Source of the DNA: a virus
Reading direction: 5' to 3' (one strand)
DNA length: 39,178 bases
IMG/VR virus record: IMGVR_UViG_3300038361_000164
Location: 171,086-210,263 of that record
The notes below the pieces were generated by a model that was given only the letters and a program-made list of their open reading frames with translations, was not told where the DNA came from and did not search any database. Positions within the stretch are counted from its first letter, which is position 1, and every line of letters begins with the position of its first letter. A program made the translations under genes and the position numbers. Below are positions 1 through 39,178 of this stretch, one piece after another.

Positions 1-136
1 AACGAATTCCGGCAGAAGTCTCAGCACGGTTCAAGTACTTATGTTCATTGGGTTTACCCCAGTTCTTGTCCTCACCAGCCACACCATAACAACTATCACA
101 CAGAACTTCAAATGTTTTTATCTCTCTATATGTCAT
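1..136 (-). CDS. Hypothetical protein, 3' end outside window
   Basis: The reading frame opens at ATG 136-134, inside the last codons of the upstream gene (overlap about 11 bases), with an AGAGAGG SD-like stretch before it. It stays open to the window edge (45 residues visible). It contains a Cys pair (C-D-S-C) near residue 13, possibly half of a zinc site, followed by a charged Asn/Lys-rich stretch. The tight overlap fits the compact leftward operon. Function is unknown; the C-terminal part is missing from the window. Confidence 0.55.
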   Translation of the reverse strand, partial: MTYREIKTFEVLCDSCYGVAGEDKNWGKPNEHKYLNRAETSAGIR

Positions 137-365
137 CTAGCCTCTCCTTTGCTTCTTGCTCTGTACTACATAAAGTTTCATAACAACTTTGCAAAGCACG
201 AATTACGTGAGGTATCTCAACTTTGTCGATCATGACTAGGTGAATTTCTTTATCCTCATCCAATTCTTCTATCTCTACCGCCTCGTCTATGGTTCTGATA
301 GTTATGTTTGCACCTAGTTCACCATACCAGAAGGTAAACTTCTCATCTCTATGATATTTTTCCAT
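126..365 (-). CDS. Hypothetical small acidic protein (79 aa)
   Basis: Encodes a 79-residue protein rich in Glu and Asp (run around residues 28-40: E-A-V-E-I-E-E-L-D-E-D-K-E). It has no signal peptide or membrane segment. Its ATG overlaps the TAA of the upstream gene as TAATG, so it is probably translationally coupled. It stops at TAG and overlaps the next gene start. I do not recognise a family. A small acidic early phage protein of this kind could bind a host protein, but that is only inference. Confidence 0.7.
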   Translation of the reverse strand: MEKYHRDEKFTFWYGELGANITIRTIDEAVEIEELDEDKEIHLVMIDKVEIPHVIRALQSCYETLCSTEQEAKERLDDI

Positions 366-754
366 TATCTACCTCGAAACTCAGGTGTGTGAACCATACG
401 AGTATCTGATGGGAAGACTTTATAATAATCTCCATCAACATAAGCAGACTGACATGTGCCACCTAGGGTTTTTTTATTCCACATAGCGTCGGCGTCTTCT
501 TTTGTTAAACCATCCTCAATATCTATCCAACCGTCGAACATATCATATAATCTCAGTACAAAGGTCTCACCTTTATTCACTTCATTTACTCCATCCACTT
601 CGTCCGCTTCATTTATTTTTTCATAGTTGTGAGAGACTATTATATTAGCAATTTCATCGAGTAAAGCAGCTTTTTCCGCATCGCTTACCTTTTTCGGCCG
701 GTATAGTGTACCGCCCGTCCTCAAGTCATTTTTTAATGAAAAGTTCTTACACAT
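365..754 (-). CDS. Hypothetical protein (129 aa)
   Basis: A 129-residue soluble protein that begins within the last codons of the upstream gene (ATGTGTAA overlap of 8 bases) and ends TAA overlapping the next ATG. The middle is acidic (I-D-I-E-D-G-L-T-K-E-D-A) and the C-terminal third has an aromatic Tyr/Asp segment. Tryptophans are encoded by TGG only. No family recognised. Its place in a chain of overlapping genes suggests a co-translated early operon. Confidence 0.7.
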   Translation of the reverse strand: MCKNFSLKNDLRTGGTLYRPKKVSDAEKAALLDEIANIIVSHNYEKINEADEVDGVNEVNKGETFVLRLYDMFDGWIDIEDGLTKEDADAMWNKKTLGGTCQSAYVDGDYYKVFPSDTRMVHTPEFRGR

Positions 755-938
755 CGTCTGTATTTAACTTCGCAACTTTATCAGTAAAATCATCGACTGC
801 GGTATCTGCTACTTGTTTTGCGTAATTATTTAAACGTGCCGGCGGTTCCAGCGGTCCAGTATCTTGTGGATTTGAAAGAATCACTGCTTGATACGTCTCT
901 CTCCAAACTTCTAATAAGTCTCGTTCTTGTATTTCCAT
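747..938 (-). CDS. Hypothetical protein (63 aa)
   Basis: A 63-residue acidic helical protein with a good SD (AAAGGAAT) six bases before its ATG. It overlaps the gene before it by 28 bases in another frame and the gene after it by 8 bases. No membrane segment, signal or known motif is visible. The gene call rests on SD quality and operon geometry; function unknown. Confidence 0.65.
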   Translation of the reverse strand: MEIQERDLLEVWRETYQAVILSNPQDTGPLEPPARLNNYAKQVADTAVDDFTDKVAKLNTDDV

Positions 939-1000
939 TTTATTCCTTTTAATTTACTAATTTTTTTCGATGCTTTCTTACTAACAAAGTCTTTTTCCAT
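911..1000 (-). CDS. Putative 29-aa basic micro-protein
   Basis: A very short frame with ATG at 1000 and an AAGGAA SD eight bases upstream. It encodes 29 residues with about one third Lys (K-K-A-S-K-K-I-S-K-L-K), ends TAG and overlaps the following gene. It is the first frame after the terminator at 1025-1058. It could be a real micro-protein or a leader peptide; codon evidence is too thin to decide. Confidence 0.4.
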   Translation of the reverse strand: MEKDFVSKKASKKISKLKGIKWKYKNETY

Positions 1001-1024
1001 ATCTCATTTCCTTTTTATGAAGTT

Positions 1025-1058
1025 AAAAAAAAGCCCCCCACAATGAAGGGGAGCTTTT
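1025..1058 (-). terminator. Intrinsic terminator, GC-rich hairpin with U run
   Basis: On the minus strand AAAAGCTCCCC pairs with GGGGGGCTTTT across an 8-base loop and is followed by a run of T. It lies directly after the stop codon at 1064-1066 and should end transcription from the promoter near 1640, at least partly, because genes continue downstream without an obvious new promoter. The plus strand is also hairpin plus T-rich, so it may act in both directions. Confidence 0.85.
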
Positions 1059-1063
1059 CTAAT

Positions 1064-1246
1064 TTACCATAAATTGTCTCTGCTTCGAAACCATCTACAA
1101 CTGCTAATACAATTAACAGATTGCAAACAGCGTTTCAGTTCACATTGATACCAGTAGCATTTTTTACATGGCTTTTCGGCATATCCAGCCCATAAAATAC
1201 CACCAGCAACAAGACAGCATCCAACTACAAAAGTAACAACTATCAT
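1064..1246 (-). CDS. Small membrane protein with Cys-rich tail (60 aa)
   Basis: A 60-residue protein with one N-terminal membrane segment (residues 1-21, V-V-T-F-V-V-G-C-C-L-V-A-G-G-I-L) followed by a tail with seven further cysteines (C-K-K-C, C-E-L-K-R-C and more). SD AAGGAG precedes the ATG. The ATG overlaps the TGA of the upstream micro-gene as ATGA. The tail may bind metal or form disulfides outside the membrane. No family recognised. It is followed directly by a terminator. Confidence 0.65.
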   Translation of the reverse strand: MIVVTFVVGCCLVAGGILWAGYAEKPCKKCYWYQCELKRCLQSVNCISSCRWFRSRDNLW

Positions 1247-1344
1247 GTTTTTTTACTCCTTCTCGTTCTCCATTTGTGAAACCATATCCACCCGTGATAG
1301 GCGAAGAAAACTATCCATACAATGTATACAACGGTTGCTATCAT
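1243..1344 (-). CDS. Single-pass membrane micro-protein (33 aa)
   Basis: A 33-residue frame with one aromatic-rich membrane helix (residues 2-24, four Trp in all, every one TGG) and a strongly basic C-terminal tail (R-T-R-R-S-K-K-T), consistent with a basic cytoplasmic tail. SD GGAAG precedes the ATG two bases after the previous stop. It ends TGA in an ATGA overlap with the next gene, one of two apparent TGA stops in the leftward genes. If TGA were read as Trp here, the next codon is TAG. Confidence 0.55.
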   Translation of the reverse strand: MIATVVYIVWIVFFAYHGWIWFHKWRTRRSKKT

Positions 1345-1345
1345 T

Positions 1346-1606
1346 TTATTTCTTCCACCAGATCTGAACAGCAGTTTCCCACTCTTCCATGACATCTTCC
1401 ATGTCCTTACCATGCCAGATCCATATGCCGAGACCGACTAATGCCAGTACAACTGTGCCAAGACCTATTACTACTAGAATAAGCCATAGTATTGAATAGG
1501 CTATCTTGACAACAAAGAGTACAAACCAGCCAATCAACAAGAGTAACAATCCAATAACTATTCTTCCCGCCAAAGGCGCTTCATATAATGTATTAAACAT
1601 TTTCAT
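1346..1606 (-). CDS. Two-helix membrane protein (86 aa)
   Basis: An 86-residue protein with two hydrophobic segments (about residues 15-35 and 37-62) and a short charged, Trp-containing tail. SD AGAAAGGAATG precedes the ATG, and the promoter at 1637-1655 lies just upstream, so this is the first gene of its transcript. The two genes after it are also tiny membrane proteins, forming a three-gene membrane set. Holin-like or superinfection-exclusion roles are possible, but nothing in the sequence decides. Confidence 0.7.
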   Translation of the reverse strand: MKMFNTLYEAPLAGRIVIGLLLLLIGWFVLFVVKIAYSILWLILVVIGLGTVVLALVGLGIWIWHGKDMEDVMEEWETAVQIWWKK

Positions 1607-1636
1607 TCCTTTCTTTTTAATTAAGTGTTATCTACT

Positions 1637-1655
1637 ATTCTTATACCAAATTACA
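1637..1655 (-). promoter_or_regulatory. Early-type promoter E1 (extended -10 TTGGTATAAG)
   Basis: The minus strand reads TGTAATTTGGTATAAGAAT, nearly identical to four other sites at 5529, 6452, 7698 and 8285. The TGG-TATAAG core resembles an extended -10; there is no good -35. It overlaps the end of the upstream gene and precedes the gene at 1606 by about 30 bases. Confidence 0.7.
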
Positions 1656-1914
1656 GAGATTTGAACTTGTTTATACTATCGAAGATCCCGTTACCAAATT
1701 TTTCGAAGCCATCGCTTCTAACAAAACTTGGTCTGTGTTTTCTAAAACATTTCCAAATATTTTTACCGGTTTTTTCGGCATCAGCTAGATCGATACATAG
1801 TTTAAATTCTTTTAGTTCCTGCAATGAAAACGGCCAAACACCGCCACCCCACTTTATGTTATTCTGAAGTGCGTAGTTGAGTGCTAATAAGTTTGTCATT
1901 TCGCTATCCTTCAT
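1651..1914 (-). CDS. Hypothetical protein (87 aa)
   Basis: An 87-residue soluble, basic protein with SD AAGGAG eight bases before ATG 1914. An aromatic Gly-Trp stretch (W-G-G-G-V-W-P-F) lies near residue 22, followed by Lys/Phe-rich sequence. There is no known motif. The promoter E1 overlaps its last codons, so termination of this gene and initiation of the next are closely linked. Confidence 0.65.
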   Translation of the reverse strand: MKDSEMTNLLALNYALQNNIKWGGGVWPFSLQELKEFKLCIDLADAEKTGKNIWKCFRKHRPSFVRSDGFEKFGNGIFDSINKFKSL

Positions 1915-1923
1915 TACTTCTCC

Positions 1924-2523
1924 TTACTTATAGTCAGTACCATTGACTCGATTGATTTCCGCCAACAACTCTTTGCGAGTCGGGTGCGTCACATTGAACC
2001 AGTGATTTTCCGGGTTCTGTATCAAGGTACTCAAAGCATCGTTAAAATATCTAAAGGATTCAACTACTATCATTGTCTTTTTGTTATACACTATGTAGTA
2101 ATGCCTAAGATCATCTGCCTCATACTGTTTCTTCCGTATAGCAGCTCGTATCTTTTTCAACTTCGCTTCAACATGTTCGAACGCCCTGTGAAAAGCATAA
2201 GGATCGCTGCGCCCATGACGCACTTTAAAAATACTTTCACCAGAGTGCATTGCAGCATCAATTGCCGCTTCGTCATCCACATTATCTTCGGTTATCCCAA
2301 AAATACGTTCTAACGTATTACGCTGCCAATCCAATTCCTCAAAATACTTTTCAAAAGCATCTTTAGAAGGACTCAGCACCGCTCCAACCCTTCCAGCCGC
2401 ATAAGCTTTTTGGACTTCCTCTTTCATACTCTTAAGTATCAAAGTGGTCATCTCATGTAACTCATCAACTGGAAAAGCGTTTGCAAGCATAGTTACAAAG
2501 CGTGTTCTTTCTTCTTGATTCAT
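1924..2523 (-). CDS. Hypothetical protein (199 aa)
   Basis: A 199-residue soluble protein, largely helical and charged. The central region (residues 50-130) is rich in Glu, Arg and Lys and looks like a helical bundle. The C-terminal third is more mixed and aromatic (D-L-R-H-Y-Y-I-V-Y-N-K-K). No signal peptide or catalytic motif stands out. It starts three bases after the stop of the lipoprotein-like gene upstream. Function unknown. Confidence 0.7.
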   Translation of the reverse strand: MNQEERTRFVTMLANAFPVDELHEMTTLILKSMKEEVQKAYAAGRVGAVLSPSKDAFEKYFEELDWQRNTLERIFGITEDNVDDEAAIDAAMHSGESIFKVRHGRSDPYAFHRAFEHVEAKLKKIRAAIRKKQYEADDLRHYYIVYNKKTMIVVESFRYFNDALSTLIQNPENHWFNVTHPTRKELLAEINRVNGTDYK

Positions 2524-2525
2524 GA

Positions 2526-2789
2526 TTATTCTCTCATTTCTTCATCGCTAAATACTAGATTAGCGTGAATTTCACGTCCATCAGATAAAACAAATACTTC
2601 TTTAACCAAAGAGAAATCTACAATTGTAAGAGTCTCGTTATCAATTACATAAGTAGTTCCTAGCTTTGTTTCAAATTTAACTGTGTAATCTTCAAATGCT
2701 TCAACGCTTGTATGTATGTTATTTGTTAGTAGAGACAGACACGCAAGCATCAGTACTGCCACAAGTATTATTGTTGTTTTTGTCTTCAT
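2526..2789 (-). CDS. Exported or lipoprotein-like small protein (87 aa)
   Basis: The N-terminus has two Lys, a hydrophobic core (residues 6-22) and a possible lipobox (L-M-L-A-C, Cys near residue 17), so it is likely secreted or lipid-anchored. The rest (about 65 residues) is beta-rich with no known motif. SD AAGGAA lies before the ATG, preceded by four tandem CATAAA units. Phage-encoded envelope lipoproteins are often involved in exclusion; that is inference here. Confidence 0.65.
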   Translation of the reverse strand: MKTKTTIILVAVLMLACLSLLTNNIHTSVEAFEDYTVKFETKLGTTYVIDNETLTIVDFSLVKEVFVLSDGREIHANLVFSDEEMRE

Positions 2790-2798
2790 TTTTATTCC

Positions 2799-2822
2799 TT
2801 TATGTTTATGTTTATGTTTATG
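2799..2822. repeat. Tandem TTTATG hexamer x4 upstream of an SD
   Basis: Four perfect TTTATG copies (CATAAA on the coding strand) sit immediately upstream of the SD of the 2526-2789 gene. Hexamer repeats of this kind can vary in number by slippage and could tune spacing or leader structure. Confidence 0.8.
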
Positions 2823-2827
2823 TTTAC

Positions 2828-2930
2828 CTAAACCAAATCACAAGTGTAACATGTGTCATGGACACCTCTAAATTCGAAAGTGGGTCCTCCACATTTCTCA
2901 CAGGTATATAACTACGAGTGTCTCTGACAT
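2828..2930 (-). pseudogene. Zinc-ribbon micro-gene with a frame break
   Basis: A strong SD (AAGGAG) and ATG at 2930 open a frame that meets TGA after 10 codons. The +1 frame over the same stretch encodes a clean treble/zinc-ribbon pattern, C-E-K-C, 15 residues, then C-Y-T-C, ending TAG at 2828. The pairing of a good start with the wrong frame suggests a one-base indel (mutation or sequencing error) or a frameshifting event. Confidence 0.35.
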
Positions 2931-2943
2931 ATTTTCTCCTTTA

Positions 2944-3120
2944 TTAAGGTGTTGTATCAATAAGGTTTTCCATTTCTCCTAAATAGGAAACGAAGTTTGC
3001 ACCAATCATTTTACAGCTCTTGGCTTTACACCAAATGTTAAAGTTATCCATAAGCTCTATACAGGTGTCCTCCTCATAACAAGTCAACACCTCTATTAAT
3101 TCTATTAACTGCCCATTCAT
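2944..3120 (-). CDS. Hypothetical small protein (58 aa)
   Basis: A 58-residue acidic protein starting at ATG 3120 in an ATGA overlap with the TGA of the upstream gene. It has four Cys, including C-K-A-K-S-C, and is otherwise helical and acidic. It ends TAATAA. The overlap implies translational coupling and supports TGA being a real stop in the upstream gene. No family recognised. Confidence 0.6.
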   Translation of the reverse strand: MNGQLIELIEVLTCYEEDTCIELMDNFNIWCKAKSCKMIGANFVSYLGEMENLIDTTP

Positions 3121-3488
3121 TTGTTTTCTTCCTTTTCTTTTTTATTTTCTTTTATTCTAAATTTTAATGGTGTTATGAAATCAGCACCAAGATCATCAGG
3201 TTTTAGGTATCTTAATTTTCTACTAAGAATATCTACAACCTTACGAGCAGTGATTTTCTCATCACGTTCCAAGGGAGTATAATAATATGGGTTTATAACC
3301 TCACCAAGCATATTAGCAAGAGTGGGTTTAACATATTGTTCACAAAGCCTAGACAACACATTTACAAGATGTCTATTGCCTACCTCATCAAAAGGTAGGG
3401 CGCAATAACGACTATAAACACGTTTAAGCAAGTTATAGGAGTTATCCTTTTTTGTTGCTCGTATAAAGAGCATATCTGTTTTAGTCAT
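3117..3488 (-). CDS. Hypothetical protein (123 aa)
   Basis: ATG 3488 is chosen because AGAAAGGATTGA lies directly before it; a longer TTG-initiated frame from 3524 has no such SD. The protein is basic and helical (N-terminal M-T-K-T-D, central R-L-C-E-Q-Y-V-K-P-T, Lys/Glu-rich tail K-E-N-K-K-E-K-E-E-N-K) with no clear domain. It ends TGA, overlapping the next start; an in-frame TAA follows four codons later. Function unknown. Confidence 0.65.
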   Translation of the reverse strand: MTKTDMLFIRATKKDNSYNLLKRVYSRYCALPFDEVGNRHLVNVLSRLCEQYVKPTLANMLGEVINPYYYTPLERDEKITARKVVDILSRKLRYLKPDDLGADFITPLKFRIKENKKEKEENK

Positions 3489-3527
3489 TTCAATCCTTTC
3501 TAATTTATAAAAATCATCCGCCAATAC

Positions 3528-3544
3528 CTCGCCAAAATGGCGAG
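3528..3544 (-). other. Perfect hairpin in intergenic leader
   Basis: CTCGCC and GGCGAG pair perfectly around a 5-base loop in the gap between the pilin-like gene region and the 3117-3488 gene. No U run follows on either strand, so it is more likely an mRNA processing or stability element than a terminator. Confidence 0.5.
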
Positions 3545-3563
3545 ATACTGACGGGAAAATGCT

Positions 3564-3818
3564 CTAGTCCAGTTCCTCTGGAATGGTAATTACCATATCG
3601 TTTTCCTCTCCAATAGTCATCCAGCCTGTTACCATACCTACAGGAGGAACAAGACCAACTATTCTAATAACTTCAGTTTTATATGGAGGCTCAAAATCGA
3701 GATTTGATAATTTAACAATGTTCCTTACCCATCCAAAGCCTATACCTAATACAAGTATAGCACCTACTACGAGGATTATTAATAATTCAAGTAAGGTGAA
3801 TCCCTTTGTATTTTTCAT
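3564..3818 (-). CDS. Type IV prepilin-like protein (84 aa)
   Basis: The N-terminus is a textbook class III (prepilin) signal: a six-residue basic leader M-K-N-T-K-G, then F-T-L-L-E-L-L-I-I-L-V-V. This has Gly at -1, Phe at +1, the invariant Glu at +5 and a following hydrophobic helix, the signature cleaved and N-methylated by prepilin peptidase. ATG 3818 is preferred over 3839 because AAAGGAA precedes it. The remaining 55 residues are short for a major pilin (usually 120-160), so it resembles a minor pilin or pseudopilin. It lies among envelope proteins. It may be processed by host pilin machinery. Confidence 0.7.
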   Translation of the reverse strand: MKNTKGFTLLELLIILVVGAILVLGIGFGWVRNIVKLSNLDFEPPYKTEVIRIVGLVPPVGMVTGWMTIGEENDMVITIPEELD

Positions 3819-3883
3819 TTTGTTTATTCCTTTACTCATTTGTGAAAATATAACGCGCTCCGCGCATTGTTTATTTTTTTAGT

Positions 3884-4282
3884 TTACAACACTATAACTC
3901 TATATGATTTGACATAAAAAGCCAAGGTTCGGCTATTATACATCTCCCCACGGGTTAAAGTATATGCCGGGTTTCGGTCTGTTGATTTGTAAGCCCGTAG
4001 ATAATATACCTCTTGCTCTGCAACAGGAGATTTTATCATTAACCTCTCTCCTTTCAACCACAAGTTTTCAGCGGTTGGAGGAAGCGTTGTTTGGTAAGAT
4101 ACTGTATCCGTCTCACCAAATCGATCATGTATTTCAACAAATACAATTTGTGACGGCATTTCCATTACCAACATTTCTTCTACTGACATAGGCACTGGAA
4201 ACGCGAGTTCTATTACAATAAATGCCGCCCATAAGCCGGCACATATCATAAGTGTTTTTTTCCACGAAATGGGTTTATCCAT
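3884..4282 (-). CDS. Membrane-anchored protein (132 aa)
   Basis: A 132-residue protein with a basic N-terminus (W-K-K) and one hydrophobic segment (about residues 10-30, I-C-A-G-L-W-A-A-F-I-V-I-E-L-A). A beta-rich, probably extracytoplasmic domain rich in Thr, Tyr and Val follows. SD AGAAAGGAAT precedes the ATG. It sits next to the prepilin-like gene; a minor-pilin or envelope role is possible but unproven. Confidence 0.65.
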   Translation of the reverse strand: MDKPISWKKTLMICAGLWAAFIVIELAFPVPMSVEEMLVMEMPSQIVFVEIHDRFGETDTVSYQTTLPPTAENLWLKGERLMIKSPVAEQEVYYLRAYKSTDRNPAYTLTRGEMYNSRTLAFYVKSYRVIVL

Positions 4283-4296
4283 TTTATTCCTTTCTG

Positions 4297-4806
4297 TTAA
4301 TAAGCTCTTTTTATTTGATTGCTGTTAATTACAAAGTGTAATTTAGTAATTTCATCATAAAGCATCATATCTCTTTTTACAAGAAAAATTCCTCCAAACT
4401 CACCAACACCTTCAAAGCTGTGAAAGCGTCCAATTTCTGCAATTAAGTATTTTACTCTAACAGGCATTTCATCAAACTTTTGTTTAACTTCGCCTTTTCG
4501 TGATTTATTTATCTCAAAATACCCGTCCCACCCAATAACATTAATCCAATCACCAACCTTAAGAGGGGGCTCATCACCTATAATAGTATATATGTTGAAA
4601 TCTACTTGTATTTCTGCTGGAAGATGTCTAAAAAGTAATCCACGTACCTTTACAGTATCTACAATAGGGGCACCCTCTTCAAGCATGTGTAAAGTAAAAT
4701 CTCGCGCTCCCTCTTCCCAACTATCAAATTGACAGATCGGAAGTGAAGAGTACGTGTGACTAATACTTATTCCAGTTGGACTGTGAGTTGCTGTAACTTT
4801 AAACAT
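4297..4806 (-). CDS. Hypothetical protein (169 aa)
   Basis: A 169-residue soluble protein with a strong SD (AGGAGG, 7 bases before ATG). The start overlaps the stop of the upstream membrane protein (ATGTTTAA). It appears mixed alpha/beta, with a Trp/Gly segment (V-G-D-W-I-N-V-I-G-W-D-G-Y) around residues 90-102. No known motif. It is probably co-translated with the four-helix membrane protein before it. Confidence 0.65.
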   Translation of the reverse strand: MFKVTATHSPTGISISHTYSSLPICQFDSWEEGARDFTLHMLEEGAPIVDTVKVRGLLFRHLPAEIQVDFNIYTIIGDEPPLKVGDWINVIGWDGYFEINKSRKGEVKQKFDEMPVRVKYLIAEIGRFHSFEGVGEFGGIFLVKRDMMLYDEITKLHFVINSNQIKRAY

Positions 4807-5242
4807 AGTAATTGCCTCCTGTATTTAACCAGTCCATACTCAAATCCCTCTTTACCCAGATAAAAGCACCTGTGAGTACAGCAGCACTACTAGCTGCCCA
4901 AATCAGTACTAATATCGCGTCTACTGTAGAATTAATGACTATTAAACCAAACACTAACCAAAAGACTAACCATGTCAGAGCAACATACAATCCCGTAAAG
5001 AATATGATTCCATAAATCTTACTTATCCCTAATACTTTAACCAATCCTACCCAACTACTACTTACATTGAGCACACTTATGCCCACAATAAGAATAGTGA
5101 ATACAACAGGACATATTGCTAGTGTCAAAAACCAAGGACCAGAATATCCAAGCAAGTAGCAAAGAATTGGAGCGAAAATGCTACTCACATACAGAACAGT
5201 TTTTGTTACTAAAGATGAGAACTGTAATACAGTCATATTCAT
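4799..5242 (-). CDS. Four-helix integral membrane protein (147 aa)
   Basis: A polytopic membrane protein with about four transmembrane segments (roughly residues 10-32, 35-58, 75-102 and 104-128) and short charged loops. The C-terminal tail after the last helix is polar. SD GAAAGGAAA precedes the ATG, which lies at the TAA of the HTH gene. No transporter or holin signature can be read by eye. It is the largest of the early membrane proteins. Confidence 0.7.
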   Translation of the reverse strand: MNMTVLQFSSLVTKTVLYVSSIFAPILCYLLGYSGPWFLTLAICPVVFTILIVGISVLNVSSSWVGLVKVLGISKIYGIIFFTGLYVALTWLVFWLVFGLIVINSTVDAILVLIWAASSAAVLTGAFIWVKRDLSMDWLNTGGNYYV

Positions 5243-5472
5243 TAGTTATTTCCTTTCTGATGATTTCTCTTTTTATTTTTTTTATCACCTTCTTTAGGAC
5301 CAGTTTTCGGGGTCTGCACATTAGCAGCCGCAGGTGGAGTAAATGATGTTTTAGTAATTTTTCCACCTTCTTCTCTAGTTACAAAGTAACCACGTCTTCG
5401 TGCTTTACTAACTTGACGTCCAGTTATTCCAAACTTCTCACCAAGTTCTTTATTAGTTTCTCTTGCGCTCAT
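5242..5472 (-). CDS. Small HTH DNA-binding protein with basic tail (76 aa)
   Basis: Residues 3-27 read as a helix-turn-helix (T-N-K-E-L-G-E-K-F-G-I-T-G-R-Q-V-S-K-A-R): a first helix, a G-I-T-G turn and a recognition helix with R-Q-V-S-K-A-R-R-R. The last 25 residues are Lys/Pro/Asn-rich and probably disordered. SD AAGGAG. It is first in its operon, behind promoter E2 and a leader hairpin shaped like a tRNA T-arm. It is a probable transcriptional regulator of early genes; the target is unknown. Confidence 0.7.
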   Translation of the reverse strand: MSARETNKELGEKFGITGRQVSKARRRGYFVTREEGGKITKTSFTPPAAANVQTPKTGPKEGDKKNKKRNHQKGNN

Positions 5473-5500
5473 ACTCTATCTCCTTTTTTGTGAATTAAAT

Positions 5501-5519
5501 TGAAGGAGTCGAACCTTCA
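5501..5519 (-). promoter_or_regulatory. Leader hairpin mimicking a tRNA T-arm
   Basis: On the minus strand TGAAGG-TTCGACT-CCTTCA forms a 6-bp stem with a 7-base loop matching the T-loop consensus TTCRANY. It lies between promoter E2 and the SD of the HTH gene, so it is in the mRNA leader. No matching acceptor or anticodon arm is present. It may be a regulatory mimic, a tRNA remnant or chance. Confidence 0.5.
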
Positions 5520-5528
5520 TATACCAGT

Positions 5529-5547
5529 ATTCTTATACCAAATTACA
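5529..5547 (-). promoter_or_regulatory. Early-type promoter E2
   Basis: The minus strand reads TGTAATTTGGTATAAGAAT, identical over these 19 bases to E1. It lies about 55 bases upstream of the HTH gene and directly follows the terminator of the previous gene, giving a clean gene-terminator-promoter-gene order. Confidence 0.75.
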
Positions 5548-5561
5548 GGAGATTCTTAAGG

Positions 5562-5592
5562 TAAAAAGAAGAACCAAAGTCCTTCCTTTTTT
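5562..5592 (-). terminator. Intrinsic terminator after the 252-aa gene
   Basis: On the minus strand GGAAGGAC-TTTG-GTTCTTC forms a stem (with G-U pairs) followed by TTTTT. It lies about 50 bases after the stop of the 5643-6401 gene and just before promoter E2. Confidence 0.7.
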
Positions 5593-5642
5593 AGACATAA
5601 CCCACCCAATGGACGGGGATCGACTTCAATCAAACTGTCTAT

Positions 5643-6401
5643 CTAGTTTACGTCAGAAGGTCCATTCTCATCTTCATAATCAAGGATCATTTCCATGACT
5701 AGTTTACCGTAGTAAGGATATCCTCCCTCTCCAGTATGCATAAAACCTTCACTATTTCTAGCATCAATAGCATATGAAAGAGTGCAGGCGTTATTGTGTT
5801 CTTGTGACAGAATTCCAATAATTTTGGATTTAGGAAACTCTGTTTGAAGTTCAAGAATATGTTCCTCTTTTATAGGACCTTGGCTTCCTATATGTTCTCC
5901 GATAATAACATAATCCGGTTCAAAAGGTCTATCTGGATTATTTATATAGTTATTGTAATGCCATTCCATTACTGTGTTTTTTAACTTCTCAGGACGTAGA
6001 ACATCTTTTCGAGGCATATCTGTTTTTGGAGACATGTGTTTTAGGACTGTTTCTTTTTTAAAGAATAACAGCACCGGTCGCAGCTCATCGGCTTTACTAA
6101 GCCACTCTTCGTTGCTGCGTCCGTGTCTATATGCTTTGTTTATCACATATGCAAATTTTAAACATCTTGCCAACCACCTATTTACATATAGACCTTTGCC
6201 ATCACACTGTATTAACTTGTCACCCATAGTTATCATTAACTCCCTAATGACTTCATCAGTAAGCATTCCGACAACATGAGCAAACCCGTAATACGGAAAC
6301 ATCTTTTCGAGTTGTTCGTATTTTTCGATATTAGCATTGCTTAAGCGTCCTCGTCTGGTTCCTGTATGTGCTTCTTGTAAGTATGTAATATTTGTATTCA
6401 T
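5643..6401 (-). CDS. Hypothetical protein (252 aa)
   Basis: The largest leftward gene in the window. The 252-residue protein is soluble. The first half is helical and basic (K-A-Y-R-H-G-R-S-N-E-E-W). The second half contains an alternating hydrophobic stretch (D-Y-V-I-I-G-E-H-I-G-S-Q-G) and a second strand (S-K-I-I-G-I-L-S-Q-E-H-N), suggesting an alpha/beta Rossmann-like fold. It has no familiar catalytic signature. It has its own promoter (E3) and terminator, so it is monocistronic. Trp codons are TGG only. Function unknown. Confidence 0.75.
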   Translation of the reverse strand: MNTNITYLQEAHTGTRRGRLSNANIEKYEQLEKMFPYYGFAHVVGMLTDEVIRELMITMGDKLIQCDGKGLYVNRWLARCLKFAYVINKAYRHGRSNEEWLSKADELRPVLLFFKKETVLKHMSPKTDMPRKDVLRPEKLKNTVMEWHYNNYINNPDRPFEPDYVIIGEHIGSQGPIKEEHILELQTEFPKSKIIGILSQEHNNACTLSYAIDARNSEGFMHTGEGGYPYYGKLVMEMILDYEDENGPSDVN

Positions 6402-6451
6402 TCTTTATCTTCCTTTCTTTTTTTTTGATAATTAAGATTTGATTACATACT

Positions 6452-6470
6452 ATTCTTATACCAATTTTAA
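6452..6470 (-). promoter_or_regulatory. Early-type promoter E3
   Basis: The minus strand reads TTAAAATTGGTATAAGAAT, matching the shared TTGGTATAAGAAT core. It sits between the terminator of the large RNA unit and the SD (AAAGGAAG) of the 252-aa gene. Confidence 0.7.
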
Positions 6471-6473
6471 GCT

Positions 6474-6504
6474 AAAAAAAGAGAAGGGGGTCCGTCTCTT
6501 TTTC
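6474..6504 (-). terminator. Intrinsic terminator ending the 1.2-kb RNA unit
   Basis: On the minus strand AAAAGAGA pairs with TCTCTTTT around a 10-base C-rich loop and runs into seven T. It marks the 3' end of the transcript starting at promoter E4. Confidence 0.8.
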
Positions 6505-7690
6505 CTTACTACTAAAAATAGAAAAGAATTTACATTTAGTTGAGGTTTACACGAAAGATAGACTCGGCACTTCGTAGAAGGGCTGAACAATCTTTCTTGT
6601 TTACGTCAAGTATATGCAAATTCAATTGCCATTCTGTGAATTCTCTATACCTAGAGAGTTCTTGTTTCGTTCAGATATTCCCATACCTGCGTATGCGTAG
6701 CACATGCGTTTAAACGAATCTAGTAAAATTAAATGTTTGGGCTTTTTACTACAAAGCGGCAAGAGATGTTTAAACCTTGGTTTACTCATCTTGATTTGCC
6801 AAGTAATTAGTTGGAACCCAGGCACGTAACGTACCTGTAGACATAGTCTAGTAAAAAGTTTGGATAGTTATTTATCACTAAAGAAGTACGGTTTCGAATA
6901 GTATACCCTACGTATTATGGTTTGGCTGGATACTTGCGGGTTAAGACGAGCTTATTGTGGGACCGCAGTCCCATTCAAGCGCTGTCTTATCCGGCGCTAA
7001 GTAGTCGGTCGAAACATAATACACTTGGTATACTAAGTGGAACCTGGTTCTCTCGAACATACTCTATGTTCTTTGTTTAAGTCTGTTAGTTTACAGACTT
7101 CCATATGCGAAACGCATCTGTTAAACGGTCTAATAAATAAGTTGGTTTTCCTTCACTACTAAAGGTCGAAGAAGCTTCTCTTATTCGCGGCTATTTACAT
7201 TTCATCCTTCTGAGAGTACTTCACCGTAGAGACACTTCGTAAAAGTTAATCCTTGAATAACTTTGCGGAGGGTTTCCTGAAGTAGGATCAGAAGGGTACA
7301 ATGAAACGGAAATAGGGGTGAATTCGTTGGGACCAGAGGAGATTCGAGATCTTTGGATGGAGACCATATCGAATAAAGGAATAATCGTTCGGACATGCTG
7401 TTCGACCGTTTACCGATGTTGGAGTTCCGGCATTAAGATTTAAGGCTGGAACGACCTAACCCGGTAAATGGTTCGGGACAGTGTCTGAATGTTATACCAT
7501 ATTTTGATATGCGGAAATAAGTAAACAGTAGCCTTACGCGGTTGTTTACGGTTTCCTTGTCTGGAGTTATTAACGAAAAAGAAATAAGTCAATAACGATC
7601 AAATGCGAAACGCATCTGTGAGAATTCTAGTAAAGGTGAGTCCGTAGGTGAAACGGACTCTAAAAGAAAGGAATATAACATGAGGTCATA
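6480..7690 (-). ncRNA. Large structured non-coding RNA unit (~1.2 kb)
   Basis: No SD-led reading frame of useful length occurs on either strand, although the unit has a promoter (E4) at one end and a terminator at the other. Many stable hairpins are visible: GAGTCCGT/ACGGACTC at 7638-7660 near the 5' end, ATGCG-AAA-CGCAT twice (7603-7615 and 7105-7117), GTCTGT/ACAGAC at 7081-7098, and a CAGGTACG/CGTGCCTG stem near 6820. TCTAGTAAA-type boxes recur at 6719, 6847, 7129 and 7626. CTACTAAA-type boxes recur at 6508, 6746, 6875 and 7155, suggesting a modular or repeated RNA. It resembles in size and setting the large phage RNAs GOLLD and ROOL, but I cannot assign a family. Confidence 0.6.
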
Positions 7691-7697
7691 TTACATA

Positions 7698-7715
7698 ATT
7701 CTTATACCCTATAAT
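7698..7715 (-). promoter_or_regulatory. Early-type promoter E4, drives the 1.2-kb RNA
   Basis: The minus strand reads ATTATAGGGTATAAGAAT, sharing GGTATAAGAAT with the other early sites but lacking the TTGG upstream pair. It lies about 35 bases before the first strong hairpin of the RNA unit. Confidence 0.6.
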
Positions 7716-7725
7716 ATTTTTTTAG

Positions 7726-7764
7726 TTGGTAAGCTCGAAGGTGAATCGAGCTATTTGTTACCAA
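7726..7764 (-). terminator. Long hairpin at 3' end of second RNA unit
   Basis: TTGGTAA and TTACCAA form the outer stem and AGCTCGA/TCGAGCT the inner stem. No U run follows on the minus strand, so this may be a 3' end structure or a Rho-type or processing site rather than a classical terminator. It immediately precedes promoter E4. Confidence 0.55.
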
Positions 7765-8143
7765 ACCCATTATAAGGAGAGCTGTAAACTAAGCAATACC
7801 CAAATTCTCGATATTACTTCTCTGTTACAGGGATGAATGAAAGGTTGTCTGTCACGATCCGCTAAGATCATAACTATAGGATTCCATTAACTGGAGCCTG
7901 CCCATTATCCCGGGCCAGTTACTTTATTTGTGGAAAGTATAAACCTGTGGGTTGAATCTCACCTATGAGCAGTTAATTGACAAATACTCGATTCAGAACG
8001 ACAAGCGTTCAAAGCAGAAGCGTAGAGCAGGAAGATAGAGAGATGGACTCTACGCCATGGATATTCGTCCGAAGACAAATATCGTAAATCAATCTCGGAG
8101 GGCTAAGTATGTGTGGCCACACAATATAAGCAATCTCCGAGTA

Positions 8144-8251
8144 TTAAAGACACTGTCGTACCGAGACTCGAACTCGGGAAGGACTCAAAGTCCCACTGTC
8201 CGCTTAATTTGTACTCCAGGGCGATCAGGACCTGGCCACGCAGTTCTTTAA
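8144..8251 (-). ncRNA. tRNA-like segment, not a canonical tRNA
   Basis: A perfect T-arm (CCGAG-TTCGAGT-CTCGG, 8161-8177) follows a long variable-arm-like hairpin (GGACT-TTG-AGTCC). A D-arm-like hairpin (CAGG/CCTG) lies upstream. The ends pair through TTAAAGA/TCTTTAA and an ACTGCGT/ACGACAGT stem with one bulged base. The stretch where an anticodon arm should be (about 8200-8215) does not form a proper stem, so no anticodon can be read. It could be a degenerate class II tRNA or a tRNA-like domain of the larger RNA. Confidence 0.4.
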
Positions 8252-8284
8252 TAAGTTTAAATCTTTAGTAATCTCTTACTCATC

Positions 8285-8302
8285 ATTCTTATACCAATTT
8301 TT
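8285..8302 (-). promoter_or_regulatory. Early-type promoter E5, divergent
   Basis: The minus strand reads AAAAATTGGTATAAGAAT and drives the second RNA unit. It is back to back with late promoter L1 only 14 bases away, so this short interval separates the leftward and rightward programmes. Confidence 0.65.
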
Positions 8303-8315
8303 GATAAAATAATCC

Positions 8316-8344
8316 TTTACACTTACACGGGAGTATTATATATT
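8316..8344 (+). promoter_or_regulatory. Late-type promoter L1, leaderless start
   Basis: TTTACA, 17 bp, TATATT. The start codon of the next gene lies six bases after the -10, where transcription itself should begin, so the mRNA is predicted leaderless. The upstream and spacer sequence (AAAATAATnCTTnACACTTACA, then CGGGAG) is shared with L4 at 21535. Confidence 0.75.
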
Positions 8345-8350
8345 AACAAT

Positions 8351-8650
8351 ATGGACAAATCTACATATGTTTTCGAAAAGCTGGCGAATAAACTAAACAA
8401 TAAACCACAATGAGTTAAGGACCTTGTTCCTGGAGCTGCATCTGGAGTGGTCACTAGTTTAATGTTTCACCCATTAGATACGTTACAAGTGTTGAGACAA
8501 ACAGAGAAAAAAATGCCTAACGTAACTTTAAAAAGATTGTATAAAGGGGTAGGATTAAAATTGTTAAAGCAAGTACCTACTATGGCAGTAGGCTACGGTG
8601 TGTACGGTGCTACAAAACGATATGTGGAAAATAAGTCTTCGGTTACTTAA
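8351..8650 (+). CDS. Tagged mitochondrial-carrier-like protein (99 aa)
   Basis: With one TGA (8411-8413) read as Trp, this is a 99-residue protein. Residues 1-12 are the shared tag (M-D-K-S-T-Y-V-F-E-K-L-A). Residues 27-95 resemble one repeat of the SLC25 mitochondrial carrier family: G-A-A-S-G-V-V-T-S, then F-H-P-L-D-T-L-Q-V-L-R-Q (carrier signature P-x-D-x-x-K/R-x-R, with Gln for Lys), then Y-K-G-V-G-L-K-L-L-K-Q-V-P and a second helix ending Y-G-A-T-K-R-Y. Classical carriers have three repeats; here there is one, giving two helices. It is first in the late operon behind a leaderless promoter. The family match is by motif only; any transport role is speculative. Confidence 0.65.
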
Positions 8651-8699
8651 TATATAATACAACAAAAAAGTTTTAAAAAAACATTATCAATAAAACTCT

Positions 8700-8727
8700 T
8701 TGCGTGTATACATAGATTGTGTATATT
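8700..8727 (+). promoter_or_regulatory. Late-type promoter L2 with leader hairpin
   Basis: TTGCGT, 16 bp, TATATT, then a leader of about 75 bases containing CCTGA/TCAGG (8753-8768) before the gene at 8811. The -10 hexamer is identical to the other late promoters; the -35 is weaker. Confidence 0.55.
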
Positions 8728-8810
8728 AAAGAACACAAGTAGAAAAATTATACCTGAGCTGCTTCAGGGGTTTTAAGCAGTAATTAAACTAAATAATGGA
8801 GATCATTATA

Positions 8811-9284
8811 ATGGACAAAGCAGAATTAATAATGGAAAAGATCGCCGCAGGTGGACATTTTAGAGCAGCTGGCAGCTCAATATACAAAGGCGTAAGAAGT
8901 GCAGCAGGCACAGCTAGAGGTCAAGTATCCAAAGGTTGGGCAGGCATCAAAGGTGGAGCTACTGTAGGTAAAGCCAAAGCAATGGAATACGCTGGATCAG
9001 CAAAAGCAAAAGCAGGAAAAGCTTACAGCAAAGGCAAAGATAAAGCAACAGCGGCTTATGAAAAAGCTAAAACTAAAGTTAAGGGAACAAAAGCTGCAAA
9101 GGATATTGGTGTAATGAAAGCACATAATAAAACAAGTAAATCCTATAAAGGTGCAAGAAAACGTACTGCAATTCGTGCAGGAGTTGTTGGAGCGGGAGCT
9201 ATTGCGTCCGGTGGAGCTGCATATGCATTATCTAAGAAAGCAGAACTTGCATTAGAAAAATTAGCTGAAGCATATCTTTCATAA
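8811..9284 (+). CDS. Tagged Ala/Gly/Lys-rich internal protein (157 aa)
   Basis: ATG 8811 is chosen over 8796 because GGAG precedes it and it restores the shared tag M-D-K-A-E-L-I-M-E-K-I-A. The body (residues 15-130) is low-complexity Ala, Gly, Lys and Tyr-Lys-Gly, strongly basic like nucleoid or core proteins. A small Gly/Ala hydrophobic segment follows (about residues 125-145). A second tag-like sequence (K-K-A-E-L-A-L-E-K-L-A) ends the protein. It is likely packaged in the head and cleaved at both tags, binding DNA or membrane. The single Trp is TGG. Confidence 0.65.
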   Translation: MDKAELIMEKIAAGGHFRAAGSSIYKGVRSAAGTARGQVSKGWAGIKGGATVGKAKAMEYAGSAKAKAGKAYSKGKDKATAAYEKAKTKVKGTKAAKDIGVMKAHNKTSKSYKGARKRTAIRAGVVGAGAIASGGAAYALSKKAELALEKLAEAYLS

Positions 9285-9301
9285 ATAAATAAATCAATAG
9301 T

Positions 9302-10621
9302 ATGGCAATCGGAATTCCGGATATCAAAATGTTTCGGGCTTTTCCGACTGTAAACAGTCCTCAAAAGGGAACTTTTAATATACAACTACATGAAGCGGAT
9401 CGTGCAGGAAGACATTACGACATTCGTATTGTTCTTCCTGGATCTTCTCATGCGTATTCCTGAGCTGCCAGAAAACTCCCAACATCTGGACAGAAGGTAA
9501 TGGCCATCGAACAACCAACTCACACGGAAAGCTATGTGGGTTGGTCTGGTACTATATCAAAAGGATATGGGAAAGGGACAGTGCGCTCAATTGTTAAAGA
9601 GCCAATCGAAGTCCTAGAAGCTACAGTAAATAAAGTTGTTTTTAACATATACACAGGAAACTCGGCAACTCGCTATCTACTAAAAAGAACTGGTGCGAAA
9701 GAATGGTTATGATATAACTATACTCTTACCACAGATAATACCGCAATACCTACCAAAAAACCTTCCTATAAAGAAATAGAGTTCTCAGCCCTTACAACTC
9801 TAAATAAAGAAGAAGTACATTCTCCTAAATTAGACGGAGCACATAATATAATTCGATTGCGACCAGAAAAACGGATAGATATTTATTCTTATAGAAAAAG
9901 TAAAAAAGGAAAAGAGAGAATAGATCATACATATAAAACAGATTTGTATAAAATAAGATCGCCAAAAGAATTTGGTGACTCGGTTATTAGAGGTGAATTA
10001 TATGTTCCCGGAAAAACTTCTACGGAAACTGGATCTATTTTAAACTCGAACGTATGAAAAGCTAGAAAGAAACAACAAGAATCAAACAACTCTTTAGATA
10101 TTAGGATTTATAATATTGACACTTACAAAGGAAAAGATGTAAGCAAGAAACCTTATAGAGAAAAACTTTTAATGTTACAAGAGATTAGTCGTCGAATTCC
10201 TCAACTTAAAATGATGGAATTAGCGCGTACACAAGGCGAAAAGTTAAAACTAATAGACCAGATCAAACACAAAAAACATAAGGAAACGGAGGAGGGAATT
10301 GTTGTATTTAATCTCAATAACCCTACACCTGTCAAAGCTAAAATAGCATCAGACTATGATGTGCTTATTACAGGAACATTTCCAGCAAAGCCTGGAACTA
10401 AATATCACGGAAACGCTATCGGCGGTTTTTTGGGACGACCAGAGAACAGTAACATTATTATTAGAATAGGTAGCGGCTTAACAGATCAGATTAGAAGAAG
10501 TGCTTATACTAATCCTGAAAAATACGCAGGACAGTGAGCAAAAGTAAAAGCTAACTCTAAATTAAAGAGTGGCAAATACCGTCATCCAAGATTTATTGAA
10601 TGACGTTATGAAAAATTTTAA
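9302..10621 (+). CDS. LigD-like phosphoesterase / ATP-dependent DNA ligase (439 aa)
   Basis: Five in-frame TGA codons read as Trp give 439 residues. Residues about 20-110 match the LigD 3'-phosphoesterase domain: H-E-A-D-R-A-G-R-H-Y-D-I-R-I, then Y-S-W-A-A-R-K-L-P, where the Trp is a TGA at an invariant family Trp, then S-G-T-I-S-K-G-Y-G-K-G-T-V. From residue 175 an ATP-dependent ligase follows: adenylation motif K-L-D-G, motif III-like I-R-G-E-L-Y, motif IV E-E-G-I-V-V, and a C-terminal OB region ending Y-R-H-P-R-F-I-E-W-R-Y-E-K-F. Phosphoesterase-ligase fusions belong to bacterial non-homologous end joining; no Ku or LigD polymerase domain is nearby. It lacks the tag of its neighbours. Start SD is weak. 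Confidence 0.85.
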
Positions 10622-10634
10622 AGGAGAAAATACA

Positions 10635-11216
10635 ATGGACAAAGCAGAATTTATATTTGAAAAGATTGCAGTAAGTGGCAAACTCTTTGGCAAAGCATTA
10701 AAAAGTAGAGTAAAAGATGTTCGTAAAGCCTATAAAACTGATTACAGTAAGGGATCTAAATTACACGAAAAAACCTTAAATCAAACACAAGGACGTACTA
10801 TACGAAAAGGATTGAAAAAAATTCATAAAAAATCAGGTGGAAAAGGAAAAAACTATTATGGATCTAAAACCGAAAGAGCTATGACAGAAGTACATAGCAG
10901 AGTTTTAACTACTCCTAAAATGAAATATTTTTCACCCACTAAATCTCAAAATATGTACAATAAATCTATGAGTAAGAAAGCAGCTGTAAGTACTAAATTC
11001 CGAAATATGAGTAAGCTAGCCGTTTTAGGGCTTGCCGCAAAAGCTTTTGCAAAGGTTACTAGACGTGTTAGTGCTTTAAAAAATTTAAAAAAACCAGCAG
11101 TTAGAGCAAGGGTGTATAAACACATAAAAACTAAAAACCCTTTATCTTCGACAGCAAAGTTTAAAAGTATGAAAAAAATACAACGACTTGGAGATGCCCC
11201 AAAGTTTGATATTTAA
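10635..11216 (+). CDS. Tagged basic internal protein (193 aa)
   Basis: ATG 10635 has SD AAGGAG and gives the tag M-D-K-A-E-F-I-F-E-K-I-A; an upstream GTG frame is rejected. The rest is very basic (Lys/Arg/Ser/Tyr), with a short hydrophobic patch (M-S-K-L-A-V-L-G-L-A-A-K-A-F-A) near residue 130 and a further tag-like M-S-K-K-A. No Trp. It is probably a head-internal, DNA-associated protein. No domain recognised. Confidence 0.65.
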   Translation: MDKAEFIFEKIAVSGKLFGKALKSRVKDVRKAYKTDYSKGSKLHEKTLNQTQGRTIRKGLKKIHKKSGGKGKNYYGSKTERAMTEVHSRVLTTPKMKYFSPTKSQNMYNKSMSKKAAVSTKFRNMSKLAVLGLAAKAFAKVTRRVSALKNLKKPAVRARVYKHIKTKNPLSSTAKFKSMKKIQRLGDAPKFDI

Positions 11217-11843
11217 ATGGAATATAAACACCACGCATTAAAAACTTCAGTAGTAGGATTATCTGGCGCAGCCGATATTTTAATACCAGGACCTGTAGAA
11301 ACTATACTTGCTGGGGCCTTGGCTCCAAAGGGTAAAAAGGTTAGAGCAAGCACTCTAGCCACAGCGGATTCAACTATAGGTTCTGTTCCTGGCTATACTG
11401 CGTTGGCTATTGCTAGTAAAGCTCCATTAAAAAAATGATTCAAGAAACAAGAAGGATTTAAAAGTGGAGTGAAAAATGCTTTTAGCTCTTTACGAAAACT
11501 TAAAGCGAAACAACTTTATAAAACATATAAAGGACCTCTTGCTTTATTAGGAATAGGAAGTGCTTTAGGAAGTGCGTATGGATATAATCGTGCTATAAAA
11601 CAAGCAGAGTATGACCCAACTTTAGAACGACAACTTCCTGGCTGAGATAATCATCTTCTCCAAGGAAGAAAAAGACTTCTCAATACTTCTAAGAAGCTAT
11701 CAAGTGAATCTATTCGCGCGTTAGGTGACGAATGAATTTTTAGAAAACCACCTAAGGGCGTGCGTAAATTTGGATACACAGGACATATCTCTAAAAAAGC
11801 AGAAACAGTGTTCAATAAAGTAAAGGAATGGCATAATGAATAA
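11217..11843 (+). CDS. Hypothetical protein with Gly/Ala membrane segments (208 aa)
   Basis: Three TGA codons (11436, 11643, 11733) read as Trp keep the frame open. The N-terminal 70 residues are hydrophobic and Gly/Ala/Pro-rich (A-A-D-I-L-I-P-G-P-V-E-T-I-L). A second hydrophobic stretch lies around residues 103-122 (P-L-A-L-L-G-I-G-S-A-L-G-S-A-Y-G). The C-terminus is basic and carries K-K-A-E-T-V-F-N-K-V, a degenerate tag. It starts one base after the previous stop and its TAA lies inside the start of the next gene. Possibly a membrane-active internal protein. Confidence 0.6.
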
Positions 11844-12903
11844 ATCAGAATATATTTTCACTAAAATTGCAAAAGAAAAATTAATGGATCTTTGAGCCAA
11901 ACAAAATGTGCCAATAGGCATGACAACCAAACAATGAAATGATGATTATAATTCTCAATGATATGATTATAGTGCAAAAAAGAAATCTACAGGTAGTAAA
12001 TCTTTAATGGCTTTTGATAAAGAATATCGTTCTATGCATAAATATAACTTCACTGCAGCAGATCAAAAAAAATATGTAAGTCAATCGAGAAAACGAGCAT
12101 TACTTACTGTAGGCACTTTAGGTGCTGTAGGTGCTTTAGGAGGCTATTTGGTGACTAAAAAATTTAAAAAATTTGCCACAATAGGATCCACAAGAGGTGC
12201 AGCAATAGGAGCGGCAACCCTTGGAGGATTATCTGCCCTTTCGCAAGGAGCGCATGTACGCGGATCTTTTAAAGATTGACAAAAAAGTAATAAAAATAAA
12301 TCTTTTAAAGCATATACAAAATCAGAACGTGGAAAAGGAACTATAAATCCTGCTTTAAAAGAAGTGGGGAGTAATTTTATGTGAGGAGGCTTATCTGGGG
12401 CTTACTTAGGTACTGGGTTTAGAAGAGCAACAAGTTATAAAGGCTATAAAGGCTATAAAGGCTATAAAGCTTCTACACATTCAGTAGATAGCTTATTAAA
12501 AACTTTTGGAGGAACTAAAGGACAGTTCAAGACTAAAAAAGATGTAAACATGGCTTGAAGAAGTGCGGCTAAAAAATATCATCCAGATAGAAATCCAGGC
12601 AATATAAAAGCCGAAGCTAAAATGAAAAATATAAACAATGCGTATACAGAAGTAAAAACAACTGACTGGTTTAGCAAGCTTGCCGCGTTATATAAAGTAA
12701 GTGGGTCCATGGGTCAGAAAAGGTTAAATAGATTAGGAGGGCACACAGTTAAACAACTTCAGGCGCTAACCAAAGCAATGAAGGCCGGAAAATTGACTCC
12801 TAAGGAAGGAGGAGCTTTACATGCGAAGATAATGAGAAAACTTCATCCGACACTTCAAAAAATAAATTATAAACTTCAAAAAGGAATAGATAAACTTCCA
12901 TAA
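11836..12903 (+). CDS. Tagged J-domain membrane-active protein (355 aa)
   Basis: Six TGA codons read as Trp join three fragments into 355 residues. It begins with the tag (M-N-K-S-E-Y-I-F-T-K-I-A). Two Gly/Ala hydrophobic hairpins follow (about residues 92-115 and 120-142). A Y-K-G repeat encoded by GGCTATAAA units (12440-12472) comes next. Around residues 220-275 lies a J-domain with the diagnostic H-P-D in K-K-Y-H-P-D-R-N-P-G-N and the family's K-M-K-N-I-N-N-A-Y ending. J-domains stimulate Hsp70/DnaK ATPase. A packaged J-domain protein could recruit host DnaK on entry or in assembly. Confidence 0.75.
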
Positions 12904-12908
12904 TAACA

Positions 12909-14309
12909 ATGGATAAGGCCCTTTTCATATTTGAAAAATTAGCAGCTGACCAGTCGCATCAAGCTAGAGTTCTAAAAAAGCTTGAAAAGACTAATAGGCT
13001 TTTGCTATACCATGGATTGGGTTCAGGAAAAACGTACACAGCGCTTCGAGCAGGTGAGAAATTTAAACAACATATCACAGCAGTAGGTCCAGCAGCGCTT
13101 AAAGGCAACTTTCCTAAAGAGAAGCAGAAACATAACATAAAAGGCACCTTAAAATATTTTTCATATAATAAGCCTCCTACAAAGGACGTGTCTAAAAATA
13201 TAGTAGTATTTGACGAAGCACACAGAATGGGTAGAGTGGAATCACAGCGTTCACATTATCCAGATAAAATAAAAGGTAGCAAAACATTGTTCTTAACAGG
13301 AACACCAATTAGAAATGAACCAGCGGAATTAATACCTATTTTAAGAGGATTAGATATTCCAGTTGGAAGAGATAAAAAAAGATTTAATCAGGCATTTGTT
13401 CAAGAAATAAGACAAAAACCTGGATTCTTTGCTAGAGTATTTAAAGGGGTAAAACCAGGAACAATTAAGCGAGGCAAAAATTTAGGCATACTATCAAGAG
13501 CACTAAAAGGCAAGGTGGATTATCATGCTCCACAGACAAATAAAGATTATCCCTCAGTTAAAACTCAGCGAATCGAAACTGTTATGTCAGAGCGACAACA
13601 ATCTACCTATAACATGGTAATGAAAGAACATGCCGATTTGCGCTATAAAATTAGACACGGTATTGCGCCGTCTAAAACAGAGTCATCTCGTATGAATGCG
13701 TTTTTAACAGCAGCCAGACAGGTATCCAATCGTCCGGGCAAATATAATTTAAGCGCTACAGAAGCTGACGCGCCCAAGATAAACGCCGCATTCGACGAAA
13801 TAAAGAGACGCCACAAAAAGAACAAAAGATATAGAGGTGTAACATACTCCACATATCTTGGGCACGGTATCGACCCAATGGCTAAAAGATTGAGTAGAAC
13901 TAAGATCCCATTTGCATCTTTCACAGGTAGACTTAATGATAAGGAAAAATCTAATATTATTAAAAAGTATAATACTGGAAAAATTAAACACCTACTTATT
14001 TCTGGCGCAGGCGCAGAAGGTTTAGATTTAAAAGGCACAAGATTATTACAGATAATGGAACCTCACTGGAACGAGCCGATGTTAAAACAAATTAAGGGTA
14101 GAGTGAAACGATTTAAATCTCATACACATTTACCGAAAAAAGAGCGCAATATAACAATTCAGACGTATATTAATAAACCACGTAAAACACGTTGGTTGAA
14201 AAAACAGCATAGCGGTACAGATGAATATCTAGAACTACTATCTAAAAACAAACAAAATCTTGTAAGCGATTTTACTAACGTATTAAAGAGGGTTGGAAGT
14301 GCAAAGTAA
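12909..14309 (+). CDS. Tagged SF2 DNA helicase/ATPase (466 aa)
   Basis: Residues 1-12 are the tag (M-D-K-A-L-F-I-F-E-K-L-A). SF2 motifs follow in order: Walker A G-L-G-S-G-K-T (about residue 37), motif II D-E-A-H (about 100), motif III T-G-T-P (about 130), motif V S-G-A-G-A-E-G-L-D-L-K (about 365) and motif VI Q-I-K-G-R-V-K-R-F (about 393). Its layout is closest to SNF2/early-transcription-factor-like viral helicases. Both Trp are TGG. With the tag it is a candidate head-packaged helicase delivered with the DNA. It overlaps the next gene by 11 bases. Confidence 0.85.
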   Translation: MDKALFIFEKLAADQSHQARVLKKLEKTNRLLLYHGLGSGKTYTALRAGEKFKQHITAVGPAALKGNFPKEKQKHNIKGTLKYFSYNKPPTKDVSKNIVVFDEAHRMGRVESQRSHYPDKIKGSKTLFLTGTPIRNEPAELIPILRGLDIPVGRDKKRFNQAFVQEIRQKPGFFARVFKGVKPGTIKRGKNLGILSRALKGKVDYHAPQTNKDYPSVKTQRIETVMSERQQSTYNMVMKEHADLRYKIRHGIAPSKTESSRMNAFLTAARQVSNRPGKYNLSATEADAPKINAAFDEIKRRHKKNKRYRGVTYSTYLGHGIDPMAKRLSRTKIPFASFTGRLNDKEKSNIIKKYNTGKIKHLLISGAGAEGLDLKGTRLLQIMEPHWNEPMLKQIKGRVKRFKSHTHLPKKERNITIQTYINKPRKTRWLKKQHSGTDEYLELLSKNKQNLVSDFTNVLKRVGSAK

Positions 14310-14820
14310 AGCAGAAATATTATTTGAGAAATTAGCCACTAAATTGGGTTTTATGAGGAAGGGGTTTTTTTCCCACACAACAAGTAGAAGCGCTTTATCG
14401 AATATTCTATCTTCAGGTAAAATAAAAACAGGCAGATCATTAGGAAAAGCAGGACAAGGTTTTAGAAACATGGATGATATGGTTCCTGACAGTTTTAATG
14501 AGTATGTAAGTACTGGAAAAAATACTATCTATACCTCTGGAAAAAGATTTAGAGCTATATTAATGAAATCTCCGAAAAATGAAGTAAGTAATTTAGGAAA
14601 AGAATCTTTACTTAAAGGAGATGTCGCATTAAGTTTAAAAAATACACGAGTCGCAGTACCAGCTAACAGACTTTCAGGTTACCAAAAAAAGTATCCTAAG
14701 TATAAATTTATAGCATCTGAAGATATAAAAACTAAAAGAATAACAAAGTACCAACCAAATAAAGAAGTACAGGAAGGTATCAACTGGGGTGAATTAAACC
14801 AAGCATTTGGTAATTATTAA
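14299..14820 (+). CDS. Tagged protein, possible ADP-ribosyltransferase-like fold (173 aa)
   Basis: GTG 14299 with a GAGGG SD gives the tag (M-Q-S-K-A-E-I-L-F-E-K-L-A). After it comes F-F-S-H-T-T-S-R-S-A-L-S-N-I-L, then G-K-I-K-T-G-R. This recalls the H-x-T-S ... I-L-x-x-G start of ADP-ribosyltransferase-like and related toxin folds. The C-terminal half is mixed and basic. The catalytic Glu cannot be placed with certainty. T4 Alt is a known packaged ART, so the context is suggestive, but the assignment is tentative. Confidence 0.5.
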   Translation: MQSKAEILFEKLATKLGFMRKGFFSHTTSRSALSNILSSGKIKTGRSLGKAGQGFRNMDDMVPDSFNEYVSTGKNTIYTSGKRFRAILMKSPKNEVSNLGKESLLKGDVALSLKNTRVAVPANRLSGYQKKYPKYKFIASEDIKTKRITKYQPNKEVQEGINWGELNQAFGNY

Positions 14821-14827
14821 AATAGAT

Positions 14828-15766
14828 ATGGCAGATAACCCTTCAATAGTAGATCATTTTAGATACGGTAAGCGTCTTGTTAGACACAAGTATTTCATGC
14901 TTGGCCCAGGAAGACAGTTAGGGGTGCCATACAGCACACTTCTTGCCCACGACCTGTCAAAGTTTAGACCAAGTGAATGGGGCTCTTATGTGAAGTATTG
15001 GCACGGTCCAAAAGGTATAACTGGGACAAGAGATCCAGAAGTATATAGAAAATTTAGAGAAGCGGCATCGCTTCACTACAAACGAAATCCACATCACGGT
15101 CATAAGATCAACGTGGAACAAAAGCGTAAGCATCAATTAGAAGCAGTAACAGATTGGTATGCAACAACGAAAGCGAATCAGCCTAGTGCTAAAAACTTTC
15201 CTAGCTTTGGCACATGGGTCAGAAAACATAATTCGACTGCTAGAAAGAAATTAATGGAACTAGGAGTAGACACGGAGAAATTAGCAATGCAAGATAAAGC
15301 AACATACGTATTTGAGAAGCTAGCAGGAGCCAAATGATCGCCCCTTTCACCATATAAATTTAATAAGTTTATACGTAATCGTTTTGGAGAGAAGCTTCTG
15401 CTAAAGTCATTTGAAACTTCTAACAAACTTTGACCTCAGGATGTTAATACTTTACATGCCTATAAAACTTTTAAACGTATGGTAGCAGATGTTAATAATG
15501 TTAGAACGATTAAAGATGCTAGAAAAGTAAATAAAACTTGATCAGACAATGTATGAAGGAAAAATCAAGACTTGGTAGCCCCAGGAAGAAGAAACAGCAT
15601 AGAAGAGGTATTAATGGAAAGAACATTAATTACTCCTCTCGGGAAGAAAGAAGGCTTACCTATTAATAGGAATGTATTAACAACGAAGTTAGAGAAAAAC
15701 ATACCCTCTAAACTTCAGAAACAATCTTTAAGACTTATATTTAATAATAAATATAGTAAAAATTAA
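14828..15766 (+). CDS. DUF5662-like protein fused to a tagged domain (312 aa)
   Basis: Residues 1-150 look like DUF5662 (H-D-L-S-K-F-R-P-S-E-W, a second helix with H-Y-K-R-N-P-H-H and a D-W motif), a phage/bacterial family of unknown role with HD-like histidines. The frame then runs into E-K-L-A-M-Q-D-K-A-T-Y-V-F-E-K-L-A, a full tag in the middle of the protein. It continues through four TGA codons (15335, 15431, 15539, 15554) to TAA. The internal ATG at 15287 has its own SD (GGAG, 9 bases), so a second, tag-first product of 159 residues is likely. With the standard code the first part would stop at 15337. Confidence 0.6.
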
Positions 15767-15782
15767 ATAAAGGACTATAACA

Positions 15783-16280
15783 ATGAAAGATAAAGCACAA
15801 ATAATATTTGAAAAGATAGCGAAGAAGGATATAATATCCTATTTACCGTTTACTAAAAAAAGACGTCAGAAAAACAGGGAAGCTTGGGTAAGAGAAACTC
15901 CTAAAGGTAAGAATTTTTCACGTAAAGTATTAGTGGCATATGTAGCAAAACACATGCGAAAAGGGGGGAGAAAAGTAGCAATTCACCCTAAAAACCGCCT
16001 AACTGTGCAACAAGTACGAGCTGCAAAACGTTCAGGCTCTCATTATAGCCAAGGAAGTTATAAACATGCAAGTAAAAAACAAGCAGCATACAGTAGTTTG
16101 AAAAAAGTAAAAGGAATAGGATTGCCCGAATTAGACAAGTTAGTTAGCAAGATTAATATAACAAGTAAAAAATATTCCAAGGAAGGCAAAAAACTAATAC
16201 CATTGCTAAATCGTAAAAACAAGGCCTCAGTTAATAGAATTAGAATGCGTAAGAATTTAGAAAAACGTTACCAAAAATAA
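15783..16280 (+). CDS. Tagged basic internal protein (165 aa)
   Basis: SD AAAGGA and ATG give the tag M-K-D-K-A-Q-I-I-F-E-K-I-A. The remaining 150 residues are extremely Lys/Arg-rich with no hydrophobic helix, like a DNA-condensing core protein. A helix-hairpin-helix-like K-G-I-G-L-P-E-L occurs near residue 110. The single Trp is TGG. It is the last tagged gene of the run. Confidence 0.65.
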   Translation: MKDKAQIIFEKIAKKDIISYLPFTKKRRQKNREAWVRETPKGKNFSRKVLVAYVAKHMRKGGRKVAIHPKNRLTVQQVRAAKRSGSHYSQGSYKHASKKQAAYSSLKKVKGIGLPELDKLVSKINITSKKYSKEGKKLIPLLNRKNKASVNRIRMRKNLEKRYQK

Positions 16281-16281
16281 A

Positions 16282-16521
16282 ATGTATTTAGCAATAGAAC
16301 ACTCAGGAACAAACACCGGCTTAGATGCCGCAGAAAAGATACAACAATTTGCAGAAAACGAATTTGGCGCGAGTTGTGACCAAGTTGTTGGAAGTACAGA
16401 AAAAAGCGAAGTTATTGTATATAACGAAGATCAAGAAATAGTAGGAATTTTTGGGGAGAACCCGACAGAAGATACCATGCGTTTTACATTAGCCATGGCA
16501 TATGACGAGGAGGACAATTAA
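16282..16521 (+). CDS. Hypothetical small acidic protein (79 aa)
   Basis: A 79-residue acidic, soluble protein starting one base after the previous stop. It has alternating strands and helices (S-E-V-I-V-Y-N-E-D-Q-E-I-V-G-I-F) but no known motif and no tag. It ends in an acidic tail whose codons form the GAGGAGG SD of the next gene. Function unknown. Confidence 0.65.
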   Translation: MYLAIEHSGTNTGLDAAEKIQQFAENEFGASCDQVVGSTEKSEVIVYNEDQEIVGIFGENPTEDTMRFTLAMAYDEEDN

Positions 16522-16827
16522 ATGGGAAACCAAATCACATACGGATCATTAGAACCTGGAGCACAAGAACGTGCTTATGAGTTTTTAGTGAACGAAGAAA
16601 TCAATCAAGACTCTATGAATAAACTTGCACTTGACACAGACGTAGGAGCTGAAAAAACTTTTATAAAACTAGCTGAAGAGTGAAAACCAAAAACTTTTAC
16701 TGAGTTTGCTGAAAAGGTTGACGAAACATTTGAAGGTAAATTAAATGAAAAGCTTGCCAGATGGGAAAAGAAACTAGTACTCGATCGCAGCCTAATTAAA
16801 GAGTTATTTATAAATGACACTGCCTAA
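16522..16827 (+). CDS. Hypothetical acidic helical protein (101 aa)
   Basis: Very strong SD (GAGGAGG) before ATG. One TGA (16681) read as Trp keeps the frame open to TAA. The 101 residues are helical and acidic, with repeated Ala/Glu/Lys segments (I-K-L-A-E-E-W, F-A-E-K-V-D-E-T-F). They look like an assembly or scaffold-type protein. No family recognised. Confidence 0.6.
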
Positions 16828-16969
16828 GTGGGCGACTAAGTCCCGAAAATTTATTAAATGCTCTGTTTGTAAACAGAATAAAGCCAGAGTTACAATTATA
16901 GTAACACCCAACGGAAATAGAAAAAGAAAAGTTGTTTGCAATAACGGCGGCTGTAGAGCAGAAAGATAA
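16814..16969 (+). CDS. Zinc-ribbon micro-protein (51 aa)
   Basis: A 51-residue basic protein overlapping the previous gene by 14 bases. It has C-S-V-C and, 25 residues later, C-N-N-G-G-C, with Lys/Arg-rich strands between, the pattern of a single zinc ribbon that may bind nucleic acid. The start has no strong SD but is coupled to the overlapping gene. Ends TAA. Function unknown. Confidence 0.5.
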   Translation: MTLPKWATKSRKFIKCSVCKQNKARVTIIVTPNGNRKRKVVCNNGGCRAER

Positions 16970-16973
16970 TTCT

Positions 16974-17002
16974 TTGCTTTCTTGAGTGAAGTTTACTATA
17001 TT
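16974..17002 (+). promoter_or_regulatory. Late-type promoter L3
   Basis: TTGCTT, 17 bp, TATATT, directly after the stop of the zinc-ribbon gene. The next start codon is about 46 bases downstream, so this transcript has an ordinary leader. Confidence 0.6.
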
Positions 17003-17048
17003 TAAGTAATTTAAATTAAGAGGGGCTTGTGCCTATTTACCAAATAAA

Positions 17049-17891
17049 ATGAAAATACCTTTTATAAAATACATCGAAGCTTGTTTAGTTTCTAGAAAAA
17101 CGCTATCCCAGATTCTAAGAGATTTGGAATCGCACAGCCTATCTATTCCAGATGGAGTTATTGATATCATATACAAACAACTTAGCAAAATTTATCCTGA
17201 CTACTTCACAAATGTTACAGAGATAGCTCACGCCGATTGGTTACAGGAAATTGAAGTGGACAGAATGTATAGTCATATTACTAAGTTTGAAGTTCCACGA
17301 GGAACTACTGGAATTGAAGGAACTTTTAAAATTTTAGAAGACCCAACAATGTATAGACTCGTCACAGCGTTAGCGATAGCACATATTACAGATGAAGATA
17401 TCGAGCTAATTGTTAACGGTAAATTTAATGTTCAATACTCCTCTGAAGACATAAAAGAATTTTTACACTATTTCTTTAATGTTGAAGGATGGACTGTTAA
17501 CGATCGAAAAGAATATATCAGAACTGTTAAGGATAAAAATTTAAGAATGGCGTATAATCTGGCTATAGATAAACCTAAAGATTATCTTGTTTGAAAACTT
17601 GGTGCTTCTCCTGACAAAACATTTGATGAAATGCTCGAAGACATGACAAGAGATTCTTATTATAACTTCAAAGAGTGGGCAAGAGATAATCCCGAAACTG
17701 CGCAAAGATGAGGTACATTGGCTGTCAAACTAATGGATCGTCTCGACAGAGTTAAAAAAGATAGTAAAGATAAATCGGACTTTTTTGAAGAGATTATTTT
17801 TAAGGTAGAGGCAATCAGATCTAAAGTACCTGCGCCTAGCGAAGATGGTTCGAAAAAGAGACATATTTCCGAATTAAATGAAGACAATTAA
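17049..17891 (+). CDS. Hypothetical protein (280 aa)
   Basis: TGA codons at 17592 and 17709 read as Trp extend a 181-residue fragment to 280. The protein is soluble, helical and charged, with a coiled-coil-like C-terminal section (M-D-R-L-D-R-V-K-K-D-S-K-D) and a disordered tail. No tag is present. It is the first gene behind promoter L3 and upstream of bS21 and TerL. It could be a small-terminase or connector-type factor by position, but nothing in the sequence proves it. Confidence 0.65.
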
Positions 17892-18654
17892 ATTAGCAGG
17901 AATACTAGATACTCCGCAAAGAGCTTTAGCGAGCGATGTTTGATTGCCAATTAATGGTACCTATAAACTAATACCACAAATTAAAGAGCAAATTTTAAGC
18001 AAACTATATTCTTTTGTGCCTAAGGAAATGGTTCAACAGGTATTGATTTTAGGATCAATTACAGGATATAAATATAACCCAACCTCAGATATAGATGTTA
18101 ATGTTTCTATACTTCCATATGACCTAAGGTTTAAAGAAGCACGTCACGATATTAATGGGTTTTTGGCGTTCGGTACAAGACGTCCAGTTAACTTCTATTT
18201 TACTGAATACAAATCAGACACCGTCTGGAATACAGCAGTCTTTGGAGTTTATAGCATACGCACCGGAGAGTGGCTTTCTGAGCCGCCAGATGCCAGTACT
18301 ATACGAGATCCAAAAATAGAGTTTTTACACTCAATAGCATATGCTAAAATAAAAACTAGACAATTTAATAGATTAGTTAATAATTATAAAACTAAACTAC
18401 AACAATATCATAGAACTATGTCGAAAAAAACCTTAACAGCGGTAGATCATCTGATGGCGAATAGATATCACAGAAATACAGCTGTAGCGTATAAACAAGT
18501 TTTAGATATGGCCAGAGCAATTGATCAAGATCGAAAATTTGATTATTACTGAAGCTGGGGAACTCCTAGAAATAGCTTTAGAAACATTATTTATAAACTT
18601 GTAGAGTACGGCCCTCACGGTAAACTCTTCGAGTATTTAAAGGAAATAGAATAA
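17878..18654 (+). CDS. Nucleotidyltransferase-superfamily protein (258 aa)
   Basis: With TGA 17939 and 18550 read as Trp, a 258-residue protein results. Residues about 60-80 carry the pol-beta-type nucleotidyltransferase signature: V-L-I-L-G-S-I-T-G-Y then T-S-D-I-D-V-N-V, i.e. G-S followed by the D-x-D metal ligands. A third acidic residue may lie in the following strand (V-N-F-Y-F-T-E-Y). It overlaps the gene before it by 14 bases. Family members transfer nucleotides to RNA, proteins or antibiotics; the substrate is unknown. Confidence 0.75.
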
Positions 18655-18666
18655 CCAACCATAACA

Positions 18667-18876
18667 ATGGCTAAACTTAATAAAGATTTTGGAACAAAAG
18701 TGTACGTTGATGGTCCGCAGGATTTCAATAAAGCAATGAGACGATGAATAAAACGCGTAGACAGTTGTGGAATTATACAAGAAGTAAGAGAAAGACAGTA
18801 TTTTGTTAAGGCAAGTACGCTAAAGAGATTAAAACGTAAGAAATGTCAAATCGTGAACAGAAGACAATACGGCTAA
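18667..18876 (+). CDS. rpsU: Ribosomal protein bS21 homologue (69 aa)
   Basis: A 69-residue basic protein whose core F-N-K-A-M-R-R-W-I-K-R, G-I-I-Q-E-V-R-E-R-Q-Y-F, then T-L-K-R-L-K-R-K-K aligns by eye along the whole of bS21 (F-D-V-A-L-R-R-F-K-R ... E-V-R-R-R-E-F-Y-E-K-P ... R-K-R). The TGA at 18745-18747 falls at the position of a conserved aromatic. bS21 sits near the 16S rRNA 3' end and affects initiation. Phage bS21 genes are known from large phages. Here it is co-transcribed with TerL and overlaps its start by 34 bases. Confidence 0.8.
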
Positions 18877-21518
18877 AAAGAAGTGAATTTGCGCAAGCTA
18901 CCCTTTGATTAGCTGGCCAACCTTTTTCATTAGCGGATTATCCACACCTTGTAGACATTTATGACTGTGAGGCGGCTGAGCAAGTATTACAGTTCTCTCG
19001 TCAAACAGCTAAATCAACCACATTGGCAGCTATGGCTGTATCCAATTGTGCGATGATACCGGATTTTAAAAATCTTTTCATAGCTCCTACTGTAGATCAG
19101 TCTAAAGTATATAGTCACGATCGTGTGAATCCTTTCCTTAAAAGTCCTTTAATTGCCAGTAATTATATAAACAGCTCTGTCGTACAGAACGTGTTTATGA
19201 AAGAAATGACTAATCGCTCTAAAATGTATATTAGATATGCACTTCTTGACGCGGATCGCATCAGAGGCTACACTTTGTCTAAATCGTTTAATTATAACAC
19301 CTTACGTGGATGAATTAAACCTGAAAATCTAACAAAAGATGACTGGGTTTTGACAAAAAACGAAGCAACAAACGAATTCGAATATCAGCAACCTACAGAA
19401 ATAATAGATGAGCCTTATGAAGGTCCTATGCATATTTATAAACTTAGAAATAAGGTTATGATGGAGGTAACCCCAGATCATCGAATGCATGCTGATATGT
19501 TAAAACAAAAACATAAAGGAGCTCCATTTGGAACAGGTTGGCAAACTGAAATCCGCTCTAAAGATATTCATACTAAAAATTTCAGAATGGGAATAGGAAA
19601 TCCAGGCGAAGGTTGGTACAAAGATTCCTCACCAGAATTTTTTGAATTACCCGAATTGAAAACCAACATTAAAGCAAACGGACAACCTTATCAAGATGGT
19701 AAAATAAGAACGTATAGTGCAATAAAAATACCTATCAAACCTTTTATGATATTTATGGGATGATGACTCGCAGAAGGTTGAACAGCACTTGATTCCATTA
19801 CTATCGGAGTGTGTCAAGATAAGAATCATAACTTAGAGCACTGAACGGAAATTGATAATATAATGAAAGAGTTATTTCCAAAACATATTATTAGCAGTAA
19901 TTCAATAACTTCTTGGAACTGTAGTTCCGAATACCGTACTTTATACGAATGACTAAAACCTCTTGGCAAGTCTGGGGATAAATATATACCCAGAGAACTT
20001 CTTGAATATACCAAGTACTTGCCGGATTTGTTAGATGCGCTTTATAAAGGCGATGGAGATAATGTAAAAAATGGTAAAGTAAAATCTACTCACAAAGAAT
20101 ATTTAAGACTTTCTACCAAGTCTAGCGCTTTAGCAGATTCTGTACAAGAAGCTTGACTACGTTTAGGAAAATGAGCATCTGTAAATCATCGTGACAGAAA
20201 ATACGGACGCACATACACAGTTGAAGTGAGATCTCGAACTTATGGAAATTGGTTATTAAATAAATATAAAAAAACTAAGCACAAATATTTTGAAGAAAAA
20301 CATTATAAAGGAAGGATTTATTGTGTAGTGGTGCCCAATGGAAATTTTGTAATGCGCCATGAAAATTCTAAAGTTCCTTTTATAACAGGCAACTCAGCAG
20401 ATCAAAATAATTTTGATGAGTGCCAGGACTTACTACCAGACATTATTCCTGTTGTACAGGAAACCATGTCACGTTCTACCTACAAATGGACTACATATTC
20501 CGGAACACCAAAACGTACTCGCGGAACTTTGGCCGATATATGGCACCGTTCTACGATGAATGAATTTGTTCTTAAATGTACTTCTTGTAATCATTGAAAT
20601 ATTCTTGCAGAAGACAATATCGGACCGACTGGTGTAATCTGTAGCAAGTGTAGCGCAGACATAGATGTAAGGCAAAAAGCAGAATGGGTGTCTACTTATT
20701 CTTTAACTCAAAAACCGGATCTAGAGGGATTTAGAGTGTGTGCTTTACACTTTGCAAAAGCTCCATGAGTTAATTGAGAAAAAGATATACTAGGAAAACG
20801 CAAAGTATACTCAAAGGCAAAGTTTCAAAACGAAGTATTAGCCGTAGAATATGATTCAGGCGTTAGCCCTATTACAAAGGATCAAGTAAAACGAGCCTCA
20901 ACTGGACCACAGTATCACACAGAACCTCTAGGCATTGACAGTAGTTATGTGTCCATTATGGGAGTAGATTATGGTCCTGTGAATTCAGAAAATTCAAATA
21001 CAGTAATTTCAATTGTTCAACAAAGAGGCCATGGGCTTGAAGTAGTGTTTGCCAAGAAGTATGTTGGCAAAGAAGCGGATTATGCTTTCATACATAAAGA
21101 TATTCCTAGATTAATGAAAAAATGAAACTGTGTGCAACTTGCAGCGGATTATGGAATGGGCGATGCTCCCAACTCCGAAATCCGATCGAAAGTGGGCTAT
21201 CAAAAAGTTGTTGCTTTCCAAAATTTGCAATCACAAAAACAAGAAATACAATGAAATCCGAAAATGCCAGCGTATACGCTGAACAAAACCAGAGTGTTAA
21301 ATAAGTTTTTTCGACAAATTAAAAGAGGTCAATTAACTTTTCCAGAATATCACAGTTTTGTGGACTTTACAGAAGATTTATTAAATGTACAAACAGAGGC
21401 AGACGAATCTTTGGGCACTATTAAATATATTAATATTGGTCCAGATGATTTTACATATGCTACATTGTACGCAACAATTGCGGCAACTCTTTATTTTAAA
21501 ATCGATTGGGCCGATTAG
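18843..21518 (+). CDS. terL: Terminase large subunit with intein (891 aa; 517 after splicing)
   Basis: The frame stays open for 891 codons only if 14 or so TGA codons are Trp. ATPase: Walker A-like S-R-Q-T-A-K-S-T near residue 55, with Ala where Gly is usual. R-I-R-G precedes the intein, and N-N-F-D-E-C-Q-D (Walker B) comes right after it. A four-Cys ribbon (C-T-S-C and C-S-K-C) lies near 580-605. The nuclease domain has M-G-V-D-Y-G near 705 and A-A-D-Y-G near 765. The gene starts inside the bS21 gene. TerL drives ATP-dependent packaging through the portal, which was not found in this window. Confidence 0.9.
19272..20393 (+). mobile_element. LAGLIDADG intein inside TerL ATPase (~374 aa)
   Basis: The insert splits R-I-R-G-Y from S-A-D-Q-N-N-F-D-E at the Walker B region, a known hot spot in phage terminases. 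The N-terminal splicing block reads T-L-R-G-W ... L-T-K-D-D-W-V-L-T. A Hint-like T-P-D-H (block B) follows. The homing endonuclease blocks are M-G-W-W-L-A-E-G-W (both W of the pair are TGA) and L-L-D-A-L-Y-K-G-D-G. The C-terminal block ends P-F-I-T-G-N followed by Ser +1. The exact first residue is uncertain: alignment favours Thr 19272, with Ser 19278 or 19284 as alternatives. At least eight TGA codons lie inside, so the intein is adapted to the recoded genome. Confidence 0.85.
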
Positions 21519-21534
21519 TTTATTAAAATAATAC

Positions 21535-21563
21535 TTGACACTTACATGACGGGAGGATATATT
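21535..21563 (+). promoter_or_regulatory. Late-type promoter L4, leaderless start
   Basis: Consensus TTGACA, 17 bp spacer CTTACATGACGGGAGGA, TATATT, then only six bases to the ATG at 21570. It is the strongest -35/-10 in the window. It shares upstream and spacer sequence with L1 and drives the head gene cluster. Confidence 0.8.
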
Positions 21564-21569
21564 TAAATT

Positions 21570-22532
21570 ATGTATACATCTCTAGATCTTGAAACCTTTG
21601 GCAAACAAATATCTGAGCAGCATTTTCAGACAAAGGAATCATTGACTTCACTTTTATCTAAAGTAGCTTCTTCTCACGAACTTACCTCGCAACAAGTTCA
21701 TCGAGTAGCGGAATCCGCTAATATAGATACTTATCTAAATATGATGAAAACAGCCGAAGAAAAATATATTAAATTTGAAGTTGCAGATCCAATTGCAGTA
21801 GCTCACGGCCAAACACAGGTAGTGAAAACTGCAAGTGTTGTTACTAATTATGATTATAACACCTCTTTGGAAGATCATTTGCATGATCTTATTCCTTCGG
21901 CAGAAAAAACAGCTGAAGAAATAACTATACCAGAACCTACTAATACAGAAATGCAGAAAGAAGCTGGCCTTAAACTAGGAGCTGTTATTAGAAAAGAAAA
22001 TCATTTATTAGACGATCAACTTATTATTGCAAGCGAATTTGACAGTATAGAAGGGTTAGTAAAACAAGCACTGTTGGGCGGAACCTCTTTTAGCGATATT
22101 GCTCATGTACTTAAAGTAGCAGCTCCTATTTCCAATATGGGACTAATCACACACATAAAAGCAGATCTAGAAAAAAACATTCCACACCATAACTTTGAAG
22201 TTGCTTCATGCGACAGAGACCTTAGAACAGATTCTAAATTATATAAAAAAGCTGCGGCTTTTGATAAATCTGTAGATACCCTTATTACTAAGGTAGCTGA
22301 GTATACAGAAATCTTACAAGACTATGTGACTTATGTACAAGATAAAGAATTACCAATTTTACATAAAGAAGCTGGTGTTTTGAAGAAGGTTAAAAATGTA
22401 GGTGAATTTGTAGGAAAACACAAAGTAATGTCTACTATGGCTGTGTTTGTTCCGGTCTCTTATAAAGCGGGAAAAGAAAAAGGCAAAAGAGATATGTCTA
22501 AAAATATTAAAGTTATAAAGGGGAACAAATAA
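21570..22532 (+). CDS. Putative head-internal or scaffold-associated protein (320 aa)
   Basis: A 320-residue helical protein with many short K-x-A motifs (S-K-V-A, M-K-T-A, E-K-T-A, K-E-A-G, T-K-V-A) resembling the end of the capsid tag, as expected for a substrate cut many times by the head protease. The C-terminus (residues 275-320) has a hydrophobic stretch and a basic tail. No TGA and no Trp at all. It is the first gene after promoter L4 and lies just before the protease gene. Specific role inferred from context only. Confidence 0.6.
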   Translation: MYTSLDLETFGKQISEQHFQTKESLTSLLSKVASSHELTSQQVHRVAESANIDTYLNMMKTAEEKYIKFEVADPIAVAHGQTQVVKTASVVTNYDYNTSLEDHLHDLIPSAEKTAEEITIPEPTNTEMQKEAGLKLGAVIRKENHLLDDQLIIASEFDSIEGLVKQALLGGTSFSDIAHVLKVAAPISNMGLITHIKADLEKNIPHHNFEVASCDRDLRTDSKLYKKAAAFDKSVDTLITKVAEYTEILQDYVTYVQDKELPILHKEAGVLKKVKNVGEFVGKHKVMSTMAVFVPVSYKAGKEKGKRDMSKNIKVIKGNK

Positions 22533-22969
22533 TGTCTACAATACCTAAATTTACACAATCCAAAATGTTCAGTCGAACCGTGAGCTCATTAGCAATGGTA
22601 GGACTTGCTTTTTTTGCAGATGCAGTTAGAGACGCATTACATGCTACTGGACAAAAAAGAAAATCTAGAAAATTCTTTGAACAAATGTTGGAACACCACC
22701 CTCAATTGCAAAAAGAAAAACCAGAGATAGTGGCTAAGTATTGGGCATCTTTAAATCATTTTGCACCATATATGGCTCAAGAGCCAATGGCTGCTGGTGC
22801 ATATATTAGACAGTCTATTCAACGAGGTTATCAAGAAGAATTTGGTGGCCCACCTCCTGATACATTTTCCACTTTAACAGATATAAATAAAAAACTTAGT
22901 GATCAAAAGAAAAAAGGACCTTCCGAATTAGTACAGTATGCCTTAAAGGGTTCTGGATTAATAAACTAG
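22532..22969 (+). CDS. Hypothetical head-cluster protein (145 aa)
   Basis: A 145-residue protein whose ATG overlaps the previous TAA (TAATG). It has a short hydrophobic segment at residues 18-33 (S-L-A-M-V-G-L-A-F-F-A-D-A-V) and a helical, Lys/Gln-rich remainder with P-P-P-D near residue 110. The single Trp is TGG. It ends TAG. It sits between the internal-protein gene and the protease gene; no family recognised. Confidence 0.65.
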   Translation: MSTIPKFTQSKMFSRTVSSLAMVGLAFFADAVRDALHATGQKRKSRKFFEQMLEHHPQLQKEKPEIVAKYWASLNHFAPYMAQEPMAAGAYIRQSIQRGYQEEFGGPPPDTFSTLTDINKKLSDQKKKGPSELVQYALKGSGLIN

Positions 22970-22981
22970 GTATTCAAATAA

Positions 22982-24712
22982 GTGACCGATATTGGATTTA
23001 ATAAAACTGTAGATTTTCTCTATGGAGACAACCAATCTGAAGTATTTCAGCCGTTGACTGCTAATATTGGATTAGAAAAAACCGCAGGATACTCTGAAGA
23101 ACTGCAACAATATGTAAATTCTCTTAAACCAGCTTCTGGAAAAACATATGCGTTAGTAAACGCATTATCAGCTGGTGAATACTTTGGTGAAAATCGAAAC
23201 AGAGACTACTTTCCAGAAAAAGCTTTACAACAATATCACAAAACATTCGAAGCTTTAGGACATATATATGAGCATCATGTAAATAAAGATCCTAGAAGAG
23301 CTCTTGGTAAAGTTTCATTTTCACATTATAATAATATGATGAAAAGAGTTGAACTTATATTAGAACTTATCGAATCCAAAGCACAACATATAATTAAAAG
23401 ATTACACGCAGGCGAGTTGCCGGCGGTTAGTATGGGCTGCAGAGTTCCTTTTGATGTGTGTTCCATATGCGGAAATAAGGCGAAAACACGAGCACAGTAT
23501 TGTCATCATTTAACAAAAAAGATGGGACATGTGTATCCAAATGGGCAAAAAGTATATGCCATTAATACCATGCCTAAATTTTTTGATATTAGTATCGTAA
23601 CCATTCCTGCAGATAAAACAGCTAGTTTCATTTCAGAATTACTAACGAGCTCAGGATCTAGACGTTCAATACGGCTTAATGATTTCAATCAAAGAGACAG
23701 TGCTGCCGTACGTTTACAAAAAGTAGCCGAACTTTCCAGCGTTGCAGATATAAAAAAGAAAATTGATGTAGAAGTTACAGCAATTGATAAAGATCCTAAA
23801 AACTTAATTTTGGAATCTCAAAAACGTCTTTCAAAAGATCAGCTTGAGAAGTTATCAAAATTCCCCCTTAGTGCTACCTTATCCACAATGCTGGGATTGA
23901 GAATTGTTCCAACTAAAGAAGATTTTCAAAAATTAGCACTATATGCTTCTGGACATAAAAAATTAGCAATACAATTGGAAGAACAAAATATTGTATTTGA
24001 CTCCGACGATGAGGCAAAAGATCTAACAGATGTCGGACTTAATAATTATAATAAAAAAATAGCAGAAGTGCTAAAAGAAGACATACCAAACATGTCTTTA
24101 ACAAAACCCTTGATTGTTAAACGAGGAATTGCTTATATTCAAAAAACGGCCGTAGATAATTCTACTCCTTATACTACCGGACAAACAAAAGACAGAAGTT
24201 TGATTGGTAAAATGTTTTTTGGACAAAAAGAAGAACCAACTTTAACACCACATCGTAATCCCATAGTACCTCTTGGAATTCTTGGAGCTCTGTATAAGGG
24301 ATATGTGAAAATATTTAACAATAGTACAACTGGATTTAGGAAATTTTTACGAATCCATCCGTGGCTATTACCAGTGCTTGTGGGTGCCGGAACGGCAACA
24401 TCCCTTGGAGCACAACAACTGGTTTTTAATAAAACAGCCGGCTGGGTAGACCGCTTTGTGGCTTCATCTCTATTAACTGTTCCTGCTTCATATTTTGCTG
24501 CAGGAGTACAAGAAGATAAAGCAATTAAAGGAAAACCAATCAGTCGTTTTGAAAATTTTGTTAGAAAACACCCATTAATAATGGGAGTGACTTCAGCTGG
24601 AGTTATTGGAAAAGGAACTCATAAAGTTAAAAAACTATTTAAAACAGCTGAATTGATATCGAGAATGAGTCAAGAAAACCTTGACATCATTTATAAAGAA
24701 CTTATATATTAA
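22982..24712 (+). CDS. Prohead protease with long C-terminal extension (576 aa)
   Basis: GTG start. Residues about 45-235 match the prohead maturation protease family of large phages: N-R-N-R-D-Y-F-P, then Y-E-H-H-V-N-K-D-P-R-R-A-L-G-K-V (candidate catalytic His), then A-V-S-M-G-C-R-V-P-F-D-V-C-S-I-C (candidate nucleophilic Ser and a CxxC), then Y-C-H-H and F-F-D-I-S-I-V. Residues 240-576 are an extension with two hydrophobic stretches near 470-510 and K-x-A sites (F-N-K-T-A-G, F-K-T-A-E), perhaps removed or used for core assembly. It should cleave the tagged proteins and capsid. Trp codons are TGG only. Confidence 0.8.
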   Translation: MTDIGFNKTVDFLYGDNQSEVFQPLTANIGLEKTAGYSEELQQYVNSLKPASGKTYALVNALSAGEYFGENRNRDYFPEKALQQYHKTFEALGHIYEHHVNKDPRRALGKVSFSHYNNMMKRVELILELIESKAQHIIKRLHAGELPAVSMGCRVPFDVCSICGNKAKTRAQYCHHLTKKMGHVYPNGQKVYAINTMPKFFDISIVTIPADKTASFISELLTSSGSRRSIRLNDFNQRDSAAVRLQKVAELSSVADIKKKIDVEVTAIDKDPKNLILESQKRLSKDQLEKLSKFPLSATLSTMLGLRIVPTKEDFQKLALYASGHKKLAIQLEEQNIVFDSDDEAKDLTDVGLNNYNKKIAEVLKEDIPNMSLTKPLIVKRGIAYIQKTAVDNSTPYTTGQTKDRSLIGKMFFGQKEEPTLTPHRNPIVPLGILGALYKGYVKIFNNSTTGFRKFLRIHPWLLPVLVGAGTATSLGAQQLVFNKTAGWVDRFVASSLLTVPASYFAAGVQEDKAIKGKPISRFENFVRKHPLIMGVTSAGVIGKGTHKVKKLFKTAELISRMSQENLDIIYKELIY

Positions 24713-24734
24713 ACACAACGGGAGGTAAAACCGA

Positions 24735-25202
24735 ATGGCTAAGAACCAAGAATGGTCTGTCGACACAATTGTTAGTGAATTAGAAAGCACTATTGAAAAG
24801 GATGCCGGCGCAAAAATGATCGAAAATGTGTTAAACGATGTTCCTGAAGAAAAAGTTGAAGAAAAGACAGCTGAAGAGGTAACTGAAGAAGTAACTGAAG
24901 AAGTAACTGAAGAAGTTAAAGAAAAAGTTGCCGAAGAAGTGACTGAAGAAGTTGTAGAAAAGACAGCTGAAACTCTTGAATTAGAGAAAGAAGCACAACG
25001 TTGGGAAGATGGTGGACGCATTTTTGCTAATAGTATGTTAGCAAGACTAAACGAACAAGCTACAGAAACAGTAGAAAAAGTTGCTGAGGAAGTTAATAAC
25101 TCCGAAGAAGTGACTGAAGAAGTTGCTGTAGAACAATCTGAAATTTCCGAAAAGGTAGCAGAAGCTCTTGTCGGATTAACTAAAACCTATTTAGAGGAGT
25201 AA
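24735..25202 (+). CDS. Glu-rich scaffold-like protein (155 aa)
   Basis: SD CGGGAGG. The protein is very acidic, with T-E-E-V tandem repeats (residues 48-75) and repeated E-K-V-A/E-K-T-A, predicting long coiled helices. Acidic helical proteins next to the capsid gene are typical scaffolding or core proteins. The recurrent K-x-A elements are likely protease sites that would let it be digested after assembly. No TGA; both Trp are TGG. Confidence 0.65.
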   Translation: MAKNQEWSVDTIVSELESTIEKDAGAKMIENVLNDVPEEKVEEKTAEEVTEEVTEEVTEEVKEKVAEEVTEEVVEKTAETLELEKEAQRWEDGGRIFANSMLARLNEQATETVEKVAEEVNNSEEVTEEVAVEQSEISEKVAEALVGLTKTYLEE

Positions 25203-25208
25203 TATAAC

Positions 25209-25511
25209 ATGGGTGAACTATACGACACATGGAAAGAAATGAGCACAGAAAAGGTAGCAGAAGAAGAAGTAGCTATCGATGATGGACAAGAAATTCTTGC
25301 TAAATTTGCTGAAACAGCTGACGTTCTTTTAGAAGAAGAATTTGGCGAAGATTACGATGCAAATGATGTTGAAAAACTAGCTGGATTATTAATTGAACAT
25401 GCTCAAAACGAAGAATTGATGCAAGAAAAAATTGCAGAAATGGACGACTTTGCTGACATAGTAGCTGAAAAAGTTGCTGGTATGTTTGTAGAAGAATACG
25501 AAGAAGACTAG
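25209..25511 (+). CDS. Small acidic core/scaffold-like protein (100 aa)
   Basis: A 100-residue, strongly acidic helical protein with E-K-V-A, E-K-L-A, E-K-I-A and E-K-V-A spaced along it, ending E-E-Y-E-E-D. Same composition and motif pattern as the gene before it, six bases upstream, suggesting a shared origin or role. It ends TAG. Likely a prohead core component; inferred. Confidence 0.6.
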   Translation: MGELYDTWKEMSTEKVAEEEVAIDDGQEILAKFAETADVLLEEEFGEDYDANDVEKLAGLLIEHAQNEELMQEKIAEMDDFADIVAEKVAGMFVEEYEED

Positions 25512-25521
25512 TAATTAGTAA

Positions 25522-25860
25522 ATGGATTCTACTTTGAAGAAAAAAGCTCTCTTCGCTATAGGAGAGCTTAATAAACAGCTACACGAAGTTGAAGGTAAAC
25601 TTCGCGACAAGACTGATGAATTGGAATTGCAAAAGCAAGCTCAATCATTAGCCTTTAACATGTTTAAAAAAGGTAGTATAGCTGTTGAAGATTTAGAATC
25701 TACTATAAATGAGTATAGCACAAAGGGCCAGGAAGAGCTCGTTATTTTGGAAAAAGTAGCTGAGATAAGTTCTGGCCAGGGATATAAACTTGGTCGCGTA
25801 AGCGATCTAGACACATCTGGATTAGGCCAACCCTTATTGGATTGGATCATTTCAGATTAA
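25522..25860 (+). CDS. Hypothetical coiled-coil head-cluster protein (112 aa)
   Basis: A 112-residue protein with heptad-like N-terminal half (residues 5-45, L-N-K-Q-L-H-E-V-E-G-K-L-R-D-K) and L-E-K-V-A-E near residue 77. The C-terminal 30 residues are less charged and Gly-rich. Single Trp TGG. It sits ten bases after the acidic protein and fourteen before the decoration-type gene. Assembly role likely by position only. Confidence 0.6.
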   Translation: MDSTLKKKALFAIGELNKQLHEVEGKLRDKTDELELQKQAQSLAFNMFKKGSIAVEDLESTINEYSTKGQEELVILEKVAEISSGQGYKLGRVSDLDTSGLGQPLLDWIISD

Positions 25861-25873
25861 TAGAGGAACATAG

Positions 25874-26323
25874 ATGTTAAAACTATTATCACATCTTACC
25901 CGCATAGAGAGAGTAGAAATGCTTCTAGATTCTCAGGGTTGGGTGTTAGCCTCAGGTGTTATAGGTTCATGGGTTTCTCCTGCAGGAGCTGGTTTAGTTA
26001 ATAAACCACTCGCTGGTGATTTTGGCTGGCCAATATGGTCAGAAAGTGTTCGTGATAGCAATACAGCAGGATTCTCTCCTGATATTGCAGCTACGGGCAA
26101 AATCACTGTACTGTACGGAAAAGTACGTGCCTTAACAGATCAATTTACCGGGTCCCCAACTGTGGGAGCGGCGCTTTATATCGCTGCAGATGGTACATTA
26201 AGCGTAACTTCAGCAGGTGATGCTGTTGTAGTTGCTTATTGCACAAAATCGGCCTATAACATAACAACATATTACAATAAAGCAAGAAGCACTACTAGTG
26301 TTATCGAGTTTTATACTGTATAA
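25874..26323 (+). CDS. Putative capsid decoration or head-fibre protein (149 aa)
   Basis: A 149-residue beta-rich, Gly/Ala/Ser/Thr-rich protein with few charges. Residues 60-130 (I-T-V-L-Y-G-K-V-R-A-L, then A-A-L-Y-I-A-A-D-G-T-L) look like the small beta-barrel/decoration proteins often encoded just upstream of phage capsid genes. All four Trp are TGG. The label is based on composition and position, not on a clear family motif. Confidence 0.5.
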   Translation: MLKLLSHLTRIERVEMLLDSQGWVLASGVIGSWVSPAGAGLVNKPLAGDFGWPIWSESVRDSNTAGFSPDIAATGKITVLYGKVRALTDQFTGSPTVGAALYIAADGTLSVTSAGDAVVVAYCTKSAYNITTYYNKARSTTSVIEFYTV

Positions 26324-26338
26324 TTAGGAGGATAAATT

Positions 26339-27274
26339 ATGTACTCAGCAAATCAAATTAATGAGATGTTCGTACAGAAGCTAAACGCTCCTGACGGTAT
26401 AGAGAAATTCGCAGCCGAAGGTGCAGCTTTTGTAAGACAAAAACTACGTGAAACAGCGTTTAGTCGTATGATTATAAATCCACAATACGTTACTAAAGTT
26501 GATTTAACACGTTCAATCAATCACGACGGTTTAGTTAAAATCGTTGACATCGAACCAGAAAGCAAAGCTATGACTATTAACATGCGTGGTGAACCAGATT
26601 CACATTACGTTATGGGTGATAGATTTGAGATTCCTTTCCATGGAATTAGTTCAGAAGACTTCCAAAAAACTGAAGAAGAGTTGCTAGCTTACGAAATGCC
26701 TATTACAGACATCATCGAAAAGAACTCAGTACTTGATATTCAGAGAATTGAAGACGAAACATTCATGGCATTGGTCGACGCTGCAATTGCAGTAGAAGAA
26801 GCTATTTCTGCAGGATCCAAAACAATTACAGGTACTTATGTATCTACAGGCGAAATTGGTTCCATCAAGAAGAGCGATCTTAAGAGCTTATTTGACACGC
26901 TCGATGGTGACGAACTACGCTGTGATCTTTTACTTATGGACTCAACTATGTATAATCGCTTATTCCTATATAATGCGACTACAGTAGGTGATGCAGTAGG
27001 ATCAGAAGTTACAGTTAACGGATATACGTATAAGACCTTATTCGGTCGTAGAGTAATTGTTTCTAACAAGAAACTTAACCAAGCAGGGTCTAACTTCTTG
27101 AACAACAAGATTTATGCCTTTACTTCTCAAGAATTCTTGGGTCAGTTCTGTATCTTAAACGATACTCAGTTCTGGATCGAAAAGAAGAAAAACATAATCT
27201 CTTGGGCAGCTTACGAGCATATTGGAATTGGTATCGGAAATACACGTTCTTGCTCAGTAATGAACTTGAGTTAA
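26339..27274 (+). CDS. Major capsid protein, HK97-like (311 aa)
   Basis: Strong SD (AGGAGG) and ATG. The 311-residue length, a charged helical N-arm with G-I-E-K-F-A-A-E-G (probable maturation site), E-loop-like region near 60-120, long spine-type helix (residues 130-165) and C-terminal strands (T-Q-F-W-I-E-K-K-K-N-I-I-S-W-A-A-Y-E-H) fit HK97-fold capsids. The position between protease/scaffold genes and a strong terminator supports it. It contains no TGA. Expected to be the most abundant virion protein. Confidence 0.8.
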   Translation: MYSANQINEMFVQKLNAPDGIEKFAAEGAAFVRQKLRETAFSRMIINPQYVTKVDLTRSINHDGLVKIVDIEPESKAMTINMRGEPDSHYVMGDRFEIPFHGISSEDFQKTEEELLAYEMPITDIIEKNSVLDIQRIEDETFMALVDAAIAVEEAISAGSKTITGTYVSTGEIGSIKKSDLKSLFDTLDGDELRCDLLLMDSTMYNRLFLYNATTVGDAVGSEVTVNGYTYKTLFGRRVIVSNKKLNQAGSNFLNNKIYAFTSQEFLGQFCILNDTQFWIEKKKNIISWAAYEHIGIGIGNTRSCSVMNLS

Positions 27275-27294
27275 AATACACCACAACACTAAAG

Positions 27295-27325
27295 AAAGGC
27301 CGGTTTTTTACTGGCCTTTTTTTTA
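27295..27325 (+). terminator. Strong intrinsic terminator after the capsid gene
   Basis: AAAGGCC pairs with GGCCTTT (extended by G/C across a T-rich loop) and continues into a run of eight T. It lies 20 bases after the capsid stop and just before promoter L5. Confidence 0.9.
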
Positions 27326-27332
27326 CTTCTTC

Positions 27333-27361
27333 TTGACCAACCCACCCTACTTAACTATATT
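27333..27361 (+). promoter_or_regulatory. Late-type promoter L5, leaderless GTG start
   Basis: TTGACC, 17 bp, TATATT, followed after eight bases by GTG at 27370 with no SD possible. It restarts transcription immediately downstream of the capsid terminator. Confidence 0.75.
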
Positions 27362-27369
27362 AAAGTATT

Positions 27370-27720
27370 GTGTTAGTACTAAATGTTACATATAAAGCTA
27401 AAATAGAGGAAATTAGCCAAGATCCAGAAGTATTTCCAGTTGTAAAAGCTGGGTGCTGGGGATCAGAAACACTAACTTTTGCCTCTGACATAGCAGCACT
27501 AACTTTTGTACAAACACATTTTCGTGCCAAATTTGTTGAGGAGCTTGTTGCCACTACCATACTGAACCTCACTACTGCGTACCAATTAGTAGATGATAGT
27601 ACCAAAAGCGCAATCTTGAGTAGTTTACTAACCCAGAATTTTGGCTTAGGAGATTTAACAGCAGGAAGTGCGACTGTAACAGAACTAGGTTCAGGCGAGA
27701 CCCAAATTAACAAAATATAG
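27370..27720 (+). CDS. Hypothetical connector-region protein (116 aa)
   Basis: A 116-residue protein with a GTG start at the expected transcription start of promoter L5. It is mostly beta/alpha with no charge bias and one TGG Trp. By position between the capsid gene and the connector/tail genes it may be a head-completion or decoration protein. The only close in-frame alternative start is weaker. It ends TAG. Confidence 0.6.
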   Translation: MLVLNVTYKAKIEEISQDPEVFPVVKAGCWGSETLTFASDIAALTFVQTHFRAKFVEELVATTILNLTTAYQLVDDSTKSAILSSLLTQNFGLGDLTAGSATVTELGSGETQINKI

Positions 27721-27729
27721 GAGTAAGCA

Positions 27730-28101
27730 ATGGCTACAACTACAGTTTATTTAAAACGACATGACTTGCGTCCAGCGTTAGACATGCAACTAAAAGATGG
27801 AGATGCTAACGCGCTCAATGTCAGCACAGCTATTGCTACCTCAGTGACCTTCATTATGAAAGATATAGCAACTGGCACTGTTAAAGTTGAAGCCGCATGC
27901 ACCTTACTTGAACCTACAGACATTACAAAAGCAAATGGATATGATGGAAGGGTACGCTATCAATGGCTCTCAGGTGATACGGATACTGCTGATACCTACT
28001 TAGGTGAGTTTGAAATTTTATATACAGATGGGCAAAAACTTACAGTTCCGACTGTTGATGTTTTAGCAATCGTGATCTTGGAGGACTTTAATAATGGCTA
28101 A
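27730..28101 (+). CDS. Beta-rich structural protein (123 aa)
   Basis: A 123-residue beta-sandwich-like protein. It begins A-T-T-T-V-Y-L-K-R-H-D-L-R-P-A-L-D (reminiscent of N-terminal domains of upper-baseplate or neck proteins), then V-T-F-I-M-K-D and Y-L-G-E-F-E-I-L-Y-T-D-G. GGAG lies upstream. Its TAA overlaps the start of the next gene by eight bases. Structural role likely; exact family uncertain. Confidence 0.6.
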   Translation: MATTTVYLKRHDLRPALDMQLKDGDANALNVSTAIATSVTFIMKDIATGTVKVEAACTLLEPTDITKANGYDGRVRYQWLSGDTDTADTYLGEFEILYTDGQKLTVPTVDVLAIVILEDFNNG

Positions 28102-28597
28102 TCCCACAACAACTGATCTACTAACCAATTTAATACCTTTTTCGGATGGCCTATGAGTAGCACGATTAAGAACGTACATGAGAGATACAGCAGAATTAAA
28201 TGTATTAGAGGGTGTGCAAGAGTCAACGGATATACAACTACACCATGCACTTTTGGACACAATAGATGATATTAATTACGGCATGGATCCTCCACTATCT
28301 ACTATATTTACTATATCTTCTTTAGCGTCAAATGATCTTCCATGGGTTTTAGTAAAAGACGGAGCTGCTTTAAAAGTATTAACTTCGGCAGGAATTTTAA
28401 ATTCCAGAAACACATTAACTTACAATGACGCTGGTGGTATAACTATCCGTGATATGGAAAAACACGGTCGATATATTAATTATTATAATGTATTATACGG
28501 TAAACATATTCGTGGAGTTACAAATTTCAAACGTAGAAGAAATATTGCTGCCTGTTTTGGTGGCGTGTCTTCTGAGTACGGAGATCTTGATTACTAG
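28094..28597 (+). CDS. Hypothetical structural protein (167 aa)
   Basis: ATG 28094 with one TGA (G-L-W-V-A) gives 167 residues. The N-terminus is helical (T-D-L-L-T-N-L-I-P-F) and resembles head-tail connector or tail-completion proteins. The C-terminal part is Arg/Asn-rich (F-K-R-R-R-N-I-A-A-C-F). It ends TAG overlapping the GTG of the next gene, indicating coupling. No firm family. Confidence 0.6.
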
Positions 28598-29391
28598 TGT
28601 TAGTCTTAACTGAATTTTATGTCTCTACTTTTGCTAGAGACACTGCAACAGTTACATGGTCTTTTGAAAGCACTAATGAAACCATTAGTGGATATACTTT
28701 ATCTTTATACAAATCTGAAGCCCCAAGCACTGTTCTAACTGATTATGATATAATTGCGTCAGGCATTACTGCTGATAATTATACTTATACAGATGTATCT
28801 CTTTCAGGGTTATATTCAGATAACAGAAATTGGTATTACTTAGCATCCGTAATAAATACTTTAACAGGGGAAACAAACACACAACCAACCACTCCAGCGT
28901 ATTTAAAAATAAATACCACTTCAACGAAGTTTAGTGAGATATTAAGAAGAAAAAATTTAGTACTCCAAAGATTTAGTGCTAGAGAAACTATTTATTTTGT
29001 AAAAAGACGCACATGGGGAACATTTTGTACAACTTGTTGGAATGCGACATTACAGCGAGTTTCAGAAGAAAATTGTGCGACTTGTTTTGGTACTGGATAT
29101 GTGGGAGGTTATTTTTCACCCGTTTCAATATATGGAATGATAAATTCTGCTCCAAAATATAATCAAATAACAATGTTTGGACAATTTATGCCAAGCGATG
29201 CGATTATGTACATGACAAATTTTCCTGTAGTAACTCCACAAGATGTTATTGTAGATGCCATTAACCGTCGCTGATTAGTGAACGAAGTTAGACATTTAGA
29301 ATTTAAAGGAAGAATTATAGAACAACAAGCACACTTAAGTAAACTTAGTATAGATGACATAACTTACACTATAAGCGGGTTAGGAAGCTAA
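28597..29391 (+). CDS. FN3 plus Cys-ribbon tail/neck protein (264 aa)
   Basis: GTG start in a TAGTG overlap; one TGA (29272) read as Trp extends it to 264 residues. Residues 1-95 form a fibronectin type III-like domain (A-T-V-T-W-S-F, I-S-G-Y-T-L-S-L-Y, W-Y-Y-L-A-S-V). Residues 145-170 hold a zinc-ribbon-like C-T-T-C-W-N and C-A-T-C-F-G-T-G-Y-V-G-G-Y. This Cys/Gly pattern occurs in phage structural proteins of unknown detail. Likely a virion neck, baseplate or tail component. Confidence 0.65.
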
Positions 29392-29392
29392 T

Positions 29393-29860
29393 ATGGCTAT
29401 TCTTTTAATAGAAGAACTAGATACTTTAAACAGTGGTCGTTTAAAAATTAACGGTAACTTTGTCGAAGTAAATGGGAACATTACTAACCTTTCTGGAGTA
29501 TATGCCACCATAACGACAACTGATACTTTAGACAATCGACTAGATGTAGTAGAAGATACTGCTGGTGATAACGCAATAGTACACGAAGTATTTACCTATT
29601 CAGGAGGAAACTCTACTCCATCAGGATTCGTTTGAAACACATTGACAGCAATAAGTCAGGGAAAAACATTAGATAATGGCTCTGTTCGTTTAATTGTAAA
29701 TGGTGTAAACATGACATCTCATGCAGATCAAACAGACTATACTTTGCCAACAGATTTTTGAATTGGCGCCACTTCAATAATATTAGCTAACGTAAGTGGC
29801 ATATATGGCCTTACAGTAGAAGTAAGCGATATTATAGAAGCTTTTTATCAAACAGATTAA
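29393..29860 (+). CDS. Fibre- or tail-associated protein (155 aa)
   Basis: TGA codons at 29633 and 29759 read as Trp keep 155 residues open. The N-terminal I-N-G-N-F-V-E-V-N-G-N-I-T-N-L is typical of trimeric fibre or tail proteins. The rest is beta-rich with Thr/Asn/Ser. It is the last gene before the glycan cassette. Function by composition only. Confidence 0.55.
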
Positions 29861-29871
29861 TCATTTAAATT

Positions 29872-32800
29872 ATGCAAAACATAAAAGGTGTTTTTGCTCA
29901 TACAAGCTTTATAGGAAACTCTGGATATGCTTCACATGCCAGAAATTTTTTCACCAAACTAAATAAACATATCTCAGTAAAGATACGTAATTTTTCCATA
30001 GGAACTCATTGGGACGGAGTGTATAGAGCTGATCCTCATAAAGAGGAACCTTACCTTACAGACCAACATAGAGAAATGCTTGTCACACAAATTTGTATGA
30101 ATGAGCCAGGAGAAATGATTGACCACGATCTGTATGGAGGCCCTCCCGATTTAACAAATTTTGTTAACATAATTCTTCACGAAAGCCTACACCACAACTA
30201 TTACCATGATTATAAAGGATTTAAGATAGCATATAATGTTTGGGAAAGCACTGAGCAATCTCCAGACTTTTTTGAAAAACTCTTAGAATATGATCAATTA
30301 TGGGTACCAACTCAATGGCAGCGGGATTGTAGCATAGCGCAAGGATACCCGGCTGAGCGTGTTTTTGTTGTACCAGAAGCAGTAGACAATGAGGTGTTTA
30401 ACTTAACGCCAGTAGCACCATTAGAAGAGATGAAAAACAATCGTTTTAAGTTTATGATTTTTGGTCGTTGGGATCATAGAAAAGCTACTACAGAAATGAT
30501 TAAAGCATTTTTGGAAGAGTTTTCAGCAGACGAACCTGTAGAACTTATCTGCTCTATAGATAATCCCTATCCCGTAGATGGTTTTAAATCAACGCAAGAA
30601 CGATTAAATCATTTTGGCTTTAACGACCCTCGTTTAAAAATAAAAAGCTTTATCAGTAGAGATGATTATATTAACTACTTGAAGAATGGAAATGTTTTAC
30701 TTACATGCTCTCGCGCGGAAGGTTGGAATTTGCCATTAATAGAGGCAATATCTTGTGGCACTCCGACTATATGTTCCAGCCACCCAGCTCAACTTGAGTT
30801 TGCCACTGATGTATCTTGCCAAGTTCGTACCAAAGAACAGCGTCCAATGAAGCCTTTTATGTTTGCCCCAGACGGCTCTGGTCTATGGGATGAGCCAGAT
30901 TTTGAACATTTAAAGGAAGTTATGCGCGATGTATATAATGATTATAACAAATATAAAAAGAAAGCTATAAAAAATGCTACAATAGTATCTAACAAATTTA
31001 CATGGGAAAATGCAGCTGAAAAAGCTGTTACAATTTTAGAACAAATAGACAAAAATATGAATAATATACCTACATTAAAAAAAGAAAAGAAAGCTTATGT
31101 ATTAAGCACAGATGAAAAATATTTACCATACGCTAAATTGTGTGTTGAGAGCTTGCTAATGTTTGATAACACAGATGTAATCGTATATGTAATTAACGCC
31201 GACAAAGAGCTTGACTGGGGCTGGTTAACACATCGAATAGATATTCGCCCAATTAAAACAGATTTTTCCTGGAACGTGGACGGACTACAAAATCCAGGTC
31301 ATTACTATGCGCGAATTATCTCAGCTATAGATTGCCTAAAAAGAGACACACATCAAAGCTATATGTTTGTAGACGCAGATATGATAGCGGGTAAAGATGT
31401 TTCCTATCTTTGGGAATACAAGAGCATGTTACAAGACTATCCATTATGTATTCAATATAATTCACCAAACTGGTATCAATGGAGAGAAGTAGATGGTATT
31501 AAGTATAACGCAAGTTATGGAAAAGAAACCTCTGAAATTCTAAATGAAGGTATTCGTAAAAGTAACTCACACATAGCTGCAACCGGTTTTTTTCTATTTG
31601 ATATTGAAAGTATGGAGTTTTTATCTGAAGTCTTAGATGTGTATAATACACAAAGACAAGGAATAACTTGGAATGTGAAAGATTCACATGGGAAAAATAT
31701 ATTTGTAGATGATAATGCTTTATCAGAGGAGCGAGTGTTAAACTATCTTATGTGGAAGTATAAGAGAAAAGCAGTTATGCCTGTTACCTGGAATTTTCCA
31801 AAAGAATCTCCTATAAAAGATAGGTTTAATGATAAGCAATTGTTAGCATTAGATATGGGAAACTTTTCAGTAATGTACGATATGAGTAATAATAAATTTT
31901 ACGGAGCACATCCAGAACCTGGTGAAGGAAAAAATGTAGAGTATTCTAAAGATTTGTGGAAGAAATTTAATCCCAATCGTCGAAAGAATTTAATGATTGT
32001 AGCGCATCTTGATGATGAAACTATATTTGGTGCGGGCACTCTTTTAAAGAACCCTAAAGATTGGCACATTGAGTGCATGACAGGTGCTGATGACAAACCA
32101 CGTATGAATGAGTTTTATTCAGCGCTAGAGACACTTGGTATGGAAAGTACAGGCGTTTCTAATTACACAGATAGCTTAGAATATCCATTTCCAGAGGATG
32201 CAAAATATCACATTGAACATCTTTTAGCTGTCAATGACTACGAGATGGTGGTAACACATGGAGAAGAAGGTGAGTATGGTCACGTACAACATGTTAGTCT
32301 TCATAACATTGTTAAGGACTGTAATCCTAAGGGTTTACATTTTTTTGCGTTAGGAACAGAACCTCTCGATGCTGAAGTATATAAAAAGAAACAAGAAGCT
32401 TTGGCTCACTATAAAAGCCAAGTAACTGATTTGCCAGGATTTCATAAGTATTTAAGATATGAAACAATTGTACCTGCCGGCACACAAAGCAAAAAGAAAA
32501 AGTTTGAGAAATCAGACTTCCTTAAAGATTTTAAACCGAAGGAAGCTGAAATTACGCCTTTTAAACAAATAACCATAAACCATAATTTTATAAATGGCCC
32601 TTTTGTAGAAATACTTGGAGATGATCCAGCTCTTTTTTCTATAGAAATGAAAAACAATGACGTATTAATACATTCTACACAAATACATTCAAATCATTGG
32701 ACTGTTGCAAATATAAAACATTATCAGGATTGGAATATCGAAATTAGTAAAGATGGCAAAATTATTGAAACACTATTGTTTGATGCAAAAAATAAAAACG

Positions 32801-34392
32801 TCTTTATTCACTTTGATAGTGCCGCTTTAGGAGATACAATAGCGTGGTTGCCCTACGTAGAAGAATTTGCGGAAAAACATGGCTGTAAAATGTATTGTTC
32901 CACTTTTCATAACAAGCTGTTTGCTGCAGAATATCCAAATATTACTTGGGTCGTTCCCGGAGCTACAGTTCAAAATTTGTATGCTTCTTATGAAATAGGG
33001 TATTTTGCAGATATAAGTAAACATCCAAATAATCCTAAGACTATTCCTTTACAGCAAATTGCTACAGATTTATTAGGACTGGAATATCAAGAAAAGCGAC
33101 CTAGAATTACTATATTAAAAAATAATAAACTTACGAGTAGTCCACATGTGTGTATAGGAGTACAATCTACAGCTCAGGCCAAGTATTGGAATTATTCAGG
33201 TGGTTGGGATTTGGTGGTTGATCACTTAAACTCTGTTGGATATAAGGTTTATGATATTGATCTTCATAAAGAATTTGGACGCTATCCTCAACATATGAAC
33301 GTTATTCCACAAAATGCAATCGATGTAACCGGTTCATATACATTATTAGAGCGTGCGGCGCAACTATCTCATGCTAAATTTTTTGTGGGGCTTGGCTCAG
33401 GCCTTTCCTGGCTAGCGTGGGCTGTAGGCACACCTGTGATATTAATATCTGGGTTTAGTGCTCCTTTTACGGAATTTCAAAAAGGAGTTACACGTGTACA
33501 CGAGGATAACGGCTGTCATAGTTGCTTTTCGAATCCAAAATATACTTTAGATAAGGACAACTGGGAATGGTGTCCAGAGAATTTAGATTTTGAATGCTCT
33601 AAAAGAATAACTCCTGAACGTATAATACGCACAGTTGATTATGAACGATTGGACAGAACACATTTGGAAGATGGAGGTGATTTTTGGCTAAGAGAGGAGC
33701 AATTGGAATACGCCAGTTATAACAAATGGTATACACCAAAAGATGGCGATGTGGTCGTAGATATAGGAGCCTCTATAGGTATATATCCTGCTTTAAATCT
33801 TCAAGGAATTGATTTAAAAGCCTGTTACTATATAGAGCCGCTATCTTATAACTTAGAGAGTTTGCGTAAAAATATACAGGAGTTTTTTCCTGATAATAAA
33901 AAGCACATTATTGAAGCCTCTGCGATAAGCACTGAAAATGGAGAAGAAATGATCGCAGGCGATTCAACGTGGTCTCCAGAACTTATGCGCTACAAAGACA
34001 ATGATGCAGTTCCAGGAGAGATGGTGAAAACGATCACATTTTCACATTTTATTAACAAGTATCAGATTGAACGAATTGACATGCTAAAAACAGACTGCGA
34101 AGGCGGCGAGTATGCTCTTTTCTTAGATGATAAGAACATGGAAATTTTACAAAAAACTACTAGAAATATGACAGGTGAGCTACATAAACACATTGAACCT
34201 TACTCAGGTGCTTTTATTGCGATGTTACTGCAATTGGATAAATATGGGTTTGAATACGATGTATTAAGTATAGATGGATTTCCTATAAAAGAAAATCTTT
34301 TAAATAATGTCTTTTTAGAAGACAAGCAACTACATGCAATGGATTTTTATAGACAAGTAATATTCTTTGCGAAAAACAAAACACTTGCTTAA
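29872..34392 (+). CDS. Five-domain glycan enzyme: GT4 + GT-A + PIG-L + TibC-like heptosyltransferase + FkbM (1506 aa)
   Basis: Residues 1-400 are a GT4 glycosyltransferase (G-R-W-D-H-R-K near 198; R-A-E-G-W-N-L-P-L-I-E-A near 280). Residues 405-680 are a GT-A-type domain (V-D-A-D-M, DxD-like, near 498). Residues 705-830 are a PIG-L/LmbE deacetylase (A-H-L-D-D-E-T near 712; Y-G-H-V-Q-H near 802). Residues 975-1255 are GT9/TibC-like: G-L-G-S-G-L-S-W-L near 1175 and a C-x2-C-x15-C-x7-C cluster near 1215-1242, like the iron finger of O-heptosyltransferases. Residues 1290-1500 are an FkbM methyltransferase (V-D-I-G-A-S-I-G; D-C-E-G-G-E-Y near 1408). All 32 Trp are TGG. Such sequential enzymes would build, trim and methylate one glycan. 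Confidence 0.85.
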   Translation: MQNIKGVFAHTSFIGNSGYASHARNFFTKLNKHISVKIRNFSIGTHWDGVYRADPHKEEPYLTDQHREMLVTQICMNEPGEMIDHDLYGGPPDLTNFVNIILHESLHHNYYHDYKGFKIAYNVWESTEQSPDFFEKLLEYDQLWVPTQWQRDCSIAQGYPAERVFVVPEAVDNEVFNLTPVAPLEEMKNNRFKFMIFGRWDHRKATTEMIKAFLEEFSADEPVELICSIDNPYPVDGFKSTQERLNHFGFNDPRLKIKSFISRDDYINYLKNGNVLLTCSRAEGWNLPLIEAISCGTPTICSSHPAQLEFATDVSCQVRTKEQRPMKPFMFAPDGSGLWDEPDFEHLKEVMRDVYNDYNKYKKKAIKNATIVSNKFTWENAAEKAVTILEQIDKNMNNIPTLKKEKKAYVLSTDEKYLPYAKLCVESLLMFDNTDVIVYVINADKELDWGWLTHRIDIRPIKTDFSWNVDGLQNPGHYYARIISAIDCLKRDTHQSYMFVDADMIAGKDVSYLWEYKSMLQDYPLCIQYNSPNWYQWREVDGIKYNASYGKETSEILNEGIRKSNSHIAATGFFLFDIESMEFLSEVLDVYNTQRQGITWNVKDSHGKNIFVDDNALSEERVLNYLMWKYKRKAVMPVTWNFPKESPIKDRFNDKQLLALDMGNFSVMYDMSNNKFYGAHPEPGEGKNVEYSKDLWKKFNPNRRKNLMIVAHLDDETIFGAGTLLKNPKDWHIECMTGADDKPRMNEFYSALETLGMESTGVSNYTDSLEYPFPEDAKYHIEHLLAVNDYEMVVTHGEEGEYGHVQHVSLHNIVKDCNPKGLHFFALGTEPLDAEVYKKKQEALAHYKSQVTDLPGFHKYLRYETIVPAGTQSKKKKFEKSDFLKDFKPKEAEITPFKQITINHNFINGPFVEILGDDPALFSIEMKNNDVLIHSTQIHSNHWTVANIKHYQDWNIEISKDGKIIETLLFDAKNKNVFIHFDSAALGDTIAWLPYVEEFAEKHGCKMYCSTFHNKLFAAEYPNITWVVPGATVQNLYASYEIGYFADISKHPNNPKTIPLQQIATDLLGLEYQEKRPRITILKNNKLTSSPHVCIGVQSTAQAKYWNYSGGWDLVVDHLNSVGYKVYDIDLHKEFGRYPQHMNVIPQNAIDVTGSYTLLERAAQLSHAKFFVGLGSGLSWLAWAVGTPVILISGFSAPFTEFQKGVTRVHEDNGCHSCFSNPKYTLDKDNWEWCPENLDFECSKRITPERIIRTVDYERLDRTHLEDGGDFWLREEQLEYASYNKWYTPKDGDVVVDIGASIGIYPALNLQGIDLKACYYIEPLSYNLESLRKNIQEFFPDNKKHIIEASAISTENGEEMIAGDSTWSPELMRYKDNDAVPGEMVKTITFSHFINKYQIERIDMLKTDCEGGEYALFLDDKNMEILQKTTRNMTGELHKHIEPYSGAFIAMLLQLDKYGFEYDVLSIDGFPIKENLLNNVFLEDKQLHAMDFYRQVIFFAKNKTLA

Positions 34393-34393
34393 A

Positions 34394-35131
34394 ATGAAAG
34401 TGTTAGTTATCGGAGAGTATTGTACAGATGAGCATATTTATGGCACAATAGAACGATTGTGTCCAGAAGCTCCAATACCTATAATAGAACCTACTAGAAC
34501 AACTAAAAATTCAGGTATGGCGGGAAACACACACGCCAATCTTAAAGCATTAGGAGTAAAGACTGATATTATATGTAATAAAGTTGATATTATAAAACGC
34601 CGATATGTGGATGATAAATCAGGGCAAATGCTTTTACGAGTAGATATAAATGACTTCTGCCCTCGCATGGATTCTTCTGTTTTATCTAATATTAATTTTG
34701 GACTATATGATGCTGTAGTAATTTCAGATTACAATAAAGGGTTTTTAACGAAAACAGATATTAAGTTTATTCTGGAACATAGCACACTTTCTTTTATAGA
34801 TACCAAAAAGGAATTGGGAAGTTGGATATTATCAGCTACTTATATTAAACTTAATAAGTATGAAGCACAAAATAATATACCCAAACGCTACCAAGAAACT
34901 ATAACTAAAAAACTCATAGTTACATTAGGAGATAAGGGAGCGGAGCATAATGGAGCGAAGTATGCGACTGAAAAAGTAGATATTTATAATGTATCCGGAG
35001 CAGGAGATACTTTTCTCGCAGCGCTCGTATTTGATTATTTAGAAACTAAAGATATTTGTAGAGCTATAAAATTTGCAAATGAATGTGCAGCAGAAGTTGT
35101 ACAAAAACCAGGAGTGGTGCCAGTATGCTGA
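34394..35131 (+). CDS. hldE1: HldE1-type heptose-7-phosphate kinase, PfkB family (245 aa)
   Basis: ATG 34394 follows the upstream stop by one base and gives M-K-V-L-V-I-G-E-Y-C. PfkB signatures are present: S-G-M-A-G-N-T-H-A-N-L-K-A-L-G near residue 40 and G-A-G-D-T-F-L-A-A-L near residue 205. R-Y-V-D-D ... L-L-R-V-D matches the HldE kinase pattern. At 245 residues it is shorter than the usual 315. It would phosphorylate D-glycero-manno-heptose 7-phosphate to the 1,7-bisphosphate. It ends TGA in a 7-base overlap with the next gene; TAG follows three codons on. Confidence 0.75.
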   Translation: MKVLVIGEYCTDEHIYGTIERLCPEAPIPIIEPTRTTKNSGMAGNTHANLKALGVKTDIICNKVDIIKRRYVDDKSGQMLLRVDINDFCPRMDSSVLSNINFGLYDAVVISDYNKGFLTKTDIKFILEHSTLSFIDTKKELGSWILSATYIKLNKYEAQNNIPKRYQETITKKLIVTLGDKGAEHNGAKYATEKVDIYNVSGAGDTFLAALVFDYLETKDICRAIKFANECAAEVVQKPGVVPVC

Positions 35132-35412
35132 TATATGTAGACATAGATAATACCATTTGTATTACTGCTAAAAGTGATTATACCAAATCTATTCCTAACA
35201 AATCCAATATAGAAAAAATAAATGTTCTTTATGATAAAGGAAATACTATTATATACTGGACTGCTAGAGGCGGGAATTCCAAAGTAGATCATACAAAAAT
35301 TACTAAACATCAGTTAGATTTTTGGGGCTGTAAGTACCATAAATTATCTACAAATAAACCTTCTTTCGATCTTCTGATCGACGACAAAACAGTTAGAATG
35401 GACGAGCTATGA
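35125..35412 (+). CDS. Small HAD-family phosphatase (95 aa)
   Basis: ATG 35125 gives M-L-I-Y-V-D-I-D-N-T-I, the HAD motif I (D-x-D-x-T). Motif II-like I-I-Y-W-T-A-R-G lies near residue 45 and L-L-I-D-D-K at 85 is motif IV. Minimal cap-less HADs of this size occur in capsule and heptose clusters. A GmhB-type step (removing the C7 phosphate) is the natural role here, but this is inference. It ends TGA within an ATGA overlap; TAG follows three codons later. Confidence 0.7.
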   Translation: MLIYVDIDNTICITAKSDYTKSIPNKSNIEKINVLYDKGNTIIYWTARGGNSKVDHTKITKHQLDFWGCKYHKLSTNKPSFDLLIDDKTVRMDEL

Positions 35413-35750
35413 AACGAGTAGAAAAGGGTTGGGGATATGAAGATTGGATTGTTAACAAAGACGAGTATTGTGGTAAGTTATTGTTTTTTGAGAAGGGTAA
35501 ACAATGTTCCTGGCATTACCATATTTTAAAAGATGAAACATTTTATTTACAATCAGGCGAAATTGTACTCACTTATAGCTATGATGACGATACTTACACT
35601 GCACATAAAATAATTTTAGAACCTGGAATGGAGTTTCATGTACCAAGAGGTTTGCGTCACCAAATGCATGCTTTAAAGGACTCTGAATTATTTGAGTTTT
35701 CAACAAAGCACTACGATAGTGATTCATATAGGATTACAAAAGGTGATTAA
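35409..35750 (+). CDS. Cupin-fold sugar isomerase-like protein (113 aa)
   Basis: A 113-residue single-domain cupin: G-W-G-Y-E-D-W-I-V start, metal-ligand motif C-S-W-H-Y-H-I-L-K-D-E-T-F-Y (H, H, E), G-E-I-V-L-T-Y, and second motif P-G-M-E-F-H-V-P-R-G-L-R-H-Q-M. It resembles the cupin domain of phosphomannose isomerase/WbuC-type sugar proteins. It sits inside the heptose cassette between HAD and HldE2 genes. Isomerase or epimerase activity is likely; substrate unproven. Confidence 0.7.
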   Translation: MKRVEKGWGYEDWIVNKDEYCGKLLFFEKGKQCSWHYHILKDETFYLQSGEIVLTYSYDDDTYTAHKIILEPGMEFHVPRGLRHQMHALKDSELFEFSTKHYDSDSYRITKGD

Positions 35751-36144
35751 TAACTATAAAGTGATATGGGTTAATGGATGTTTTGATGTTTTACATCGAG
35801 GCCATATTGAGCTATTAAAATATGCCAAATCACTTGGAGATTTTTTATTTGTTGGAATTGATTCAGATGCTAAGGTTCGTAGAAGTAAGGGTATTGCTCG
35901 ACCAATAAACACACACGAAGATCGCCAGGAGATATTAAGAGCTTTATCATGTGTAGATGATGTGTTTATATTTAATACAAAAAGTATGTTAGAGTGGTTA
36001 ATAAAAACTATACATCCCGATATTATGGTAATAGGGGATGATTATGTTAATAAGCCTGTTGTAGGTAGTGCATTTGCAAAAGAGCTTATATTTTTTAAAA
36101 GATTACCTAACTATGCATCTTCTAATATTATTAAGGAGTTATAA
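35743..36144 (+). CDS. hldE2: HldE2-type ADP-heptose synthase, nucleotidyltransferase (133 aa)
   Basis: A cytidylyltransferase-like fold: V-N-G-C-F-D-V-L-H-R-G-H-I-E-L-L near the N-terminus (the H-x-G-H motif), V-G-I-D-S-D-A-K-V-R-R-S-K-G and a final S-S-N-I-I-K-E-L (variant of I-S-S-T-x-I-I). It transfers AMP to heptose 1-phosphate giving ADP-heptose, the donor for the TibC-like domain upstream. The start is uncertain: GTG 35743 overlaps the previous gene and has a GGA-type SD; GTG 35761 is possible. Trp codons are TGG. Confidence 0.75.
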   Translation: MINNYKVIWVNGCFDVLHRGHIELLKYAKSLGDFLFVGIDSDAKVRRSKGIARPINTHEDRQEILRALSCVDDVFIFNTKSMLEWLIKTIHPDIMVIGDDYVNKPVVGSAFAKELIFFKRLPNYASSNIIKEL

Positions 36145-36942
36145 ATGTTGATTCACATTAAAAGTATGAATCAACTTCTTTCCTGGAAAACTCAATGAAC
36201 AAAGGATATAGATAATAATAAAGATTCCTCAATTTTTCATTGTTTTGGCTGGATACTAAGTTGTGCAAAAGTTAGTAAAGACTGAAGCGTTTATTTGAAT
36301 GTAAATGAAAAAGGTGTAATAGATTTTATGTTACCTGTAGAAGCACAGGAATATCTAGGAACTTTGTTTACTGACAATACTGATGCGTTCGGCGATTTAA
36401 CTAAATTAGATCTTCTCCCTTCAATAGAATTACCTAAATCAAGTGTTTTAAAAACAAATAACATTTCCACATATTCTTACGAATGCCATGGTTTTGATAA
36501 TATCGGTAAAAAGTGAATGAAGGATATTGTTAGGCAAAAAAATAAACTAAGTAGATATGAGCTTCAATTTTCTGACACTTCTTCTTTGTTTTTTAAATTA
36601 TGAGAAACATGAGCAAGTAAATGAGAGTGATCTTCTTCGAATATATCACGATTTAAAAACTTTATACTTAACAACTCTTGCCTAAAAAGCGCTGTTCTTT
36701 CTATAGACGGAGAACCTTCCAGTGTTTGGCTATATACAGTACACAATAAACGCTTATTATTTTGAGTAACTACTAGAATACCAGATCAAAAAGTGTCCAG
36801 CGGATCCCTATTATTGTGAGAAATTATAAGTCGTTGAAAACCTAAAATAAAAGTATATGATCTTGGAACTGGAGATGAGACGTATAAACATCGAATTTTC
36901 CCCACAAAACGTCCACTATACTACTTGCGAATTAACCCTTAA
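36145..36942 (+). CDS. FemAB/CelD-like GNAT acyltransferase (265 aa)
   Basis: Ten TGA and three TGG Trp codons; the gene is invisible with the standard code. SD AAGGAG before ATG 36145. The C-terminal 130 residues match the BioF2/CelD-like acetyltransferase pattern: L-F-F-K-L-W-E-T-W, A-V-L-S-I-D-G-E-P-S-S-V-W-L, R-L-L-F-W-V-T-T-R, S-G-S-L-L-L-W-E-I-I, then K-V-Y-D-L-G-T-G-D-E-T-Y-K-H. It likely acylates or adds amino acids to a surface sugar or peptide. It follows the heptose cassette and precedes the fibre, so the fibre glycan is a possible substrate. Confidence 0.75.
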
Positions 36943-36953
36943 CAATGTATATT
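36925..36953 (+). promoter_or_regulatory. Late-type promoter L6 for the fibre gene
   Basis: TTGCGA, 17 bp, TATATT, overlapping the last codons of the FemAB-like gene. The fibre gene begins about 85 bases further on and has an SD (GGAGG), so this transcript has a leader. Confidence 0.65.
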
Positions 36954-37043
36954 AGTAGTGAAGACCGAATATCGGTATTGTACTAAAACATAGAAGCCTT
37001 TAATTAGACGTACTAATTAATGGCATTTTAGCGGAGGCGTCTA

Positions 37044-39178
37044 GTGCCTAAAATTCCATTTAAACAGTTAGAGGGTGTTCTTAGTGAAGCTCAATTAGCG
37101 GCTGCTTACGCTGCAATAGATGTTAGCGCCTCTACAACTGCGCCCGTAAGTCCCTCAGACTGACAAGTTTGGCAAGATACCACGACCGATCCCCCACAAT
37201 TAAAAACTTGAGATCCAACTTCAGAAACATGAAAAGTCGTAGCCGCAGGAGGCACATCCGGCTCATCAGGCTCATCTGGCTCTGATGGTACGTCTGGTGT
37301 AGCAGGTACCTCCGGTTCATCAGGCTCATCTGGTTCTGACGGTACATCCGGTTCATCAGGTTCATCAGGCTCATCCGGTTCTGACGGCACATCTGGCTCA
37401 TCAGGCTCATCTGGTTCGTCTGGAAATCATGGAGCAAGCCTTCTATATAGTTATGATGGTAGTTCTCATGCTGCTAATCCTGGATTAGGGGATATCAGGT
37501 TTAATAATGCCGATGTTACTTTAGCAACTGCTATGTACATTAACGATTCCGATATTAACTCGACAAATACTGCTGCATGGGTAGCCACTTTCGATGACTC
37601 TACTAACGGAGTACAAGGTCACCTTGTTTTCCACGAAGCTTACGCGACAGAAAACTGGGTTATCTTCGAAGTAGGATCGGTAACTCCAGGAATAAACTAC
37701 TCAACAGTAGTTCTTACTCACGTAGATTCTTCCGCTTCAGCTCCATTCGGAAACAACGATCTTATAAACGGTAATTTCTTTCGTGCAGGAGACATGGGAA
37801 CATCCGGCTCATCAGGCTCATCTGGCTCATCTGGTACATCCGGATCATCAGGCTCATCTGGTACATCCGGATCATCTGGTTCATCTGGTTCTGATGGAAC
37901 TTCAGGTTCATCTGGATCATCAGGCTCATCTGGTACATCCGGTTCATCAGGATCATCTGGTACATCCGGCAATTCAGGTACATCAGGTTCTTCTGGATCT
38001 TCTGGTACATCTGGTTCATCGGGATCATCCGGCACATCTGGTAATTCAGGCACATCTGGATCTTCCGGCTCATCTGGCACATCTGGTACATCAGGCTCAT
38101 CTGGATCATCCGGCACCTCCGGGTCATCTGGATCCTCAGGTACGTCGGGAGCCATAGGAGTAGCTGGTACATCTGGTTCATCTGGTTCATCTGGAATAGA
38201 TGGTACATCGGGTACATCTGGAGCTACAGGAGTAGCAGGTACGTCTGGCTCATCTGGCTCATCTGGCACATCTGGTAATTCAGGTACATCAGGTTCTTCT
38301 GGATCTTCTGGATCTTCAGGTACATCAGGTTCTTCTGGATCTTCTGGTACATCTGGCTCATCAGGATCATCGGGCACTTCAGGGGTGGCTGGTACATCTG
38401 GCTCATCAGGATCATCAGGTACTTCAGGAGTCGCGGGAGCGGCCGGCACATCTGGCTCATCAGGATCATCGGGATCATCTGGTTCTGATGGAACATCAGG
38501 CTCATCAGGCTCATCTGGGTCTTCTGGCACATCTGGCTCATCAGGATCCTCAGGCACTTCAGGAGCGGCAGGCACATCTGGTTCATCCGGCTCATCGGGC
38601 TCTGATGGCACATCTGGCTCATCAGGATCATCAGGTACGTCTGGTATATCTGGCACATCTGGTTCATCAGGCTCATCTGGTTCTGACGGCACATCCGGTT
38701 CATCAGGCTCATCCGGTTCTGACGGCACATCCGGCTCATCAGGCTCATCTGGTTCGTCTGGAAATCACGGAGCAAGCCTTCTTTACAGTTTCGATACAGC
38801 CGTAGGTGTAGGAGATCCAGGAGCGGGAGATATTAGATTTAACAGTGCAAATGTTACTATCGCAACTGTGATGTACATCAGCAATTCTGATATTAATTCG
38901 GTAGATGTTTCGGCATGAATAACTACTTTCGATGACTCTACTAACGGAGTACAAGGTCACCTTGTTTTCCACGAAGCTTACGCGACAGAAAACTGGGTTA
39001 TCTTCGAAGTAGGCACAGTAACACCTGCAGCCGGATATTTAGCTGTGACTATTACTCACGTAGATTCTTCTGGAACTGCCCCATTTGGAAACGATGATCT
39101 TATAAACGGTAACTTTTTCCGAGCAGGAGACGCAGGAACTGACGGCACCTCTGGGTCATCAGGATCTTCAGGTTCTGA
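37044..39178 (+). CDS. Collagen-like Ser/Thr-rich fibre protein, 3' end outside window (>711 aa)
   Basis: GTG 37044 has SD GGAGG. Four TGA codons (37161, 37209, 37230, 38916) read as Trp are needed. An N-terminal 68-residue domain (A-A-A-Y-A-A-I-D, Q-V-W-Q-D) probably attaches to the virion. It is followed by Gly-x-y repeats with Ser and Thr (G-S-S, G-T-S, G-S-D), a beta domain (128-250), a second long collagen-like section (about 320 residues), a second near-identical beta domain and a third repeat at the window edge. The Gly-every-third pattern predicts a trimeric collagen-like fibre; Ser/Thr density offers many O-glycosylation sites. Confidence 0.85.
37427..39135 (+). repeat. Duplicated fibre beta-domain (two copies)
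   Basis: Copy 1 (about 37427-37797) and copy 2 (about 38756-39135) both run from N-H-G-A-S-L-L-Y-S to N-G-N-F-F-R-A-G-D. The stretch 37588-37677 is nearly base-identical to 38927-39016, while other parts have diverged, a mosaic that suggests gene conversion or recombination between the copies. Confidence 0.85.
37798..38755 (+). repeat. Collagen-like GSS/GTS codon repeat
   Basis: About 958 bases of 9-base units coding G-S-S, G-T-S and G-S-D triplets, with shorter relatives at 37248-37426 and from about 39136 to the window end. Synonymous codons (TCA, TCT, TCC, TCG; GGC, GGT, GGA) vary, so the array is old enough to drift or is selected against perfect identity. It is broken by G-V-A, G-A-A and G-N-S interruptions. 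Confidence 0.9.

Follow-up and report, generated by a model that had tools for sequence, protein, structure and literature searches.

Four tandem retron-like template modules in a 210-kb phage, probably served in trans by a distant reverse transcriptase

We describe a gene-less stretch of a 210-kb phage (IMG/VR record IMGVR_UViG_3300038361_000164) that very probably comprises four tandem template RNAs resembling retron msr-msd, served in trans by a reverse transcriptase (RT) that the phage itself encodes about 89 kb away. Until now retrons have been known chiefly from bacteria, as defences against phages in which a single template adjoins a single RT. We describe the array as trans modules working like retron templates, and not as a complete retron, because the RT does not adjoin it. 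Coordinates without a prefix refer to the window, that is, the whole 39,178-nucleotide stretch of the record that was analysed.

Results

A strongly folded unit without a gene

An earlier note on this DNA had read 6480-7690 as a unit running from promoter to terminator, and on these points our analysis of 7690-6474 (minus strand) agrees with it. At 7698, where it placed a promoter, there is a promoter-like box, GGTATAAGAAT, that is recurrent in this phage: the window has five exact copies, against 1.1 expected at up to one mismatch (a count reached in 2 of 100 shuffles), and the whole phage has 15, every one on the minus strand. The copy beyond the unit's end is kept in related phages (best E 3e-11). 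The terminator that the note placed at 6474-6504 consists of an inverted repeat and a run of T (Table 1). A coding score based on hexamers, with training on these phages, assigns no gene to 6402-8461, and by this score no noncoding gap in the 210 kb is larger; the unit is thus gene-less, as had been claimed, and we rejected a protein-coding reading of the stretch for lack of coding signal. The many hairpins noted earlier are reflected in folding z-scores of -7.1 for 7180-7690 and -5.8 for 6474-7180, with no shuffle equally stable in either case. We also located the recurrent boxes (TTTACTAGA at 7634, 6855 and 6727; TTTAGTAGT(A/G)A at 7163 and 6516), and the exact repeats 498 bases apart are the copies of a 17-base repeat inside 7102-7121 and 7600-7619.

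The surroundings of this unit hold further features. Just upstream, a second structured noncoding stretch (8290-7720, minus strand, z -4.0), which the earlier note does not mention, has its own promoter box and starts with a tRNA-like fold; it has no Rfam match. The next gene, of 252 aa, has a homologue of 34-36% identity in relatives. Short proteins above the cut-off for Pfam Mito_carr (mitochondrial carrier) occur in the window (8447-8650, plus strand, 26.9 bits) and elsewhere in these phages (L091 17977-18321, 54.3 bits; L106 2000-2380, 32.1 bits). Separately from these surroundings, L005 10435-12120 (plus strand) is a long collagen-like repeat that was missed by ORF scoring, with in-frame TGA codons just upstream.

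Table 1. Positions of the array, its modules and related features
Feature	Position	Strand	Remarks
Promoter-like box GGTATAAGAAT of array	7698-7708	-	recurring copies in phage
Module B1 (487 nt)	7150-7636	-	a1 CCTTTACTA 7628-7636, G 7627, a2 TAGTGAAGG 7150-7158; p 0.013
B1 triloop hairpin CAGATGCG-TTT-CGCATTTG	7600-7618	-	predicted from five aligned modules
Module B1b (273 nt)	6868-7140	-	a1 TTATTTATTA, G 7130, a2 TGATAAATAA; p 0.023
B1b triloop hairpin	7102-7120	-	one internal mismatch
B1b long msd-like hairpin	7053-6880	-	preceded by three small hairpins
Module B2 (117 nt)	6742-6858	-	a1 CTTTTTACTA, G 6848, a2 TAGTAAAAAG; p 0.007
B2 triloop hairpin CAGGTACG-TTA-CGTGCCTG	6819-6837	-	
Module B3 (225 nt)	6504-6728	-	a1 TTTTACTA, G 6720, a2 TAGTAAGG; z -4.9
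B3 triloop hairpin	6689-6707	-	one internal mismatch
B3 long msd-like hairpin	6635-6515	-	
Intrinsic terminator of array	6474-6503	-	inverted repeat 6476-6487/6492-6503, then T7
Next gene (252 aa)	5643-6401	-	matches no family; has a promoter box of its own at 6452
Module directly upstream of RT	L006 8848-8680		a1 CAGTTATA, a2 TATAACTG
Module downstream of RT	L006 5653-5355		
Modules D1 and D2	L007 11368-11131 and 10721-10465		phage tRNA region; found via 70-base similarity

Anatomy of the four modules

The TACTAGA and TTTAGTAGT boxes pair with each other: they are the two arms of the stems that close four successive modules. These modules share a plan, in which a stem formed by a1 and a2 encloses small hairpins, one of them with a triloop, and a hairpin before a2 that is long (174 nt in B1b, 125 nt in B1, 121 nt in B3) except in the shortest module, B2, where it has merely 45 nt. 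The published msr-msd RNAs have 1-3 hairpins of 7-10 bp with loops of 3-10 nt, together with a long imperfect hairpin, and their complementary ends reach as far as the priming G or the base just 5′ of it, mostly in the context TAGC, with CAGA known in Eco2 (PMC6868368). In the array, complementarity of a1 and a2 extends over 8-10 bp in each module (the retron criterion is 8-30 nt), msr-like hairpins are present in all four (criterion: 1-3, of 7-10 bp with small loops), and a1 ends in TA directly 5′ of a G in four out of four, the context of this G being UAGA (TAGA in the DNA) throughout, as against the usual UAGC.

When single modules were folded without constraint, B1b, and likewise D1, D2 and M5652 (the last a module of the RT cassette), gave three small hairpins followed by a long one, all within a closing stem; the folds of B2 and B3 are variants of this plan, and that of B1 has two large branches instead of one msd. 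Three of the four modules are clear or fairly clear; B2 is short and perhaps degenerate. Single a1/a2 stems are just modestly improbable, as in B3 (p 0.18, two G-U pairs included) and D2 (p 0.28); in B1, B1b and B2 the pairing is retained with differing sequences. The triloop hairpin, the first in the module, is predicted when five modules are aligned, and four of its eight pairs show compensatory changes; this covariation rests on few, partly diverged copies because no homologue of the array was found in another phage. Region Y of the Eco1 RT recognises an msr stem of 8 bp whose loop is UUU (PMC6868368).

A retron RT with modules of its own

The phage RT gene (L006 7741-8661, equal to record bases 87741-88661) firmly encodes a retron reverse transcriptase: the protein scores 247.9 bits with NCBIfam retron_St85_RT (cut-off 235), matches PADLOC RT_XIII at 1e-76 and retron RTs of the PDB at 8e-38, and carries the YADD and VTG motifs. 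Beside the array itself RT is absent; two other modules, one on each side of the gene, do share the RT cassette. A gene of the Pfam GP88 family is conserved in this cassette, between the RT and the downstream modules (L006 6793-6059; L121 16745-16014).

RTs of this type occur in 5 of 16 related records, and in about a dozen IMG/VR contigs they are 42-51% identical to that of the phage; bacterial genomes yield no more than about 40% identity among the best 80 matches, and cultured phages at most about 34% among the matches listed. In the relatives, too, modules accompany the gene. They lie end to end beside it: G022 has a single module upstream of the gene and four or five downstream of it, G020 one or two upstream and two downstream (up to four in all), L306 two upstream and one downstream, and L299 and L309 two each. 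In G034, candidate modules are also found among the tRNA genes.

Candidate modules at three loci of the phage

The phage contains about nine candidate modules at three loci, mostly distant from the RT. Triloop hairpins centred on CG-NTN-CG with all six outer pairs number five in 210 kb; all five are in noncoding gaps that hold modules, one of them near the RT gene. A blind finder gave 12 hits in the phage, B1 and B2 among them, versus 0.7 in Markov shuffles of the whole phage, with a background in real sequence such that about half of the 12 are antisense or within genes. With other settings, it recovered B1, B1b and B2. As a positive control, L315 holds an Ec86-like retron, which the same anatomy singles out.

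Anatomy strongly supports the view that the modules of the window and those adjacent to the RT are of one kind; cross-phage sequence homology does not back it. A DNA search of cultured phages found no array homologue, one of 36 relatives found none beyond the promoter region, and pattern scans of IMG/VR gave nothing, or chance matches without flanking hairpins. By synteny, the relatives that were read have no large RNA between the leftward and rightward genes.

The neighbours of D1 and D2 merit separate description. Tandem YrlA-like Y RNAs are present at L007 11500-10030 (minus strand), L144 19980 and 19820, and L145 99; in several, tRNA-like parts stand in circularly permuted order (3′ half, TTCG, 5′ half) and are enclosed by a conserved stem, GTTTGGCTAT-N8-CTTCCTTCTA...N8'-GATTTCCAAAC. 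The permuted elements beside D1 and D2 match YrlA, a bacterial Y RNA, below the gathering score; they lie outside the window unit, and RF02553 (YrlA) has no match in the window. The YrlA match led us to reject a reading of these neighbours as self-splicing permuted tRNA introns, and no Ro60/TROVE protein for them was found in the phage. We also noted tmRNA genes (L007 4475-4855; L113 16897-17268; L122 15541-15943; L144 19007-19330); these phages carry them besides some 20-30 tRNAs, one with anticodon CTA.

Palindrome-packed putative template regions

Another observation concerns the far end of the RT cassette, where an a1/a2 pair, CGACTTGCA / TGCAAGTTG (L006 5336-4630, minus strand; modest in the a1/a2 test, p 0.017), encloses GC-rich sequence crowded with 6-bp palindromes. 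Similar regions, bracketed by a1/a2-like stems, lie downstream of the RT in L298, L299, L300, L303, L304, L306 and L309. Across the eight downstream-most template regions, all from phages of this RT clade, there are 216 6-bp palindromes versus 83 expected (z 16.3). Of the 64 kinds that can exist, 60 occur, and palindromes that have one central base show almost no excess (z 1.9). In six of these phages (L299, L300, L303, L304, L306 and L309) the blind finder supplied the boundaries; for this phage and for L298, whose outer boundary is uncertain, we drew them knowing where the palindromes were. The other 19 modules, including the four of the window, have no palindrome excess (85 versus 80 expected). 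We rejected the idea that the palindromes are elements of RNA structure: taken together, those of six regions show no preference for paired or for unpaired positions.

Discussion

From this anatomy we infer that the array would be transcribed, processed, primed and copied into DNA as follows. Its RNA would start near 7698 and stop at 6474, and each module would fold with a1 paired to a2; the phage RT, encoded some 89 kb off, would recognise the triloop hairpin, prime from the 2′-OH of the G just after a1 and use the long hairpin as template for DNA with a 2′-5′ branch (msDNA); several different DNAs could thus come from a single array RNA. As to purpose, our guess is that such multicopy DNA occupies or misleads host proteins, for example defence nucleases.

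Retrons such as Retron-Eco1 (Ec86) and those of the St85 RT family resemble this system in RT family, in the a1/a2 stem before a G, in the triloop msr hairpin and in the long msd-like hairpin; here, however, many candidate templates at three loci go with one RT, the context of the G is UAGA and the carrier is a 210-kb phage. A precedent in arrangement is Retron-Nex1 (Ne160), in which several duplicated msr-msd repeats have no RT within a kilobase (PMC6868368); the difference is that our phage encodes an identified RT elsewhere in its genome, and that in its relatives tandem modules stand beside the RT. The Nex1 repeats have been interpreted as repeated duplication and insertion (PMC6868368), and our modules could likewise be decayed copies or passive repeats, scars of past RT copying that produce no msDNA. 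The shortness of B2 and the imperfect triloop stems of B1b and B3 would fit this reading. We nevertheless consider it unlikely, given that different sequences keep the a1/a2 pairing in three modules, that folding is far stabler than in shuffles, and that a promoter box and a terminator are present.

The earlier note had favoured a giant structured RNA, in the manner of GOLLD and ROOL, which are found in phages, often near tRNA islands (PMC12286853). Much of that description stands: about 1.2 kb of noncoding, strongly folding sequence runs from promoter to terminator in some four repeating modules, in a phage with a tRNA array and tmRNA. In a single ornate RNA of this or a new class, the modules would be subdomains of one particle. 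This part of the claim is not supported, and we judge it very unlikely: the covariance search that the note had proposed finds neither GOLLD nor ROOL, nor any other Rfam family, in the window at gathering or permissive thresholds; the modules are separable and match those beside retron RTs; and D1, D2 and M5652 recur singly elsewhere in the phage, which makes the modules independent units. The position of D1 and D2 between YrlA-like permuted tRNA elements, and of candidate modules among the tRNA genes of G034, might instead suggest modules that help to process or recognise the phage's Y-RNA/tRNA array and have no part in reverse transcription. This is extremely unlikely, in that no Y RNA separates the modules of the window array, such modules also flank the retron RT in several phages, and the phage is without a TROVE/Ro60 gene. 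Retron-like templates used in trans thus remain our preferred reading.

For the palindrome-packed template, we would guess that its DNA distracts enzymes of restriction or methylation by offering them decoy sites. This guess has to face the single-stranded nature of msDNA and the lack of any pairing preference among the palindromes; for Retron-Sen1, a double-stranded product has been described (PMC6868368). Extended to this family of large phages, it is a tentative and rather doubtful proposal that the many-template retron is a counter-defence, in which the RT copies tandem and dispersed templates, the DNA of the downstream-most one carries nearly all 6-bp palindromes as a decoy library for host restriction or methylation enzymes, and the msDNAs of the window array come in addition, possibly aimed at defences of other kinds.

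A literature search found no paper on phage-encoded multi-template retrons, which is weak evidence of novelty since subscription journals were thinly covered; as far as we found, phages with many dispersed retron templates are undescribed. If our reading is correct, retrons would here be used by the attacker, with the phage supplying an RT and many templates, both tandem and distant. Such phages would offer natural examples of RTs that act on distant templates, which could serve the design of DNA-writing tools, and the modules would account for puzzling gene-less regions of phages.
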